Assembly (NCBI GenBank): GCA_035546775.1
Contig: DASZWD010000052.1
Span: forward strand, 1 to 59,518
Reading direction: 5' to 3'
DNA length: 59,518 nucleotides
Origin: Acidimicrobiales bacterium
GTDB lineage: Bacteria; Actinomycetota; Acidimicrobiia; Acidimicrobiales; JACCXE01
The notes beneath the pieces are model-generated. The model did not search any database. It was not told the DNA's origin and saw only the letters and a program-made list of their open reading frames with translations. The position numbers were made by a program, and so were the translations under genes. Shown here piece after piece: positions 1 to 59,518 of this stretch (its first letter is position 1; every line of letters begins with the position of its first letter).

Positions 1-1236
1 CTCGAACACCTGCTGCGGGCGCGGTCGGAGCGGGTGCTGCTCGTCGCTCCCGAGAACTTCTTCCTCTTCTCTCCCCTGCTGCCTGAGGCGGCGTCAGGCA
101 CGCTCGAGCCGCGTCACTCCGTCATCCCGCTGCGCGAGTTCCTGCCGCGCACGCGTGTCATCACCGGGGAGGTGTCGTCGCTCGACCCGGTGGGGCGGCG
201 CGCCAAGGTGGTCGACCTCAACGGCGACACGCACGAAGTGGCGTACCGCTGCCTGGTGTTCTCTCCGGGCTCGACGCCCACCACGCGACCGATTCCCGGA
301 TTGCTCGAGCACGCCGTCGGGTTCAAGACGTTGCCCGACGCCATCTACCTGCGCAACCACGTGCTGCGCCAGCTCGAAGCCGCCGATGCCGCCGAGGACT
401 TGTCACGCCGGCGCCAGCTGCTCACCTTCACCTTCATCGGCGGCGGCTACTCGGGCGTCGAGGCGCTGGCCGAGTTGGAGTCGCTCGCCCGCGACGCCAT
501 CGAGCGGTCGTATCCGAAGCTGCGCTGGGCCGACATGCGCTGGGTCCTCGTCGAGGCCGCCGACACGATCCTGCCGGGCCTCGACGCCCGTCTCGCCCGC
601 TACGCCGAGCGCAAGCTGCGGGCGAAGGGCATCGAGCTGCACCTCGGTACGCAGCTGACGAGCTGTGAAGACGGAATCGTCACGCTGTCCTCCAGCACCG
701 TGGCGCCCTACGCCTCGGGCACCATCGTGTGGACCGCCGGCCAGCAGCCCAGCCCGCTCGGCCCCGCCAGTGGCCTCGAGGTCGACGGGCGCGGGCGCGT
801 GCCCGTCGACGAGTACCTGCGCATCGCCGGTCTGCCCGACGCCTTCGCCATCGGCGACGCGGCGTCGGTGCCCGATCCGGCGGAGCACGGCCAGCCGTGC
901 CCGCCCACCGCGCAGCACGCCCTACGCCAGGGCGTCGTGGCCGCCGAGAACGTCGCCGCCGCGCTCGGCGTCGGCGAGCCCAAGGCGTTCCGCTACCGCA
1001 ACCGCGGCCTGGCGGTGACGCTCGGGCGCAATCAGGGCGTCGCCCAGGTCAAACGGCTGACCTTCACCGGCCCGCTGGCGTGGTTCATGGGCCGCTCGTA
1101 CCACCTGCTGATGATGCCGGGCCTCGCCCGCAAGTCCCGGGTGGTCAGCGACTGGACGATCTCGCTGTTCTTCCCCCGCGACGTGTCACAGCTGGGCACG
1201 CTCGGCCAGCCCACGCCGCTGCCACCGTCCGAGTAA
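1..1236 (+). CDS. ndh: Type II NADH dehydrogenase (NDH-2), 5'-truncated by window edge
   Basis: The reading frame is open from base 1, so the N-terminal FAD-binding GxGxxG lies outside the window; 411 residues are visible. NDH-2 is a single-subunit flavoprotein that passes electrons from NADH to quinone at the inner face of the membrane without pumping protons. Seen here: the NFFLFSPLL block that follows the first Rossmann fold, the NADH-binding Rossmann motif FIGGGYSGVE near visible residue 145, the second FAD motif AIGDAA, and the PTAQHALRQG quinone-site segment. A C-terminal amphipathic region (FTGPLAWFMG) fits membrane docking. Family assignment is firm; the exact quinone or cofactor preference cannot be read. 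Confidence 0.9.
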   Translation, partial: LEHLLRARSERVLLVAPENFFLFSPLLPEAASGTLEPRHSVIPLREFLPRTRVITGEVSSLDPVGRRAKVVDLNGDTHEVAYRCLVFSPGSTPTTRPIPGLLEHAVGFKTLPDAIYLRNHVLRQLEAADAAEDLSRRRQLLTFTFIGGGYSGVEALAELESLARDAIERSYPKLRWADMRWVLVEAADTILPGLDARLARYAERKLRAKGIELHLGTQLTSCEDGIVTLSSSTVAPYASGTIVWTAGQQPSPLGPASGLEVDGRGRVPVDEYLRIAGLPDAFAIGDAASVPDPAEHGQPCPPTAQHALRQGVVAAENVAAALGVGEPKAFRYRNRGLAVTLGRNQGVAQVKRLTFTGPLAWFMGRSYHLLMMPGLARKSRVVSDWTISLFFPRDVSQLGTLGQPTPLPPSE

Positions 1237-1253
1237 CCCGTACACCCCGTCTG

Positions 1254-1259
1254 TAAGGT
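1254..1259 (+). promoter_or_regulatory. -10 hexamer TAAGGT for leaderless helicase gene
   Basis: TAAGGT is followed by six bases (cgcctc) and then the ATG at 1266. There is no Shine-Dalgarno sequence, so transcription probably begins at or next to the start codon. Confidence 0.5.
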
Positions 1260-1265
1260 CGCCTC

Positions 1266-3152
1266 ATGGCGGAGGAAGGTCTGGTCGGCGCGCTCGCGAA
1301 CGTGATCGCGCGCCTGCCCGGCGGCGGCGAAGTCCGTGACGGCCAGGTCGAGATGGCCGTCGCTGTCGAACACGCCATCGACACCAAACGCCACCTGATC
1401 GTGCAGGCGTCGACGGGTACCGGCAAGACGCTGGCGTACTTGGTGCCGGCGATCCTGAGCGGCGGCAAGGTCGTTGTGTCCACCGCGACCAAGGCACTGC
1501 AAGACCAATTGTCGGCCCGCGACTTGCCGTTTCTCCAGCAAGCGTTGCCCGTCCCGTTCGAGTTCGCCGTGCTCAAGGGTCGGTCGAACTACCTGTGCAA
1601 GCAGCGCGCCCGCGAGGTGCAGGGCGGCGGCGACGAGCAACTCCAGATCGAGGAGGTGGCCACCACCACCAGCCTCGGCAAGGAGATCGTGCAGCTCGTC
1701 GACTGGGGCCGCAAGACCCACACTGGCGATCGCAGCGACCTGCCGTTCGAGCCGTCGCCCAAGGCGTGGTCGATGGTGAGCGTCACCGGTATGGAGTGCC
1801 CGGGGGCGGCCAAGTGCCCGTCGGGCATGGATTGCTTCGCCGAGCGGGCGCGGATGGCGGCCGAACAGGCCGACGTCATCATCGTCAACACGCACCTCTA
1901 CGGCAGCCACCTGGCATCGGGCGGCCACGTGCTGCCCGATCACGACGTCGTCATCTTCGACGAGGCGCACGAGCTCGAAGACATCGCGGCGAGTTCGTTG
2001 GGCCTCGAGATGACCTCGGGCCGCTTCAGCAGCCTGGCCCGCAACGCCCGCCGGCTCGTCGGTCCGGGCGACGGCGCGTCCGTCGACGAGTTGATCGCGG
2101 CGGGCGACCGCTTCGAGCGCGCCGTGGAGCCCTACGTCAACCAGCGCCTCGTCGGCGACCTGCCGACCCCGCTCGCCGAGATGTTGACCGAGGGCATCGA
2201 GCGCACGCAGGCGCTGCTGCGCGCCATCAAGGGCGCGCCCGACGACGACCCGACGAAGGCGCGGGTCCAGATGGCCGGCGGCCACCTCGCCGGCGACTTG
2301 TCGGTGGTGCGCGACGTCGGGGCGTCGCACGTGCGCTGGGTCGAGGGTCCCGCCCACGCCCCGGTGCTGAAGGTGGCGCCGATCGACGTCGGCGGCGAGC
2401 TGTCCGAACGGCTGTGGCCCGAGCACACGGCGATCCTCACGAGCGCGACCGTGCCGGCGAGCCTGGCGGTGCGCGTCGGCATCCCGGCCGACGCGCACGA
2501 CGAGCTCGACGCCGGCAGCCCGTTCGACTTCGGCACCCAGGCGCTGCTGTATTGCGCCACCCACCTGCCCGACCCCCGCAACGAGACCTACCGCGACCAG
2601 CTGCACGACGAACTCAGCGTGCTAATCGACGCCGCCGGCGGCCGCACGCTGGCGCTGTTCACCAGCTGGACGGCGATGCAGAAGGCCGCCGAGGAAATGC
2701 GGACGCGGCTGAAGGTCCCGATCCTCGCCCAAGGCGACCTGCCCAAGCCCAAGCTGGTCGACGCCTTCGCCCGCGAAGAGGCGGCGTGCCTGTTCGCCAC
2801 CATGGGCTACTGGCAGGGCGTCGACGTGCCGGGCCGCACGCTGTCGCTAGTCACCATCGACCGCATCCCGTTCCCTCGGCCCGACGAACCGCTGCTGCTC
2901 GCCCGCCGCGAGCGCGCCGGCAGCGCTGCGTTCCGGCTCATCGACCTGCCCCGCGCCGCCACGCTGCTGGCCCAAGGCGCGGGACGCCTGATTCGTTCCG
3001 CCACGGACCACGGGGTGGTCGCCGTGCTCGACTCCCGCCTGGCAACGGCCAACTACCGCTGGGATCTCATCAACGCGTTGCCCCCGATGAAGCGCACGAA
3101 GGACCGCGCGGAAGTCGCGGCGTTCCTGCGGCGGTATCACGCCGCGGATTGA
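1266..3152 (+). CDS. dinG: DinG/XPD-like ATP-dependent DNA helicase with Fe-S cluster
   Basis: Superfamily 2 helicase of 628 residues, 5'-3' type by family, unwinding R-loops, D-loops or damaged DNA. Walker A is ASTGTGKT near residue 50 and the DEAH box (IFDEAHE) is near residue 230. Four cysteines between them (one in YLCK, then three in ECPGAAKCPSGMDC) match the 4Fe-4S cluster of XPD/DinG proteins. Motif VI is QGAGRLIRS. The ATG is preceded by a TANNNT hexamer at leaderless spacing. The gene stands alone between ndh and two unknown genes. It could equally be named YoaA-like, because DinG and YoaA cannot be separated by eye. Confidence 0.88.
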   Translation: MAEEGLVGALANVIARLPGGGEVRDGQVEMAVAVEHAIDTKRHLIVQASTGTGKTLAYLVPAILSGGKVVVSTATKALQDQLSARDLPFLQQALPVPFEFAVLKGRSNYLCKQRAREVQGGGDEQLQIEEVATTTSLGKEIVQLVDWGRKTHTGDRSDLPFEPSPKAWSMVSVTGMECPGAAKCPSGMDCFAERARMAAEQADVIIVNTHLYGSHLASGGHVLPDHDVVIFDEAHELEDIAASSLGLEMTSGRFSSLARNARRLVGPGDGASVDELIAAGDRFERAVEPYVNQRLVGDLPTPLAEMLTEGIERTQALLRAIKGAPDDDPTKARVQMAGGHLAGDLSVVRDVGASHVRWVEGPAHAPVLKVAPIDVGGELSERLWPEHTAILTSATVPASLAVRVGIPADAHDELDAGSPFDFGTQALLYCATHLPDPRNETYRDQLHDELSVLIDAAGGRTLALFTSWTAMQKAAEEMRTRLKVPILAQGDLPKPKLVDAFAREEAACLFATMGYWQGVDVPGRTLSLVTIDRIPFPRPDEPLLLARRERAGSAAFRLIDLPRAATLLAQGAGRLIRSATDHGVVAVLDSRLATANYRWDLINALPPMKRTKDRAEVAAFLRRYHAAD

Positions 3153-3161
3153 ACCGACGGG

Positions 3162-3182
3162 AGTCCCACCGGCGCCGGGACT
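3162..3182 (+). terminator. Possible hairpin after helicase gene
   Basis: AGTCCC and GGGACT form a 6-bp stem around a GC-rich 9-base loop just downstream of the helicase stop. No T-run follows, so a terminator role is only possible. Confidence 0.3.
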
Positions 3183-3226
3183 TCTGCCTCTACTGCCGCC
3201 GCGCCGGCGACGGGTCCAATACAGGC

Positions 3227-3346
3227 ATGACCGAATGGCTTGTCGCAGCCCTCATGCTTGCGAGTGTTGGCTCGGCGCTCGAGATCGTGCGCCGCCACGC
3301 CGTGGGCGTCCGCGTCGTCCGCGTCCAGCGGGCGGCACGGCGATGA
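3227..3346 (+). CDS. Small predicted membrane protein, 39 aa
   Basis: ATG at 3227 opens a 39-residue frame that ends in TGA overlapping the ATG of the next gene (ATGA). The product has an N-terminal hydrophobic stretch (LVAALMLASVGSALEIV) followed by a strongly basic tail (VRVVRVQRAARR), as expected for a single-pass peptide with the Arg-rich end in the cytoplasm. No family is recognised. The ATGA junction and the membrane-plus-basic-tail pattern argue for a real, translationally coupled gene, but there is no good Shine-Dalgarno site and the frame is short. Confidence 0.4.
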   Translation: MTEWLVAALMLASVGSALEIVRRHAVGVRVVRVQRAARR

Positions 3347-3969
3347 CCGGACTGAAGGTCCTACTCGTCGAAAGCCAGCCCGGCAGTGGGCTCGCTGACA
3401 CGACTCGTCTCCTCGAAGCCGGCCACAGCGTCGTGGGCTGCTTCCCGGACCGGTGGGGCGACCAACCGCGGCCGCACCCCTTCGTGTGCACCGGTGTGGC
3501 CGAGGGCACGTGCCCGATCGAGGACGGCGTAGACGTCGCCCTCGTCGTGCGCCCCCAGGCGCAACCGCGTCCCACCGGCCTCGAGGCGGGAGCGCAGTGC
3601 GCCCTGCGCGCCGGCATCCCGCTGGTCGAGCGTGGCCTCGAGGCGTACGACCCCTACGAGCCCTGGGTCGGCGCACGCGTTCACGGTGACGTGGTCCTCG
3701 CTTGCGAGGAAGCGATCGACGCCAGCAACGACGACCTGCGCCACGAGATCTTCCGCCGGATCCATCCGATTCTCGACGACGCCGGCCTCGTCGCCCACGA
3801 ACTGCGGTTCGGCTTCGACACGACCGGTGGCGAATTGCGCGTCACGATTTCGGGCCCCGCCATCGCCGAAGAGTTCGAGCAGCGGATGGCCGTACGCGTC
3901 GCCGACGCCGTGCGGGCAACGCGGCGCCACTTCAGCAAGAAGAACTTCGTCTACGAGGTCGCCGCCTAA
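3343..3969 (+). CDS. Conserved hypothetical protein, 208 aa
   Basis: Start taken as the ATG that overlaps the stop of the 39-aa gene; upstream extension in the same frame has no support. The N-terminal ~110 residues look like an alpha/beta Rossmann-like domain (beta strand KVLLVES, LLEAGHSVVGCF, then DVALVVRP), reminiscent of a nucleotide-binding or receiver-like fold but with no diagnostic phospho-Asp or GxGxxG. The C-terminal part (EIFRRIHPILDDAG to the FSKKNFVYEV end) is mixed alpha/beta. No signal peptide or membrane segment. Function unknown; it probably acts with the small upstream membrane peptide if that is real. Confidence 0.65.
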   Translation: MTGLKVLLVESQPGSGLADTTRLLEAGHSVVGCFPDRWGDQPRPHPFVCTGVAEGTCPIEDGVDVALVVRPQAQPRPTGLEAGAQCALRAGIPLVERGLEAYDPYEPWVGARVHGDVVLACEEAIDASNDDLRHEIFRRIHPILDDAGLVAHELRFGFDTTGGELRVTISGPAIAEEFEQRMAVRVADAVRATRRHFSKKNFVYEVAA

Positions 3970-3991
3970 CCCGGCACGGTGACGCCTCGTC

Positions 3992-4042
3992 AGCGGGCCG
4001 GCTTCCGGCGACCCCTCCCCCCTCCGCCGGACGCCGCCCGCT
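3992..4042. terminator. Hairpin between convergent genes
   Basis: Two nested helices, AGCGGGC/GCCCGCT (3992-3998 with 4036-4042) and TCCGGCG/CGCCGGA (4004-4010 with 4025-4031), enclose a C/T-rich loop between two convergent stops. It could act in both directions; there is no T-run. Confidence 0.45.
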
Positions 4043-5015
4043 AAATCTGTTCGAGAATCGCAGCCGCGGGAATCGACTCCGGCGCCACGTGCGCGCGCGC
4101 CGCTTCGTTGGCCAGCCGCTGGAGTGCAGCGTTCACCGGAGTCGCTACCCCGTGAAGACGACCGAGCAGCACGATCTCGCCGTTGAGCCAGTCCGTCTCG
4201 ACGTCGCCCGCGCCGCGAGCGAGGCTCTGGTGCGTCGACCCGCCGAGCCGGTGCTCACCTTTGATCGGCACGATCGTCAGGTGGTCAGCGCGCCGTTCGC
4301 GGTCTTCCTCGTCGGACGCGTAGTCGATGCCGGCGGCGTCGAGCACCGCCTTGCCTTCGTGCCGGGCGGCGCGCCGGAGCTGTCCCGCCTCCTCGCTCGA
4401 GCCACTCAACGCCACGATCGCGTTCGCGAGATTCATCAGCAGCTTCGTGTACTTCCACCGCATGACCTCGTCGCGCACGACGCAGTGAAACCCCGCAGCG
4501 TTGAACGCGGCGACGACCTCATGGGCGGTGTCGTCACTGCCGCGGGGATAGCGGCCCACGTCGAGCAGGCCCGGCGTCGGCCAGGCGTGCGCCTGCACCA
4601 CGCCCGCTTCGAGGTGGGCAGCGGGCATCATCACGACGCAGCCGTAGGTGTGCTCGAAGTGGCGCAATACCACCCGCTCGTTGTCGACGCCGTTCTGGGC
4701 GCACACGACCGCGAGCGACGGCGGCCCCACCGCGGCGAGGGCCCGCACCGCCGCCGACGTGTCCTGCGACTTCATCGTGAGCACCACGACGTCGTCGGCG
4801 CGCCAGTCGATCGCGGCCGGATCGGTGACGACGGGGACGGCGAAGGTTTCTTCGTCGTCGCCGTGTTCGAGGGTGATGCCCCGCCGCTGCATCGCATCCG
4901 CGTGCGCGCCGCGCGCGATGAGCACGACCTCGGTCCCGGCGCGGAACAACTGCGCGCCGACGACGCCGCCGATGGCGCCGGCGCCGTAGATCACGAAACG
5001 CCGGGCCGCGCTCAG
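4041..5015 (-). CDS. panE: Ketopantoate reductase family protein (PanE/ApbA)
   Basis: Family members reduce 2-dehydropantoate to pantoate with NADPH in pantothenate/CoA synthesis. Shown by the N-terminal Rossmann motif YGAGAIGG, VLTMKSQDT after it, and the C-terminal helical domain with EVMRWKYTKLLMNLANA, which holds the conserved Lys and Asn of the family. Start: no ATG, GTG or TTG lies in a sensible place. The first GTG (4994) would leave only three residues before the glycine motif. A CTG at 5013-5015 overlaps the era stop as CTGA and gives a normal 324-aa protein. Last gene of the phoH-ybeY-CNNM-era chain. Substrate specificity within the family is not certain. Confidence 0.8.
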   Translation of the reverse strand: MSAARRFVIYGAGAIGGVVGAQLFRAGTEVVLIARGAHADAMQRRGITLEHGDDEETFAVPVVTDPAAIDWRADDVVVLTMKSQDTSAAVRALAAVGPPSLAVVCAQNGVDNERVVLRHFEHTYGCVVMMPAAHLEAGVVQAHAWPTPGLLDVGRYPRGSDDTAHEVVAAFNAAGFHCVVRDEVMRWKYTKLLMNLANAIVALSGSSEEAGQLRRAARHEGKAVLDAAGIDYASDEEDRERRADHLTIVPIKGEHRLGGSTHQSLARGAGDVETDWLNGEIVLLGRLHGVATPVNAALQRLANEAARAHVAPESIPAAAILEQI

Positions 5016-5854
5016 AACCCGAGCCGATCGAGCGACGCGTCGCGGCGCTGCCAGTCCTTTTCCACCTTCACGACGAGATCGAGGAACACGCCTTCGGGCA
5101 TCTGCTCGCGCACGGCAATACCGACGCGCTTGAGTACCTCGCCCTTCTTGCCGATGACGATGCCCTTCTGCGAATCGCGCTCGACGAGGATCTCGACCTT
5201 CACGACTGGCCAGTCCCAGTCGACGACACGGCACGTGACGGAGTGCGGCAACTCCTCGCGCAGGATCGCCAGCAGCTGCTCGCGCACCAACTCGGCGACC
5301 CAGTGTTCTTCGCTGGTGTCGCTCACCTGGTCGGCGGGGTAGAGCAGCGGGCCTTCGGGCAAGCGTTGCGCGATGGCGTCGACCAGCGCGTCGACGCCTT
5401 GACCTGTGCGGGCCGAGACCGGGAAGTACTCGGCCTTGTCGAGCCCGCCGGCGGCCGCGAGCTGCGTGATGATCTGATCCTTCGACGCCCGGTCGCACTT
5501 GTTGACCACGACGAGCGCGCCCGGCGGCGTGAGACTGGCGACGAAGCGGTCACCGTCGCCGAGCGGCGCGGTGGCGTCGAGCACGAGGCACACGACGTCG
5601 ACTCCGTCGAGGGCGTCGGTGGCCGTGGCGTTGAGACGCGTGCCGAGGCGCGTGCGCGGCTTGTGGATGCCCGGCGTGTCGACGAAGACGATCTGGGCAT
5701 CGGGGCGGGTGAGCACGCCGCGCACCGCGTGGCGCGTCGTCTGGACCTTGTTCGAGACGATCGACACCTTCGTGCCGAGGATGGTGTTGAGCAGCGTCGA
5801 CTTGCCGACGTTCGGCCGGCCCACCAACGTGGCGAATCCGGAGCGCATCGTCAC
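5012..5854 (-). CDS. era: GTPase Era
   Basis: Ribosome-assembly GTPase that binds 16S rRNA near its 3' end. 280 residues from the GTG that overlaps the upstream stop (GTGA); a second start, ATG at 5848, lies two codons in. G1 is GRPNVGKS near residue 12, followed by the switch region NKVQTTRH, G3 DTPG and G4 NKCD. The C-terminal KH domain has the VIGKKGE loop near residue 235. Sits between ybeY and panE, the usual ribosome-maturation neighbourhood. Confidence 0.95.
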   Translation of the reverse strand: MTMRSGFATLVGRPNVGKSTLLNTILGTKVSIVSNKVQTTRHAVRGVLTRPDAQIVFVDTPGIHKPRTRLGTRLNATATDALDGVDVVCLVLDATAPLGDGDRFVASLTPPGALVVVNKCDRASKDQIITQLAAAGGLDKAEYFPVSARTGQGVDALVDAIAQRLPEGPLLYPADQVSDTSEEHWVAELVREQLLAILREELPHSVTCRVVDWDWPVVKVEILVERDSQKGIVIGKKGEVLKRVGIAVREQMPEGVFLDLVVKVEKDWQRRDASLDRLGF

Positions 5855-7128
5855 TCGTGGTGGTCGGATGCGGGCGCGGCGCCGACCTTGATGCGCACGC
5901 GTCCGATGCGTCGACCCTGCACGCGCTCGGCGGTGAGCATGTGGCCGCCGCACATCACGTGCTCGCCGTCGACCGGGACGTGGCCCATCTTGTTGAACAG
6001 CAGACCCGCGACCGTGTCCCAGTCATCGCCCTCGGGCAGTGCGATCTTGAGCAGCTCGTTGACCTCGTCGATGGGCATCTTGCCGTTGACCCGCACGTCG
6101 CCGTTGGGCAGGCGCTCGATCGGCGCCTCCTCGACGTCGTACTCGTCGGTGATCTCGCCCACGAGTTCCTCGATGAGGTCTTCGAGCGTGACGATGCCAG
6201 CGGTGTCGCCGAACTCGTCGAGCACGAACGCGAGATGCAGCTTGCGCCGCTGCATCTCGCGCATCAGTTCCGCCACCGGCTTGCTTTCGGGTACGAACAG
6301 GCCCTCGCGCGCCAGGTTGCGCACGCCGATGTCGGCGCGCCCTTCGCGCTCGGCGCGCAGCAGATCCTTGGTGAACACGACGCCGATGATGTTGTCGATG
6401 TTCTCGTCGTAGACGGGTATGCGGGAGAACCCGTGGCGCAGCGCCACCTCGATCACCTCGGTGACTTGCTGCGCCCCTTCGACGGCGACGACGTCGGGCC
6501 GCGGCACCATCACCTCGCGCGCCACCGTGTCGCCGAACTCGAACACCGAACGAATGAGCTCGCGCTCTTCCTGCTCGATCACGTCTTCGTCGGCCGCCGC
6601 GTCGGTGAGCGCCAGCAGTTCCTCTTCCGACACGTACGGGCCTTGCTTGAGTCCCCGGCCAGGCAACAGCGCGTTCGACACCGCGATCAGTGCACGGGCA
6701 ATCGCCCGCAGCGGCGGGAAGTTGCCGATGGCGAGCACGGGCCGGGCAACAAGCAGCGCGGCGCGGTCGCCGTTGAGCACCGCCCACGTCTTCGGCGCCG
6801 CCTCACCTACGACGAAGAGGATCGCGATTTCGAACACGATGCCCAACACGACGCCCCACTGGTGGAAATGCCGCTCCGCGACAATGCCCACGAGCGTGCC
6901 GACCGCCAGGTGCGACCCGAGCACCACGAGCAAGACCGGGTTGAGGTAACGCTCGGGCTGGCTGGTGATGCGGACGAGCTCGCGGGCTCCCGGGCGGCCC
7001 TCGTCGGCCATCACGGTGGCTTTGTGCTTGCTCATGCGCGTGATGCTCGTCTCCGCGAGCGCGAGCAGGCTCGCGTTGAAGACGAGCAGCACGACCACCA
7101 CGAGAATGACGATCTCGCCGCCGCTCAC
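5851..7128 (-). CDS. CNNM/CorC-type membrane protein with CBS pair (hemolysin family)
   Basis: 425 residues. An N-terminal DUF21/CNNM membrane domain (three to four hydrophobic segments, first IVILVVVVLLVFNASLLAL) is followed by a CBS-domain pair starting at REVMVPRPDVVAVEG and a C-terminal CorC_HlyC domain (~345-425). Relatives are linked to magnesium/cobalt efflux; the older name hemolysin is historical. GTG start overlaps the ybeY stop (GTGA) and the stop overlaps the era start. The fixed position between ybeY and era is common in actinobacteria. The transported ion is not established here. Confidence 0.9.
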   Translation of the reverse strand: MSGGEIVILVVVVLLVFNASLLALAETSITRMSKHKATVMADEGRPGARELVRITSQPERYLNPVLLVVLGSHLAVGTLVGIVAERHFHQWGVVLGIVFEIAILFVVGEAAPKTWAVLNGDRAALLVARPVLAIGNFPPLRAIARALIAVSNALLPGRGLKQGPYVSEEELLALTDAAADEDVIEQEERELIRSVFEFGDTVAREVMVPRPDVVAVEGAQQVTEVIEVALRHGFSRIPVYDENIDNIIGVVFTKDLLRAEREGRADIGVRNLAREGLFVPESKPVAELMREMQRRKLHLAFVLDEFGDTAGIVTLEDLIEELVGEITDEYDVEEAPIERLPNGDVRVNGKMPIDEVNELLKIALPEGDDWDTVAGLLFNKMGHVPVDGEHVMCGGHMLTAERVQGRRIGRVRIKVGAAPASDHHE

Positions 7129-7622
7129 GAGTGGAACTCCGCCAGCAGCTCGCGTTCGCGCGCTTCCATCTTCTCGGCGTCGGCTTCCTCGATGTGATCC
7201 ATCCCGAGTAGGTGGAGGATGCCGTGCACAAGCAGCAGTGCGATCTCGTCGTCGTAGGTGCCGGCGTGCTCGGGCGCGTTGCGCGCCGCCACCGACGGAC
7301 AGATGACGACGTCGCCCAGCAGCGTCGGCAGATCGCTCGGCTCGGGCGGTTCGCGACCGGGAGCGGGTCCACCGGCGTCGGGCCACCGCCCCGGCTCGTC
7401 GGGGTCGTCGTCGAGGGGAAACGCCAGCACGTCGGTGGGGCCGCTCTTGCCGAGGAATCGCTCGTTCAACGACGCGATGGTGGCTTCGTCGACGAACAGA
7501 ACCGACAACTCGGCGTCACCCTTGACCTTCTCGGCGCGCAGCACCTTGTCGGCGAGGAGTTGCCAGCGCGGGGCGTCGACCGGCTGGTCCGACTGCTCGT
7601 CGCTGACGAAGACGTGGATCAA
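7125..7622 (-). CDS. ybeY: Endoribonuclease YbeY
   Basis: Zinc-dependent single-strand RNase involved in 16S rRNA 3' maturation and ribosome quality control. 165 residues with the family signature HGILHLLGMDH near residue 125, which supplies the three metal-binding histidines. Starts at TTG overlapping the phoH stop (TTGA), so translation is likely coupled to phoH. Confidence 0.95.
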   Translation of the reverse strand: MIHVFVSDEQSDQPVDAPRWQLLADKVLRAEKVKGDAELSVLFVDEATIASLNERFLGKSGPTDVLAFPLDDDPDEPGRWPDAGGPAPGREPPEPSDLPTLLGDVVICPSVAARNAPEHAGTYDDEIALLLVHGILHLLGMDHIEEADAEKMEARERELLAEFHS

Positions 7623-8590
7623 TGCTTTCGCCGCGACGTCTTGGCGTTGGCGGTGTCGTGGCGTTCGTAGGCCGACACGATGTCGGCGACGATTTTGTGA
7701 CGCACGACGTCACGATCGCTGAGACGGACGAACGCGATGTCGTCGACGCCGCCGAGGATCGCCTCGACGCCGACGAGCCCCGACTTCCCCGTTGCCAGGT
7801 CGACCTGGGTGACGTCGCCCGTCACCACCGCCTTGGAGCCGAAGCCGATGCGGGTGAGGAACATCTTCATCTGCTCCGGCGTCGTGTTCTGCGCCTCGTC
7901 CAGGATGATGAAGGAACCGTTAAGCGTCCTGCCGCGCATAAAGGCCAGCGGCGCAACTTCGATCGTGTTGCGCTCCAAGAGCTTCAACGCACCTTCGGTG
8001 GTGAGCATGTCGTAGAGGGCGTCGTAGAGCGGACGCAGGTACGGATCGACCTTGGCGAGCATGTCGCCGGGCAGGAAGCCGAGGCGCTCGCCCGCCTCGA
8101 CGGCGGGGCGCGTGAGGATGATGCGTTCGACGGCCTTGGCCTGGAGCGCCTGCACCGCCAGGGCGACGGCGAGATAGCTCTTGCCCGTGCCCGCCGGCCC
8201 GATGCCGAAGGTGACGGTGTGGCTCATGATGGCGTCGACGTAGCGCTTCTGGCCGGCGGTCTTGGGCCGCACGCTGCGCCCGCGCGCCGACTTCAACACC
8301 TCGGCGGTCAGGATCTCGCTCGGCACCTCGTCCTTGCGGATCATGTCGATGGTGCGCACCACGTTGGCGGTGTCGAGCGGCGTGCCCGACTCGAGCAGCT
8401 TCACGAGCTCGGAGAAGAGACGCTCGACGTTGCCGGCGTCGCCCCCGTCGATGATGACCTCGTTGCCCCGCACGACGATCGACGTGCCGGGAAACGCCGC
8501 CTCGATGGCGCGCAGGATCTCGTCGTGCTGGCCGACGAGCGCGGCCATGAGGTCGTTGCCGGGGACGAGGTAGGTAGCGGTTGGCGACAC
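7619..8590 (-). CDS. phoH: PhoH-like ATPase
   Basis: 323-residue cytoplasmic P-loop ATPase of the PhoH/YbeZ family, the usual partner of YbeY in rRNA maturation. Walker A is GPAGTGKS near residue 137, Walker B ILDEAQN near 235. The ~100-residue N-terminal region contains a KH-like strand (GNEVIIDGG). GTG start at 8588-8590. First gene of the five-gene chain ending in panE; no clear promoter hexamer was found directly before it. Confidence 0.93.
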
Positions 8591-8615
8591 TGAGTTACGC
8601 GAAGCGTACCGGGGG

Positions 8616-8966
8616 CTACCCCGGAGGCCAGGACATTTGCCGGCCTCCGAGTACGTGGAGGTGGAGGTGCGGGACGGACTGGCCCGAGTCCGGCCCGACG
8701 TTGAACACGGTGCGGTAGCCGGAGGCGTCGACGCCCTCGGCCACCGCCACCGCGCGGGCGGCCATGAACATCTTGGCCAGCACGTCGCCGTGCTCGTCCG
8801 CGATGTGGTCGGCGCCGACGATGTGCTGCTTCGGGATGACGAGGACGTGGGTCGGCGCCATCGGGTTCAGGTCGCGAAAGGCCACCACGTCGTCGTCGTC
8901 GAGGACGACGGTGGCGGGAATCTCGCTACGGACGATCTTGCAAAACAGGCACTCCGCCTCGCCCAA
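8616..8966 (-). CDS. HIT family hydrolase (HinT-like)
   Basis: 116-residue purine nucleoside phosphoramidase-type protein. Begins with CLFCKI, the zinc-type CxxC of bacterial HinT proteins, and ends with the histidine triad HLHLHVLGG. TTG start lies directly after the upstream stop codon with GGAGGGG just before it, a strong ribosome binding site. Located upstream of phoH on the same strand and possibly co-transcribed with it. Confidence 0.93.
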   Translation of the reverse strand: MGEAECLFCKIVRSEIPATVVLDDDDVVAFRDLNPMAPTHVLVIPKQHIVGADHIADEHGDVLAKMFMAARAVAVAEGVDASGYRTVFNVGPDSGQSVPHLHLHVLGGRQMSWPPG

Positions 8967-9236
8967 CTACCCCTCCTGCTCGTCGTAGTCGGGCCGGCCG
9001 TGGATGCTGAGCATCTCCCCGCCGGCGGTGTCGGGATACAGATGCGCCAGCGATCCCGGGGCGATTCGGACGCTCTCGACGAACTTGTCGAGGTCCTGCT
9101 CCTGGACGCGGATGACGCGACCCATTTGATAGGCGACGAGTTGGCCCTCGTCGATGAACCGGTACAGCGTGCGCACGGTCACACCCAGCCGCGCACAGCA
9201 TTCCTTCGTGCTCAACCAAACGATCGGATCAGCCAT
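8967..9236 (-). CDS. Excisionase-type helix-turn-helix DNA-binding protein
   Basis: 89 residues. The first 60 carry a MerR/excisionase winged HTH (WLSTKECCARLGVTVRTLYRFIDEG followed by the wing QMGRVIRVQEQDLDKFV), the form seen in BldC and phage Xis proteins. The C-terminal tail (TAGGEMLSIHGRPDYDEQEG) is acidic and unassigned. ATG start lies nine bases after the upstream gene. No integrase is nearby, so a housekeeping regulator of the BldC kind is more likely than a prophage remnant; its target is unknown. Confidence 0.75.
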   Translation of the reverse strand: MADPIVWLSTKECCARLGVTVRTLYRFIDEGQLVAYQMGRVIRVQEQDLDKFVESVRIAPGSLAHLYPDTAGGEMLSIHGRPDYDEQEG

Positions 9237-9245
9237 GGGATTGCA

Positions 9246-9959
9246 TTACCCGTAATTGACATCACATGTCGCAGTCGCGTCGAAAGTGCCGTATCCGGAC
9301 ACGTCCCGGGTCTGGGAAAGGGTGATGGCCTCGCCCGACTTGAGGGGCGCCTGGTTGCTCGCCGTCATCGTGAAGACGATGTCGCTGCCCCCAGACGTGT
9401 GCAGCGTGACCGTCACGACGATGTTGTTGTCGGGGAAGGCGACAGATTTGCCCGACTGATTGTCCATGGTGACCGTGAATTTGACCGAGGCGGTGTCGCC
9501 GCTGACGCCGCCGCCCGCAGCCGTCTTGATCGTGAAGCGGAACGGATCGGCCCCGCTCGGCGGCTGGGTGGCGCTGGCGCTGAACGAGCCGTCGGAACCG
9601 TGGGTGAACGATGCGCTGTTGTCGGTGTGCTCCGTGACCGGACCACTCGGCGAGGCGACCGTCGTGGTCGTCGTGGGTTTCTTGGTCGTCGTCGTGTGCT
9701 TGACGGTGGTCGCGGTGGTGGTGGCGACGGTGGTCACGGGGGCCGGGGCGGTGGTCGTGGTGTCCTCGACGAACACGGTCGTAGTGGTCGTCGGCTCCTC
9801 GGTCGTCGTGGTGACGCGCTTGAGCGTGGTGGTCGGAGCGACCGCCGACAGGTTGCTGTGGTGCTTGCCGCCCTTGGTGGCGAGGAGCACGAACGCACCG
9901 AAAGCGACGACGGCAACGGCGACGATGGCGATATTGCCCAGGTTCTTGCGCGGTTTCAT
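9246..9959 (-). CDS. Membrane-anchored exported protein with Thr-rich linker
   Basis: 237 residues: short basic N terminus, one transmembrane segment (IAIVAVAVVAFGAFVLLA), a linker of ~65 residues made largely of runs of threonine, then a ~120-residue beta-rich domain (KFTVTMDNQSGKSVAFP, IVVTVTLHTSGG) like immunoglobulin-type or DUF4352-like extracellular domains. The Thr tract probably serves as a glycosylated wall-spanning spacer, by analogy with other actinobacterial exported proteins. No catalytic motif is visible. Function unknown. Confidence 0.7.
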   Translation of the reverse strand: MKPRKNLGNIAIVAVAVVAFGAFVLLATKGGKHHSNLSAVAPTTTLKRVTTTTEEPTTTTTVFVEDTTTTAPAPVTTVATTTATTVKHTTTTKKPTTTTTVASPSGPVTEHTDNSASFTHGSDGSFSASATQPPSGADPFRFTIKTAAGGGVSGDTASVKFTVTMDNQSGKSVAFPDNNIVVTVTLHTSGGSDIVFTMTASNQAPLKSGEAITLSQTRDVSGYGTFDATATCDVNYG

Positions 9960-9972
9960 CTCAAGCGCGACG

Positions 9973-11067
9973 TTAGGGCCTACGGGCCGGTGATCGGAGC
10001 CGCAGCGCCACTTCGTTGGCCAAAAGCCGCCCGGCGACGGTCAGAACGAGCCGCCCGCCTCGGCGTTCGACGAGGTCCGCGAGGTCGGGATCGGACTCGT
10101 CGAGGGCGCCGACGGGCACGCCGTCGCGGGTGCGCAGCGCCAATTGCAGGGCCTCTTCTTCACGCGTGGTCTCGTCGAGTTCCTCGGCTCCGCTCTCAGG
10201 GCTCGTGGCCGAGGCGACGGCGTCGATGTAGCGCTCGGGGGTGCGGTGATTCCACCAGCGCCGGCCCGCCGCGTGGGAATGGGCGGCGCAACCAATGCCG
10301 CGGTAGTCGCCCTGTGACCAGTACAGCCAGTTGTGCCGGCACTCGTGGCCCGGCTCGGCCCAGTTCGAGATCTCGTAGTTGGCCAGTCCGGCGGCGCCCA
10401 GCAACTCCTCGGCGAGGAGGTATTTGGTCGCCTGGTCGTCGTCGTCGGGGTGGCGGGCGGGTTGTGCCGCCAGCGGCGTGCCCGGCTCGACCGTCAGGGC
10501 ATAGGCGCTGACGTGGGGCGGCCGCGGCGCGAGGGCGAGCACGTCGCGCAGCGTCGTCTCCCAGTCGGCGACCGACTCGCCGGCGGCGCCATAGATGAGG
10601 TCGACGTTGCAGCTGGCGAAACCGGCGCCGGCGACGAGTTCGACGGCGCGGTGGACCGCGGCGCGGTCGTGCTCACGGCCGAGCGACCGCAGCACGTGGG
10701 GCACCGTCGACTGGACGCCGAGCGAAATGCGCGTGACGCCCGCGTCGCGGTAGATCGCCAGCAGGCCGGCCGTCACGTTGTCGGGGTTGCACTCGACGGT
10801 GACCTCGGCGCCCGGCGCCAGGCGAACGTCACGCAGCAGTTCACCGAGGAGCACCGGGTCGAGCAGCGACGGCGTGCCGCCGCCCACGAACACCGAGGTG
10901 GCCGGCACCAGGTCAGCGCGCGCCAGTTCGGCGCGGCAGGCGTCGACGTAGGAAGCCTGGAGGTGATGCCGGTCGGTCCACGTGGCGAAGGCGCAGTAAT
11001 CACAGCGCTTCGAGCAGAACGGGACGTGGATGTAGACGCCGTACGCGTCAGGCGCGGATGGAAACAC
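9973..11067 (-). CDS. hemW: HemW-like radical SAM protein
   Basis: Heme chaperone family related to oxygen-independent coproporphyrinogen oxidase. 364 residues from a GTG at 11067 that overlaps the bldD-like gene by 20 bases. The radical SAM cluster motif is CSKRCDYC near residue 22 (CxxxCxYC, with HemW-type YIHVPFC just before it); GGGTPS binds SAM; ECNPDN and LGVQS follow as in HemN/HemW. Last gene of rsmE-bldD-hemW. HemW rather than HemN is favoured by the length and the absence of the long HemN N-terminal extension. Confidence 0.88.
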   Translation of the reverse strand: MFPSAPDAYGVYIHVPFCSKRCDYCAFATWTDRHHLQASYVDACRAELARADLVPATSVFVGGGTPSLLDPVLLGELLRDVRLAPGAEVTVECNPDNVTAGLLAIYRDAGVTRISLGVQSTVPHVLRSLGREHDRAAVHRAVELVAGAGFASCNVDLIYGAAGESVADWETTLRDVLALAPRPPHVSAYALTVEPGTPLAAQPARHPDDDDQATKYLLAEELLGAAGLANYEISNWAEPGHECRHNWLYWSQGDYRGIGCAAHSHAAGRRWWNHRTPERYIDAVASATSPESGAEELDETTREEEALQLALRTRDGVPVGALDESDPDLADLVERRGGRLVLTVAGRLLANEVALRLRSPARRP

Positions 11068-11602
11068 CCAACTGGTCCAGCCGCCGGCGCATGATCGCCG
11101 GCGTCGTTTCGAAGAGGAAGGCAAGGGCCCGCAGGTCGTCGCGACGGATCGCGATGCGGCGCGACGTGAAGTCCTGACGCTTGACCTGGATCATGCCGAC
11201 GTAGCGGCCGATCAGCTCCCGCTCGTCCGCCGGCAGCCGTTCGAGGCCGTCGAGGTCGATGACGACGGGCGGACCTTCGTCGCCGGCGACGGGCCAGCTC
11301 GGCGGCGCGCCCGCCACCGCCGTCTCGCGCAGGTCGAGCGTCACGCTTGCATCGGCGTGGCCGGGCAGGAGGTAGTCGACGGAAACGTCGTACAGCGCCG
11401 CCAGGCGCTGCAGGCGGGCGACGGAGATGGCGCGCTCGCCGCGTTCGTAGGCCCCGAGCACCGACGCCCGGAACTCGCCCTCGGAACGGGCCTCCACCGC
11501 CTGCAACGACAGATTTCGCTGCTTGCGGACGGCCCGCAGGCGCTGACCCACCCGAAGGCTGTAGTTGGCGTCCGCGTCGCTGGTCGTCGCGTCCTCGTCC
11601 AC
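11048..11602 (-). CDS. bldD: BldD-family c-di-GMP-responsive regulator
   Basis: 184 residues. N-terminal XRE-type HTH (LRAVRKQRNLSLQAVE, then VLGAYERGERAISVARLQ) and a C-terminal domain that matches Streptomyces BldD over its length: VIDLDGLERLP, then RYVGMIQVKRQDF. The c-di-GMP signature RXD-X8-RXXD is intact (RQD, eight residues, RRDD) around residues 140-155. In Streptomyces BldD, tetrameric c-di-GMP dimerises this domain to repress development genes. Start chosen as the second GTG because TAGAGT lies seven bases upstream; the GTG at 11611 is the alternative. An inverted repeat over that hexamer may be an autoregulatory site. Confidence 0.88.
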   Translation of the reverse strand: MDEDATTSDADANYSLRVGQRLRAVRKQRNLSLQAVEARSEGEFRASVLGAYERGERAISVARLQRLAALYDVSVDYLLPGHADASVTLDLRETAVAGAPPSWPVAGDEGPPVVIDLDGLERLPADERELIGRYVGMIQVKRQDFTSRRIAIRRDDLRALAFLFETTPAIMRRRLDQLGVSIRA

Positions 11603-11606
11603 GAAA

Positions 11607-11621
11607 ACCACTCTAGGTGGT
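11607..11621 (-). promoter_or_regulatory. Inverted repeat overlapping bldD -10 hexamer
   Basis: ACCAC-N5-GTGGT, a perfect 5-bp inverted repeat, covers the minus-strand TAGAGT (11610-11615) that sits seven bases before the bldD start. Its position suits an operator, possibly for BldD itself. Confidence 0.4.
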
Positions 11622-12313
11622 CAGCGGCCACCCCCAGCAATGAGGCGACCGTCCCGAAGGGCCGTCAGCAGCACGCCGGCGGCCACGGCAGCGGTTTCGG
11701 CGCGCAGCGTCGTCGGCCCCAGATCGACGTGGCGGGGCACCACCGCCAGTTCTTCGTCGGTCCAGCCGCCCTCGGGGCCGACGGCGATCGTGTGGATCCG
11801 GGCGTCGAGCGGGCCGCCCTCGGCTTCGGCCAGCGCCACGCCCTCCCCCGCGACACCGGCCAGCGGGGTGACGTCGGCGACCTCGGGCAGGAACACCCGC
11901 CGCGACTGCATGGCGGCGGCGTGGGCGACGGCGCGCCAGCGCTCGACGTTGCGCGCCGCCTTTGCCGCGTCCCACTGCACGACGCTGCGCGCCGCCGCCA
12001 CCGGCACGATGCGGTCGACGCCGAGCTCGGTCAGCTTCTGGACCGCCAGCTCGGGCTTGTCGGCCTTGGTGAGCGCGAACGCGACGGTGACGGCGACCCC
12101 CGGCGCGTCGTCGTACTCGACGGCGCCGAGCGGCTCGAGCGCGTCATTCTCGGCGAAGGCACACAGCCGATAGCCGCCGCGGCCGTCCGATGCCGTCACG
12201 GGTTCGCCGGCGCGCAAGCGCAGCACCCGGGCGAGGTGGTGCGCGTCGTCGCTGGTCAGCACCGGCGCGGCCAGGTCGGCGACGAAAACGTGCGCGGCTC
12301 CACGATGACGCAT
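11621..12313 (-). CDS. rsmE: 16S rRNA (uracil1498-N3)-methyltransferase RsmE
   Basis: SPOUT-fold SAM-dependent methyltransferase acting on 16S rRNA of the small subunit. 230 residues from the ATG at 12313, which has GGGGGA before it. N-terminal PUA-like segment (DDAHHLARVLRLRAGE), then KADKPELAVQKLTELGVD, QSRR, and the C-terminal trefoil-knot SAM site GPEGGWTDEEL and LGPTTLRAETAA. Heads the rsmE-bldD-hemW unit. Confidence 0.95.
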   Translation of the reverse strand: MRHRGAAHVFVADLAAPVLTSDDAHHLARVLRLRAGEPVTASDGRGGYRLCAFAENDALEPLGAVEYDDAPGVAVTVAFALTKADKPELAVQKLTELGVDRIVPVAAARSVVQWDAAKAARNVERWRAVAHAAAMQSRRVFLPEVADVTPLAGVAGEGVALAEAEGGPLDARIHTIAVGPEGGWTDEELAVVPRHVDLGPTTLRAETAAVAAGVLLTALRDGRLIAGGGR

Positions 12314-12344
12314 TCCCCCATCGTGGCCTGCCAATCTTTCGGGC

Positions 12345-13100
12345 GTGGAACCCCACTTGTCGGTGCAGGTCTTCGACGACGACCGCGAGGACGACGCGCC
12401 CCGCGTCGTGCTCGTCCATGGCGTGATGGACCGCGGCGCGAGCTTCAGTCGCGTCGTTGGCTACCTCTACGACGAAGTCGTCATCACCTATGACCGTCGC
12501 GGTTACGCCCATTCGATGGAAGCGCCGCTGTCAGACTCGCTCGACACGCACGTCGACGACCTGATCGACGTGATCGGCGACCAGCCGGCGTACCTCATCG
12601 GCCACAGCCTCGGCGGCGTCATCACGCTGACTGCCGCGGCGCGCCGGCCTGATCTGGTGAAAGCGGTCGGCGTCTACGAATCACCGATGCCGTGGCTGCC
12701 GGAGTGGCCCACGACGACGGCCGGCGCACGCACGCTGGCCGAGGATTCCGACCCCGCCACGGCCGCCGAGTCGTTCATGCGATACCTCGCCGGAGACGAG
12801 GCGTGGGAGATGCTGCCGATGAAGACCCAACAGCAGCGCAAGGCCGAGGGCCCGGCGCTGTTGTCCGATCTGCGCATGCTCCACGGCGGTGCCGCGCCGT
12901 TCGAGGCGCAGGAGGTGACGGTTCCTGTGGCCGTTGCGGGTGGTTCACTTACACAGGAGCACCACAAGCAGGGCTGTGAAGTAATGGCGAAGATGTTCGA
13001 CACCGAAGTGCAGTGGATTGAAGGCGCGGGCCATGGGGGCCACATGAGTCACCCGGGTCCGTTCGCGTCGTTTGTGCGGCGCACCATGCGCAACCCGTGA
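12345..13100 (+). CDS. Alpha/beta hydrolase
   Basis: 251 residues. Oxyanion region LVHGVMDRG, nucleophile elbow GHSLGG (Ser near residue 89) and a C-terminal GAGHGGHMSHP that supplies the catalytic His. An Asp of the usual triad is not obvious by eye. GTG start at 12345 diverges from rsmE with ~30 bases between; CAATCT seven bases before it is a partial match to the leaderless hexamer. The stop overlaps the VanW gene start (GTGA). Substrate unknown. Confidence 0.85.
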   Translation: MEPHLSVQVFDDDREDDAPRVVLVHGVMDRGASFSRVVGYLYDEVVITYDRRGYAHSMEAPLSDSLDTHVDDLIDVIGDQPAYLIGHSLGGVITLTAAARRPDLVKAVGVYESPMPWLPEWPTTTAGARTLAEDSDPATAAESFMRYLAGDEAWEMLPMKTQQQRKAEGPALLSDLRMLHGGAAPFEAQEVTVPVAVAGGSLTQEHHKQGCEVMAKMFDTEVQWIEGAGHGGHMSHPGPFASFVRRTMRNP

Positions 13101-14845
13101 CGGAATCTGCGCGAGCGTTAGTCGTGATGCATCCCAGGCGGCGGCTTGTCTTCGTCGCGCTCGGAGTGGCGGTTCTCGCCTGCGGGCTCGTCGGCACGGC
13201 CATGGCCATCAACGGCCATGGCAAGGTGGCGCGCCACGTCACGCTGAGCGGCCACAGCGTCGCCGGGCTGTCGCGCGCAGAGCTCACCGCCCGCGTGAAG
13301 GCCATCGACACCCAACTGCGCAAGACCACAGTGCAAATCGACGCGCCGCGCCACGGGTTCAAGATCACCCTCGACGATCTCGGCGCCCGCGTCGACGTCG
13401 CCAAAACCGTCAAGGCCACCATGCGCGTCGGCCGGAGCGGCAACCCGCTCGGACGGCTGTGGAGCGCGGTGAAGGCGTGGGTCTCAGAGCGGCCGGCGTC
13501 GATCCAGATCTCGATCGACGAAGCGAAGCTGCGCGCCGCCGTCGCCGCCCACGACCCCGGGCCGAAGACCCCGTCGAAGGAGCCGTCGCTCACGCGCACG
13601 AAGGGCGTCTTCGTCGCCGTCAACGGCCAAGCGGGCTACGGCATCGATCCGACCGAGGTGGCGCGCTTGCTGCCCGGAGCTGTTGCCGACGGCGCGCCCA
13701 TCCGTCTCAAGGTCGGCCGCGGGCGCGTGCCACCGCGCTACACGATGGCGGACGCCGAAGCGCTCGCCCGCCAAGCGAACGCGCTGGGCAAGCTGGAGTT
13801 GAAGGTAAGCGCCGGCGGCGAGACGCAGACAGTGTCGCCCACGATGCTCGCCGGTTGGATCGACGCGCTGCCCACGGCTGAGGCGCTGTTGCTCGGCGTC
13901 AACGGCCCGCGAGCAGTCACCGACCTCCAGAAGTTGTTCCCCGACGTCGGCAAGCCTGTCGCGCAGACGAAGTACGGCATCTCGAGCAGTGGCGCCGTCG
14001 TGGTTACCCCCGGTTCGGAAGGCACCAAGTGCTGCGACCCGGATCAGGTGTCGACGCTGCTCACTGCGGCAATCCGCCGCCCGCCGGCCAAGCCCATCAC
14101 CCTGCCGCTGAAGATCACCGAGCCCGACATCACCCAGGCCGACATCAACGCCTTCGGCATCAAGGAAGTGATCGGTACGTTCACCACGCACCACGTGTGC
14201 TGCCAGCCGCGTGTGCAGAACATCCACCACATCGCCGATCTCGTGCGCGGCTACGTGATGAAGCCCCACACCCGGCTGTCGATCAACACGCTCATCGGGC
14301 CGCGCACGCTGGCGAAGGGCTTCGTCGTCGACCACGTGATCGAAGACGGCGTGTTCTCCGAAGCCGTCGGCGGTGGCATCTCCCAATTCGCCACGACACT
14401 GTGGAACGCGGCGTTCTTCGGCGGTCTCGATCTGATTTCACACCAGAGCCACAGCATCTACATCAGCCGGTACCCCTACGGCCGCGACGCCACGCTCAAC
14501 TACCCGCAGCCCGATCTCGTGATCGGCAACAGCACGCCCTACGGCGTGCTGGTGTGGCCGACGTACACGGGGACGTCGCTCACCGTCACGCTGTACTCGA
14601 CGAAGTACGCCATCGCCGAGCAGACCAACCAGACCCAGGGCAAGCGCGGCGTGTGCACCGACGTCGTGACCGAGCGCACGCGCACGTATCCCGACGGGAC
14701 GAAGAAGGTCGACAAGATCCACGCGGTGTACCGACCCGGCGAAGGACAGAACTGCGACGGGACAGTGAGCGCAACCACGACGACGAGCCCACCGAAGGCG
14801 ACGACCACGACGAAGCCCGCGTCGCCTTCCACGACGAGCCCCTAG
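13097..14845 (+). CDS. VanW family membrane-anchored wall protein
   Basis: 582 residues: N-terminal transmembrane helix (LVFVALGVAVLACGLVGTAMAI), two repeats of the peptidoglycan-binding-like domain that precedes VanW in actinobacteria (each with HVTLSG or VSAGGETQ strands), a VanW domain (GPRTLAKGF, GGGISQFATTLWNAAFFGGLD, SHSIYISRYPYGRDATL), a small beta domain and a Thr/Pro-rich tail. VanW proteins were found in vancomycin-resistance clusters but their biochemical role is unclear. Coupled to the hydrolase by a GTGA overlap. Most likely works at the cell wall; it does not by itself imply glycopeptide resistance. Confidence 0.88.
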   Translation: MTESARALVVMHPRRRLVFVALGVAVLACGLVGTAMAINGHGKVARHVTLSGHSVAGLSRAELTARVKAIDTQLRKTTVQIDAPRHGFKITLDDLGARVDVAKTVKATMRVGRSGNPLGRLWSAVKAWVSERPASIQISIDEAKLRAAVAAHDPGPKTPSKEPSLTRTKGVFVAVNGQAGYGIDPTEVARLLPGAVADGAPIRLKVGRGRVPPRYTMADAEALARQANALGKLELKVSAGGETQTVSPTMLAGWIDALPTAEALLLGVNGPRAVTDLQKLFPDVGKPVAQTKYGISSSGAVVVTPGSEGTKCCDPDQVSTLLTAAIRRPPAKPITLPLKITEPDITQADINAFGIKEVIGTFTTHHVCCQPRVQNIHHIADLVRGYVMKPHTRLSINTLIGPRTLAKGFVVDHVIEDGVFSEAVGGGISQFATTLWNAAFFGGLDLISHQSHSIYISRYPYGRDATLNYPQPDLVIGNSTPYGVLVWPTYTGTSLTVTLYSTKYAIAEQTNQTQGKRGVCTDVVTERTRTYPDGTKKVDKIHAVYRPGEGQNCDGTVSATTTTSPPKATTTTKPASPSTTSP

Positions 14846-14848
14846 GGT
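14843..14848 (+). promoter_or_regulatory. -10 hexamer TAGGGT for epimerase gene
   Basis: TAGGGT overlaps the VanW stop codon and lies seven bases before the ATG at 14856. Confidence 0.45.
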
Positions 14849-14855
14849 CGCGCGC

Positions 14856-15725
14856 ATGCGTGTCGCGGTAACGGGCAGCAGCGGACTCATCGGCAGCGCG
14901 CTCACGGCGTCGCTCACCGCTGACGGGCACGAGGTGATCCGCATGCAGCGCGGCCAGCAGTGGGACCCGGTCGCGGGCTCAGTCGCGCCGGGCGTGCTCG
15001 ACGGCGTCGACGCCGTGGTCAACCTCGCCGGCGAGGGCGTCGCCGAGAAACGCTGGACGGAAGAGCAAAAGCAGCGCATCCGCGACTCGCGCGTCGTGGG
15101 CACCACCGCGATCGCCGAGGCGTGCGCGGCGGCGAAGGTGCCGACCCTCGTGTCGGGATCGGCCGTTGGCGTCTACGGCGCGCCCGGCGCCACCATCGTC
15201 GACGAGTCGCAACGTCCGGGCGACGACTTCCTCGCCGGCGTCGTCACAGCGTGGGAGGCGGCGACCGCCGCCGCGGAGAGCGCCGGCACGCGCGTCGTGC
15301 ATGCCCGCACCGGCATCGTGCAGAGCGCACGCGGTGGCGCGTTGAAGCGGCAGCTGCTGCCGTTCAAACTCGGCCTCGGCGGCAAGATCGGCAGCGGCGA
15401 CTTCTACGTGAGCTGGATCGCACTCGAAGACGAAGTGCGCGCCCTGCGCTTCGCCATCGACACACCGTCGCTCACGGGGCCGGTGAACCTCACGGCACCG
15501 AATCCGGTGACCAACGCCGAGTGGACCAAAGCGCTCGGGCGCGTGCTGCACCGCCCCACGTTCCTGACGGTGCCGCCGATCGCCCTGCGCCTCGCGCTCG
15601 GCGGCGAACTGGTCGACTCGCTGCTCGCCAGCCAGCGCGTCGTGCCCCGCAAACTCCTCGATGCCGGCTTCGAGTTCCGCTACCCCACGATCGACGAAGG
15701 GCTCGCCGCCGCACTGACCACGTAG
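14856..15725 (+). CDS. TIGR01777-type NAD(P)-dependent epimerase (YfcH-like)
   Basis: 289-residue SDR-superfamily protein. N-terminal nucleotide motif TGSSGLIGSAL, then VNLAGEGVAEKRWTEEQK, the family block that separates TIGR01777 proteins from other epimerases, and SGSAVGVYG. C-terminal DUF1731-like segment (RVVPRKLLDAGFEFRYPTIDEGL). The reaction of the family is unknown; plant and bacterial members relate to cell division or chloroplast biogenesis. Ends nine bases before the WS/DGAT gene. Confidence 0.88.
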   Translation: MRVAVTGSSGLIGSALTASLTADGHEVIRMQRGQQWDPVAGSVAPGVLDGVDAVVNLAGEGVAEKRWTEEQKQRIRDSRVVGTTAIAEACAAAKVPTLVSGSAVGVYGAPGATIVDESQRPGDDFLAGVVTAWEAATAAAESAGTRVVHARTGIVQSARGGALKRQLLPFKLGLGGKIGSGDFYVSWIALEDEVRALRFAIDTPSLTGPVNLTAPNPVTNAEWTKALGRVLHRPTFLTVPPIALRLALGGELVDSLLASQRVVPRKLLDAGFEFRYPTIDEGLAAALTT

Positions 15726-15728
15726 CAT
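15723..15728 (+). promoter_or_regulatory. -10 hexamer TAGCAT for WS/DGAT gene
   Basis: TAGCAT overlaps the epimerase stop codon; six bases separate it from the ATG at 15735. Confidence 0.45.
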
Positions 15729-15734
15729 TCGTTC

Positions 15735-17117
15735 ATGGCTGATCTCGAGTTCGACGATCGCATGAGCGACTCCGATGCCCTGATGTGGGGCATCGAAAAA
15801 GATCCGCTGCTGCGTTCCACCATCGTGGCGGTCGCGATTCTCGACCGAGCACCGGATCGCGAGCGGTTGGTCGACCGCATTCACCGGTCGACGTTGCTCA
15901 TTCCGCGGCTGCGCCAGCACGCGGTGCAGTCGTCGCTCTCGGCCGCGCCGCCGCGCTGGGTGTTCGATCCGAACTTCGACCTCAACTACCACCTGCGCTT
16001 CCTGAAGGCGCCGGGCAACGGCACGCTGCGCGAGTTGCTCGACCTGGTGGCGCCGATCGGGATGCAGGGTTTCGACCGCGCTCGGCCGCTGTGGGAGTTC
16101 TACATCGTGGAAGGACTCGAAGGCGGCAAGGCGGCGATGGTGCAGAAGGTGCACCATTCCGTGACCGACGGCGTCGGCGGCGTCGAGATCGCGCTCACCA
16201 TGCTCGACCTCGAACGCGAACCGACCGTCGATCTCGGTCCGCTACCCGAGGCACCGGCACCGCAGCGGTTCAACGCCCTCGAACTACTCACCGACGGCAT
16301 CGCCCATGAGGCGCGCCGCCAAGCCGGCATCGTCTCGCGCCTCGCCGGCGAGGTGGTCAAAGCGGTGCGCACGCCCCGCGACACCGCGACCGCCGCCAAC
16401 GACATGGTCTCGTCGCTGGCGCGCATGCTGGCGCCGGCGTTCGAGCCGCTGTCGCCCCTTATGGTCGAGCGGTCGCTGTCGGCGCACTACGACACGCTCA
16501 CGATCTCGTTGCCGGACTTGAAGTCAGCGGCGAAGGCGGCGGGCGGCAAGCTCAACGACGCGTTCGTCGGCGGTGTGGCCGGGGGGTTGCGGGCGTACCA
16601 CGCGCATCACGGCGTCGACATCGAAGCGCTGCGCATGGGCATGCCGATCAACATCCGCGAGGCCTCGGCGGCCGCCGGCGGCAACCAGTTCGTGCCGGCC
16701 CGCTTCGCCGTGCCGACGAACATCAGCGATCCCGTCGAGCGTATGGCCGCGATCCGTGAACTCGTGCTCGCCCAGCGCGCCGAGCCCGCGCTGGGTTTCG
16801 TAAGTCCGATGGCGGGAGTGCTGACCCGGTTGCCGTCGCGGGTCACGACCCAGCTGTTCGGCTCCATGCTCAAAGGCGTCGACTTCACGACCTCGAACGT
16901 GCCTGGTGCGCCGATGGACGTCTACCTCGCGGGCGCGCACCTCGAGGCGTCGTTCCCCTTTGGTCCGCTGTCGGGCGCGGCCCTCAACATCACGCTCATG
17001 TCAGGGCCCGAAGAGGTCTACATCGGCGTCAACTCCGACCCGGCGGCGGTTCCGGATCCTGAGGTACTCGTGGGCTGCCTGCACGAAGGCTTCGACGAGA
17101 TCCTCAAGCTCGCGTAG
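15735..17117 (+). CDS. Wax ester synthase/diacylglycerol acyltransferase (WS/DGAT)
   Basis: 460 residues. Esterifies fatty alcohols or diacylglycerol with acyl-CoA to make storage lipids. The catalytic HHxxxDG is HHSVTDG near residue 140, and the C-terminal WES domain has the conserved LNDAFVGGVAGGLRAYH, PINIRE and SNVPGAP blocks. Length is normal for the family. The following geranylgeranyl reductase gene starts six bases after the stop, so both may serve lipid metabolism. Confidence 0.92.
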   Translation: MADLEFDDRMSDSDALMWGIEKDPLLRSTIVAVAILDRAPDRERLVDRIHRSTLLIPRLRQHAVQSSLSAAPPRWVFDPNFDLNYHLRFLKAPGNGTLRELLDLVAPIGMQGFDRARPLWEFYIVEGLEGGKAAMVQKVHHSVTDGVGGVEIALTMLDLEREPTVDLGPLPEAPAPQRFNALELLTDGIAHEARRQAGIVSRLAGEVVKAVRTPRDTATAANDMVSSLARMLAPAFEPLSPLMVERSLSAHYDTLTISLPDLKSAAKAAGGKLNDAFVGGVAGGLRAYHAHHGVDIEALRMGMPINIREASAAAGGNQFVPARFAVPTNISDPVERMAAIRELVLAQRAEPALGFVSPMAGVLTRLPSRVTTQLFGSMLKGVDFTTSNVPGAPMDVYLAGAHLEASFPFGPLSGAALNITLMSGPEEVYIGVNSDPAAVPDPEVLVGCLHEGFDEILKLA

Positions 17118-17123
17118 TCGTCG

Positions 17124-18317
17124 ATGCACGTTGTCGTTGTGGGTGCGGGACCGGCGGGCAGCGCCGCGGCCATCACGTTGGCCCGCGGCGGCGCGACCGT
17201 CGTCGTGATCGACAAGGCGACCTTCCCGCGCGACAAGTGCTGCGGTGACGGCCTCACGACGGGTGCGCTGCGCCGCCTCGAGGAACTCGGCCTCGACCCG
17301 GCAGCGTTGCCGAGTTGGCAGACGGTCGACGACGTCGTGGTGCGCAGCGTGTCGGGCCGCACGTTCCGCTTCCCGATGCCGCGTGGTCGCGGCGTGTACG
17401 CCGCGGTCGTCCGGCGGAGCGAACTCGACGCCGCCCTCGTGGAGTTGGCCCGCGCCGCGGGCGCCGACGTGCGCGAGGGCGTCGGCGTCGCCGGGGTCGC
17501 GGCCGTCGGTACCGGTGTGCGTGTGTCGACCGACGACGGCGACGTGCTCGACGCCGACTACGTGATCGCCGCCGACGGCGTGTGGTCGGCGGTGCGCAAG
17601 CTGACGGGCGCCAGCGACGAAGAGGGGTACCTCGGCGAGTGGCACGCGTTCCGCCAGTACCGCAAGTCGACGGCGCCGGCGGCGCGGGATCTGTGGGTGC
17701 TGTTCGAAGAAGACCTGCGGCCTGGGTATGCCTGGTCGTTCCCGCTCGCCGACGACATCGTGAACGTCGGCATCGGCATCCTGCGCAAGCCGGGCGAGCC
17801 GACGAAGGACCTCGGCCGCCGGTTCCGCGACGTGCTCGAGCGCGCCCAGTTCGTCGACGTGATCGGTGAATCGGCGGAGGAGTCCCCGGCCAAGGCGTGG
17901 CCGATCCCGGCCCGGGTCGAAAAGACGGCGCTCGACGCACTCGACGGGCGAGTGCTGTTCGTGGGCGACGCCGCCCGCGCCACCGACCCCATGACGGGCG
18001 AAGGCATCGGCCAGGCGCTCGAGACGGGCGAGTACGCGGCGATGGCGATCCTGAGCAGCGGCGATCCGGCGGCGCGCTACCGGAGGGTCGTCGCGACGGG
18101 CCTCGCGCGCGACAACCGCCTCGCCGGCTGGTTGTCGCGCAACGGCCTCGCGCACCGCAAGGGCATCCGCTACGCGCTGCGCGTCGCCGGGCTCACCGAC
18201 TGGACGCGGCGCAACTTCGCCCGCTGGCTCTTCGAAGACGAGCCCCGGGCGATCCTGGCGACGCCGCACCGCTGGCACCGCCACTTCCTCGAAAGAGACG
18301 GCGCCTTCAAGCCGTAG
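17124..18317 (+). CDS. Geranylgeranyl reductase family FAD-dependent oxidoreductase
   Basis: 397 residues. N-terminal FAD motif VVVGAGPAGSAAA, then the family's KATFPRDKCCGDGL, which contains the CxxxG redox region, ADGVWSAVRK, and the second FAD motif GRVLFVGDAA-DPMTGEGI. The family reduces isoprenoid chains such as geranylgeranyl groups, or menaquinone side chains (MenJ in mycobacteria). Its location after WS/DGAT fits lipid or quinone modification. The particular substrate cannot be inferred. Confidence 0.88.
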   Translation: MHVVVVGAGPAGSAAAITLARGGATVVVIDKATFPRDKCCGDGLTTGALRRLEELGLDPAALPSWQTVDDVVVRSVSGRTFRFPMPRGRGVYAAVVRRSELDAALVELARAAGADVREGVGVAGVAAVGTGVRVSTDDGDVLDADYVIAADGVWSAVRKLTGASDEEGYLGEWHAFRQYRKSTAPAARDLWVLFEEDLRPGYAWSFPLADDIVNVGIGILRKPGEPTKDLGRRFRDVLERAQFVDVIGESAEESPAKAWPIPARVEKTALDALDGRVLFVGDAARATDPMTGEGIGQALETGEYAAMAILSSGDPAARYRRVVATGLARDNRLAGWLSRNGLAHRKGIRYALRVAGLTDWTRRNFARWLFEDEPRAILATPHRWHRHFLERDGAFKP

Positions 18318-18346
18318 ATGCCTCAACCCCGCCGACTGAACCGTTT

Positions 18347-18395
18347 GGCGGAGTTAGGAACGTGATCCGGCGCGATTCACGTTCCTAAGTCCGCC
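18347..18395. repeat. 19-bp inverted repeat, 11-base loop
   Basis: Arms 18347-18365 and 18377-18395 pair at 18 of 19 positions. The hairpin lies between the geranylgeranyl reductase and deacetylase genes, both on the plus strand, so it may end the upstream transcript. It lacks a T-run. The rest of this 143-base gap shows only a partial promoter hexamer (GACCCT) six bases before the next ATG. Confidence 0.6.
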
Positions 18396-18460
18396 ACATG
18401 GGCACTTGGGTGGGACTTTCGTCCCTACTGCGCGGCCTATGAACGGCGGACCCTCGCGGC

Positions 18461-19324
18461 ATGTCGCGACGCACGTTGATCGCCGTGATGGCCGCGGTGC
18501 TGGCCGTCATCGCGACGGTCGCGCTCGTGATCGCCCGCTCCGGCGGCAACAGGTCGACCCCGACGACGACAACCACGTCGACCTCCACGAGCACGACAAC
18601 CACGTCGACCGCGTCGACGACGACGCCGTCAACGACAACCACCACGACGCCGGGGAGCACCACAACGCGTCGAGCGACAACGACGACGACCGCCGCCGTG
18701 GCACCGGCCATCGTCGTGCGGCGCGGCAATCCGAATCGGATGACGGTGGCGCTCACCTTCGACGCCGGTTCGGACACGGGATACGCGGCGCAGATCCTCG
18801 ACGTCCTCAAAGCCAACGGCATCAAGGCGACGTTCGGCCTCACGGGCAAGTGGACCGAGGCCAACCCGGGCCTCGTGGCGCGCATGGCGGCCGAAGGGCA
18901 CCTGCTGGTCAACCACAGCTACGACCACCCGTCGTTCACCGGCGGGTACGGCGGACCCGTCCTCACCCAGGCGCAACGCCTCGACCAACTGGCGCGCACC
19001 GAAGCCGCGGTGCACGCGGCATCAGGGGCGACGACCAAGCCGTGGTTCCGCCCGCCCTACGGCGCCGAAGACGCGTCGGTGCGCGCCGACGTCGCCCTGG
19101 GGGGCTACCGCTACGAGCTGATGTGGACCGTCGACTCGTGGGGTTGGAAGGGTGTCCCCGCCGACGAAGCCGTGCAGCGCGTCGTCGACGGCGCCGTGCC
19201 CGGCGCGATCTTCCTCCTGCACGTCGGTGGCGCGTCGAGCGACTACTCGGGGCTCCAGCGCATGATCGACGGCCTCCGCGCGAAGGGCTACAGCTTCGCG
19301 ACTGCCGCCGGCGTCATCGCATGA
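18461..19324 (+). CDS. Exported polysaccharide deacetylase (NodB domain)
   Basis: 287 residues: N-terminal transmembrane/signal segment (LIAVMAAVLAVIATVALVIA), a ~50-residue Thr/Ser linker, then a carbohydrate esterase 4 domain. Motif 1 is TFDAGSD, motif 2 HSYDHPSF, motif 3 RPPYG, then a Trp block (DSWGWKG) and the LLHVG motif. Removes N-acetyl groups from wall polysaccharide or peptidoglycan. Motif 1 has Ala where classical members have the metal-binding second Asp (TFDDG); the motif 2 His pair is present. The 3' end overlaps the convergent acyl-CoA dehydrogenase by 11 bases. Confidence 0.88.
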   Translation: MSRRTLIAVMAAVLAVIATVALVIARSGGNRSTPTTTTTSTSTSTTTTSTASTTTPSTTTTTTPGSTTTRRATTTTTAAVAPAIVVRRGNPNRMTVALTFDAGSDTGYAAQILDVLKANGIKATFGLTGKWTEANPGLVARMAAEGHLLVNHSYDHPSFTGGYGGPVLTQAQRLDQLARTEAAVHAASGATTKPWFRPPYGAEDASVRADVALGGYRYELMWTVDSWGWKGVPADEAVQRVVDGAVPGAIFLLHVGGASSDYSGLQRMIDGLRAKGYSFATAAGVIA

Positions 19325-20453
19325 CGACGCGGGACTCGGCCCAGGTCTTGCCGACTTCGACGTCGATGTCGTGCGGCAGGCCGAGCACGCGTTCGCCGAT
19401 GATGTTGCGCTGCACCTCGCTGGTGCCGCCGCCGATCGTCAGCGCCGGCGCGAACAGGAAGCCGTACTCCCACATGTCCTGGGCCGCCAGCATGCCGCGG
19501 GCGCCGTGGAGATCCTTGGCGACCGCCATGATGTGCTGGCCGTGTTCGTCGGCGAGCGCCTTGCGGATCGACGCCTCGGGCCCCGGCGCGCGGCCCTTGA
19601 TGACGGCCGACACCGTGCGCAGCCGGATCAGCCGCAGGATCTCGGCCTCCGTGTAGACCGACGCGATGCGCTGACGCAGCAGCGGGTCGGTGACACCGAG
19701 GCCGCGGGCGTACTCCACGAGATCGGTCGCCGTGGGCCCGCGGCCCCACAACGCGCCTTCGCCCGACAGCGACACGCGCTCGTTGCCCAGCGTCACCTTG
19801 GCCAGCGCCCACCCGCCGTGGAGCGGCCCGACGAGGTTCTCCTTCGGGATGCGCACGTCGGTGAAGAAGACCTCGTTGAACATGTGCGCGCCCGTCATCT
19901 CGATGATGGGCCGCACCTCGATGCCGGGCGTGTCCATCGGGCACACGAAGTACGACACGCCCTGATGCTTCGGCTGGTCGGGATCGGTGCGGGCGATGAG
20001 GATGCCGTACTTGGCGACGTGGCCGAGCGAGGTCCAGATCTTCTGACCGTTGACCACGAACTCGTCGCCGTCGAGCACGGCGCGCGTCGACAGCGCGGCG
20101 AGGTCCGAGCCCGCACCCGGCTCGCTGAAGAGTTGGCACCACACGTCCTCGCCGGAGAGCAGTCGCGGCAGGTACTTCTGCTGCTGCTCGTCGCTACCGG
20201 CGTACACGATCGTCGGGCCGGCCCAGCCGATGCCGATCGGGTTCATCGGCCGGTTGACGCCCGCCTTGCGCAGCTCGTCGTCGATGATGATCTGCTCGAT
20301 CGGGTCGGCGTTGAGGCCCCACGGCTCGGGCCAGTGCGGCACGACGTAGCCGGCCTCGGCCAGCGTCTTGCCGTCGGGCGACGGGTTGTCAGCGAGCCAC
20401 TGGCGCACCTTGAGCCGGCGCGGGTCGTCGTCAGCAGGAAGGTCAAAATCCAT
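19314..20453 (-). CDS. Acyl-CoA dehydrogenase
   Basis: 379-residue FAD-dependent enzyme oxidising acyl-CoA to enoyl-CoA. Features: QLFSEPGAGSDLA and KIWTSLGHVA of the FAD/acyl region, GRGPTATDLVEY, and the C-terminal GGGTSEVQRNIIGERVLGLP. In medium-chain enzymes the catalytic Glu stands just before GTS; here it is Gly, so the base must lie elsewhere or the protein may work with a partner subunit. The ATG shares one base with the upstream SDR stop (TGATG). Chain-length preference unknown. Confidence 0.9.
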   Translation of the reverse strand: MDFDLPADDDPRRLKVRQWLADNPSPDGKTLAEAGYVVPHWPEPWGLNADPIEQIIIDDELRKAGVNRPMNPIGIGWAGPTIVYAGSDEQQQKYLPRLLSGEDVWCQLFSEPGAGSDLAALSTRAVLDGDEFVVNGQKIWTSLGHVAKYGILIARTDPDQPKHQGVSYFVCPMDTPGIEVRPIIEMTGAHMFNEVFFTDVRIPKENLVGPLHGGWALAKVTLGNERVSLSGEGALWGRGPTATDLVEYARGLGVTDPLLRQRIASVYTEAEILRLIRLRTVSAVIKGRAPGPEASIRKALADEHGQHIMAVAKDLHGARGMLAAQDMWEYGFLFAPALTIGGGTSEVQRNIIGERVLGLPHDIDVEVGKTWAESRVVMR

Positions 20454-21448
20454 CAGGCGCGAGCCTCCCACTCGGCGAGCACCGATTGCTCTCTCTCTGG
20501 GGCCAGCGGACCGCGCAGCGGTTGGTCACGCCGGGTGCGGTCCCATGCCAGCGTGTCGCGTACGACCTCGTCGAGCGACCGGAAGGTGAGGCCGGCGTCG
20601 ACGGATCGCGCCACGTTGACCGACAGCATCCCGGCGCTCTCCGACAGCGACGGGATCCACACCGGCAGCTCCTGCCACGGCGCAACTGCGTGCTCGAGCA
20701 GGAACTGCTCGTCGACCCACACCGGCGCCGCCGCGTGCTCGCCCGCGGCGCGCCGACAAGCGGCGACGACGTCCTCGAAGCGCCACGGCTCCGCCGGCCC
20801 GCAGCCGTTGAACGTGCCCGACGTGCCGGCGGCCGCCATGCGCACCATCCACTCGGCCAAGTCGCGCCCGTCGGCCAGCTGCACCGGCATGTCCTTCCAG
20901 TCGGGCACGATCGCGTCGCCCCCGAGGTCGAAGCGGCGCGGCCAGTAGGTGAAGCGGTCCGACGGATCCCACGGCCCGACGATCAGCCCCGGCCGCACGA
21001 TGCAGGCGCGGTCGCCGTAGACCTCGCGCACGACGTCCTCGCACAGCACCTTCAGCGCGCCGTAGTTCTCGCCGGTGATCTCGGTGGCGTCGACGTCGTC
21101 GGTCGTGGCCAGCGCGCCGTCGACGTCGACGCCGGGCTGCGATACGTCGGCGTACACCGACACGCTCGAGACGAACGTGTAGTGACCGACGCGGTCGCGC
21201 AACAGTTCGGCGACCGGACGGACGTGACGCGGGAAGTACCCGCACGTGTCGATCACTGCGTCCCACTCCCCCGTCGCCAGCGCGGAGAGGTCACCGTCGC
21301 GGTCGACGGTCAGGCGGGCGACCGACGGGAACAGGTCCGCGTTGGTCTTCCCGCGGTTGGCCAGCGTGACCGAATGGCCCGCCGCCAGCGCGGCGTCGAC
21401 GACGTGGCGGCCGAGGAACATCGTTCCGCCAATAACCAGCAACTCCAT
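20453..21448 (-). CDS. NAD-dependent epimerase/dehydratase (extended SDR)
   Basis: 331 residues. Rossmann motif GGTMFLGRHVV, VIDTCGY, SSVSVYAD, catalytic pair YGALK, then RPGLIVGPWDP. The atypical glycine motif and the VIDTCGYFPRHV block match a group of isoflavone-reductase/mRNA-binding-like SDRs common in actinobacteria, not UDP-sugar epimerases with GxxGxxG. It reads into the acyl-CoA dehydrogenase gene, so it may act on the same acyl or alcohol substrate. Diverges from the acyl-CoA synthetase gene across only 20 bases. Confidence 0.82.
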   Translation of the reverse strand: MELLVIGGTMFLGRHVVDAALAAGHSVTLANRGKTNADLFPSVARLTVDRDGDLSALATGEWDAVIDTCGYFPRHVRPVAELLRDRVGHYTFVSSVSVYADVSQPGVDVDGALATTDDVDATEITGENYGALKVLCEDVVREVYGDRACIVRPGLIVGPWDPSDRFTYWPRRFDLGGDAIVPDWKDMPVQLADGRDLAEWMVRMAAAGTSGTFNGCGPAEPWRFEDVVAACRRAAGEHAAAPVWVDEQFLLEHAVAPWQELPVWIPSLSESAGMLSVNVARSVDAGLTFRSLDEVVRDTLAWDRTRRDQPLRGPLAPEREQSVLAEWEARA

Positions 21449-21460
21449 ACTCCGTAGTAT
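21447..21460. promoter_or_regulatory. Palindrome in 20-bp divergent promoter region
   Basis: ATACT-N4-AGTAT lies between two start codons 20 bases apart and contains TAGTAT (21455-21460), eight bases before the ATG at 21469. Both genes lack room for a ribosome binding site. The palindrome could be a shared operator, for example for a TetR-type lipid regulator. Confidence 0.45.
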
Positions 21461-21468
21461 GTCCGCCC

Positions 21469-23085
21469 ATGTCCGGATGGAACTTTGCCGATGTGTGGGA
21501 GGTCATTGCTGAGACCTTCCCCGATGCCCCCGCCCAGATTCAGGGCGACCGCCGCTTTTCGTGGAAGCAATTCGACGAGCGGGCCGATGGCATCGGGCAC
21601 TGGCTGGTCGGCATCGGCGCCCAGCAGCAGGACAAGGTCGCGCAGTACATGTACAACTGCCCCGAATATCTCGAGTCGATGTTCGGGATCTTCAAGGCGG
21701 CGACGGTCCCGGTGAACACCAACTACCGCTACGCCGACGAAGAGCTGCTGTACCTGTGGGACAACGCCGACGCCGTGGCGGTCGTCTTCCACGGCACGTT
21801 CTCCGATCGCATCGGCGCTCTGCGCGACAAGCTGCCGAAGGTCAAGGGCTACCTGTGGGTCGACGACGGCTCGGGTCCGTGCCCCGACTGGGCCGACAAG
21901 TACGAAGACGCCGCGGCGATCGACAAGGGTCGGTGCACGCCGGCGTGGGGCCGTTCGGGCGACGACCTCTACATGCTCTACACCGGCGGCACGACGGGCA
22001 TGCCCAAGGGCGTGATGTGGCGCCAGGACGACGTGTTCGTGTCGCTGTCCTGCACGGGACTGACGGCGCGCTACCCGGAGCACGGCACCCTCGACGACGT
22101 GCGCGCCGCGCTGACGATGCCCGGCGGCGGCGCCATCCCGGCCGCGCCGCTCATGCACGGCACGGGTTGCTTCACCAGCTTCACGACGCTCAACACCGCC
22201 GGCTTCATCGTCACGCTGACGAACCGCACCTATTCGCCCGAGGAACTGCTCGACACCATCGACCGCGAGGGCGTGAACATCGTCGCCATCGTCGGCGACG
22301 CGTTTGCCAAGCCGATGCTGCGCGCCCTCGAGGCCAACCCCGACCGCTGGACGCTGTCATCGCTCATCGCCATGGTCAGCTCCGGCGTGATGTGGGCCGA
22401 GGAGACCAAGCAGGGCCTGCTCAAGCACCATCCGGGCATGCTGCTGATGGACGCGTTCTCTTCCTCCGAGGCGCTGGGCATGGGGTCGTCGGTGTCCTCG
22501 GCCGCCGGCGCGGCCCACACCGCCAAGTTCACCCTCGGCGAGAACGCCATGGTCATCCGCGACGACGGCACTCCTGTCGAACCAGGCTCGGGTGAGGTCG
22601 GGCGCGTGGCGGTCAAGGGCCGCACGCCCGTCGGCTACTACAAGGATCAGGCCAAGTCCGACGCCACCTTCGTCACCATCAACGGCGCCCGCTACTCGAT
22701 CCCGGGTGACTACGCCACCGTCGCCGCCGACGGCACGCTCGAACTACTCGGCCGCGGCTCGGTGTGCATCAACACCGGCGGCGAGAAGGTCTTCCCCGAA
22801 GAAGTCGAGGAAGTGCTGAAGACGGCGCCGCACGTGCGCGACGCGGTGGCCGTCGGCGTGCCCGACGAGAAGTTCGGCCAGGCGATCGTCGCCATGGTCG
22901 AACTGGCGCCTGACGCCGAGTTGAACGAGGGCGAGATCATCACCCACGTCAAGAGCAAGCTGGCGTCGTTCAAGGCGCCCAAGCGCGTGCTGCAGGTGCC
23001 GAGCATCGGTCGCGCCGCCAACGGCAAGGTCGACTACAAGCGGCTCACCACCGAAGCGACCGAGCGCGTCGGCGCGCCGTCCTAG
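21469..23085 (+). CDS. Acyl-CoA synthetase, FadD19-like
   Basis: 538-residue adenylate-forming enzyme activating a carboxylic acid to acyl-CoA. A3 motif LYTGGTTGMPKGVMW, then SSSEALGMG, GYYKDQAK, IPGDYATV, LGRGSVCINTGGEKVFPEEVEE, and a C-terminal catalytic Lys in ANGKVDYK. These blocks resemble the mycobacterial FadD19/FadD17 group, which activates steroid side chains, more than general fatty-acid FadD. With the adjacent dehydrogenases this suggests beta-oxidation of a branched or cyclic substrate (inference). Leaderless-type promoter upstream. Confidence 0.87.
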   Translation: MSGWNFADVWEVIAETFPDAPAQIQGDRRFSWKQFDERADGIGHWLVGIGAQQQDKVAQYMYNCPEYLESMFGIFKAATVPVNTNYRYADEELLYLWDNADAVAVVFHGTFSDRIGALRDKLPKVKGYLWVDDGSGPCPDWADKYEDAAAIDKGRCTPAWGRSGDDLYMLYTGGTTGMPKGVMWRQDDVFVSLSCTGLTARYPEHGTLDDVRAALTMPGGGAIPAAPLMHGTGCFTSFTTLNTAGFIVTLTNRTYSPEELLDTIDREGVNIVAIVGDAFAKPMLRALEANPDRWTLSSLIAMVSSGVMWAEETKQGLLKHHPGMLLMDAFSSSEALGMGSSVSSAAGAAHTAKFTLGENAMVIRDDGTPVEPGSGEVGRVAVKGRTPVGYYKDQAKSDATFVTINGARYSIPGDYATVAADGTLELLGRGSVCINTGGEKVFPEEVEEVLKTAPHVRDAVAVGVPDEKFGQAIVAMVELAPDAELNEGEIITHVKSKLASFKAPKRVLQVPSIGRAANGKVDYKRLTTEATERVGAPS

Positions 23086-24188
23086 TGACGAGCGTCGAGG
23101 AGTTCGCCGCCGCGGCGCGCACATTCCTGCGCCAGCGCAAGGACGCGGGCACGCTCCCGTCCGACTGGGGCGCCATCCTGCCCGGGCCGATGACGGAGGT
23201 CGGCCGCGCCTGGCAACGCGATCTCTTCGACGCCGGCTTCGCCGCCATCGACTGGCCCGTCGAATACGGCGGGCGCGGCCTCACGCCCGACCACGTGGCC
23301 GCCTGGCGCGAAGCGTGCTCCGAGTTCGAAGCGCCGGCGGTGCTCAACATGGTCGGCCTCGTGCTCACCGCCGGGGCCCTGCTGACCTTCGGCACGCCCG
23401 AACAGCAGGCGGCGCACCTGCCGCCCACCGCGCGCGGCGAGCGCGTGTGGTGCCAGATGTTCTCCGAACCCGACGCCGGCAGCGACCTGGCGGCGCTCAC
23501 CACCAAGGCCGAGCGCGACGGCGACGTGTGGCGCGTCAACGGCCGCAAGGTGTGGACCTCCGCGGGTCACGCCGCGGACTGGGCGATCTTGATGGCGCGC
23601 ACCAAGTCGCTCAGCGAAGCGCCGAAGCACGAAGGGATCTCGTTCTTCGTCGTCGATTGCAGGACGCCGGGCATCGAGTTCCGCCCGCTGCGGCAGATGA
23701 CCGGGTCGGCCGAGTTCGACGAGGTGACGCTCGACGACGCGATCCTGCCCGCGGCTGCGCTCCTCGGTCCCGAACACGGCGGCTGGGGCGTCGCCATGGG
23801 TGCGTTGACGCGCGAGCGCGGGTTCATCGGCGGCAGCGTGAAGGCGCTGGAAGCACGGCTGGCGTCGATAGTCACGCACGCGAGCGACAACGCGATCGAA
23901 CGAGACCGGCGCGTGCGGGCGTACTCGACGGGCAAGGCGCTCAGCTACCTGACACAGCGGCAGGGCCCGACGGCGTCGGTGGCGTCGTCGCTGGCGAAGC
24001 TCGGCATTTCCGAGCTGTCGATGGAACTCGCCGCCGTGCGCGCCACCACCGCCGACGCCATGCTCGAAGGGCCGGCGGCGAGCGCCGTCGTGAGCTCTCC
24101 GGGCGCCCGCCTGGGCGGCGGGACGAGCGAGGTCCAGCGCAACATCATCGGCGAACGGCTGCTCGGACTCCCCCGCGAGCCGAAGTAA
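23085..24188 (+). CDS. Acyl-CoA dehydrogenase (second)
   Basis: 367 residues; GTG start shares one base with the fadD stop, so the two are co-expressed. Contains WPVEYGGRGLTP, QMFSEPDAGSDLAAL, KVWTSAGHAADW and GGGTSEVQRNIIGERLLGLP. As in the other dehydrogenase of this locus, Gly occupies the place of the medium-chain-type catalytic Glu before GTS. The pair may form a heteromeric enzyme like the steroid-catabolic FadE pairs of mycobacteria, but they are divergently transcribed and this is only inference. Confidence 0.9.
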   Translation: MTSVEEFAAAARTFLRQRKDAGTLPSDWGAILPGPMTEVGRAWQRDLFDAGFAAIDWPVEYGGRGLTPDHVAAWREACSEFEAPAVLNMVGLVLTAGALLTFGTPEQQAAHLPPTARGERVWCQMFSEPDAGSDLAALTTKAERDGDVWRVNGRKVWTSAGHAADWAILMARTKSLSEAPKHEGISFFVVDCRTPGIEFRPLRQMTGSAEFDEVTLDDAILPAAALLGPEHGGWGVAMGALTRERGFIGGSVKALEARLASIVTHASDNAIERDRRVRAYSTGKALSYLTQRQGPTASVASSLAKLGISELSMELAAVRATTADAMLEGPAASAVVSSPGARLGGGTSEVQRNIIGERLLGLPREPK

Positions 24189-24258
24189 AGCCTTGCCCCG
24201 CCTTCGGACTTTGTGAAAGGATTCACGAGGGGGTCGTGCTACGACCGGAGGCTGACAA

Positions 24259-24642
24259 GTGACGGAACCGCAATTGCAAGTTCCCCTGGACGGTCTGTTC
24301 CTCTCCCCCACGCCTCCGTGGGGTGCGTCGGTGCTCGTGCGCCGCGGACCCGACGAGCTGCTGCTGCTGCGCCGACGCGGCCAGTGGGGCCCGCCGGCGG
24401 CGACGCGGCTCCCGGACGAGCCCGTCGCCACGTGCGCGGCCCGCGCCCTGTACGAACTCGCCGGGCTGCGCCTGCCGATGTGGCCTCTCGGTGACCTCGA
24501 CCCGTCGTGGATCGTCTTCGTGGCGTCGGTCAACGACCAGCACTTCGTCGTGGACGCCGACGAGTACGAGTGGGTGTCGATCGACGAGGCGCGCCGTCGC
24601 TGCACTGACCGCGTGTCGGCGACCCTCGACCGGGTGGCGTAG
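24259..24642 (+). CDS. NUDIX-fold protein with degenerate Nudix box
   Basis: 127 residues. The fold is suggested by ASVLVRRGPDELLLLRRRGQWGPP, ATCAARALYELAGLRLP and the C-terminal DADEYEWVSIDEARRR. The Nudix box should read REUxEExGU, but here it is RALYELAGL, so two of the metal-binding glutamates are missing and hydrolase activity is doubtful. GTG start with GGAGG upstream (24249-24253). It is followed within 11 bases by the ABC1 kinase gene, so a regulatory or binding role in that unit is possible. Confidence 0.65.
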   Translation: MTEPQLQVPLDGLFLSPTPPWGASVLVRRGPDELLLLRRRGQWGPPAATRLPDEPVATCAARALYELAGLRLPMWPLGDLDPSWIVFVASVNDQHFVVDADEYEWVSIDEARRRCTDRVSATLDRVA

Positions 24643-24652
24643 AACAAGCGCG

Positions 24653-26119
24653 ATGCGTCGCCTCCTGCGCCTCCTCTTGCTCGTCGGCGTCGGATGGACC
24701 GGCGTCGAGCTTTACAAGCGGTCGCGGCCGTCGCCGGCGACGGCGGGCGCCGGCGTCGTGCACACCTCGGCGATGGCCCGCAACGTCGCGCTGGCGCGCA
24801 CGTCGGCGAAGGTCGGTGCGTCGTACGCGTCGCACCAGGCGCGCCGGGCAACGGCGTCGCCCGAGAAGCAAGCGGAACTTGACGCCGCGTTCGAGATGAA
24901 AACCGCCGAGGAGGTCGCCAACGTCCTCGGCAACATGAAGGGCGCGCTGATGAAGATCGGCCAGATGGCGAGCTTCCTCGACGACGGGCTGCCCGAGGCG
25001 ATGCGCGACGCCCTGGCCACGCTCCAGGCCGACGCGCCGCCCATGAGCGCGGATCTGGCGGCGCAGGTGATCGAGCGCGAGCTCGGCGCGGCGCCCGACG
25101 CGGTGTTCGCGGAATGGGATCCGCAGCCGATCTCGGCGGCGTCGATCGGCCAGGTGCACCGAGCCGTGACCAAGGACGGCGAGGCAGTCGCAGTCAAGGT
25201 CCAGTACCCGGGGGTGGCCGAGGCGATCACCGCCGACCTCGACAACTCGCAGATGCTGTTCTCAATGCTCAAGATGCTGTTCCCGCACCTCGACCCCAAG
25301 CCGCTGGTCGACGAACTGCGCGAGCGCCTCGGTGAAGAAACGGACTACCGCATCGAAGCGAAGAATCAGACCGACTTCGCCCGGTGGTACACCGAGCATC
25401 CCTTCATCCACGTGCCGCGCGTGTTCAACGAACTGTCGACCGAGCGCGTGCTGACAACCGAGTTAGTCGACGGCGCCCGCTTCGACGAGGTGGCGCAGCA
25501 GTGGCCGGACGACGAGAAGCAGCTCGCCGCCGAGGCGATCTACCGCTTCGTGTTCCGCAGCCTCTGGGCCTTCCACGCCTTCAACGGCGACCCGCATCCG
25601 GGCAACTACCTGTTCCATCCCGGCGGCCGCGTGACGTTCCTCGACTTCGGTTTGGTGAAGCGCTTCACGCAGCGCGACATGGATGGCGCGGCGGCGATGA
25701 TCGAAACGCTCGTACTCAACGACGACATCGCCGCGTACCGCCGCACCGTCGAGGACATCGGCTTCTTGCACCGCGACGCGCCACTGACCGACGAAGAGGT
25801 CGAGCAGTACTTCGGGTACTTCTACGAACTGATCCGCCACGGTGGCGGCCACCGGCTCGTCACCCATGAGTACGCGGCCGCGATGGTCGGCAAGTTCTTC
25901 GACCCCAACGGCTCGAAGGTGCAGAAGTACGCCAACATGCTCCCGCAGTACGCCATCCTCCAGCGGATCAACCTCGGCCTCTACGCCATCCTCGCCCGCC
26001 TCGAAGCCAAGGCCGACTGGCTGAAGATCACCGAGGAGATCTGGCCCTTCGCCGGGGGCGCACCGTCGACGGAGCTTGGCCGCGCCGAGGCGGCGTGGGT
26101 GGCAAGACTGCGGGGGTGA
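24653..26119 (+). CDS. ABC1/UbiB-family atypical kinase
   Basis: 488 residues. The N terminus has one hydrophobic segment (LLRLLLLVGVGWTGVELY). The ABC1 core shows the family KxGQ motif (KIGQMASFLDDGLP) near residue 100, Ala-rich QPISAASIGQVHRA replacing the usual Gly-rich loop, VAVKVQYPG, GDPHPGNYLF and LDFGLVKRF. Members phosphorylate or hydrolyse ATP to support quinone or isoprenoid lipid handling at the membrane. The stop overlaps the next gene (GTGA). ATG at 24653 chosen because it begins the membrane segment. Confidence 0.9.
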   Translation: MRRLLRLLLLVGVGWTGVELYKRSRPSPATAGAGVVHTSAMARNVALARTSAKVGASYASHQARRATASPEKQAELDAAFEMKTAEEVANVLGNMKGALMKIGQMASFLDDGLPEAMRDALATLQADAPPMSADLAAQVIERELGAAPDAVFAEWDPQPISAASIGQVHRAVTKDGEAVAVKVQYPGVAEAITADLDNSQMLFSMLKMLFPHLDPKPLVDELRERLGEETDYRIEAKNQTDFARWYTEHPFIHVPRVFNELSTERVLTTELVDGARFDEVAQQWPDDEKQLAAEAIYRFVFRSLWAFHAFNGDPHPGNYLFHPGGRVTFLDFGLVKRFTQRDMDGAAAMIETLVLNDDIAAYRRTVEDIGFLHRDAPLTDEEVEQYFGYFYELIRHGGGHRLVTHEYAAAMVGKFFDPNGSKVQKYANMLPQYAILQRINLGLYAILARLEAKADWLKITEEIWPFAGGAPSTELGRAEAAWVARLRG

Positions 26120-27096
26120 CTTCGCCGCACGTAGAGATCACCAGCCCCGACAAGGTGATGTTCGCCGACCGCGGCGAGACCAAGGCCGACCTGGCGAACT
26201 ACTACCGCTCCGTCGAGGTGCCCATCCTGAAGGCGATGGGCGGTCGGCCCGTGCTGTTGCAGCGCTACCCCAACGGCGCGAGCGGGCCGTCGTTCTTCCA
26301 AAAGCGCGTGCCGGACAAGCGACCCGACTGGCTCCAGACGACCGTCGTGTCGACGCCCAACGGCACGACGTCGGACGCCCTCGTGATCGCCGACATCGAA
26401 CATGTGCTGTGGGCCGTCAACCTCGGTTCGCTCGGCTTCCACGTGTGGCCGTACCACGCGGCCACGCCCGACATGACCGACGAGTTGCGCATCGACCTCG
26501 ACCCCTCCCCCGGTGTCGACTTCGAGATGTTGCGCGAGGGCGCCGCCGAGGTGAAGGCGCTGCTCGACGAACTCGGCATCAAGGGCTTCCCCAAGACGAC
26601 GGGATCGCGGGGCATCCACATCTACGTCAACGTGGCGCCGCGCCTCGACAGCTACCAGGTGCGCTCGTGCGCCGTCGCCCTGGCCCGCGAACTGGAGCGC
26701 CGCCGCCCCGATCTCATGACGTGGCAGTGGTGGAAGGAGGAGCGCGGCGCGCGCGTCTTCGTGGACTACAACCAGAACTGCCCGCACAAAACGGTGTTCG
26801 GCGCGTGGGGCGTGCGCGCCAACGACGACGCCCGCGTCAGTGCGCCCTTCACCTGGGACGAGTTGCCGACCGTCGACATCTACGCTCTCAACCTCGCGAC
26901 GGTGCCGGCGCGCCTCGCCGCCAACGGCGACCCGTGGGCGGCCATGTACGACGACCCGCAGTCGCTGCAACCGTTGCTCGACATGAACGCCCGCGACACC
27001 GCCAACGGCATGCTCGACGCTCCCTGGCCGCCCGTGTACCCCAAACAACCGAACGAACCGCCGCGGGTGAACCCCTCGCGCAAGAAGAAGGACTGA
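26116..27096 (+). CDS. Stand-alone LigD-type polymerase/primase (PolDom)
   Basis: 326-residue archaeo-eukaryotic-primase-type polymerase used in non-homologous end joining and gap repair; prefers ribonucleotides in studied homologues. Metal-binding DxD is RIDLDPSPG (near residue 135), the preceding-strand motif is SRGIHIY with the catalytic His, and a third acidic residue lies in RVFVDYNQN. There is no fused ligase or phosphoesterase domain. The GTG start overlaps the ABC1 stop. A separate ATP-dependent ligase is encoded nearby on the other strand; no ku gene is in the window. Confidence 0.9.
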   Translation: MTSPHVEITSPDKVMFADRGETKADLANYYRSVEVPILKAMGGRPVLLQRYPNGASGPSFFQKRVPDKRPDWLQTTVVSTPNGTTSDALVIADIEHVLWAVNLGSLGFHVWPYHAATPDMTDELRIDLDPSPGVDFEMLREGAAEVKALLDELGIKGFPKTTGSRGIHIYVNVAPRLDSYQVRSCAVALARELERRRPDLMTWQWWKEERGARVFVDYNQNCPHKTVFGAWGVRANDDARVSAPFTWDELPTVDIYALNLATVPARLAANGDPWAAMYDDPQSLQPLLDMNARDTANGMLDAPWPPVYPKQPNEPPRVNPSRKKKD

Positions 27097-27099
27097 CCA

Positions 27100-27519
27100 G
27101 TGCAACTCAACGATGCCGCCAAGGACCTGATCCGCTCGGGCAAGCTCGCCCTCTGCGCCACCGTGAACGCCGACGGGTCGCCCCAGCTGAGCGTCATCTG
27201 GGTCGGCCTCGACGGCGACGAACTCGTCTCGGGCCACCTCGGCGCGTGGCAGAAAGTAAAGAACCTGCAGCGCGAGCCGCGTGTGGTGCTGTCGATCGAG
27301 GGCGACACACGCCTGCCCAACGGCATGCAACACACGCTGCTCATCCACGCCACCGCACGTGTCACCGAAGGTGGGGCGGCCCAACTGCTCTACGACCTCG
27401 GCAAGATCTACGTCGGTCCCGACGCCGAGTTCCGCCCGAGCGACGACCCGAACGCCGGCTACGTCGTCCACTACCGCGTCGACAAGGTCGGCGGCATCGG
27501 CCCCTGGAACGAGGGTTAG
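27100..27519 (+). CDS. PPOX-class F420-dependent oxidoreductase
   Basis: 139-residue split-barrel flavin/deazaflavin-binding protein. N-terminal GKLALCATVNADGSPQLSVIWV and VKNLQREPRVVLSIE match the actinobacterial PPOX/Rv1155-like group, many of which use F420. GTG start, four bases after the polymerase stop. The TAG stop at 27517-27519 overlaps a minus-strand TAA (27516-27518) that ends a relic copy of the DNA ligase 3' end. Substrate unknown; F420 rather than FMN is inferred from the family. Confidence 0.82.
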   Translation: MQLNDAAKDLIRSGKLALCATVNADGSPQLSVIWVGLDGDELVSGHLGAWQKVKNLQREPRVVLSIEGDTRLPNGMQHTLLIHATARVTEGGAAQLLYDLGKIYVGPDAEFRPSDDPNAGYVVHYRVDKVGGIGPWNEG

Positions 27520-27538
27520 GTCGCGGCGAGGACCTCGG
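27515..27538. repeat. 24-bp direct repeat, copy 1 (relic ligase 3' end)
   Basis: 22 of 24 bases match 28322-28345. Read on the minus strand it encodes EVLAAT followed by TAA, the same end as the intact ligase, with two third-position changes. It marks the left border of the ~807-bp insertion. Confidence 0.7.
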
Positions 27539-27623
27539 GCGCTGATGCATAAGCCGTTCCGCGGGGACGCTTTCCTTGGTCTGCATCAACCGCACATCGC
27601 GGCACTCAGCGCCTTGTTTGGCT

Positions 27624-27764
27624 TCACCGACCGTTCCTGCGCTCGGCAGCGAGCAGCTCTGCTCGCAGCTCGTCTTCTGTCATCGCGCGGACCTTGGTGA
27701 GACGCTCACGCTCTGTCTGCGTCGCGTAATGGTCACACGGTGCGGAGCGGCGAGATCGAAGCAC
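27624..27764 (-). CDS. Small charged protein, 46 aa, within insertion
   Basis: GTG start at 27764 with a perfect GGAGG five bases upstream; too short for most gene finders. The product has a Cys/His start (APCDHYATQTERERLTKV) and a helical tail (MTEDELRAELLAAERRNGR) that is rich in Glu and Arg. No family is recognised. It follows the 100-aa gene on the same strand after 35 bases, so the two probably form a unit carried by the inserted segment. The ribosome binding site and helix pattern support it; length limits confidence. Confidence 0.55.
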   Translation of the reverse strand: MLRSRRSAPCDHYATQTERERLTKVRAMTEDELRAELLAAERRNGR

Positions 27765-27799
27765 GTTTGCCTCCTGCCGGAGCCGACACGGTCCTGGCT

Positions 27800-28102
27800 T
27801 TACGCCAGCACGTGCTTGTTCTTCAGCTCGGACGCCAACACGCGCGGGAATCGAAATCGCTCGAAAGGATCGGACGGGTCATCCGATCGTGACGGCCACG
27901 CGTACGCCGAGCACACGTAGCGAACGTCATCTGGGCAGTCTCGAAGGAGACTCCGCCTATTCCGCTCAGTTGCGATCTTGGATGGGACGAACACCAAGCC
28001 AGCGATGACCACTGCACCTGTCAAGCCCACGAGAAGCGCGACTGCGAGTTCCGGTGCACGCACCGAGGCGGCCAGCAGCGTCGATAACTTGCCCAAGATC
28101 AC
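27800..28102 (-). CDS. Hypothetical single-pass membrane protein, 100 aa, within insertion
   Basis: GTG start at 28102. Residues ~17-40 form one hydrophobic helix (LAVALLVGLTGAVVIAGLVFV), followed by a basic patch (KIATERNRRS) and a soluble C-terminal half with two cysteines (LLRDCPDDVRYVCSAYAWP). The third codon positions are clearly less GC-rich than in neighbouring genes, which suggests recent acquisition. No family is recognised. It lies between the two 24-bp repeats with the 46-aa gene. The remaining ~220 bases up to the ligase hold a hairpin and no convincing gene. Confidence 0.5.
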   Translation of the reverse strand: MILGKLSTLLAASVRAPELAVALLVGLTGAVVIAGLVFVPSKIATERNRRSLLRDCPDDVRYVCSAYAWPSRSDDPSDPFERFRFPRVLASELKNKHVLA

Positions 28103-28145
28103 GCTCTGTAATCGTCGCGCTCGCGGTCAGCCAACCACGCAGTTT

Positions 28146-28187
28146 CGCGAAAGTCGAGATCGGCCGTACGCGCTCTCGACTTTCGCG
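28146..28187. terminator. Perfect 14-bp hairpin in insertion
   Basis: CGCGAAAGTCGAGA (28146-28159) pairs perfectly with 28174-28187 across a 14-base loop. It lies downstream of the minus-strand ligase gene and upstream of the small membrane gene, so it may separate their transcripts. Confidence 0.5.
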
Positions 28188-28321
28188 TGCAGTTGGGGAC
28201 GCTGGAGGCACTTCACCGAAGGCTCTCACGTCCCTAACTGCACGTCGAAGCCCCGAGCGGCAACCCACGCACGAATGCCGGTTCTTTCGCTCTTGCGCGA
28301 CGTCGCTACTGCCCGTTCGAT

Positions 28322-28345
28322 GTTAAGTCGCGGCGAGGACTTCGG
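28322..28345. repeat. 24-bp direct repeat, copy 2 (functional ligase 3' end)
   Basis: Contains the last codons and TAA of the intact ligase gene and matches 27515-27538 at 22 of 24 positions. Both differences are synonymous in the ligase frame. Confidence 0.7.
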
Positions 28346-29396
28346 CGATGTTGACGGTGTCGGGCATGCGCACCTGTTCGTAGGTGCACGAGCGGGGCTC
28401 GCGGTCGTAGCGGAAGCGGCGAAACGACGCGGCGTGGCGCATGCGAGTGCCGCCCTGGAAATGGCCGTAGGCGACTTCGACGACGAGTTCGACGCGCAGG
28501 GGTACCCACGACATGTCCTTGCCGGCGTTCCAGCGGTTGCCCGTCGGCGGCTTGTCCATGCCGGATGCCTGCATCTGGGCCCACTCGCCCCACGGGTGGT
28601 TGTCCGTCGCGTTCTCGCGCAGCGGCGCCAGCTCGTCGACGAGTTCGCGCCGCTTCGCCTGCGTGAAGGAACCGGTCACGCCGACGTGATGCAGGTTGCC
28701 CGCGTCGTCGTAGAGGCCGAGCAGGAGCGAGCCGATGCCTTGGCCGTCCTTGTGCCAGCGGAAGCCGGCGACGGCGCAGTCGATGGTGCGCTCGTGCTTG
28801 ATCTTGATCATCGTGCGCTGCCCGGGGTGGTAGGTGTCGTCGCCCTTCTTGGCCATCACGCCGTCGAGGCCCGCACCCTCCCAGCGCTCGAACCACACCT
28901 GCGCCTCGGCGGGGTCGGTCGTCATCGGCGTGACGTAGATGCCCTTGCCCTTGCCGTCGAGCGCGTCGACGAGGCGCGCCCGGCGGACGTCGAAGGGTTG
29001 GTCGCAGATGTCCTCGCCGTCGACGGCGAGCAGGTCGAAGGCGACGAAGAGGGCGGGGATCTCGGTGCTCAGGCGCTCGACGCGCGACTTCGCCGGGTGC
29101 ACCCGCAGGCTCAGCAAGTCGAAGTCGACGGCACCGTTGTCCCCCACGATCACCAGTTCGCCGTCGACGACGGCGTCGTCCGGAAACGCCGCCTTCACGT
29201 ACTCGACGACTTCGGGGAAGTAGCGCGTCAAGGGTTTGGCGTTACGGCTGCCGAGCTCGACGTCGTCGCCGTGCCGGAAGATGATCGAGCGAAATCCATC
29301 CCATTTCGGCTCGTATCGCCACCCTTCACCGAGGGGAATCGTCGGCTGGGACTTCGCCAACATGGGTGAGACCGGCGGCTTCAGCGGTGTGTCCAC
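28323..29396 (-). CDS. ligC: ATP-dependent DNA ligase (LigC-like)
   Basis: 357 residues: adenylation domain plus OB-fold domain only, as in mycobacterial LigC. Motif I is EPKWDGFR near residue 30 with the AMP-accepting Lys, motif III FDLLAVDGED, motif IV GLDGVMAKK, motif V MIKIKHERT, and motif VI-like RMRHAASFRRFRYD. It joins nicks with ATP in DNA repair. GTG start has a leaderless TAGCCT six bases upstream, opposite the WecA-like promoter. The 3' end is duplicated 807 bases away. The nearby polymerase gene suggests a two-part end-joining or gap-repair set. Confidence 0.9.
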   Translation of the reverse strand: MDTPLKPPVSPMLAKSQPTIPLGEGWRYEPKWDGFRSIIFRHGDDVELGSRNAKPLTRYFPEVVEYVKAAFPDDAVVDGELVIVGDNGAVDFDLLSLRVHPAKSRVERLSTEIPALFVAFDLLAVDGEDICDQPFDVRRARLVDALDGKGKGIYVTPMTTDPAEAQVWFERWEGAGLDGVMAKKGDDTYHPGQRTMIKIKHERTIDCAVAGFRWHKDGQGIGSLLLGLYDDAGNLHHVGVTGSFTQAKRRELVDELAPLRENATDNHPWGEWAQMQASGMDKPPTGNRWNAGKDMSWVPLRVELVVEVAYGHFQGGTRMRHAASFRRFRYDREPRSCTYEQVRMPDTVNIAEVLAAT

Positions 29397-29402
29397 AGGA
29401 GG

Positions 29403-29408
29403 AGGCTA
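29403..29408 (-). promoter_or_regulatory. -10 hexamer TAGCCT for ligase gene
   Basis: Six bases lie between this hexamer and the GTG at 29396. Confidence 0.45.
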
Positions 29409-29417
29409 GAGGCCGAA

Positions 29418-29423
29418 TACCCT
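29418..29423 (+). promoter_or_regulatory. -10 hexamer TACCCT for WecA-like gene
   Basis: Seven bases precede the GTG at 29431. It forms a divergent pair with the ligase promoter, the hexamers being nine bases apart. Confidence 0.45.
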
Positions 29424-29430
29424 CGGCCTC

Positions 29431-30459
29431 GTGCCACTCAGCGCCGTCTTCCTGGGCATCGGGGCGTTCGTGGCCGCACTCATCGTCATTCCGCTCGCGC
29501 AGCGCGTCGCCGTGCTGAACAACGTGACGTCGATGCCCCGCGCCGACCGTCTCCACGACACGCCCACCCCGTACCTCGGCGGGGTCCCCATCGTGCTCGT
29601 GGCCGCGGCGGCGTCGCCCTTCATCGGCGAGTGGCAACTCGAGGCGGCGGTGATCATCGGCGGCGCGTTGTTGCTCGGCGTCGTCGGCCTGCTCGACGAT
29701 CTCCGCAACCTCCGGCCGGCGCCGCGCCTGGTCGCCGAAGCCGGCGCCGCCTTGGCGGCGGTCGCCGCAGGCGCGCACGTGCAGCTGTTCGGCGGTGTGG
29801 TCGACGTTGTGTTGACGGTGGTGTGGTTCGTCGGGGTGACGAACGCGTTCAACCTCGTCGACAACATGGACGGTGCCGCCGGCGGCATCGCGGCGGCCAC
29901 CGCACTGGCGTTGCTCATCACCGCGGGTCTGAACCACCAAGTACTCGTGAGCGGTATGGCGGCGGTGGTCGCCGGCACGTGTCTTGCCTTCCTGATCTAC
30001 AACTGGCACCCGGCGCGCATCTTCATGGGCGACGCCGGCGCCCTCCCACTCGGGTATCTCCTGGCGGCGATCGCGTTGAAGCTGCGCTTCCCGGTCGCGC
30101 ACGAGGCGTCGATCGCCGCGGTCGTGTTGTTCACCGCGCCAGCACTGTTCGACACGACGCTCGTCGTCATCTCACGCATCGCCCGCCACCGGCCGATCTA
30201 CGTCGGCGGCACCGATCACACGTCGCATCGTCTGTTGCGCCTCGGACTCCCGACGCGTGTCGTGGCGTCGCTCATCACGCTCGTGGCCGCCGCCTGCGGT
30301 GGCCTGGGCGTCGCCGTAGGCCGCGGCGCCCTGGACCCGGTGCCCGTGATCGTCCCGCTGACGCTCGTGGCCGCCGCCGGACTCGTCGCGCTGCTCCGAC
30401 TCCCCGCCGAGGCACCTGTACCGACGAACTCGTATGGCGCACCGTCCCACCGCGACTGA
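29431..30459 (+). CDS. WecA/MraY-family glycosyl-1-phosphate transferase
   Basis: 342 residues with about ten membrane helices. Transfers a sugar-1-phosphate, by family usually GlcNAc, from UDP-sugar to undecaprenyl phosphate, the first step of wall or surface polysaccharide synthesis. Conserved cytoplasmic loops: ADRLHDTPTPYLGG, the DD pair in LLDDLRNL, NAFNLVDNMDG, ARIFMGDAGALPLGY and THRLLRLGL. The stop lies inside the DUF4012 gene (26-base overlap). WecA rather than MraY is favoured by the LVDNMDG and single HR motif. Confidence 0.92.
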   Translation: MPLSAVFLGIGAFVAALIVIPLAQRVAVLNNVTSMPRADRLHDTPTPYLGGVPIVLVAAAASPFIGEWQLEAAVIIGGALLLGVVGLLDDLRNLRPAPRLVAEAGAALAAVAAGAHVQLFGGVVDVVLTVVWFVGVTNAFNLVDNMDGAAGGIAAATALALLITAGLNHQVLVSGMAAVVAGTCLAFLIYNWHPARIFMGDAGALPLGYLLAAIALKLRFPVAHEASIAAVVLFTAPALFDTTLVVISRIARHRPIYVGGTDHTSHRLLRLGLPTRVVASLITLVAAACGGLGVAVGRGALDPVPVIVPLTLVAAAGLVALLRLPAEAPVPTNSYGAPSHRD

Positions 30460-32302
30460 CCGCCGCCTGCGCCGCCTCTCGGGCCGTCGCCGGCGGCGCG
30501 GGCGGCTGCCCGGGCGGCCGTGGCTCATCGCCGCCGCCCTCCTCGTGGTCGTGCTGGGCCTGTGGACGGCGTGGGACCTCCGCGCGGCGCGCCGCGACCT
30601 GCTGGTCTCGCGCCAAGAGTTGTCCGCCGCGGCGGCGGACTTGGGGAACGCGGCGGACGCGCAGGTGGCGACGCGCCTGCGCACCGCGACCCGACACGCC
30701 GTCGCCCGCACCAACCATGCCGACCGTCGAGTGCGCAACTCTCCCGTGCTGCGCGTCGCCGGTTGGTTGCCAGTGCTGCACACCCAACGGTCCGGACTCG
30801 TCCACGCCGTGCGCGCCGCTCGGGATGCCGCCGCGATCGGCGACCGTTTGGCGGCCGTCGCCCAGCGCCGCGCCAACCAGCTCGCCGTGCACGACGGCAC
30901 TGTGGACCTCGCATCACTGCAGGCGCTCGGCGACGCGACGGCCCGTGCGGGCGCGCAATTGCGCGCCATCAGACCGACGCACTCCGACGCCCAGTGGGGT
31001 CCTCTCGGCCACGCCACCACGGACCTCGACGCACTGCTGAGCGACACCGCGACGCGCCTGACCAACGGCGCCGGCGTGATGGGGGTCGCCGCCGATCTGC
31101 TCGGCGCGCACGGCCCGAACCACGTGTTCGTGGCCTTGCTCAACAACGCCGAGATGCGCGACCAGGGCATGGTGCTGAGCTACGCCGTGGCCGACACGGC
31201 CGACGGCGCCTTTCACCTAGCCCGATCGGGCAGCACGCTCGACATCCCGGTCGACCGGCCCGCGACCAACCCGGCGTTACCGACTGGCACGCAGCAGATC
31301 TTCGGGGGACTGCAACCGAACCGACTGTGGCAATCGGTCAACGCGTCAGCCGACAGGTCGCTATCGGGAGCCCTGATGCGGGCGATGTACCAGCAGGCGA
31401 CGGGCGAGCGCGCCGACGCCGTCGTGGCCCTCGACGTCCCAACGCTCGCCGCGTTGCTCAGCGTCACCGGCCCGGTGACGGTGCCGGGCATAGACCAACC
31501 GATCACCGCGGCGAACGCGGCGGCGGTCCTGCTCGACGACCTCTACGCCCAAGCCGGCGCCACGTTCCGCGACCCGCATCGCCTCGAACAGGTGGCGGCC
31601 ACGCTCGCGGCCGTCGTGAGCCACGTGCAGTCCGGCTCGCTCGACGCCGCGGCGCTGGTGCACGCGCTCGGCGGCGCCGCCCGCGGCGGCCACATCTGGG
31701 TGTCGACCGCCGACCCCGCCCAACAGACAGCGATCGAGCGCGCCGGGCTCGGCGGCAGCCCTGGCCGCTTCCACCCCGAACGCACGATCCACCTGTCGGT
31801 GCAGAACGGCACGGCGACGAAGCTCGACTACTTCGTCGACCCGTCCGTCGACATGCGCGTGGCGCTCACCACCGACGGCACCGCCATCGTGACGACCACG
31901 GTGACGCTGCCCAACACGGCGCCGGTGCCGACCCCGTCCGGCGAGCAGTTCGGGCCCGACGGCTTCGTCAGCAACGAGGCGGGGCTCTACCGCGCCCGTG
32001 TGTATTTCTGGGGCCCGTCCACCGCCGACCAGCTCGACAGCGTCGCGGAGTCGGGACTGCGACTGAGTTTTCAGGTCACCGACGTGCTTGCCGGCCACAC
32101 CGGGAAGGTGTCATTCACGAGCGTGGTCCCCCACGCGGTGCGCCATGGCCGGTTGGTGCTGCGGCTCGTGCCCCAACCTCGTGTGCGCCCGATGCACCTG
32201 AAGGTCCAGGTCAGCGCCGTGGGGTGGCGCGTCGAGCACCCGTCGACCACAACCGACTGGGACCGCACGCTTGACTTGAAGTGGTCCGTCCGCCAGAGAT
32301 GA
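30434..32302 (+). CDS. DUF4012 membrane-anchored protein
   Basis: 622 residues: very basic N terminus, one transmembrane helix (WLIAAALLVVVLGLWTAW), then a large extracellular part that contains the DUF4012 signature (NHVFVALLNNAEMRDQGMVLSYAVA) around residue 230, ending in beta-rich segments. DUF4012 proteins occur with exopolysaccharide genes in actinobacteria but their reaction is unknown. Overlap with the WecA-like gene and the following exported protein point to one surface-glycan unit. Confidence 0.85.
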   Translation: MAHRPTATDRRLRRLSGRRRRRGRLPGRPWLIAAALLVVVLGLWTAWDLRAARRDLLVSRQELSAAAADLGNAADAQVATRLRTATRHAVARTNHADRRVRNSPVLRVAGWLPVLHTQRSGLVHAVRAARDAAAIGDRLAAVAQRRANQLAVHDGTVDLASLQALGDATARAGAQLRAIRPTHSDAQWGPLGHATTDLDALLSDTATRLTNGAGVMGVAADLLGAHGPNHVFVALLNNAEMRDQGMVLSYAVADTADGAFHLARSGSTLDIPVDRPATNPALPTGTQQIFGGLQPNRLWQSVNASADRSLSGALMRAMYQQATGERADAVVALDVPTLAALLSVTGPVTVPGIDQPITAANAAAVLLDDLYAQAGATFRDPHRLEQVAATLAAVVSHVQSGSLDAAALVHALGGAARGGHIWVSTADPAQQTAIERAGLGGSPGRFHPERTIHLSVQNGTATKLDYFVDPSVDMRVALTTDGTAIVTTTVTLPNTAPVPTPSGEQFGPDGFVSNEAGLYRARVYFWGPSTADQLDSVAESGLRLSFQVTDVLAGHTGKVSFTSVVPHAVRHGRLVLRLVPQPRVRPMHLKVQVSAVGWRVEHPSTTTDWDRTLDLKWSVRQR

Positions 32303-32339
32303 AACATCAGAGGGTGTTTGCCGAAAAGAGCGCCAGGGG

Positions 32340-32345
32340 TAGCAT
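32340..32345 (+). promoter_or_regulatory. -10 hexamer TAGCAT for exported-protein gene
   Basis: Seven bases before the ATG at 32353. It competes with a Shine-Dalgarno-based reading in which AGGGG serves an ATG at 32344. Confidence 0.4.
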
Positions 32346-32352
32346 GTCCGCT

Positions 32353-33021
32353 ATGCGCTGGATCAGGACCGGATCGGTCTTTCGCATGGCGGCCCTCGTT
32401 TTTGCAGCCGCCCCGCTGCTGACGCCTGGTACGGCATTCGCCCAGACCACTACCACGGAGCCCGGTTACCCCGGGCCGGCCACCACCGTGGCGCCGCAGC
32501 CCACCGTCGACGTGCGTGACCTTGGCCCGCTGGTTCCGGGTTCGGTCGTCAACGTCAGCGAGTGCAACTTCGCCCCGGGCACGACCGTGACCATCCGAGT
32601 CCAGCCACCGGGCATCACCCTGGCGCCGGTTGTGGCCGACAGCAACGGCTGCATCACCGTGCGCATCGAGATCCTGCGGACGCTCGTCGCGCTGGGCTCG
32701 CCGCTGCATCCCTTCGCCGCCACGGGCCTCGCCGCCGCGGGCACGAAGGTGCAGGGTCACATCAACGGCCAGACCGTGACTTTCGGGCCCTACGGCACCA
32801 TCGTCGACATCGTTTCGACGGGTACCGGCAGCAACAGTCTGGCTCGCTCCGTCACGATCAGCTACACGTTGGCCAAGCCCGGCACCGTTACCCGCTCGGG
32901 CATCGTGCGCACTGGTACCGAGATCGTGAAGTGGACGCCGTTCGGCCTCGGCCTGATCGGCATCGGCTACCTCATGGTGCTGGCCTCCAAGCGCCGCCGC
33001 AACGCGACGACGCAGGCCTAG
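32353..33021 (+). CDS. Exported protein with C-terminal membrane anchor
   Basis: 222 residues. A Sec signal peptide ends at TAFA before QTTTT; a short Thr/Pro stretch is followed by a beta-rich domain with two Cys (VSECNFAPG, SNGCITV) that may form a disulfide. A C-terminal hydrophobic helix (FGLGLIGIGYLMVLA) and KRRR tail anchor it, resembling sortase substrates but without an LPXTG motif. Start alternatives are 32344 (with AGGGG) and 32353 (leaderless). Function unknown; its position suggests a wall-surface role with the upstream glycan genes. Confidence 0.78.
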   Translation: MRWIRTGSVFRMAALVFAAAPLLTPGTAFAQTTTTEPGYPGPATTVAPQPTVDVRDLGPLVPGSVVNVSECNFAPGTTVTIRVQPPGITLAPVVADSNGCITVRIEILRTLVALGSPLHPFAATGLAAAGTKVQGHINGQTVTFGPYGTIVDIVSTGTGSNSLARSVTISYTLAKPGTVTRSGIVRTGTEIVKWTPFGLGLIGIGYLMVLASKRRRNATTQA

Positions 33022-33024
33022 CCG

Positions 33025-34296
33025 CTACAGGTACTCGACGTTGTCGCCGGCCGGGACGGCGCGGCGGCAATCCAGCACGTAACGAGCGTGCTCCGCGACG
33101 GCCTTCACGTCGAAGGCGTCGTGGTTCGTGAGCATCAGCACGGCGTCGGCCGACGAAAGCTCCTCGCGATCGCACTCGACGCGGGTGACCTTGCCCTCGA
33201 GCACGCTGTGCTGCACGAAGGGATCGGCGACGCGCACGTTGGCGCCGAGCGCCACGAGTTCGCTGGCGACGGTGATCGCCGGCGACTCACGGGCGTCGCT
33301 CGTGTTGCGCTTGTAGCCGATGCCAAGCAACAGCACCCGGCTGCCGTTGACGGCCCGGCCGCGTTCGTTGAGCGCCCGCGAGAGGCGCCGCACGACGTAG
33401 GCCGGCATGTGGGCGTTGACGTCATTGGCCAACTCGACGAAGCGGAAGCTCTCCCCCAGCGACCGGCGCACCTGCCACGACAGGTAGCTCGGGTCGACCG
33501 GCAGGCAGTGGCCGCCCACGCCGGGGCCTGGCAGGAAGCGCATGAAGCCGAACGGCTTGGTCGAGGCGGCGTCGATGGCCTCCCACACGTCGATGCCGAG
33601 CTCACCGGCGAACATTGCCAGTTCGTTCACGAGCGCGATGTTGACGTGACGGAACGTGTTTTCGAGCAGCTTGGTGAGCTCGGCTTCCTTGGGCGACGAG
33701 ACCGGCACCGTCTCGTTGACCAGCTGTCCGTAGAACTCGTCGACGGCTGACAGGGAGGCCGGGTTGATGCCCGACACGACTTTGGGCGTGTTGACGAACG
33801 TCCATTCGGCGTTGCCTGGGTCGATGCGCTCGGGGCTGTAGCCGACGAGCACGTCGGTGCCGATGTCGAGGTTGGAACCCTCGTGCAGCATGGGCACGAG
33901 CAGTTCCTCGGTCGTGCCCGGGTAGGTCGTGGACTCGAGCACGACGAGTGCGCCGGGGGTCAAGGCAGCGGCGATGGTGCGCGCCGCCGACTCGATGTGG
34001 CTGAGGTCGGGCAGCGTGTCGCGCAGCGGCGTAGGAACCGTGATGACGGCGACGTCGAAGCCGTAGATGTCCGCGGGATCCGACGTGGCCCGGTACCGAC
34101 CGCTGGCGATGGCGTTGCCGAGCTCCTCGCTGCTGATGTCCTCGACGTAGGAGTCGCCGGCCGACAGGCGGGTGACGCGGTGGTCGTCGATCTCATAGCC
34201 GATGACCTCAAAGCCCACCTCGACGGCGCGCATCGCGAGCGGCAGACCCACGTAGCCCTGTCCGACGACGACCAGACGACGAGAATTGCTCCCCAT
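33025..34296 (-). CDS. UDP-sugar dehydrogenase (WecC/UDP-ManNAc type)
   Basis: 423 residues. Oxidises a UDP-sugar or UDP-HexNAc to the uronic acid in two NAD-dependent steps. Rossmann motif VVGQGYVGLPLA near residue 10, VPTPL, ESTTYPGTTEE, YSPERIDPGN, catalytic Cys in PGVGGHCLPVDP and GIGYKRNTSDARESP. The YSPERIDPG block and length favour the N-acetylhexosamine (WecC/WbpA) branch. ATG at 34294-34296 chosen; reading further upstream would run into the divergent GGDEF gene. Supplies charged sugars for the adjacent polysaccharide genes (inference). Confidence 0.9.
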   Translation of the reverse strand: MGSNSRRLVVVGQGYVGLPLAMRAVEVGFEVIGYEIDDHRVTRLSAGDSYVEDISSEELGNAIASGRYRATSDPADIYGFDVAVITVPTPLRDTLPDLSHIESAARTIAAALTPGALVVLESTTYPGTTEELLVPMLHEGSNLDIGTDVLVGYSPERIDPGNAEWTFVNTPKVVSGINPASLSAVDEFYGQLVNETVPVSSPKEAELTKLLENTFRHVNIALVNELAMFAGELGIDVWEAIDAASTKPFGFMRFLPGPGVGGHCLPVDPSYLSWQVRRSLGESFRFVELANDVNAHMPAYVVRRLSRALNERGRAVNGSRVLLLGIGYKRNTSDARESPAITVASELVALGANVRVADPFVQHSVLEGKVTRVECDREELSSADAVLMLTNHDAFDVKAVAEHARYVLDCRRAVPAGDNVEYL

Positions 34297-34301
34297 CGCC
34301 C

Positions 34302-34307
34302 TATCCT
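34302..34307 (+). promoter_or_regulatory. -10 hexamer TATCCT for diguanylate cyclase gene
   Basis: Seven bases before the GTG at 34315, inside the 18-base divergent gap shared with the UDP-sugar dehydrogenase. Confidence 0.4.
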
Positions 34308-34314
34308 CGCATGC

Positions 34315-34815
34315 GTGATGGGGGTGTACGTGCTTGCCGGGATCGCAATCGGCGTTGCCGTGACCTATTTGTGGCGCTTCGTAACGCGTCGTCATCCGGT
34401 CGACCCGCTCACGGGTATCCCCACGCGACCCGCGGCCGATGACGCGCTGCGCAGCCTGCGCGACGGCGATGCCGTCGTGGTCGTCGATCTCGATGAACTC
34501 AAGGCGGTCAACGACGACCGCGGCCATGGGGCGGGCGACGCATTGCTGCAGGCGCTCGCCGCGCATTTGGCGCGCGGAGTGCGGGCGCAGGACACCGTGG
34601 CGCGCTGGGGCGGCGACGAGTTCGTGATCGTGCTGCGCGGCGGCGCGTCGGCGGCCAGCGCGGTCGTCGAGCGCCTGCGCCAGAGCGCGCCGACGCCGTT
34701 TTCGGCGGGGGTGGCCGTGCACGCCGGCGGCGACGGCCAAGCGACGTTCGAGCGCGCCGACGCCGCGTTGCTGGTGGCCAAGCGCGCCGGCGGGCGACGC
34801 GTGGTCACGGCGTGA
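34315..34815 (+). CDS. Diguanylate cyclase with one membrane segment (GGDEF)
   Basis: 166 residues. A short N-terminal hydrophobic helix (VYVLAGIAIGVAVTYLWRFV) leads directly into a GGDEF domain: DPLTGIPTR, DLDELKAVNDDRGHGAGD, and the intact active site RWGGDEFVIV. RxxD (RAQD) lies five residues before GGDEF, the allosteric I-site for product inhibition. It should make c-di-GMP at the membrane. No sensor domain is present. ATG at 34318 is an alternative start. Its product is the ligand expected for the BldD homologue in this window. GTGA overlap with the lipoprotein gene. Confidence 0.88.
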   Translation: MMGVYVLAGIAIGVAVTYLWRFVTRRHPVDPLTGIPTRPAADDALRSLRDGDAVVVVDLDELKAVNDDRGHGAGDALLQALAAHLARGVRAQDTVARWGGDEFVIVLRGGASAASAVVERLRQSAPTPFSAGVAVHAGGDGQATFERADAALLVAKRAGGRRVVTA

Positions 34816-35648
34816 CCCGACGGCTCGCGTTGCTCCTCACGGTGGTGGCGCTGCTGGCGTCGGGATGCGGATCGCGGGTGCGCCAAGAAGAATGGGACAG
34901 CCTGACCGCCCAGGACGGGGCGCCGACGAGCCCGGCACTGCGCGGTGAGCCCGGCTCGGGAACAACGGCGAGCGACGAGTCGACCGCCACCACGACGGCG
35001 CACAGCCGCACCAAGGCGGCGGCGTCGACCGCCACCATCGTCGCCGGCGCGCTGCCGGCGCCGGCCGACGGCACCTACACCTACGACGAGACGCAGGACG
35101 GCGACACCACGAGCACCAGCGAGCGCTGGACGGCGCAGCGCCAGGCCGACGCGGTCACCGTCACGTCAGTCGTGACCGAAGACGACGACGGCGACACGGT
35201 GAAGACCACCGACACCTACCGCGTCACGCGACACGCCTTCGAGTTGCTGAGCGAAGAGTCGGCCTACGCCGGTGAGGACCCCGACACGTGCACGTACAAG
35301 CCGCCCGTGCTCGTCCTGCAACTCCCGCTGACGACGGGCGACAAATGGAAGACCACGCCGACCTGCGCCGACGCCGACGCCGGCGACGGGGAGACGACCT
35401 CGATTGCCGTCACCGGCCGCGCCACCGACGTGGTCGGTGGCCAGTCCGTTGCCACCTATGTGGTGCGCGGCACCGAGACATTTTCGAGCACCGACGACAC
35501 CACCGGCGAGCGCACCACGTTCACCTTCACCGACACTCGCCACGTCGACCCGGCAACGCTGCTGGTCGTGGTCGAAGACATCACCTTTACCGCCGCGGGC
35601 CACGCCAACACCGTGCACCGCCAGCTCCGCTCGCTGACGCCGACGTAG
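34812..35648 (+). CDS. Predicted lipoprotein, 278 aa
   Basis: Lipobox LLASGC at residues ~15-20 (signal MTRRLALLLTVVALLASGC), followed by a Ser/Thr/Ala-rich spacer to residue ~80 and a beta-rich domain (GTYTYDETQDGD, KTTDTYRVTRHAFEL, TFTFTDTRHVDP). Two Cys (DTCTY, TPTCAD) may bond. No known family is recognised. Starts within the stop of the diguanylate cyclase gene (GTGA), so it is co-translated with it and might be its extracytoplasmic partner (inference). Three bases separate its stop from that of lepA. Confidence 0.8.
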   Translation: MTRRLALLLTVVALLASGCGSRVRQEEWDSLTAQDGAPTSPALRGEPGSGTTASDESTATTTAHSRTKAAASTATIVAGALPAPADGTYTYDETQDGDTTSTSERWTAQRQADAVTVTSVVTEDDDGDTVKTTDTYRVTRHAFELLSEESAYAGEDPDTCTYKPPVLVLQLPLTTGDKWKTTPTCADADAGDGETTSIAVTGRATDVVGGQSVATYVVRGTETFSSTDDTTGERTTFTFTDTRHVDPATLLVVVEDITFTAAGHANTVHRQLRSLTPT

Positions 35649-35651
35649 CGG

Positions 35652-37448
35652 TCAGTCGTCGAGACGGAGGGCGGAGACGAACGCTTCCTGAGGGACCTCG
35701 ACGCGGCCGATGTTCTTCATCCGCTTCTTGCCCTCCTTCTGCTTCTCGAGCAGCTTGCGCTTGCGGGTGATGTCGCCGCCGTAGCACTTGGCCAACACGT
35801 CCTTGCGCTTGGCCTTCACCGTTTCGCGGGCGACGATTCGCCCTCCGATCGCCGCCTGGATCGGCACGTCGAACATCTGGCGCGGGATCAACTCGCGCAG
35901 CTTCTCGGTCATGCGCCGGCCGTAGTCGTAGGCCTTCTGGCGATGGATGATCGTCGAGAAGGCGTCGACGGGAACGCCGTTGAGCATCACGTCGAGCTTC
36001 ACGAGGTCCGACCGTTCGTACCCGGCAGGCTCGTAGTCGAGCGACGCGTAGCCCTTGGTGCGCGACTTCAGCGCGTCGAAGAAGTCCATCACGACCTCTG
36101 CGAGCGGAATGCGGTACTGCAACTCGACGCGCTCGGGCGACAGGTACTCCATGCGGCTCATCTCGCCGCGCCGCGTCTGGCATAGATCCATCAGCGTGCC
36201 GGTGTAGGTCGACGGCGTGAGGATCGTGATGGTCAGCATCGGCTCTTCGATGAATTCGATCTCGCCGGCGTTGGGCATCGCCGCGGGGCTCGACACCTCG
36301 ATCTCGGCGCCCCCGTGGACGTGCGCCTTGTACGCGACGGAGGGCGCGGTGGCGATCAGCGACAGGTTGAACTCGCGCTCGAGGCGCTCGCGCACGATCT
36401 CCATGTGCAGCAGACCGAGGAAGCCGCAGCGAAACCCGAAGCCGAGGGCGCCCGACGTCTCGGGTTCGTAAGTGAACGATGCGTCGTTGAGCCGCAACTT
36501 CTCCAAGGACTCGCGCAGGTCTTCGAACTCGTCGCCGTCGATCGGGAAGAGACCGCAGAACACCATGGGCTTGGGTTCCTGATAACCCGACAACGGCTCG
36601 CTCGCGGGGCGCGCCTGCTCGGTGATGGTCTCGCCCGAGCGGGCCTCGGCCAAGTTCTTGATGCCGGCAATGAGGTAACCCACCTCGCCGGTGCCGATGG
36701 AAGCGACCGGAGTCATGTCGGGCGTCTTGAGACCGATCTCTTCGATGTCGTGCACGCCACCGGTCTGCATGAACCGCAGCTTCGAGCCGTTGTTCATCTG
36801 CCCGTTGAGCACGCGTACGGCGGAGACCACGCCGCGGTACTGGTCGTAGTAGCTGTCGAACACCAACGCCTGCAGTGGCGCGTCCTGATCGCCGGTCGGC
36901 GCCGGAACGCGTTCGATGACAGCGTCGAGCAACTCGCGCACGCCTTCACCCGTCTTGGCGCTGATGTGCAGGATCTCGTCGGCGGGGATCCCGAGGACCT
37001 GTTCGATCTCGGCCGCGTACCGGTCGGGGTCGGCGGCGGGGAGATCGATCTTGTTCAACGCGGCCACGATGGTGAGGTCGTGCTCGAGCGCGAGGAAGCA
37101 ATTGGCGAGCGTCTGGGCTTCGATCCCCTGCGACGCGTCCACGAGCAGGATGACGCCGTCGCACGCGGCGAGCGAACGCGAGACCTCGTACCCGAAGTCG
37201 ACGTGACCCGGCGTGTCGATCAGGAAAATGTCGTGGGCCTTGTACTGCAGGCGCACGTTCTGCGCCTTGATGGTGATGCCACGCTCGCGCTCGATGTCCA
37301 TCGAGTCGAGATACTGCGCCTTCATGTTGCGCGGGTCGACGGCGCCACAGATCTCGAGCAGGCGATCGGCGAGGGTCGACTTTCCGTGGTCGACGTGGGC
37401 GACGATGGCGACCGCGCGGATGCGGTCGAGGTCGTCAGTAGCCGGCAT
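35652..37448 (-). CDS. lepA: Elongation factor 4 (LepA)
   Basis: 598-residue translational GTPase that back-translocates or assists ribosomes. G1 AHVDHGKST near residue 18, G2 RGITIKAQ, G3 DTPGHVDF, G4 NKIDLP, and the LepA-specific C-terminal domain ending [28 protein letters not shown] at 37446-37448 chosen; it lies inside the end of the upstream dehydrogenase gene (14-base overlap). Confidence 0.96.
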
Positions 37449-38355
37449 CGAGATCCACCAAGCCGACCAGCGGCTCACCGGCCGCGAATCGCCTCAGGTT
37501 TTCCGTCACCCGCCTAGCCAACAACGGCAAACCCATCGCGAGCGAATTTGCGGTGTGGGGCGTGATGATGCAGTTGGGTAGGTCCCACAGCGGATGGCCG
37601 TCGGGCAGCGGCTCGGGATCGGTGACGTCGAGGCCCGCACCCCCAATCCATCCGTCACGCAGCGCCAAAACGAGATCGTCGGTGACGACGTGCGCGCCCC
37701 GCGCCACGTTGACCAACCACGCGTGGGGCTGCATGGCCCGCAAGGCCGCAGCGTCGATGACACCGCGCGTCTCAGGCGTGAGGGCAAGGGCAAGGAAGAC
37801 GGCGTCGGCGGCGCGCAGCGCCTCGTGCAGCGCGTCGGGAGCGACGACGTGCGCGACCCCCGGCATGACCGCGCGAGTGTCGCGGCGCACGACCGTGATC
37901 TCGGTCCGCATCGGCGTCAGGAGGTCGACGAGACACTCGGTGATCCCACCGCCACCGAGGATCGTCGCCTTGCCGTCGTAGAGCGACACTCCGCCTTGGG
38001 CTTCCCACGTGGTCGCCCGGATGCGCCGGGGCAGTTCCCGCAGCCCGGCGAGGGCGAGGGCCAAGGCGTGCTCGGCGACGGGTTCGGCGTACACGCCCTT
38101 GCCGCACGTCCACGTGCGGGCAGGGTCGAGGACGCCGGCGGCGACGAAGGCTTCGATGCCCGCCCACGGCAGCTGCACCCACGACGCCTGCGGCGACTCC
38201 TTCAGCGCCCGGGCTAGGCCCTCTGTGTCGTCCGGGGCCAGGAAAATGAGCACGTCAGCGTCGGCCGGGTCCTCCACCAGCTGCGCGCCGGCAGCGGCGA
38301 CGGCGGCGGGCGCCCACGGGCGCGCCGGGAGCGGGGCAAGGGCTACACGGACCAC
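37435..38355 (-). CDS. D-isomer-specific 2-hydroxyacid dehydrogenase
   Basis: 306 residues. NAD-dependent reduction of a 2-keto acid. The nucleotide motif is ILGGGGI near residue 135. Catalytic residues are visible as Arg in NVARGAHV, Glu in TDPEPLP and His in ITPHTAN. The short N-terminal substrate domain resembles the GyaR/GhrA group, so glyoxylate or hydroxypyruvate are possible substrates. GTG start has TACTAT six bases upstream and no ribosome binding site. Overlaps lepA. Confidence 0.87.
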
Positions 38356-38361
38356 AGGTGG

Positions 38362-38367
38362 ATAGTA
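38362..38367 (-). promoter_or_regulatory. -10 hexamer TACTAT for dehydrogenase/lepA
   Basis: Six bases before the GTG at 38355; the divergent rpsT promoter lies ~16 bases further on. Confidence 0.5.
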
Positions 38368-38382
38368 GGAGAGCAAGCCTGC

Positions 38383-38388
38383 TAGCTT
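38383..38388 (+). promoter_or_regulatory. Possible -10 hexamer TAGCTT for rpsT
   Basis: TAGCTT is ~36 bases before the rpsT start. Unlike most genes here rpsT has a ribosome binding site (AGGAA ~5 bases before GTG), so it has a short leader. Confidence 0.35.
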
Positions 38389-38424
38389 GGAACGTCCTTG
38401 AACAGCTAGGCAGCTAGGAAACCC

Positions 38425-38685
38425 GTGGCAAACATCAAGAGCCAAAAGAAGCGCATCCTCACGAACGAGAAGGCACGCGTCGCCAACAAGGCCGTGCGCT
38501 CCGAGTTGAAGACGCGCACCAAGGCTGCGGTTACCGCCGCCGGCACCGAAACCGGTCCCGACGCGCTCAAGCTGGCCATCAAGAAGCTCGACAAGGCTGC
38601 GACCAAGGGCGTCATCCACAAGAACGCCGCCGCCCGTCGCAAGTCGCGCCTCATGAAGCGCGTCAACGCCTCTTCGGCTTCCTAG
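38425..38685 (+). CDS. rpsT: 30S ribosomal protein S20
   Basis: 86-residue basic, helical protein that binds 16S rRNA early in assembly. Begins [18 protein letters not shown] and ends [17 protein letters not shown], typical S20 motifs. GTG start with AGGAA upstream. The TAG stop overlaps the stop of the convergent glycosyltransferase (CTAG). Confidence 0.96.
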
Positions 38686-39677
38686 AGCCGCTCCCCCACG
38701 ACTTCGCGATACACCTGGGCGTACTTCGCCGCGGCGTCGCGCGGCCGGAACCGCTCGCGATTCCGGTAGCCGGCGGCCACTAACGACGCCGCGTACTCCG
38801 TGTCCGCTAGGACCCGTTCGATCCCGGCGCGGATCGACACGACGTCTTCGGGATCGACCAGACAGGCCGCACCCCCCGCCACCTCGTTCATCGGCGCCCG
38901 ATCGCTGGTGACGACCGGCCGCCCGATGGCCTGCGCCTCGACGATGGGCATGCCAAAGCCTTCGTACAGCGACGGGAACACGACGACGTCGGCCGCGGCA
39001 TACCAGTCCACCAGGTCGCAGTCCGACAGGCCGACGCCGTTGCTGAACCGGACACCGCTGGCCCTCAAGAACGCCGCGGTGGTGTCCGGTAGCCCGCCGA
39101 TGATGCGCAACTCGACGTCGAGCCCGCGCACCGCTTCGATCACGCGCTCGGCGTTCTTGTTCGGCGTCTGGCCGAAGCACAACACGATGGGACGGGTGTT
39201 CGCCGGCGGCGGTTTCGGCGCGAAGGAGTCGTCGATGGGCACCGCGATGACGTCGATGCGGTCGCGGGGCAGGCCGGTAATGCGGACCAACTCGTCGGCG
39301 GTGAAGTCCGAAATCGCCACGACCCGCGCCGCCCGTCGCGCCGGTCCACGGAACCACAACCACCGAAACACGGCGGTGCGCACCCCCCGGCCGGTGGTGT
39401 CGCCGCAGTCGAGGACCGTGAGGACGCTGCGGTGCCGGCGCAGCCCGAACACCAGGAAGTGCACGTCGCCGGCGACGTGGACCACATCACCGCGCTGCAG
39501 GGCGGTCGTCACCATGTCGACGCCACGGCGGATCACGCCGCGCGAGCGGAACGGCACGACGTGCACGCGGACCTCCACGTCCTCGGGCATGTCGCGGCGT
39601 AACGCCGCGAAGAACCGCTCGACGCTGAAGTTCAGCCCCGCGAACGGACGGCGCTGGACGTGGACGACGTGGATCAG
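38682..39677 (-). CDS. Glycosyltransferase family 4 protein, CTG start
   Basis: 331 residues, GT-B fold. N-terminal block [22 protein letters not shown] is typical of this family and lies upstream of the first ATG (39590), so the gene must start earlier. There is no ATG, GTG or TTG before the next in-frame stop. CTG at 39675-39677 overlaps the M16 gene stop as CTGA and has GAGGT six bases upstream. C-terminal donor site: [31 protein letters not shown] with the catalytic EX7E-type Glu. Sugar and acceptor unknown; probably surface glycan. Confidence 0.87.
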
Positions 39678-41002
39678 TCGCTTACCTCGACGGGTGCGAC
39701 CCGGCCGACCGTTTCGCCGATGATGTCAGCGTCGCCGACCAGGACAGGAGCGAGCATCGCCGGGGCAAGGTACTTGGCGGCGGCCGCCGCAACCTCCTCA
39801 GCGGTCACCTTGTGCGCCCGCACCGGCAATTCGCGCAGATACGACACGTCGAGACCCGCGATGGCCAGCGCGGTGACGTAGCTGGCGAGTCCGGCCTGGG
39901 TCTCGGCCGACATCGCCAGCTGGCCGACGAGGAAGCGTTTCGCCGCCCCGAGTTCCTCGTCGGTGACGACGGTCGTCGCCATGCGGCCGAGTTCGTACAG
40001 CGTCTCGACCAGCGCCGGAGCCGTCACCGACGTCTGCACGTCGACGCCGACGTTGACGACCGAGGCGCCGACATTGTGCGTGATGCCCGCCGACGCACCG
40101 TACGTGTAGCCCTTGTCTTCGCGCAGATTGTGGTTGAGCCGGGACGTGAACCCGCCGCCGAGGATGGTCAGCGCCAGCGTGAGAGCGGGAAAATCGGGAT
40201 GCGAACGGCTGACACCGAGACCCCCGATGCGGATGTTCGTCTGCACCGCCCCGGCCTGGTGTACGAGCCGGACTGGTCCGGGCACGACCGGCTTCGGCGC
40301 CGGGACCTTTGGGGGCTTGCGACTGCCGGTCCAGTCGGCCAGCGCCCGCTCCGCCGCCTTGACCATCTTGGCCGGCGGCACGTCGCCGACCAACGTCAGG
40401 AGGGCGCCGCCTGGACGCACGACAGAGCGGTGATAGGCGCGGGCGTTGGCTCGCGTGATCGGCTCGACCTCGTGCGGCTGCGGCATCGGGCGGCCGTAGG
40501 GATGGTTGGGAAAGACGCGCTCGGCGATGGCGAATTGCGCCCGCGCCGCCGGCTGGCTGTGCATGATGGCGATGCCCTGCTCCGTCTGCGCCTTTGCGAG
40601 AACAACTTCCTCTTCGGGGTAGGTGGCGTGGCGGACGATGTCGTTGAGCAGCGCGAGGTAGCGGTCGAGCTCGTCGGCGAGGCACGTCGCCGAGATGAAC
40701 AGGTTGTCGGCGTCGACGAGGCTGTGGACGTCACCCCCGATGTGCTGCATCTCGTCGGCGATGTCGGTCTGCGAGCGCGACTTCGTGCCGGTGAGGATCG
40801 TGGTGGACACGATGTCCTCGAGCACCCCGCTGCCCCAGTCGCGGGTTTTGGTCACGCCGAAGCGCAGACGCACCTGGACCATCGGAATGCCCGGCTTGCG
40901 CGCCGCCAGAATGCGAAGCCCATTGTCCAGGGTCTCGTCGACGACCGGGGGGAGCTTGCCCGGTTTCGTCTCACGGACTTCGGGGATCGGTCGCGCCGTC
41001 AT
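39674..41002 (-). CDS. M16 peptidase-like subunit lacking the zinc motif
   Basis: 442 residues with the two-domain M16 fold (GLRILAARKPGIPMVQVRL, then GGGFTSRLNHNLREDKGYTYG in the second half). The HxxEH metal site is absent; the corresponding region reads GVLEDIVSTTI. Such subunits pair with an active one, as in mitochondrial processing peptidase and bacterial two-gene M16 sets. ATG overlaps the stop of the active partner gene (ATGA), supporting equal production of a heterodimer. Confidence 0.9.
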   Translation of the reverse strand: MTARPIPEVRETKPGKLPPVVDETLDNGLRILAARKPGIPMVQVRLRFGVTKTRDWGSGVLEDIVSTTILTGTKSRSQTDIADEMQHIGGDVHSLVDADNLFISATCLADELDRYLALLNDIVRHATYPEEEVVLAKAQTEQGIAIMHSQPAARAQFAIAERVFPNHPYGRPMPQPHEVEPITRANARAYHRSVVRPGGALLTLVGDVPPAKMVKAAERALADWTGSRKPPKVPAPKPVVPGPVRLVHQAGAVQTNIRIGGLGVSRSHPDFPALTLALTILGGGFTSRLNHNLREDKGYTYGASAGITHNVGASVVNVGVDVQTSVTAPALVETLYELGRMATTVVTDEELGAAKRFLVGQLAMSAETQAGLASYVTALAIAGLDVSYLRELPVRAHKVTAEEVAAAAAKYLAPAMLAPVLVGDADIIGETVGRVAPVEVSD

Positions 41003-42297
41003 CGTTCGCCTCCCGGCTGCCAATCGAGGACGGCCCGCCGGTCGGCGCCGAACCATCTGCCGGCGACCGCCTTCACGTCGTCGACGGTGACCTTCGCCAG
41101 CGCGAACGGGAGTTCGTTGATGAGTTCGGCGCGACCGCGTTGTTGTTCGAGCGGCGCGATCGTGAGCGCACGGCTGAGCACACCGTCGGTGGCCCGGAGG
41201 TAGCGCGCCGTGGCCATGGTGTGCGCTCGCACGAGTTCGTCCTCGCTGAGGTTGTCGCGGACTTCGGCGACGGTCGACTCGATCACGTCGAGCAACACGT
41301 CGGCGTCGCCGCCGGGTGGATAGATGGCGATCACGTTGAACAACACCGGGTCGCGCATCTCGAGCCAGTTGTCGAAGGGACCGATCAAGCCGGCCATCGC
41401 GCTGACGAGCCCCGTCTTCACCAACCGCTTGTGCAGCCGGGACGAATCGCTTTCGGTCAACAGCTGCACCAGCAGGAAGTAGGCGGCGTACTCGTCGAGT
41501 TGCGTGATCGGATTCGGCGTGCGATACCCCACGACGAGCGCCGGCGTCGGCGACATCGGGTCGTGGTGCGTGCGGCGCCGTTCGCTCTGCGGCACGGGTT
41601 CGGAGAAGCTGCGCGCCTTCGGCACCGCACGCTTGGGCGCGTCGCCGAAGTACTTCTCGGCCAGCTTGAACACGTCGTCGGGGTCGACGTCGCCCGCAAT
41701 CGTCAGCAGCGCGTTACCCGGGGCGTAGTAGCGCTTCCAGAAGTCCTTGGCGTCGGCGACGGTCGCCGATTCGAGGTCGACGAAGCTGCCGTAACCGTTG
41801 TGGGCGTTGTTGAACGTGGTGAAGGCGATTTCGGGCAGGTGGATCATCTGCATGCCGCCGTAGGGACGGTTCATGATGTTGAGCCGGATTTCCTCTTTCA
41901 CCACGTCGATCTGGTTGGCGATGGTGTGCTCGGTGATCACCGGGCTGCGCATCCGGTCGGACTCGAGGAACAGCGCCAAGTCCAGCGCGCCCGAGGGCAG
42001 GACCTCGAAATAGTTCGTGAAGTCCGGCGTCGTGCTGCCGTTGAACTGGCCGCCGTTGCCCTGGATGAGACGGGCGTGTTCTAACTTCGGCAGGCTCTCG
42101 GAGCCTTCGAACATCAGGTGCTCGAAGAGATGAGCGAAGCCGGTGCGGCCCTCGGGCTCGGAGCGGTACCCCACGTCGTAATGCACGGCGACGGCCACTA
42201 CCGGCGAACTGCGGTCGGGGGCGACGACGACGCGCAGGCCGTTGCCCAAGGTGTGGCGCGCGATCGGGAACGAGGGAGCCAAGACGTGGGACGGCAT
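40999..42297 (-). CDS. M16 zinc metallopeptidase, active subunit
   Basis: 432 residues. Inverted zinc motif HLFEH near residue 59 (FAHLFEHLMFEGS) with a distal Glu in VVKEEIRLN. N-terminal NGLRVVVAPD and VHYDVGYRSEPEGRTG are classical M16B features. No signal peptide is evident, so processing probably occurs in the cytoplasm. ATG start has TAAGTT six bases upstream and no ribosome binding site. Pairs with the next gene, which lacks the zinc motif. Target proteins unknown. Confidence 0.93.
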   Translation of the reverse strand: MPSHVLAPSFPIARHTLGNGLRVVVAPDRSSPVVAVAVHYDVGYRSEPEGRTGFAHLFEHLMFEGSESLPKLEHARLIQGNGGQFNGSTTPDFTNYFEVLPSGALDLALFLESDRMRSPVITEHTIANQIDVVKEEIRLNIMNRPYGGMQMIHLPEIAFTTFNNAHNGYGSFVDLESATVADAKDFWKRYYAPGNALLTIAGDVDPDDVFKLAEKYFGDAPKRAVPKARSFSEPVPQSERRRTHHDPMSPTPALVVGYRTPNPITQLDEYAAYFLLVQLLTESDSSRLHKRLVKTGLVSAMAGLIGPFDNWLEMRDPVLFNVIAIYPPGGDADVLLDVIESTVAEVRDNLSEDELVRAHTMATARYLRATDGVLSRALTIAPLEQQRGRAELINELPFALAKVTVDDVKAVAGRWFGADRRAVLDWQPGGER

Positions 42298-42303
42298 CGT
42301 TGG

Positions 42304-42309
42304 AACTTA
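42304..42309 (-). promoter_or_regulatory. -10 hexamer TAAGTT for M16 pair
   Basis: Six bases before the ATG at 42297, within the 9-base gap after the holA stop. Confidence 0.5.
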
Positions 42310-43296
42310 CCCAGCGCGGCGGGACGAGCGACCCGACGTCCGGCCCGCCCGCGCCAGACGGGCCACGAGAACCTCGAGTACGAGCTCCGGCGCCCAGGCC
42401 GAACGCCCCCGCAGGTCGACGTCGGCGTCGGACACGAGCGTGAGCATGCGCAGCAGTGCATCGCTGCCGAGGCGCCGGGACTGGGTGAGCGCTTTGCGCG
42501 CTGGGTAGGCGGCGATGCCGAGCAGGGCGGCCGCGTCGGCTTCGCTGGCGACGCCGGCGCCGTCGAGACGCGCCATGCGGGCGACGTGGGTGTGCAACGA
42601 CGACATGACCCCGAGCGGGTACCGGTTCGAACCCCCGAGCAGGCGACGAAGGGCCTCGATGGCGGCCGCCGGGTCGCCCTTGTCAATGGCATCGGTGAGG
42701 TCCCAGGGCGCGGCGCTGCCCGCTTCGCCCAGATACGGCTCGACTTCCGCTGGACCGACCTTGGCGCCGGGTCCGTAGGCGGCGGTCAGGATCGTGATGA
42801 GCGGGTCGAGGCGCGCGATGTCTTCGCCCAGATGCCCCTCGATCAGGCGCGCCGCCGCGGCGTCGATCTTGACCGGCGCGTCGTGCAACCGGTCGAGCAC
42901 CCAGGAAGTGCGCGCCTTGCCCCGCGGTGTAGCGGCGTCGACGACCTGCCCGACCTTCTGCACCGCTTTGACGAGCGGTGCCGGCGTAGTGCCGCCACCG
43001 GCCCCGAGCACGATGACCGATCCGTCCATAGGGGCCGCCAGGTATTCGACGAGTGGCGCGACCGCGTTTTGGGTGAAGCGGCCGATCTCTCGGATCACGA
43101 GCACGCGGCGCGGCGCCAGGAAGTTCGGGGTGCCAGCGGACTCCGCGGCACTCGCGGGCGCGTCGTCCGCCGCGGACAGGTCCTCGACGATGAGGGAGGC
43201 GTCGTCGTCGCCGACGACCTCTTCGAGCGTGGCGCTGATGGCCTGCGCCACGAGGATCGGATCGTCGCCCTTGACCAGATAGACGGGTGCGATCAT
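42307..43296 (-). CDS. holA: DNA polymerase III subunit delta
   Basis: 329 residues. Opens the beta clamp in the clamp loader. Begins MIAPVYLVKGDDPILV, with the GDD-type N terminus of HolA; RRVLVIREIGRF follows, then PWDLTDAIDKGDPAAAIEALRRLL, the conserved segment before the collar domain. The ATG overlaps the folP stop (ATGA). Position after comEC (here comEA-comEC-folP-holA) is typical, although folP between them is unusual. Confidence 0.9.
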   Translation of the reverse strand: MIAPVYLVKGDDPILVAQAISATLEEVVGDDDASLIVEDLSAADDAPASAAESAGTPNFLAPRRVLVIREIGRFTQNAVAPLVEYLAAPMDGSVIVLGAGGGTTPAPLVKAVQKVGQVVDAATPRGKARTSWVLDRLHDAPVKIDAAAARLIEGHLGEDIARLDPLITILTAAYGPGAKVGPAEVEPYLGEAGSAAPWDLTDAIDKGDPAAAIEALRRLLGGSNRYPLGVMSSLHTHVARMARLDGAGVASEADAAALLGIAAYPARKALTQSRRLGSDALLRMLTLVSDADVDLRGRSAWAPELVLEVLVARLARAGRTSGRSSRRAG

Positions 43297-44138
43297 GCGG
43301 CGGTGCCGGCCGCGTGGACGGCGGCGAGGAAGTCACAGATGCGGCGCGAACCGGCCACGTCGTGGACGCGCACGATGCGGCACCCACCGATGATGCCGAG
43401 TGCGGTCGCGGCGTGGGACGCCTCGCGCCGGTCGCCGACTTCGAGGTCGAGCAGCTTGCCGAGAAACGTCTTGTTCGACGCCGACAGCAGCAGTGGATAG
43501 CCGAGGCTGGCGAGATCGGCCGAGTGGCGCAGCAGCTGGAGCGACTGCTGCCACGTCTTGCCCAGGTCGAGCCCGGCGTCGAGGACGATCCGGTCGGCGG
43601 CAACACCGGCGGCGACAGCCCGCTTGGCGCGCTCGACGAGGAACGCACCGACGTCACGCACGACGTCGGCGTACTCGGGTTCGGGGTCGGCAACCCGCGG
43701 CTTGAGCCGGATGTGGGTGGCGATCACGGTGGCTCCGGCCGCGGCGGCGACCGGCAGGTACTCGGGGTCGCCGAAGCCACTGATGTCGTTGCCGATGACG
43801 GCTCCGAGTTCGTAGGCGCCCTTGGCTACCGACGCGCGCCACGTGTCGACCGAGATCGGCGTGTCGAAGCGCCGCACGAGTGCGTCGATGGCGGGGAGCA
43901 CGCGGTCGAGCTCCTCCTGCTCGGTCACCTCGGGCCCGGGACCCGCCTTGACGCCGCCAACGTCGAGGATGTCGGCGCCGGCGGCGACGTGCGCGTCGGC
44001 GAGGCGCAGAAAGGCGTCGAAGTTCCAGAACTCGCCGCGGTCGTAGAAGGAGTCGGGTGTCCGGTTGAGGATGCCCATCACGAGGCTGCGGTGGGTTACG
44101 TCGACTGCCCGGTCACCGAGGCGGAGGATCACGGCCAT
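43293..44138 (-). CDS. folP2: Dihydropteroate synthase family protein (FolP2-like)
   Basis: 281 residues. DHPS joins p-aminobenzoate and pterin diphosphate in folate synthesis. Present: MGILNRTPDSF, GNDISGFGDPEY and SNKTFLGKLL. The pterin/pABA loop normally written D-GGESTRPG is DVGGVKAGPG here, the form seen in the FolP2 branch of actinobacteria. M. leprae FolP2 was reported not to complement DHPS loss, so a folate role is uncertain. ATG lies 26 bases inside comEC. If the genome has a separate folP1, this gene may have another pterin-related role. Confidence 0.82.
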   Translation of the reverse strand: MAVILRLGDRAVDVTHRSLVMGILNRTPDSFYDRGEFWNFDAFLRLADAHVAAGADILDVGGVKAGPGPEVTEQEELDRVLPAIDALVRRFDTPISVDTWRASVAKGAYELGAVIGNDISGFGDPEYLPVAAAAGATVIATHIRLKPRVADPEPEYADVVRDVGAFLVERAKRAVAAGVAADRIVLDAGLDLGKTWQQSLQLLRHSADLASLGYPLLLSASNKTFLGKLLDLEVGDRREASHAATALGIIGGCRIVRVHDVAGSRRICDFLAAVHAAGTAA

Positions 44139-45906
44139 GGGAAAGCGAGCGTAGCGAGCCGACCCGAGGAGACTGGGCGGGTGTGACGCGCACGCGCAGC
44201 GGCGGGCCGGCGTCGACCACCCGAACCGCGGCGTCGCCCACGTCGACCTCCGCCCCGAGACGCGCGGTGTAGGCACCTGCGATCTGATGGTGCTCGGGAG
44301 CCAGCACGACCCGCGGGCGAAACGCATGAATGACGGCTTCGGCGGCCTCCGCAGCCGCACCACCGGGCCTTGTCTCGATCAGCACGTCGATGCGATGGAC
44401 GCGCCGGGCGCGCAGGTCGTCGAGCACGCTCGGCGGCACGCGGGCACCGATGACCACCACGGCGCGCCCGCGCACGACCCATAGGCTCACGTCGGGGGCG
44501 ATCGTTGCCGCGGCCGCCGGCGCCGGCCCCCGCAACGCCAGACCAACCACGGTCAGCACGGCGGCCGAGGCCACGACTACAAGCCGCCGGTCGACCATCG
44601 TCGCTAGCACCGCCAGGCCGACGACGAGCGACGCGACGCCCGCCACCGGGGCGACGGGCAGGGCGGCGGCGTGCTCGGCCACCGCCGCTTCCCACGCCAA
44701 CGCGAGGTGGGTGGGCGCGTGCAGCAGCGGGGCGAGCGGCGTGACGAGGCCGGCGAGGGTGCCCGCCGTCATGCCCCACATCATCAACGGACCAGCGACG
44801 GGCACCGCCAGCACGTTGGCCGGCAGCGACACCAGCGGCACGGTGCCGAACGTCGGCACGAGCACGACCGCGGCACCGAGCTGCGCGCCAATCGACGCCG
44901 CTAGCAGCAGCGGAACGCGGCGGCGTCGCAGCGGTGGCGTGAGCACGACGAGCCCGGTGCACGCCGCCACCGACAGCCGGAACCCGACGCTGTGCACCAG
45001 CAGCGGGTCGACGAGGACGCAGCCCGTTACCGACAGCGCCAGCAGGCGCGTCGCCGCCATTGGCCGGCCGGCAAAAGCGCCGGCTGCTGCGACCGCCGCC
45101 ATCGCCTCGGCCCGCAGCACCGACGGCTCCCACCGCGTCAGCGTGCCGAAGGCGAACAGCACGGCGATGGTCGCAGCGAAGCGCCACCACAAGCGGCCGC
45201 GACGGACGAGCGGCGCGGCGACGAGGAGGGCGAACGCGACGTTCTCGCCAGAAACCACGAGGAGGTGGGTAAGGCCCGACGCGCGGAAGGCGTCGGCCAG
45301 CTCGACGCTCTGACCGCGGTCGTCGCCGAGGACCATGCCGCCGAAGAGCGGCCGCAAGCCCTCGGGCAGGGCCTCGGCGCCGCGGAAAACGACGCGGCGG
45401 AAGGCGTTGGCGGCGCGGCCGACGACATTGGCGGCGCGCACGCCCGTCACGCGATTGATGGTCAGTTGCGCGGCGATGTGACGCGGCAGGAGTCGGGCGC
45501 GCTGCACCGGTGACAGCGGTGCCAGCGCGCCGTCGACGCGCACGCGCTCGCCCGCCAGGCGCGGCGCGAGCGTCGAGGCGGCCGCGCCGCGCGCGTACGC
45601 GGTGACGTGACGATGACCGACCCGTAGCTCGACGCCCACGGCCCCGCCTGTCACCGTTGCCGGATCGGTCAGCAGCGTGGCCCACGTGGCGGGCAGCGCT
45701 GTCGCCGGCGGCGGCCGCAAACCATCGAGGGCGCGGGCACCAAGGGCGCTGGCGAGCAGCGCGGTGAACGCGATGAGCAGCCACGGCCGGCGCGCCGCCC
45801 ACGCCCCGAGCGTGGCAACGCCTACGAGCAGCAACGGCATGGACCGTGCGGTCACAGCTCCGGCGGCGACCGCGATCGCTAGGACAACGACCTGCCGATC
45901 AGACAC
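44113..45906 (-). CDS. comEC: ComEC-like DNA-uptake channel protein
   Basis: 597 residues, polytopic. An N-terminal OB-like domain (TVTGGAVGVELRVGHRHVTAYARG), the competence domain (FGGMVLGDDRGQSVELADAFRASGLTHLLVVSGENV, a strong ComEC signature) and ~8 further helices. The C-terminal beta-lactamase-like domain is short (DVSLWVVRGRAVVVIGA onward) and lacks the HxHxDH metal motif, so nuclease activity seems lost. GTG start two bases after the comEA stop. Transports single-stranded DNA across the membrane. Confidence 0.9.
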   Translation of the reverse strand: MSDRQVVVLAIAVAAGAVTARSMPLLLVGVATLGAWAARRPWLLIAFTALLASALGARALDGLRPPPATALPATWATLLTDPATVTGGAVGVELRVGHRHVTAYARGAAASTLAPRLAGERVRVDGALAPLSPVQRARLLPRHIAAQLTINRVTGVRAANVVGRAANAFRRVVFRGAEALPEGLRPLFGGMVLGDDRGQSVELADAFRASGLTHLLVVSGENVAFALLVAAPLVRRGRLWWRFAATIAVLFAFGTLTRWEPSVLRAEAMAAVAAAGAFAGRPMAATRLLALSVTGCVLVDPLLVHSVGFRLSVAACTGLVVLTPPLRRRRVPLLLAASIGAQLGAAVVLVPTFGTVPLVSLPANVLAVPVAGPLMMWGMTAGTLAGLVTPLAPLLHAPTHLALAWEAAVAEHAAALPVAPVAGVASLVVGLAVLATMVDRRLVVVASAAVLTVVGLALRGPAPAAAATIAPDVSLWVVRGRAVVVIGARVPPSVLDDLRARRVHRIDVLIETRPGGAAAEAAEAVIHAFRPRVVLAPEHHQIAGAYTARLGAEVDVGDAAVRVVDAGPPLRVRVTPAQSPRVGSLRSLSHGRDPPPR

Positions 45907-46564
45907 GGGCGTGCGGCTTGATCTGGCTCAGTTTCGACGGACCGATGCCGCGCACGTTGAGCAGGTCGTCGACGGAGCGGAACTTGCCGTGCTGGGTGCG
46001 GTAGTCGAGGATCGCCCTGGCCGTTGCCGGTCCGACACCGGGCAGGGTCTCGAGTGCGGTCTCGTCGGCGTCGTTCAGGTTGACGATGGCGTCGGCCGCC
46101 GCGCCGCCGGCGCCTCCGCCGTTCGCCAGCGCCGCGACGACCTCGCCCTTGTGCGGGACGTAGATGCGTTCGCCGTCGGTCACGGGCGCGGCGAGGTTGA
46201 TCTGGTCGAGGTCGGCGTCAGCGGCGGGCCCGCCCGCGGCGGCGACCACATCGGTCACGCGCGACCCGCCCGGCACGGTGACCACACCGGGCTGCGCGAC
46301 GGCGCCGGCCGCATGCACATGCAGTTCGCCCGATGTGGTGGTGGGGGACGCGTCGGTGCTCGACGGGGCGTCGGCTCGCGGCAGCGACAGCTCGACTTTC
46401 GGCGCGCCCGTCGCACCGACACCACCGCGCGCGAACACCAGCGTGCCACCGACTGCGAGCGCGGCAACGACGACGGCGACCACCGCCACCACCGGGATGC
46501 TCTGCAACTCGCCGATGCGGTCGCGCCACGACGGCGGCGGCAACGGCCGAGGAAGTTCGTTCAC
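45899..46564 (-). CDS. comEA: ComEA-like DNA-binding competence protein
   Basis: 221 residues: N-terminal transmembrane helix (VVAVVAVVVAALAVGGTLVF), SLBB domain (VHAAGAVAQPGVVTVPGGSRV), a Gly/Ala linker and a C-terminal helix-hairpin-helix pair (LNDADETALETLPGVGPATARAI, LNVRGIGPSKLSQI). Binds double-stranded DNA outside the membrane and feeds it to ComEC. GTG start with GGGGGA upstream. The 97 bases upstream contain no gene. Confidence 0.93.
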   Translation of the reverse strand: MNELPRPLPPPSWRDRIGELQSIPVVAVVAVVVAALAVGGTLVFARGGVGATGAPKVELSLPRADAPSSTDASPTTTSGELHVHAAGAVAQPGVVTVPGGSRVTDVVAAAGGPAADADLDQINLAAPVTDGERIYVPHKGEVVAALANGGGAGGAAADAIVNLNDADETALETLPGVGPATARAILDYRTQHGKFRSVDDLLNVRGIGPSKLSQIKPHARV

Positions 46565-46661
46565 GGGTTCCCCCTGCGCGCGACAACTACGCCAAGGGGG
46601 AAGCGGCGAGACCGACGGTAGAAGCCGCGGTCCCGACCCACAAGAGTCAGTTCAAATACGC

Positions 46662-47035
46662 CGCCTTTACGACCAAGACAAGAAGCCGAGCAACCTCGAC
46701 GACCACTACGGCATCGTGCGGTCCCGCGGGTTCGGCGACGCCTTGGGCCGGATCGTGATCGACACACCCGACGACATGATGAGTCCGGAAACCGGACTGG
46801 CGATCAACCGGCCACCGAGGAGAACCCCCGTCCACGGCGGGCGCAACGTGGCCGCGGTCGGTGTCACCATCCAGTACGAAGACCTCATCAACGGCGTCTG
46901 TGCTCCTGCCACCACCACCCCGTGCACGAAGGCGGATGGAACATCGCCTGGACCCCCACCACCGGCACCGTCACCGTCCACGGCCCCGCGGCCAAAACCC
47001 TCCAAACAACCACGAGCTTCTTGCGCGCGGCCTAG
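46662..47035 (+). pseudogene. Decayed DUF222/HNH endonuclease (13E12-type)
   Basis: Two fragments in different frames. 46662-46897 reads LYDQDKKPSNLDDHYGIV, MSPETGLAINR and VGVTIQYEDLINGV, like the middle of actinobacterial DUF222 proteins. 46898-47035 reads LCSCHHHPVHEGGWNIAW and ends at TAG, like the HNH-domain C terminus of the same family. The ~100 residues normally between them, including most of the HNH motif, are gone and the frame changes at the joint; no start remains. These genes are multicopy and mobile-like in actinobacteria. Ends tail-to-tail with the DinB-like gene. Confidence 0.65.
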
Positions 47036-47625
47036 GTCGTTCGCGGAAACCCGGCGTCGTTGGCGGCGCGGTAGAGGTCGCGCAAGAGGCAGATCTCGGC
47101 GCCGTGGTGCATCACTTCGCGGTTGACGTGGAGGACGATGCCGATGAAGGGATCGCCGACGCCCAGCTGCATGTAGGGGATGTCGCCCTCGATGCCGGTG
47201 AGCGGTTCCCACAACTTGTCTTCGCCGGCGGTGCGCAGCGCGTCGCACCACTTCGTCTTCCACTCCTCGAAGTAGGCGAGCGCTCCGGTGGCGGACGACG
47301 GGAACGGCTCGGTCGTCCAGTCCTCCAGCATCCCGGCGCCGAAGTACGTGTGCCAGCGCGCCATGAAGCAACCCTGGGCGATGTGAGCGAGTCGCCACGC
47401 GATGGTGGTGACGGGCGGCGTCGTCTCGCCGCGGCTGCCGGGTGGCCACTCGTAGAAGAGGCCGTCGGCCTCGCGCCGCAGGCAGAAAGCGTCGGGCGTC
47501 GGGCGCCAGAGGAACTCGTCGCCGGTGAGGCCCGCCATCCGGTGGGTGACCGACCCCCACCACCAGATGTCGAGCTGCCCGAGGACCGCCCTTAGAACAG
47601 GGCCGACGTCAGCTTCTTGCGCCAC
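47032..47625 (-). CDS. DinB-like (DUF664) protein
   Basis: 197-residue four-helix-bundle protein of the DinB/YfiT superfamily. Visible: TIAWRLAHIAQG with the first metal His, and VNREVMHHGAEICLLRDLYR with the C-terminal His pair. Some family members are metal-dependent thiol S-transferases for mycothiol or bacillithiol. GTG at 47625 lies inside the thioredoxin gene (34-base overlap); no later canonical start precedes the conserved VLGQLDIWWWG. Pairing with a thioredoxin suits a thiol-linked role (inference). Confidence 0.8.
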   Translation of the reverse strand: MAQEADVGPVLRAVLGQLDIWWWGSVTHRMAGLTGDEFLWRPTPDAFCLRREADGLFYEWPPGSRGETTPPVTTIAWRLAHIAQGCFMARWHTYFGAGMLEDWTTEPFPSSATGALAYFEEWKTKWCDALRTAGEDKLWEPLTGIEGDIPYMQLGVGDPFIGIVLHVNREVMHHGAEICLLRDLYRAANDAGFPRTT

Positions 47626-48299
47626 GCGGCCGTGCGCGGGTCGTCCGCACCCATCAACTCGAGGATGTCGACGAATTGCTGGCGGGCGTCCTCGTCGCTC
47701 TTCACGCGCGGCAGCAACGCCTCGAGCTTCGCGTCGTTCTCGTCGCTGTTGTCGCTGGTGACCACCGAACCGGCGCGGGCGCGGGCAGCGACGTGGCGCG
47801 TCTCGGCGCTCTCCGGGATGCGCGCCAGCAACGCCAGCGCCTCTTCGTTGTCGCCGCGATCCACGAGCAGGTTCGCCAGCGACAGGACACCGTCGACGTG
47901 GCCGGGCTCCATCGCCAACGCGGCGCGCAAGGAGGCTTCGTCGCCTCTCTCCACCAGCAGGTCGACTTCGGACGGCGGCGGGGCCAGGTTCTCCACGAAG
48001 GCGCGCACCTGCGCCTCGGGAATGGCGCCGATGAAGTTGTCCACGACGCGGCGATCCTTGAGCGCGTAGACCGCGGGGATCGACTGGACGCGGAACGTGG
48101 CGCTCACCCGCGGGTTGGCGTCGACGTCGACCTTCACGAGTTCGACGCGCCCGTCGGTTTCGGCCACGACCTTCTCGATGATCGGACCCAGCGTTTTGCA
48201 CGGTCCGCACCATTCGGCCCACAGGTCGACGATGACCGGAACCTCGGTCGAACGCTCGAGGACGTCGCGTTCGAATGTGTCGTCAGTGGCGTCAATCAC
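47592..48299 (-). CDS. Thioredoxin-TPR protein (YbbN/CnoX-like)
   Basis: 235 residues. N-terminal thioredoxin domain with active site WCGPCK near residue 30 and cis-Pro SIPAVY; C-terminal TPR-like helices (EVDLLVERGDEASLRAALAMEPGHVDGVL, LVDRGDNEEALALLARIP). CnoX/YbbN proteins act as redox-linked holdases that hand clients to chaperonins; unlike E. coli CnoX, both active-site Cys are kept. GTG at 48299 chosen because TAGCGT lies seven bases upstream; TTG at 48320 is the alternative. Confidence 0.9.
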   Translation of the reverse strand: MIDATDDTFERDVLERSTEVPVIVDLWAEWCGPCKTLGPIIEKVVAETDGRVELVKVDVDANPRVSATFRVQSIPAVYALKDRRVVDNFIGAIPEAQVRAFVENLAPPPSEVDLLVERGDEASLRAALAMEPGHVDGVLSLANLLVDRGDNEEALALLARIPESAETRHVAARARAGSVVTSDNSDENDAKLEALLPRVKSDEDARQQFVDILELMGADDPRTAAWRKKLTSALF

Positions 48300-48306
48300 G
48301 ATAGAG

Positions 48307-48312
48307 ACGCTA
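48307..48312 (-). promoter_or_regulatory. -10 hexamer TAGCGT for thioredoxin gene
   Basis: Seven bases before the GTG at 48299; a divergent hexamer lies 34 bases away. Confidence 0.5.
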
Positions 48313-48346
48313 ACGCTCAAAACGACTCACGTAATCCACGAGCAGG

Positions 48347-48352
48347 TAGTTT
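48347..48352 (+). promoter_or_regulatory. -10 hexamer TAGTTT for phosphotransferase gene
   Basis: Six bases before the ATG at 48359; no ribosome binding site. Confidence 0.5.
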
Positions 48353-48358
48353 CGGCCT

Positions 48359-49399
48359 ATGGCAGATCCCACGGGCATCAACGTCGCCGGGGTGACCGGT
48401 TGGTTCGCCCAGCACGTCCCCGAGGCCGTGGCGCCGTTGACGTTCGAGCTCGTCGCCGGCGGCCGCTCCAACCTCACGTTCTCGGTCACCGATGCCAACG
48501 GACGCAAGTGGGTGCTGCGCCGCCCGCCGACGAGCCACGTGCTCGCGTCGGCCCACGACATGGGTCGGGAGCACCGCCTGATCGCCGCCCTCGGTCCGAC
48601 GAACGTCCCGGTCCCCGTCGCCGTCGGCTTGTGCACCGACGAGGCGGTGAACGGTGCGCCGTTCTACGTCATGGAGTTCGTCGAGGGCACGATCGTGCGC
48701 GACGCCGCAACGGCCGAGAAGCTGTTCACCGAAGAGCAGCGCCGCCACATGGGCGAGGACATCATCGACACGCTCGTCGCCATCCACGCCGTCGACCTCA
48801 AGGAGGTCGGCCTCGACGACCTGGCGCGCCACGACGGCTACATCGAGCGCCAACTCAAGCGCTGGCACTCGCAGTTCACGGCGTCGGCGGCGCAGAACGA
48901 GCGCACCGTGCCCGTCATCGACGAGATGCACGACTTCCTCGCCGCCCGCATTCCCGAGCAGGGTCCAGCGGCGATTGTGCACGGCGACTACCGCCTCGAC
49001 AACTGCATGATCGCGGCGGACGGATCGGTCGCCGCCGTCCTCGACTGGGAGCTGTGCACCCTCGGCGACCCCCTCGCCGACATGGGCCTGCTCATGGTCT
49101 ATTGGAACGAGAAGAGCGACCGTGACTCGGCGCTGCCAGCGGTCAGCGCCACCGCGGTCGACGGCTTTCCGTCGCGCGCTGAGCTCAAGCAGCGGTATGC
49201 CGACAAGACCGGCCGTGACGTCGCCGAGCTCGACTTCTACGTCTCGTTCGGTTACTGGAAGCTCGCCTGCATCCTCGAGGGCGTCTTCGCCCGCTACGCC
49301 CACGGCGCCATGGGCAACGACGGCGCGGCGTTCGAAGGCTTCGGCCAGCAGGTTGTCTTCCTCGGCGAGCAGGCCAAGAACGCGGCGAGGAATCTGTAG
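48359..49399 (+). CDS. APH/ACAD10-type phosphotransferase family protein
   Basis: 346 residues with a kinase-like fold. Nucleotide loop GGRSNLTFSV, Lys/Arg region KWVLRRPP, catalytic loop IVHGDYRLDNCMI, metal-binding LDWELCTLGDP. This close form of the APH family is homologous to the N-terminal kinase part of ACAD10/11, which in animals phosphorylates 4-hydroxyacyl-CoA; bacterial members often accompany acyl-CoA genes. Antibiotic modification is unlikely. Followed closely by the PAC2 gene. Confidence 0.87.
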   Translation: MADPTGINVAGVTGWFAQHVPEAVAPLTFELVAGGRSNLTFSVTDANGRKWVLRRPPTSHVLASAHDMGREHRLIAALGPTNVPVPVAVGLCTDEAVNGAPFYVMEFVEGTIVRDAATAEKLFTEEQRRHMGEDIIDTLVAIHAVDLKEVGLDDLARHDGYIERQLKRWHSQFTASAAQNERTVPVIDEMHDFLAARIPEQGPAAIVHGDYRLDNCMIAADGSVAAVLDWELCTLGDPLADMGLLMVYWNEKSDRDSALPAVSATAVDGFPSRAELKQRYADKTGRDVAELDFYVSFGYWKLACILEGVFARYAHGAMGNDGAAFEGFGQQVVFLGEQAKNAARNL

Positions 49400-49402
49400 C
49401 GC

Positions 49403-50275
49403 ATGCCGTTGTATGTCCCCGAGGAGCACGTCGAACTCGAGCGGCCCGTCTTCGTGCTGGCGCTCGACGGATGGGTCGACGCCGGCTCGGGCACGGCGAT
49501 GGCGCGTGACTCGCTGCTCGAGCAGATGGACACGCACCGCATCGGGTCCTTCGACGCCGACGCGCTGATCGACTATCGCGCTCGCCGGCCGACGATGCAG
49601 CTCTCCGACGGCGTGATCCAGTCGGTGGAGTGGCCCACGATCGAAGTGCGCTACGGCGTCGACCGCGGCGGCAACGACGTCGTCGTCATTCACGGCCCCG
49701 AACCCGACGCCGCGTGGCGCGCCTTCTGCGCCGAGGTGGTCGCGCTCGCCCAGGGCTACGAAGCGCGCATGGTCGTCGGCCTCGGTTCGTTCCCCGCGCC
49801 CGTCCCCCACACCCGCCCGACCCGGCTGGCCTCCACCGCCGCGACCCGCGCCCTGGCCGAGCAGATCGGCTACGTGAAGGGCGCGATCGAAGTGCCCTGC
49901 GGCATCCACGCCGCGATCGAAGCGAGCTGCCAGGCCGTCGGCATGCCGGCGCTCGGCGTGTGGGCCCGGGTGCCGCACTACCTCGCCGCCTCTGCGTATC
50001 CCGCGGCCGCCGCGGCGTTGATCGACGGTCTCGCGAGTGTCGCCGGCCTCACCCTGCAGTCGGCGGACCTGCATTCCGAAGCCGCGGCGGCGAAGTTGCG
50101 TATCGACTCGCTCGTAGCGGAATCGGCCGAGCACCGAGCGCTGGTGGCGCAGCTCGAGCAGCAGGTCGACGCGGACGACGACTCCGTCGGCCCGACCCCG
50201 ATCGCCACCGACCCCGCCGCGCTCGAAGAAGGACTCAGCGCGATCGAAGAGTTCCTGCGGGACCAGAACTCCTAG
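49403..50275 (+). CDS. PAC2 family protein
   Basis: 290 residues. Relatives of eukaryotic proteasome assembly chaperone 2 are found in archaea and actinobacteria, both with 20S proteasomes; crystal structures exist but no clear function is known. Visible: FVLALDGWVDAGSGT near the N terminus, ALIDYRARRPTMQL, VVGLGSFPAPVPHTRP, GIHAAIEASCQAVG and a C-terminal helical segment (EHRALVAQLEQQVDADDD). ATG start 3 bases after the previous stop; the CPBP gene follows after three bases. Confidence 0.88.
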   Translation: MPLYVPEEHVELERPVFVLALDGWVDAGSGTAMARDSLLEQMDTHRIGSFDADALIDYRARRPTMQLSDGVIQSVEWPTIEVRYGVDRGGNDVVVIHGPEPDAAWRAFCAEVVALAQGYEARMVVGLGSFPAPVPHTRPTRLASTAATRALAEQIGYVKGAIEVPCGIHAAIEASCQAVGMPALGVWARVPHYLAASAYPAAAAALIDGLASVAGLTLQSADLHSEAAAAKLRIDSLVAESAEHRALVAQLEQQVDADDDSVGPTPIATDPAALEEGLSAIEEFLRDQNS

Positions 50276-50278
50276 CGC

Positions 50279-51133
50279 GTGGAGACGACACCGGCGAAGG
50301 GATGGTACGCCGATCCGTTCGGCCGCCACCGCTACCGCTTCTGGGACGGAGCGCGCTGGACGGGGTACGCCGCCGACGCCGAGGTGCTGTGGGACGACGT
50401 CGAACCGGCCAACGCCGGAATCGCCGAAGTCGACGTCGCCCCCGTCAAGCCGGGCGTCATCACCGCCGTGTTGGGTTACGGCATCGGCGTTGGGCTCGCG
50501 ATCCTCGTCGACGTGTTGTTCCACACGGTCGACAAGCACGACAAGTACCGCCTGCTGCACGTGATCGTGAGCCAGCTCGGGCTGTGGTCGGGCCTCATCG
50601 GCGCGTGCGTGGTGGTGAGCCGCCGGCGCGGCACCGGTTCACTGCGGCGCGACTTCGACTGGCGCTTCCGCAAGATCGACGTTGGCCTCGGACTCGCCGG
50701 CGCCTTCGCCGGACGACTCGTCGGCGGCATCGTCGTGGCCCCGATTCCGATTCCCTTCCGGCACCCGACCGCGCCCGAGAAGGACATCTTCAATCGGGTG
50801 GCGCGCGGGCCGCTCGACTGGATCGTCCTCGTGTTGATCGTGTGCGTCGGCGCGCCGCTCATCGAAGAACTGTTCTTCCGCGGTCTGATGCAGCCGCGCC
50901 TGGTGCAGCGCTTCGGCACCGCCCCGGGGCTCGTGGCGACGGCGCTGCTATTCGGCGCCGCCCACATGATCAATTGGCAGGGCCGCATCACGTTCATCTA
51001 CGCCGCGTCGATCGCGGGCGGTGGTCTTGTGCTCGGCCTGCTCCGTCACCTGACCGGACGCCTCGGCCCGGGCACGTGGGCCCACTTCTTCTTCAACGCC
51101 CAGGCGGTGGCGTTGACCGCGCTGCTGACGTAG
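50279..51133 (+). CDS. DUF2510-CPBP intramembrane metalloprotease
   Basis: 284 residues. An N-terminal DUF2510 module (GWYADPFGRHRYRFWDGARWTGY) in the cytoplasm, then about six to seven helices with the CPBP/Abi motifs: EELFFRG (EExxxR), FGAAHM (FxxxH) and HFFFN. Members are CAAX-processing-like proteases or bacteriocin-immunity proteins. GTG start. The stop lies directly against that of the convergent DUF4389 gene. Substrate not known. Confidence 0.88.
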   Translation: METTPAKGWYADPFGRHRYRFWDGARWTGYAADAEVLWDDVEPANAGIAEVDVAPVKPGVITAVLGYGIGVGLAILVDVLFHTVDKHDKYRLLHVIVSQLGLWSGLIGACVVVSRRRGTGSLRRDFDWRFRKIDVGLGLAGAFAGRLVGGIVVAPIPIPFRHPTAPEKDIFNRVARGPLDWIVLVLIVCVGAPLIEELFFRGLMQPRLVQRFGTAPGLVATALLFGAAHMINWQGRITFIYAASIAGGGLVLGLLRHLTGRLGPGTWAHFFFNAQAVALTALLT

Positions 51134-52423
51134 TCAGTTGGTGTTGTCGGCGTTGTAGGCGAAGTCGGAGTAGTCCTGGTTGAAGCGGTTGAGCGCCGAT
51201 TGGTAATCGGCAGCCGCCGCGCCGTAGTCGGCCTGGGTTGAGGCCACCGCCATGCGCCGCAGCGCGGAGGAACAGTCGTGCGCGTCCGCGATCAGCGGCG
51301 ACGCGTCGAGCTGCGCGGGGAAGCTGATGTTCCCCACTTCGGTGGCAAAGCCGTCGAACGCGTTGGCGAGTCGATTGTTGGCGTCGTGCAGGCACGTCAG
51401 GCCGCCGCTGATGGCGCACTGCTGCGCGTCGGCGCCGAACTGGTTGACGGCGACCCCCAGCGTGTGGTGGCTGTCGTCGAGCTTCTGGTACGCCCGCGCC
51501 GTCTTCACCCCGGTCACGCCGCCGACGACGATAAGGCCGCCATAGACGACGATCGTGAGCACGATGAACGTCACGAGCAACCGGCGCGCCGCCTTCGACA
51601 AAACCAGCCGCGTGATGCGCGGTCTCTCGGGCAGGTCTGGTTCGCCCAATGCGGCTGCCGCCGCAGCAGGCGCCGGCGGGTCGCCCCACAACGCCTTGGG
51701 CTGCTCGGCGGTGAGCATGAACGCGAACGCCTGGAAGCGGGTCGCGTAACGCAGGACGGCGGCGTTCGCTTCCCACAACGGCGTCGGGAGGCGTCCGAGG
51801 ATCAGGGTGATGATCCATCCCACGATCATGGCGATCTGCATCCCGACACCGACGAGGAACGTCATGATTCCCGCCGGAACCAACAGAATCGGGCGGAAGA
51901 ACACCGCCGCTCGATTGAGCTGGCCCGGATGCGTCGCGACGCTGACCGCGTAGTCGGAGTTCGCCAGCGCGAACGGCGGATACTGGTCGGTCAACAGCAT
52001 GTACGAGTACGCGTAGACCCGCGCCTGGTACTGGACGACGTCGGAGAGGAAGTTCGCCATTCCCTCGGGAACGCGCGCGGTGAAGAGCGCGGCGAACCAC
52101 GCAATGACGCCGACGGCGCCGGCGGCGATAGTGACGAGTTCGAGCCAGAAGAAGTGCGGTATGGCGAGGATCAGCCGCAGCGCGACCGTCCAGCGTCGCT
52201 GCGTCGTGGGCCCGTCGAAGGTGACCACAACGTGGTCGTCGCGCTCGGGTTCCGCCTGGGGCGACACGAATTCCACGACGGGAGGGCCTACCGGCGGCGT
52301 CGTCACCGTCGGCGGTTCCGGCGGCGCCGGTGGTGCGGCCGGTTCGTTCGCCGGTTCCTCGCGGCCGGGAGCGCGGAGAGGCCGCTCACGCCGCGGACGG
52401 GCGGGCACCTCGTCATCAGCCAT
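51134..52423 (-). CDS. DUF4389 membrane protein
   Basis: 429 residues. Pro-rich cytoplasmic N terminus (~50 residues), two short DUF4389-type repeats each with membrane helices (TVALRLILAIPHFFWLELVTIA and FRPILLVPAGIMTFLVGVG), a third helix (LLVTFIVLTIVVYGGLIVVGG) and an extracellular C-terminal helical domain of ~120 residues with three or more Cys. DUF4389 has no assigned function. Start upstream sequence GAAACT-N6-ATG is a near match to the leaderless pattern. Divergent from the LLM oxidoreductase. Confidence 0.8.
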   Translation of the reverse strand: MADDEVPARPRRERPLRAPGREEPANEPAAPPAPPEPPTVTTPPVGPPVVEFVSPQAEPERDDHVVVTFDGPTTQRRWTVALRLILAIPHFFWLELVTIAAGAVGVIAWFAALFTARVPEGMANFLSDVVQYQARVYAYSYMLLTDQYPPFALANSDYAVSVATHPGQLNRAAVFFRPILLVPAGIMTFLVGVGMQIAMIVGWIITLILGRLPTPLWEANAAVLRYATRFQAFAFMLTAEQPKALWGDPPAPAAAAAALGEPDLPERPRITRLVLSKAARRLLVTFIVLTIVVYGGLIVVGGVTGVKTARAYQKLDDSHHTLGVAVNQFGADAQQCAISGGLTCLHDANNRLANAFDGFATEVGNISFPAQLDASPLIADAHDCSSALRRMAVASTQADYGAAAADYQSALNRFNQDYSDFAYNADNTN

Positions 52424-52472
52424 GCGCGCAGTTTCCCATGGCGGGGAGCCGCCACGTCGGATGATTTGCCTT

Positions 52473-52478
52473 TAGTGT
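52473..52478 (+). promoter_or_regulatory. -10 hexamer TAGTGT for LLM oxidoreductase
   Basis: Seven bases before the ATG at 52486. This favours 52486 over the in-frame GTG at 52477. Confidence 0.5.
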
Positions 52479-52485
52479 GCGCGGC

Positions 52486-53502
52486 ATGAAAGTTGACGGA
52501 GGACTCGGGTTCGGCGGATCGACCGAAGGCGTTGGCGCGCTCGCCAAACTGCAGGAAGACCAGGGCTACAGCGGCATCTGGAGCGCGGAAACATCCCATG
52601 ACCCGTTTTTCCCGCTGCTGCTCGCGGCCGAGGCGACCGACACCATCGAGCTTGGTACCGGCATCGCCGTGGCCTTCGCCCGCAATCCGATGATCACCGC
52701 CATGACGGCGAACGACTTGCAGCTGGCATCCAAGGGCCGCTTCCTGCTCGGCCTCGGCAGCCAGATCAAGCCCCACATCGAGAAGCGCTTCTCGATGCCG
52801 TGGTCGCACCCTGCGCCCCGGATGCGCGAGTTCGTGCTCGCGATGCGCGCCATCTGGGATTGCTGGAACAACGGCACGAAGCTCGACTTCCGCGGCGAGT
52901 TCTACACCCACGCGCTGATGACGCCGTTCTTCTCCCCCGGCCCGAACCCCTACGGTCCGCCCAAGGTGTTCCTCGCCGCCGTCGGCGAGAAGATGACCGA
53001 AGTGTGCGGCGAGACGTGCGACGGCATGCTCGTGCACGGCTTCACCACCGAGCGCTACATCCGAGAGGTCACGCTGCCGGCGCTCGAGCGCGGCTTCAAG
53101 GCGGGCAACCGCGAACGCTCGCAGTTCGAGCTGTCGATCCCGGCGTTCGTCGTTACCGGCGCAAACGACGAGGAGATGGAGAAGGCGGCGGTGGGTGTGC
53201 GGCGCCAGATCGCGTTCTACGGGTCGACGCCGGCCTACAAGGGCGTGCTCGAACTCCACGGGTGGGACGACGTGCACCCGAAGCTCAACGCCATGTCGAA
53301 GGAGGGCAAGTGGGAAGAGATGGGCACGGTCATCAACGACGACATCCTTGATGCCTTCGCCGTCGTCGCCTCGCCCGACAAGGTCGCGTCAGGCCTGCTG
53401 GCGCGCTACGGCGACATCCTCGACCGCCTCTCGTTCTACGCCCCCTACGGCGGCGATCGCGACGTGTGGGCGCAGGTCGTCGCCGAACTCAAGGCGGGGT
53501 AG
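52486..53502 (+). CDS. LLM-class F420-dependent oxidoreductase
   Basis: 338-residue TIM-barrel luciferase-like protein. Begins MKVDGGLGFG, then GYSGIWSAETSHDPFF, ELGTGIAVAFARNP with the nonprolyl cis-peptide region, and SKGRFLLGLGSQIKPHIEKRF, which matches the F420-binding TIGR03617 group. These enzymes use reduced F420 as hydride donor on unknown substrates. Monocistronic between a divergent DUF4389 gene and the sigma factor. Confidence 0.88.
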   Translation: MKVDGGLGFGGSTEGVGALAKLQEDQGYSGIWSAETSHDPFFPLLLAAEATDTIELGTGIAVAFARNPMITAMTANDLQLASKGRFLLGLGSQIKPHIEKRFSMPWSHPAPRMREFVLAMRAIWDCWNNGTKLDFRGEFYTHALMTPFFSPGPNPYGPPKVFLAAVGEKMTEVCGETCDGMLVHGFTTERYIREVTLPALERGFKAGNRERSQFELSIPAFVVTGANDEEMEKAAVGVRRQIAFYGSTPAYKGVLELHGWDDVHPKLNAMSKEGKWEEMGTVINDDILDAFAVVASPDKVASGLLARYGDILDRLSFYAPYGGDRDVWAQVVAELKAG

Positions 53503-53544
53503 CACCCGAAGCAATCCCGGCGGGCCCTCGGTTCGTACATAGAC

Positions 53545-54120
53545 GTGTGGGCTGCGACTGACGACGCGTTGCTCGCCGGCATGGCCGCCGGCGATGCCGA
53601 TGCCGCCGTCGCGTTCGTGCGTCGGTTTCAGCGCCGCGTGTACGGCCTCGCCTACGCCGTGACCAACGACGCCACGCTGGCCGACGACATCGCCCAGGAA
53701 GCGTTCGTGCGCGCCTGGAAGGCCGCGGCGGTGTTCGACGCCCGCCGCGCGTCCGTGGCGACGTGGTTGCTGACCATCACGCGCAACGCCGCCATCGACG
53801 CGCTGCGGATGCGGCGGGCGACGCCATCGGACCCCGACGCCCTCGCCGCCGTGTTGCCCCCGTCGACCATCGGCCTCGCCGACGTGCCGGCGCTGGAGGC
53901 GAGCGACACGGCGCAGGTGCGCGCCGCGGTGGCGTCGCTGCCCGAGGCACAAAGGCGCGCCGTGCTGCTCGCCGTCGTCGGCGGTCGCACCGCCGCTGAA
54001 GTCGCCGAGGCCGAGTCGATTCCGCTCGGCACGGCCAAGACCCGCATCCGCCAGGCGATGATCCGCCTGCGCGACCAACTCGCTTCCCTGGCTCCCAACG
54101 AGGAACACCATGAGTCTTGA
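53545..54120 (+). CDS. ECF-type RNA polymerase sigma factor
   Basis: 191 residues. Sigma region 2 (FVRRFQRRVYGLAYAVTNDATLADDIAQEAFVRAWK) around residues 25-60 and region 4 (LPEAQRRAVLLAVVGGRTAAEVAEAESIPLGTAKTRIRQAMIRLR) at 130-175, joined by a short linker, so no regions 1 or 3. The 3' end overlaps the next gene, a predicted anti-sigma factor. GTG start; no clear promoter, so it may be transcribed from its own ECF promoter. Confidence 0.92.
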   Translation: MWAATDDALLAGMAAGDADAAVAFVRRFQRRVYGLAYAVTNDATLADDIAQEAFVRAWKAAAVFDARRASVATWLLTITRNAAIDALRMRRATPSDPDALAAVLPPSTIGLADVPALEASDTAQVRAAVASLPEAQRRAVLLAVVGGRTAAEVAEAESIPLGTAKTRIRQAMIRLRDQLASLAPNEEHHES

Positions 54121-54739
54121 CTGCGCCCTCGCGCGCAACCTGTTGCCCGAGTACGCCGCCGGCGCCCTCGACGGGCGCGATCGCAGCGCGGTCGAAGCCC
54201 ACGTGCAGACGTGCGCCGAGTGCCGGGCCGAAGCCGACGCCTTCGTCGAGGTGGCCGATGCCGTCCTCGGGTTGGCGCCGCTCGCCGAGCCGCCGGTCGG
54301 CTTCGAGGCGAAGGTTCTCTCCCGGGTCCAAGGGGCCAGCGCGCCGCGTCGCGGTCGCCGCGTCGCGCTGCGTCTGCTGGCGGCCGCCGCCGCACTGCTC
54401 GTGGTCGGCCTCGGCCTGGGCCGGCTGAGCGCGCCGTCGACCAGCAGTGACCTGCACACGGTTGCCTTGCGGGCACAGGGCACGTACGTCGGCAAGGCGT
54501 GGGTGCACGCCGGCACCCCGGGGTGGATCTACGTCGACATGCGCTCGGACGAGAGCTACCCGTCGCTCACGCTGCAGGTGATCGACCAGAGCGGCCACGT
54601 CACGTCCGTGGGCGACCTCGCGCTGCACGCCGGCCACGGCACCCTCGGCGCCCGCAGCCCCGTGCCCGTCGCCACGATCCGGTCCATCCGCATGATCGAA
54701 CCCGACGGCTCGATCGTGTGCCAGGGAACGCTCAGCTAG
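54110..54739 (+). CDS. Zinc-binding anti-sigma factor
   Basis: 209 residues. N-terminal ZAS domain with HxxxCxxC (AHVQTCAECR near residue 30-40) preceded by LARNLLPEYAAGALDG, one membrane helix (LLAAAAALLVVGLGLG, residues ~85-102) and an extracytoplasmic C-terminal RskA-like beta domain (TVALRAQGTYVGKAWVHAGTPGWIYV). It should hold the upstream ECF sigma at the membrane until a signal triggers proteolysis or a redox change. ATG lies 11 bases inside the sigma gene, giving coupled synthesis. Confidence 0.9.
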   Translation: MSLDCALARNLLPEYAAGALDGRDRSAVEAHVQTCAECRAEADAFVEVADAVLGLAPLAEPPVGFEAKVLSRVQGASAPRRGRRVALRLLAAAAALLVVGLGLGRLSAPSTSSDLHTVALRAQGTYVGKAWVHAGTPGWIYVDMRSDESYPSLTLQVIDQSGHVTSVGDLALHAGHGTLGARSPVPVATIRSIRMIEPDGSIVCQGTLS

Positions 54740-54751
54740 CGCACCCCGCGC

Positions 54752-54798
54752 AACTTGTGTTCTGTCGCACACGAAACGGGTGCGACAGAACACAAGTT
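54752..54798. terminator. Perfect 19-bp hairpin between convergent genes
   Basis: 54752-54770 pairs at all 19 positions with 54780-54798 across a 9-base loop (acgaaacgg). It sits midway between the stop codons of the anti-sigma and acyl-AMP ligase genes and could terminate both transcripts. No T-run follows on either strand beyond TT. Confidence 0.7.
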
Positions 54799-54810
54799 TG
54801 GATGCGTGAC

Positions 54811-56475
54811 CTAAGCGGGCTGAAGGTCGTCGCTTTCGTAGCGGCTGCGGCACAGGCTGCGCTGCAGCTTGCCCGAGCTGGTCTTGGGGAGGCTGCCGGG
54901 GAGGACGAGGATGACGTCGTCGGTGGGCAGGCCGACCGCCTCGCGCACGCGGGTGGCGACTTGAGCGCGGATCGGTTCGTGGTCGTCGGCTTTCGTCTCG
55001 GCGACGACGACGAGGCGTTCCTTGCCCCGCTCGTTCTGGATGCTGAAGGCGATGACGTTGCCCGGGCGCACACCGTCCACCCGCTCGGCGGCGCGCTCGA
55101 CGTCTTCGGGGAACACGTTGCGGCCCCCGACGATGATCACATCCTTGATGCGGCCGCACAGCGCCAGCTCACCGTCGACGAGATAGCCGAGGTCGCCGGT
55201 GCGGAACCACTCGCCGCGGAAGGTGGCCGCCGTTTCTTCGGGGCGCTGGTAGTAACCCGGAGTGACGGAGGTGCCGCGGATTTCAAGTTCGCCCACCTCA
55301 CGCTCGCGCATGGCCGACCCCGTCTCGGGATCGGTGATGCGGATTTCGAGTCCCGGGATCGGACGGCCGAGGAGCGCGAAGCTGCGCGCCTGCGCGGCGG
55401 ACGGGTCCACGACGGCGGCGAAGTGGTCCGATTCGACGACGCGGCTGTCGACGGTGTCGACCCGCAGTCCCGTACCGGGTACCGGGAACGTGCCGGCGAT
55501 GGCGAGCTCCGCCATCCCGAAGGCCGGGAAAGCGGCGCCGGGTGCGAAGCCGAACGGCGCGCCCGCCTCGCAGAACTCGTTGACCGTCGCTGGGTTGACC
55601 GGCTCGGCACCGTTGAGCGCCAGGCGCCAGCGCGAGAGGTCGAGCCCGCTGGCACGCCGCAGCGCCCGCGCCGCCAACGCGTAGGAGAAGTTGGGCCCGG
55701 CGGTGCACGTCCCGCCGTAGGCCGAGATCCATTCGACCCAGCGCGCCGGCGCCGCCATGAAGTCCTGCGGCGACGCGAGGACGAGGTCGATCCCCAGCAC
55801 CATCGGCAGGGTGAACAACCCGATGAGGCCCATGTCGTGGTACAGCGGCAGCCACGAGACGGCGACGTCGTCGTCGGTGAGTTGCGCGGCGGTTGCCGCG
55901 CCGTCGAGGTTCGCCAGCACCGTGCGGTGCGGCAGCATCACGCCCTTGGGATCCGACGTCGAACCCGACGTGAACTGCAGGACGGCGAGGCTTTCGGGAT
56001 CGACGACGGGGACGTCGAACATGTCGGGTCGCCGCGTGCCCGCCTCGGCGAACAGGTCGCGCATCAACACGACGGGAGGGTCGGCGGCGACCGGTTCGTA
56101 AAAGGCGGCGAGGTCGTCGTCGATAACGATGACATCGGTATCGGCGGCGCGGATACGCGCGCGGGTCTGCGTGACGAACTCCTCGACCGATCCGAGGCGC
56201 ATCGGCAACGGCAGCACCATCGCCGTGGCCCCCGACAGCCAGGTGGCTTGGAGCGTCGTCGTCAGTGTGCGACTGGTGGTGCCGAGCAAGGCCACATGGG
56301 CACCCGGTCCGACGCCGTGTGCTGCGAGGGCACCGGCGACGCGTCGCGCGTCGTCGAGCAACTCGGTCCATCGCACTTCGTCCACCTGGTCGCCCGTGAT
56401 GAAGCGCACTCGTCCGCCACGATCGGCAGCGGCGAGCATGCGTCCAGCCAGCGTCGTTTCGACAATCTCCGCCAC
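54811..56475 (-). CDS. Fatty acyl-AMP ligase-like synthetase
   Basis: 554 residues. Adenylate-forming enzyme; A3 motif FTSGSTSDPKGVMLPH, the FAAL-type WLPLYHDMGLIG, GPNFSYALAARALRR, A5-like AFGMAELA, GYYQRPEETA, RTGDLGYL, GRIKDVIIVGGRNVFPEDVE and the C-terminal Lys in TSSGKLQRS. The YHDMGLIG and ALAARA blocks place it near FadD32-type fatty acyl-AMP ligases that load polyketide synthases or acyl carriers. No acyl carrier or PKS gene is in the window. GTG start. Confidence 0.88.
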   Translation of the reverse strand: MAEIVETTLAGRMLAAADRGGRVRFITGDQVDEVRWTELLDDARRVAGALAAHGVGPGAHVALLGTTSRTLTTTLQATWLSGATAMVLPLPMRLGSVEEFVTQTRARIRAADTDVIVIDDDLAAFYEPVAADPPVVLMRDLFAEAGTRRPDMFDVPVVDPESLAVLQFTSGSTSDPKGVMLPHRTVLANLDGAATAAQLTDDDVAVSWLPLYHDMGLIGLFTLPMVLGIDLVLASPQDFMAAPARWVEWISAYGGTCTAGPNFSYALAARALRRASGLDLSRWRLALNGAEPVNPATVNEFCEAGAPFGFAPGAAFPAFGMAELAIAGTFPVPGTGLRVDTVDSRVVESDHFAAVVDPSAAQARSFALLGRPIPGLEIRITDPETGSAMREREVGELEIRGTSVTPGYYQRPEETAATFRGEWFRTGDLGYLVDGELALCGRIKDVIIVGGRNVFPEDVERAAERVDGVRPGNVIAFSIQNERGKERLVVVAETKADDHEPIRAQVATRVREAVGLPTDDVILVLPGSLPKTSSGKLQRSLCRSRYESDDLQPA

Positions 56476-56525
56476 GAGTGGTCTGACCTACCCGCCCGTG
56501 TTCCGGTTACACGTGAACATTTCGT

Positions 56526-56531
56526 TAGGGT
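56526..56531 (+). promoter_or_regulatory. -10 hexamer TAGGGT for ABC transporter operon
   Basis: Eight bases before the ATG at 56540. A CACGTG core within GTTACACGTGAAC ~13 bases upstream of the hexamer could be an operator. Confidence 0.45.
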
Positions 56532-56539
56532 GCGCGGCA

Positions 56540-57430
56540 ATGTTGATCGCGGAGGGCTTGACCAGGCGATTCGGTGAGGTGGTCGCGCTCGACGGTCTCT
56601 CGCTGCGGGTCGCTCCGGGTGAAGTCGTCGGCTTTCTCGGCCCGAACGGCTCGGGCAAGACGACGGCGTTGCGCAGCATCCTCGGCATCTCCGAGCCCGA
56701 CAGCGGCACGGTGACGTGGAAGGGCAAGCCTGTCGACAGCGACTCGCGCCGCCATTTCGGTTACCTGCCCGAGGAGCGCGGCCTGTATCCGGGGATGAAG
56801 ATCGCCGAGCAGCTCGCCTACTTCGCTCAGCTGTACGGCGTCGAGCACACACGCGCCCTCGAGAACGCCCACAAGCTGCTGGCGCGGCTCGGCCTCGGTG
56901 AGCGCGCCGAGGACAAGGTTGATGCGCTCTCCCTTGGCAACCAACAGCGCGTGCAACTCGCGGCGGCGCTCGTGCACGAGCCCGAGCTGCTCGTGCTCGA
57001 CGAGCCGTTCAGCGGCCTCGACCCGATCTCGATCGAGAACGTCGGGGGCATCCTCCGCGAGCAAGCCGACGCCGGCGTCGCGGTCGTCTTCTCGAGCCAT
57101 CAACTCGACCTTGTCGAGGACTTCTGCGAACGGGTGACGATCGTCGCCAACGGCCGAGTCGTCGCCGAAGGCGACATCGACGACCTGCGCCGGGGTGGCG
57201 ACCCGCGCCTCATCGTGCAGGTCGAGGGCGACACGACCTCCACGTGGGCCAACCGTCTGCGCGGCGTCACGGTGGTCGACAACGCTGACGGCCGCCTCCG
57301 GCTGCGCCTGGCGTCGACCGCCGACCCCCAGGCGGTGCTGGTGGCCGCCCAGCAGCGCGGCCCCGTGGTCGAGTTCCGCTACGAGCAGCGCCGGCTCTCC
57401 GAAGTATTCCGCGAGGCGGTCGAAGGATGA
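56540..57430 (+). CDS. ABC exporter ATP-binding protein (NatA-like)
   Basis: 296 residues. Walker A GPNGSGKTT, Q-loop region YLPEERGL (typical of the NatA/Na+ or drug exporter group), signature LSLGNQQRVQLAAA, Walker B LLVLDEPFSGLDP and H-loop SSHQLD; the C-terminal ~80 residues form the regulatory domain. The signature reads LSLGNQQ, a known variant of LSGGQ in this group. ATG chosen from the leaderless hexamer; further upstream frame is unsupported. Overlaps the permease gene (ATGA). Confidence 0.92.
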   Translation: MLIAEGLTRRFGEVVALDGLSLRVAPGEVVGFLGPNGSGKTTALRSILGISEPDSGTVTWKGKPVDSDSRRHFGYLPEERGLYPGMKIAEQLAYFAQLYGVEHTRALENAHKLLARLGLGERAEDKVDALSLGNQQRVQLAAALVHEPELLVLDEPFSGLDPISIENVGGILREQADAGVAVVFSSHQLDLVEDFCERVTIVANGRVVAEGDIDDLRRGGDPRLIVQVEGDTTSTWANRLRGVTVVDNADGRLRLRLASTADPQAVLVAAQQRGPVVEFRYEQRRLSEVFREAVEG

Positions 57431-58611
57431 AGTCGAGCGAGACGATCCGGCTCGTGGCCATGCGCGAGTTACGCGACCGCCTGCGCAGCCGCGTCTTCCG
57501 CGTGACGACGCTCGTCAGCGCCGCCATCGTGGCGGCGTTGATCGTGCTCCCCCACGTCAACGAGAAACCGAAGACCTACGACGTCGGCTTGGTCGGCCAG
57601 ACCGATCCGGCCATCCGCGCCGCGGTCTCGAATATGGGTCCGGCGCTGTCGGCGACGGTGCGCGTCCACGACGTCGCGTCCGAACAGGCGGCGCGCCGCC
57701 AACTGCGCTCGGGCAACCTCGACGTGGCGCTCGTCAACGGCCGCAACGTGATCATCGACGACCCCGTCGACCCCGACCGCGTCACCGGGCGCGTCCGGCT
57801 CGTCGCCGCCATCTCCGAAGCAGCTCGCCTGCAAACGGCGTTGACCGACGCCGGCCTCACGTCGGAGCAAGCGGCGCAGATTCTGCGGCGGCCGTCGCTA
57901 CCCGTGACGGCGCTGGGCAAGGCAAAGCCGGCCGCCAACGACCAAGTGACGACGCTGGTCGGCGTCATCGCGATCTTCATCTTCTTCCAGACCTACGGGT
58001 CGTGGATCCTCGTGGGGGTCGCCGAGGAGAAGAGTTCGCGTATTGCCGAAGTGCTGTTGGCGGCGGTCCGGCCGCGCCACCTCGTCGGCGGCAAGATCCT
58101 CGGCATCGGCATCGCCGGCCTAGCGCAGGCGATCGTCGTCGCCGCCACCGCCATCATCGCGTCGCGCGTCGTCGGCTCCGACGTGCTCCGGGGCGCGCAC
58201 GCCTTCGGCGCCGTGGCGGCGGTGGGCTGGTTCGTGCTCGGCTTCGCCTTCTACAGCTGGCTCTACGCCGCCGCCGGCTCGCTGGTGAGCCGGCAGACCG
58301 AGGCGCAGGCCGCCGGTTTTCCGATCAGTGTGCCGCTTTTCGTCGGTTACTTCGCCGCAATTGCATCGGTCAGTTCGAGTGCACCGTCGCCGCTGGTGCG
58401 GGTCCTCGCCTACCTGCCGCCGACCGCGCCGATGTGCATGCCCGTGTTGATCGAGGCGCACGCAGTTGCCGCGTGGCAAGTCGGCCTCACAATCGTGTTC
58501 AGCCTCGTCGCCGCACTGGTGATGGCGCGCGTCGCCGGCGCCATCTACAGCAATTCGATCCTGCGAACGGGTAAGCGCATCAAGTGGTCCGAAGCGCTGC
58601 GGTCGGCATGA
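57427..58611 (+). CDS. ABC exporter permease (NatB/ABC-2 type)
   Basis: 394 residues. One N-terminal helix (VTTLVSAAIVAALIVLP), an extracellular domain of ~150 residues, then five helices with VGVAEEKSSRIAEVLLAAVRPRHLVGGKILG, the classical ABC-2 permease block. The arrangement matches NatB-like permeases that export sodium, drugs or lipids with a NatA-type ATPase. Starts and ends in ATGA overlaps, so the ATPase, permease and PPK2 genes are likely one operon. Confidence 0.9.
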   Translation: MKSSETIRLVAMRELRDRLRSRVFRVTTLVSAAIVAALIVLPHVNEKPKTYDVGLVGQTDPAIRAAVSNMGPALSATVRVHDVASEQAARRQLRSGNLDVALVNGRNVIIDDPVDPDRVTGRVRLVAAISEAARLQTALTDAGLTSEQAAQILRRPSLPVTALGKAKPAANDQVTTLVGVIAIFIFFQTYGSWILVGVAEEKSSRIAEVLLAAVRPRHLVGGKILGIGIAGLAQAIVVAATAIIASRVVGSDVLRGAHAFGAVAAVGWFVLGFAFYSWLYAAAGSLVSRQTEAQAAGFPISVPLFVGYFAAIASVSSSAPSPLVRVLAYLPPTAPMCMPVLIEAHAVAAWQVGLTIVFSLVAALVMARVAGAIYSNSILRTGKRIKWSEALRSA

Positions 58612-59381
58612 GCGTCGACTTCGCCAACATCGACCCTGCGTCGACTCCCGACGCGCCCGGTGACGAGGCCGCGACCCTCGCCGCCACCGAAGCGCTCACC
58701 GAAAAGCTCGCCACGCTCCAGGAACGGCTCTACGCCGAGGCCAAGCAGTCGCTGCTGGTGGTGCTCCAAGCGATGGACACCGGCGGCAAGGACGGAACCA
58801 TCAAGCACGTCTTCCGCATCGTGAACCCACTGGGCGTGCACGTGGCGTCGTTCAAGCAGCCGACGCCCCTCGAACTGGCGCACGACTTCCTGTGGCGCGT
58901 GCACGCCAAGACGCCGGCCAAGGGCGACATCGTCATCTTCAACCGATCCCACTACGAGTCGGTGCTGGTCGAACGGGTGCACGACATCGTGCCCAAGAGC
59001 GTGTGGAAGCAGCGCTACGACCAGATCAACGCCTTCGAGCAACTGCTCGTCGCCGACCGTACGACGATCGTGAAGTTCTTCTTCTACATCTCGAAGGTCG
59101 AGCAGCGTCAGCGGTTACTGGCGCGCTTGGACGACCCGAAGAAGCGCTGGAAGTTCAATCCCGGTGATGTCGCCGAGCGCCAGTACTGGGACAAGTACAT
59201 CGCCGCGTATCAAGACGCCGTGAACAAGACGAACACCGAGTCCGCGCCCTGGTACGTCGTGCCGGCCAACCACAAGTGGTACCGCAACTACGTCGTCAGC
59301 AAGGTGCTGGTCGATACGCTCGATCGGATGAACCCGAAATATCCCGAGCGCGACGTCTCAGGCGTCTCGCGCGACTTCTAG
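58608..59381 (+). CDS. ppk2: Polyphosphate kinase 2 (class I)
   Basis: 257 residues. Transfers phosphate between polyphosphate and nucleotides. P-loop AMDTGGKDGTIKHV near residue 55, Walker B-type IFNRSHYESVLVERVH, and the lid region DDPKKRWKFNPGDVAERQYWDKYIAAY. A single kinase domain near 260-290 residues suits class I, which usually phosphorylates NDPs, though class cannot be fixed by eye. ATGA overlap with the permease gene. Its stop overlaps that of the convergent leuS gene. Confidence 0.93.
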   Translation: MSVDFANIDPASTPDAPGDEAATLAATEALTEKLATLQERLYAEAKQSLLVVLQAMDTGGKDGTIKHVFRIVNPLGVHVASFKQPTPLELAHDFLWRVHAKTPAKGDIVIFNRSHYESVLVERVHDIVPKSVWKQRYDQINAFEQLLVADRTTIVKFFFYISKVEQRQRLLARLDDPKKRWKFNPGDVAERQYWDKYIAAYQDAVNKTNTESAPWYVVPANHKWYRNYVVSKVLVDTLDRMNPKYPERDVSGVSRDF

Positions 59382-59518
59382 ACGACGACGTTGACGAGCG
59401 CCGGCGGGCGCGTGATCACCTTGCGGGGGGCGTTGCCGTTCAGCAGCTCGACGATTCGGGGCAGCGCCAGCGCCGTCGCTTCGACGGTGGCGGCATCGGC
59501 GTCGGATGCGACCTCGAC
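59378..59518 (-). CDS. leuS: Leucyl-tRNA synthetase, 3' end (partial)
   Basis: Open through the window edge; 46 residues and a TAG are visible. The sequence VEATALALPRIVELLNGNAPRKVITRPPALVNVVV matches the conserved C terminus of LeuS, in which a hydrophobic strand ends with LVN(I/V)V. The stop (CTA on the plus strand) overlaps the ppk2 TAG as CTAG. The rest of the gene lies beyond the window. Confidence 0.85.
   Translation of the reverse strand, partial: VEVASDADAATVEATALALPRIVELLNGNAPRKVITRPPALVNVVV

Follow-up and report, generated by a model that had tools for sequence, protein, structure and literature searches.

It is standard for genomic islands to restore their target gene and to leave a displaced fragment of it behind (PMC4383910). 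The e14 prophage supplies a new icd 3' end in E. coli and leaves a displaced copy of 163 bp (PMC6379469), and SGI1 at trmE is a genomic island using the 3' end of a gene (PMC8409611). The locus described here resembles both cases in that a carried copy appears to replace the 3' end of a protein gene while the displaced copy lies on the far side, and in that the differences between the tail copies are conservative. It differs from them in the size of the insert (less than 0.8 kb), in the lack of an integrase or any supported gene, and in the involvement of two different genes in one genome. A resemblance to T6SS effector and Rhs loci was also noted, where an old allele superseded by a diverged one leaves a 3' remnant, although the remnants in those loci are whole genes or long ends (PMC5361080) and those found in this study are 24 to 49 bases long.

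The window, a 59,518-nucleotide stretch of an Acidimicrobiales bacterium (contig DASZWD010000052.1), contains in order a LigD polymerase gene (+), a PPOX gene (+), a relic, an insert and a ligase gene (-). The first encodes a LigD primase-polymerase domain associated with NHEJ (26095-27096, +; Pfam PF21686, E 1e-84), the second is of the PNPOx family (27100-27519, +; PF01243, E 6e-8) and the third encodes an ATP-dependent DNA ligase (28323-29396, -; PF01068, E 4e-40). The 24 bases at the ligase stop, GTTAAGTCGCGGCGAGGACTTCGG (28322-28345, -), which form the 3' end in use, recur at 27515-27538 (-) as GTTAGGTCGCGGCGAGGACCTCGG, with 22 of the 24 bases identical and a spacing of 807. On the minus strand both copies encode EVLAAT-stop, the two differences between them being synonymous third-base changes, and the stop of the left copy, a relic of the ligase 3' end (TTA, 27516-27518), overlaps the PPOX stop (TAG, 27517-27519). 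The first-pass annotation had described the 22 matches, the shared EVLAAT-stop with its synonymous differences and the overlapping stops, all of which were confirmed. Its claim that the ligase 3' end has been duplicated is likewise supported; the copies enclose foreign-looking DNA and the displaced copy adjoins PPOX.

The chance of 22 matches in 24 beside the partner gene's own stop is, by our own estimate, of the order of 1e-8; the 24-base repeat is real and not a product of chance. A search of the genome for the 24-mer had been suggested as a check, and a 23-mer at three mismatches or fewer was found in the whole 3.75 Mb genome only at both window sites and at C34:45539-45561. The latter is a 20/23 match at an unrelated gene end, where an enoyl-CoA hydratase-like gene is followed by an unrelated gene; considered as a possible relative of the ligase end, it was taken as a chance match. 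Among 100 ligase loci of other species no ligase-tail relic was found apart from that of the window.

In the sister species G001 (GenBank contig JACCXE010000260.1), the single congener available for comparison in a genus of two genomes, the stop codons of polymerase and ligase overlap and neither PPOX nor the insert is present, so that two additions, PPOX and the insert, separate the window genome from its sister. In more distant relatives that retain the tail-to-tail arrangement of polymerase and ligase, the two genes are separated by short gaps of about 26 to 120 bases and PPOX is missing. PPOX was absent from this junction in the relatives examined, and the exact empty site, with PPOX and ligase abutting, was found in none of them. 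The proposition that the ligase and PPOX genes once abutted is therefore not supported beyond what the relic implies: no relative shows the junction and G001 has no PPOX there. Looking for the empty site in relatives, as had been recommended, thus yielded a species without the insert but not a PPOX/ligase junction.

The inserted segment (27539-28321, 783 bases) has a GC content of 62.3% compared with 68.9% in the genome sample, the lowest among all 783-base windows of the stretch, and is non-coding by codon usage. The two small genes earlier assigned to it, ORF46 and ORF100, score -0.28 and -0.17 per codon, compared with +0.36 to +0.38 in the genes on either side. Neither has a Pfam match and ORF100 had no match in plasmids and phages, so the two genes are without support. 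Nor can the segment be taken as one element, since a distinct dispersed hairpin repeat of about 205 bases lies within it, itself split by 557 bases of other DNA (27610-28166) that are absent from the copies on contigs C17 and C19. The left part of the repeat comprises 56 bases (27554-27609, +; clear homology starts at 27559) and the right part 129 bases (28167-28295, +), with 97-99% identity to C17:6000-6128(-) and C19:12346-12460(+). The window copy lacks a stretch that the other two copies carry between two CCGCGG motifs. Outside its own genome the insert DNA gave short marginal matches only, in 59 and 298 relatives of the order, and the 557-base interrupting DNA gave nothing beyond such matches in the other genomes searched. 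At 28146-28187 the interrupting DNA terminates in an inverted partial copy of the hairpin outer arm (CGCGAAAGTCGAGA).

The two unsplit copies of the repeat elsewhere in the genome, C17:5998-6213 and C19:12261-12476, show 95-97% mutual identity. The 55-base palindromic core, TGCAGTTGGGGACG...CGTCCCTAACTGCA (28188-28242 in the window), is of equal length in four exact-pattern copies, has a strong predicted fold (z about -4) and also occurs singly at two sites on contig C4 and on C5. Each of the three full copies of the repeat has its right end 2 to 27 bases 3' of a stop codon, and in the window the repeat is set off from the direct repeats by about 15 and 26 bases. Across 396 genomes of the phylum and viral contigs the hairpin pattern was found in its own genome only, and an Rfam search returned no credible match. 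Being short, non-coding, palindromic, dispersed and mostly intergenic, the repeat is similar to REP/REPIN and MITE-like repeats (PMC3116915, PMC6382973) but differs from them in its very few copies. A REPIN or other RAYT-mobilised repeat would fit the palindromic, dispersed form but was rejected, as the genome has no match to the Y1_Tnp (RAYT) transposase (PF01797); a MITE was also rejected, the three-copy alignment having no clear terminal inverted repeats or target-site duplication.

Hairpins of the 55-base type were further seen on both sides of a 293-aa DUF559/AbiEi-like gene in the same genome (G000 C4:64749-65773; L165:3249-4275), the Pfam matches of which are weak and below cut-off; it could be a hairpin-associated nuclease gene. 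Another lies inside a long Ala/Pro-rich frame belonging to a flagellar hook-gene cluster (C5:12020-12104; L166:3021-3105) and leaves that frame unbroken. Other small dispersed intergenic repeats, some of them palindromic, are present at C17:6214-6494, C30:205779-205823, C34:46159-46211, C30:88756-88808 and C19:11820-11870, and the C17 spacer is composed largely of small dispersed repeats.

The observation is stronger than was known when the window was first annotated because a second locus, on C17, repeats the same anatomy. There the stop of an acyl-CoA synthetase gene (5972) overlaps a relic, TYATRDLDALAAG-stop, which corresponds to the last 13 codons of a convergent DinB-family gene; the intact copy, ending TYATRDLDALTAG-stop, is 0.5 kb away and the insert is about 488 bases long. 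Both loci carry copies of the hairpin repeat and their target genes are unrelated. At both convergent pairs the tail copies begin within 1 base of the stop codon, and they are 24 and 42-49 bases long. Of 1,115 gene ends surveyed over 1.2 Mb (32% of the genome, sampled partly for holding the repeat), only those at the window locus and at C17:6495 have a stop-containing tail copy within 3 kb downstream. The third repeat locus, C19, also lies at a gene stop and has no tail duplicate or relic. In G001 a VapB/VapC-like pair (L190:881-1512, C182) overlaps the end of the DinB gene at the acyl-CoA synthetase/DinB junction, and no VapBC remnants were found in either of the two inserts. With the G001 pair in place, the DinB reading frame runs on to a new stop.

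Eight of the nine differences between relic and gene at the two loci fall at third codon positions (six of the seven in the 42 bases at C17) and one is nonsynonymous; over the 66 bases of duplicated tail in total, this bias has a P of about 0.001 if differences were random and about 0.009 if the gene changed synonymously and the relic drifted freely. When the bases overlapping PPOX or the synthetase are excluded it becomes 5/5 (P about 0.02 on the drift model). The codon-bias evidence is regarded as moderate because the bases are few and part of the relics overlaps a neighbouring gene. The C17 tail copies differ at 7/42 bases against 3-5% for the repeat copies, with P of about 2e-5 to 3e-4 under a simultaneous origin. 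Judged from these patterns of substitution, both members of a tail pair seem to have accumulated their changes while serving as functional gene ends, which would mean that one of the two was imported at each locus. Had insertion of the repeat created the duplication and had the relic then drifted freely, fewer differences and an absence of codon bias would be expected; the third-position bias, together with C17 tails diverged beyond the repeat copies, suggests that the direct repeat is probably not the target-site duplication of an element.

Such a target-site duplication, in which a staggered break at the gene end, or nicks spaced by 24-49 bases, would have been filled in during repeat insertion or by NHEJ, would accord with direct repeats enclosing DNA with the dispersed repeat at both loci, with the position of C19 at a gene stop and with the NHEJ genes located here. 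It is nevertheless unlikely, given that a gap separates the repeat from the direct repeats of the window, that the C17 tails are far more different than the repeat copies, that C19 has no tail duplicate and that the length of the duplicate varies. Homology-facilitated illegitimate recombination is a possible, if doubtful, alternative. In this scenario the resident gene would have been exchanged for a diverged ligase allele together with the region downstream of that allele (or, alternatively, the PPOX side would have been imported carrying a foreign ligase tail), one end being joined by homologous recombination and the other illegitimately, inside the old tail. No integrase would be needed to account for the synonymous divergence or for the end of the similarity at the stop codon, displacement that leaves 3' remnants has been proposed for loci of T6SS effectors and Rhs (PMC5361080), and the sister species differ at the junctions, with VapBC-like genes at the C17 junction in G001. 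An illegitimate join would, however, be expected anywhere in a gene, whereas the relics fall in the last 49 of 855 and 24 of 1,074 bases (joint chance about 0.001, calculated by hand), and the short tail length is not predicted. As for chance similarity or assembly error, the C34 match shows that 20/23 can occur at an unrelated gene end and the contigs may stem from a metagenome bin, but a 22/24 match in frame, including the stop and at the partner gene itself, together with a second case, makes this very improbable, and contigs wrongly joined across the repeat would not match a tail to its own gene.

The best explanation overall, to which we give slightly less than even confidence, is that a diverged ligase tail was imported and displaced the resident tail in the manner of an integrative element. 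The ligase gene would first have ended in what is now the relic, with its stop overlapping that of PPOX. DNA from a related but diverged source, bearing its own copy of the ligase tail, would then have recombined at the end of the ligase gene, the imported tail completing the present ligase and the resident last codons being displaced beyond the insert, where they form the 24-base relic; the recombination machinery, if any, may have been lost or may have acted in trans. Site-specific integration with a carried tail would explain the short tails starting at the stop codon at both loci, and is the likeliest, though unproven, mechanism. Direct repeats are present at both ends of the insert and one of them restores the ligase gene, as in integrative elements.

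The likeness to an integrative element at a gene end, which the first-pass annotation had pointed out, thus holds as a resemblance, a new gene tail being supplied, and the absence of an integrase that it had remarked on was also found, but the specific element it proposed is not supported. Against integration stand the lack of an integrase in both the 783-base and the roughly 488-base insert and of any supported coding sequence in the former, the two different targets, the missing PPOX/ligase junction in relatives and the lack of a significant shared core. The motif common to the window and C17 sites ranked 12th of 767 gene ends and was rejected as a recombinase core since 26 of the 767 match equally well. 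The search for an integrase in trans gave eight tyrosine-recombinase matches elsewhere in the genome, none of them tied to the two sites. Three consecutive tyrosine-recombinase matches occur at G000 C60:47016-49540. An integron gene cassette was considered and rejected: GTTAGGT and GTTAAGT in the window fit GTTRRRY, but no paired RYYYAAC arm was seen by eye, and at C17 GTTAACG does not fit the attC pattern (RYYYAAC...GTTRRRY). The anatomy works like that of a tail-replacing integrative element, and the locus falls outside that class on the integrase and the common core.

The two loci provide a small datable record of overlapping convergent genes being separated and of gene tails being exchanged between related bacteria. 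They might also belong to a family of sub-kilobase, gene-less elements with a hairpin core of about 205 bases, mobilised in trans and integrating at the 3' ends of different convergent genes, each supplying a replacement tail, although we consider this improbable. If the hairpin repeat does drive tail replacement at many genes, it would represent a mobile-element strategy with neither an integrase of its own nor a fixed target.
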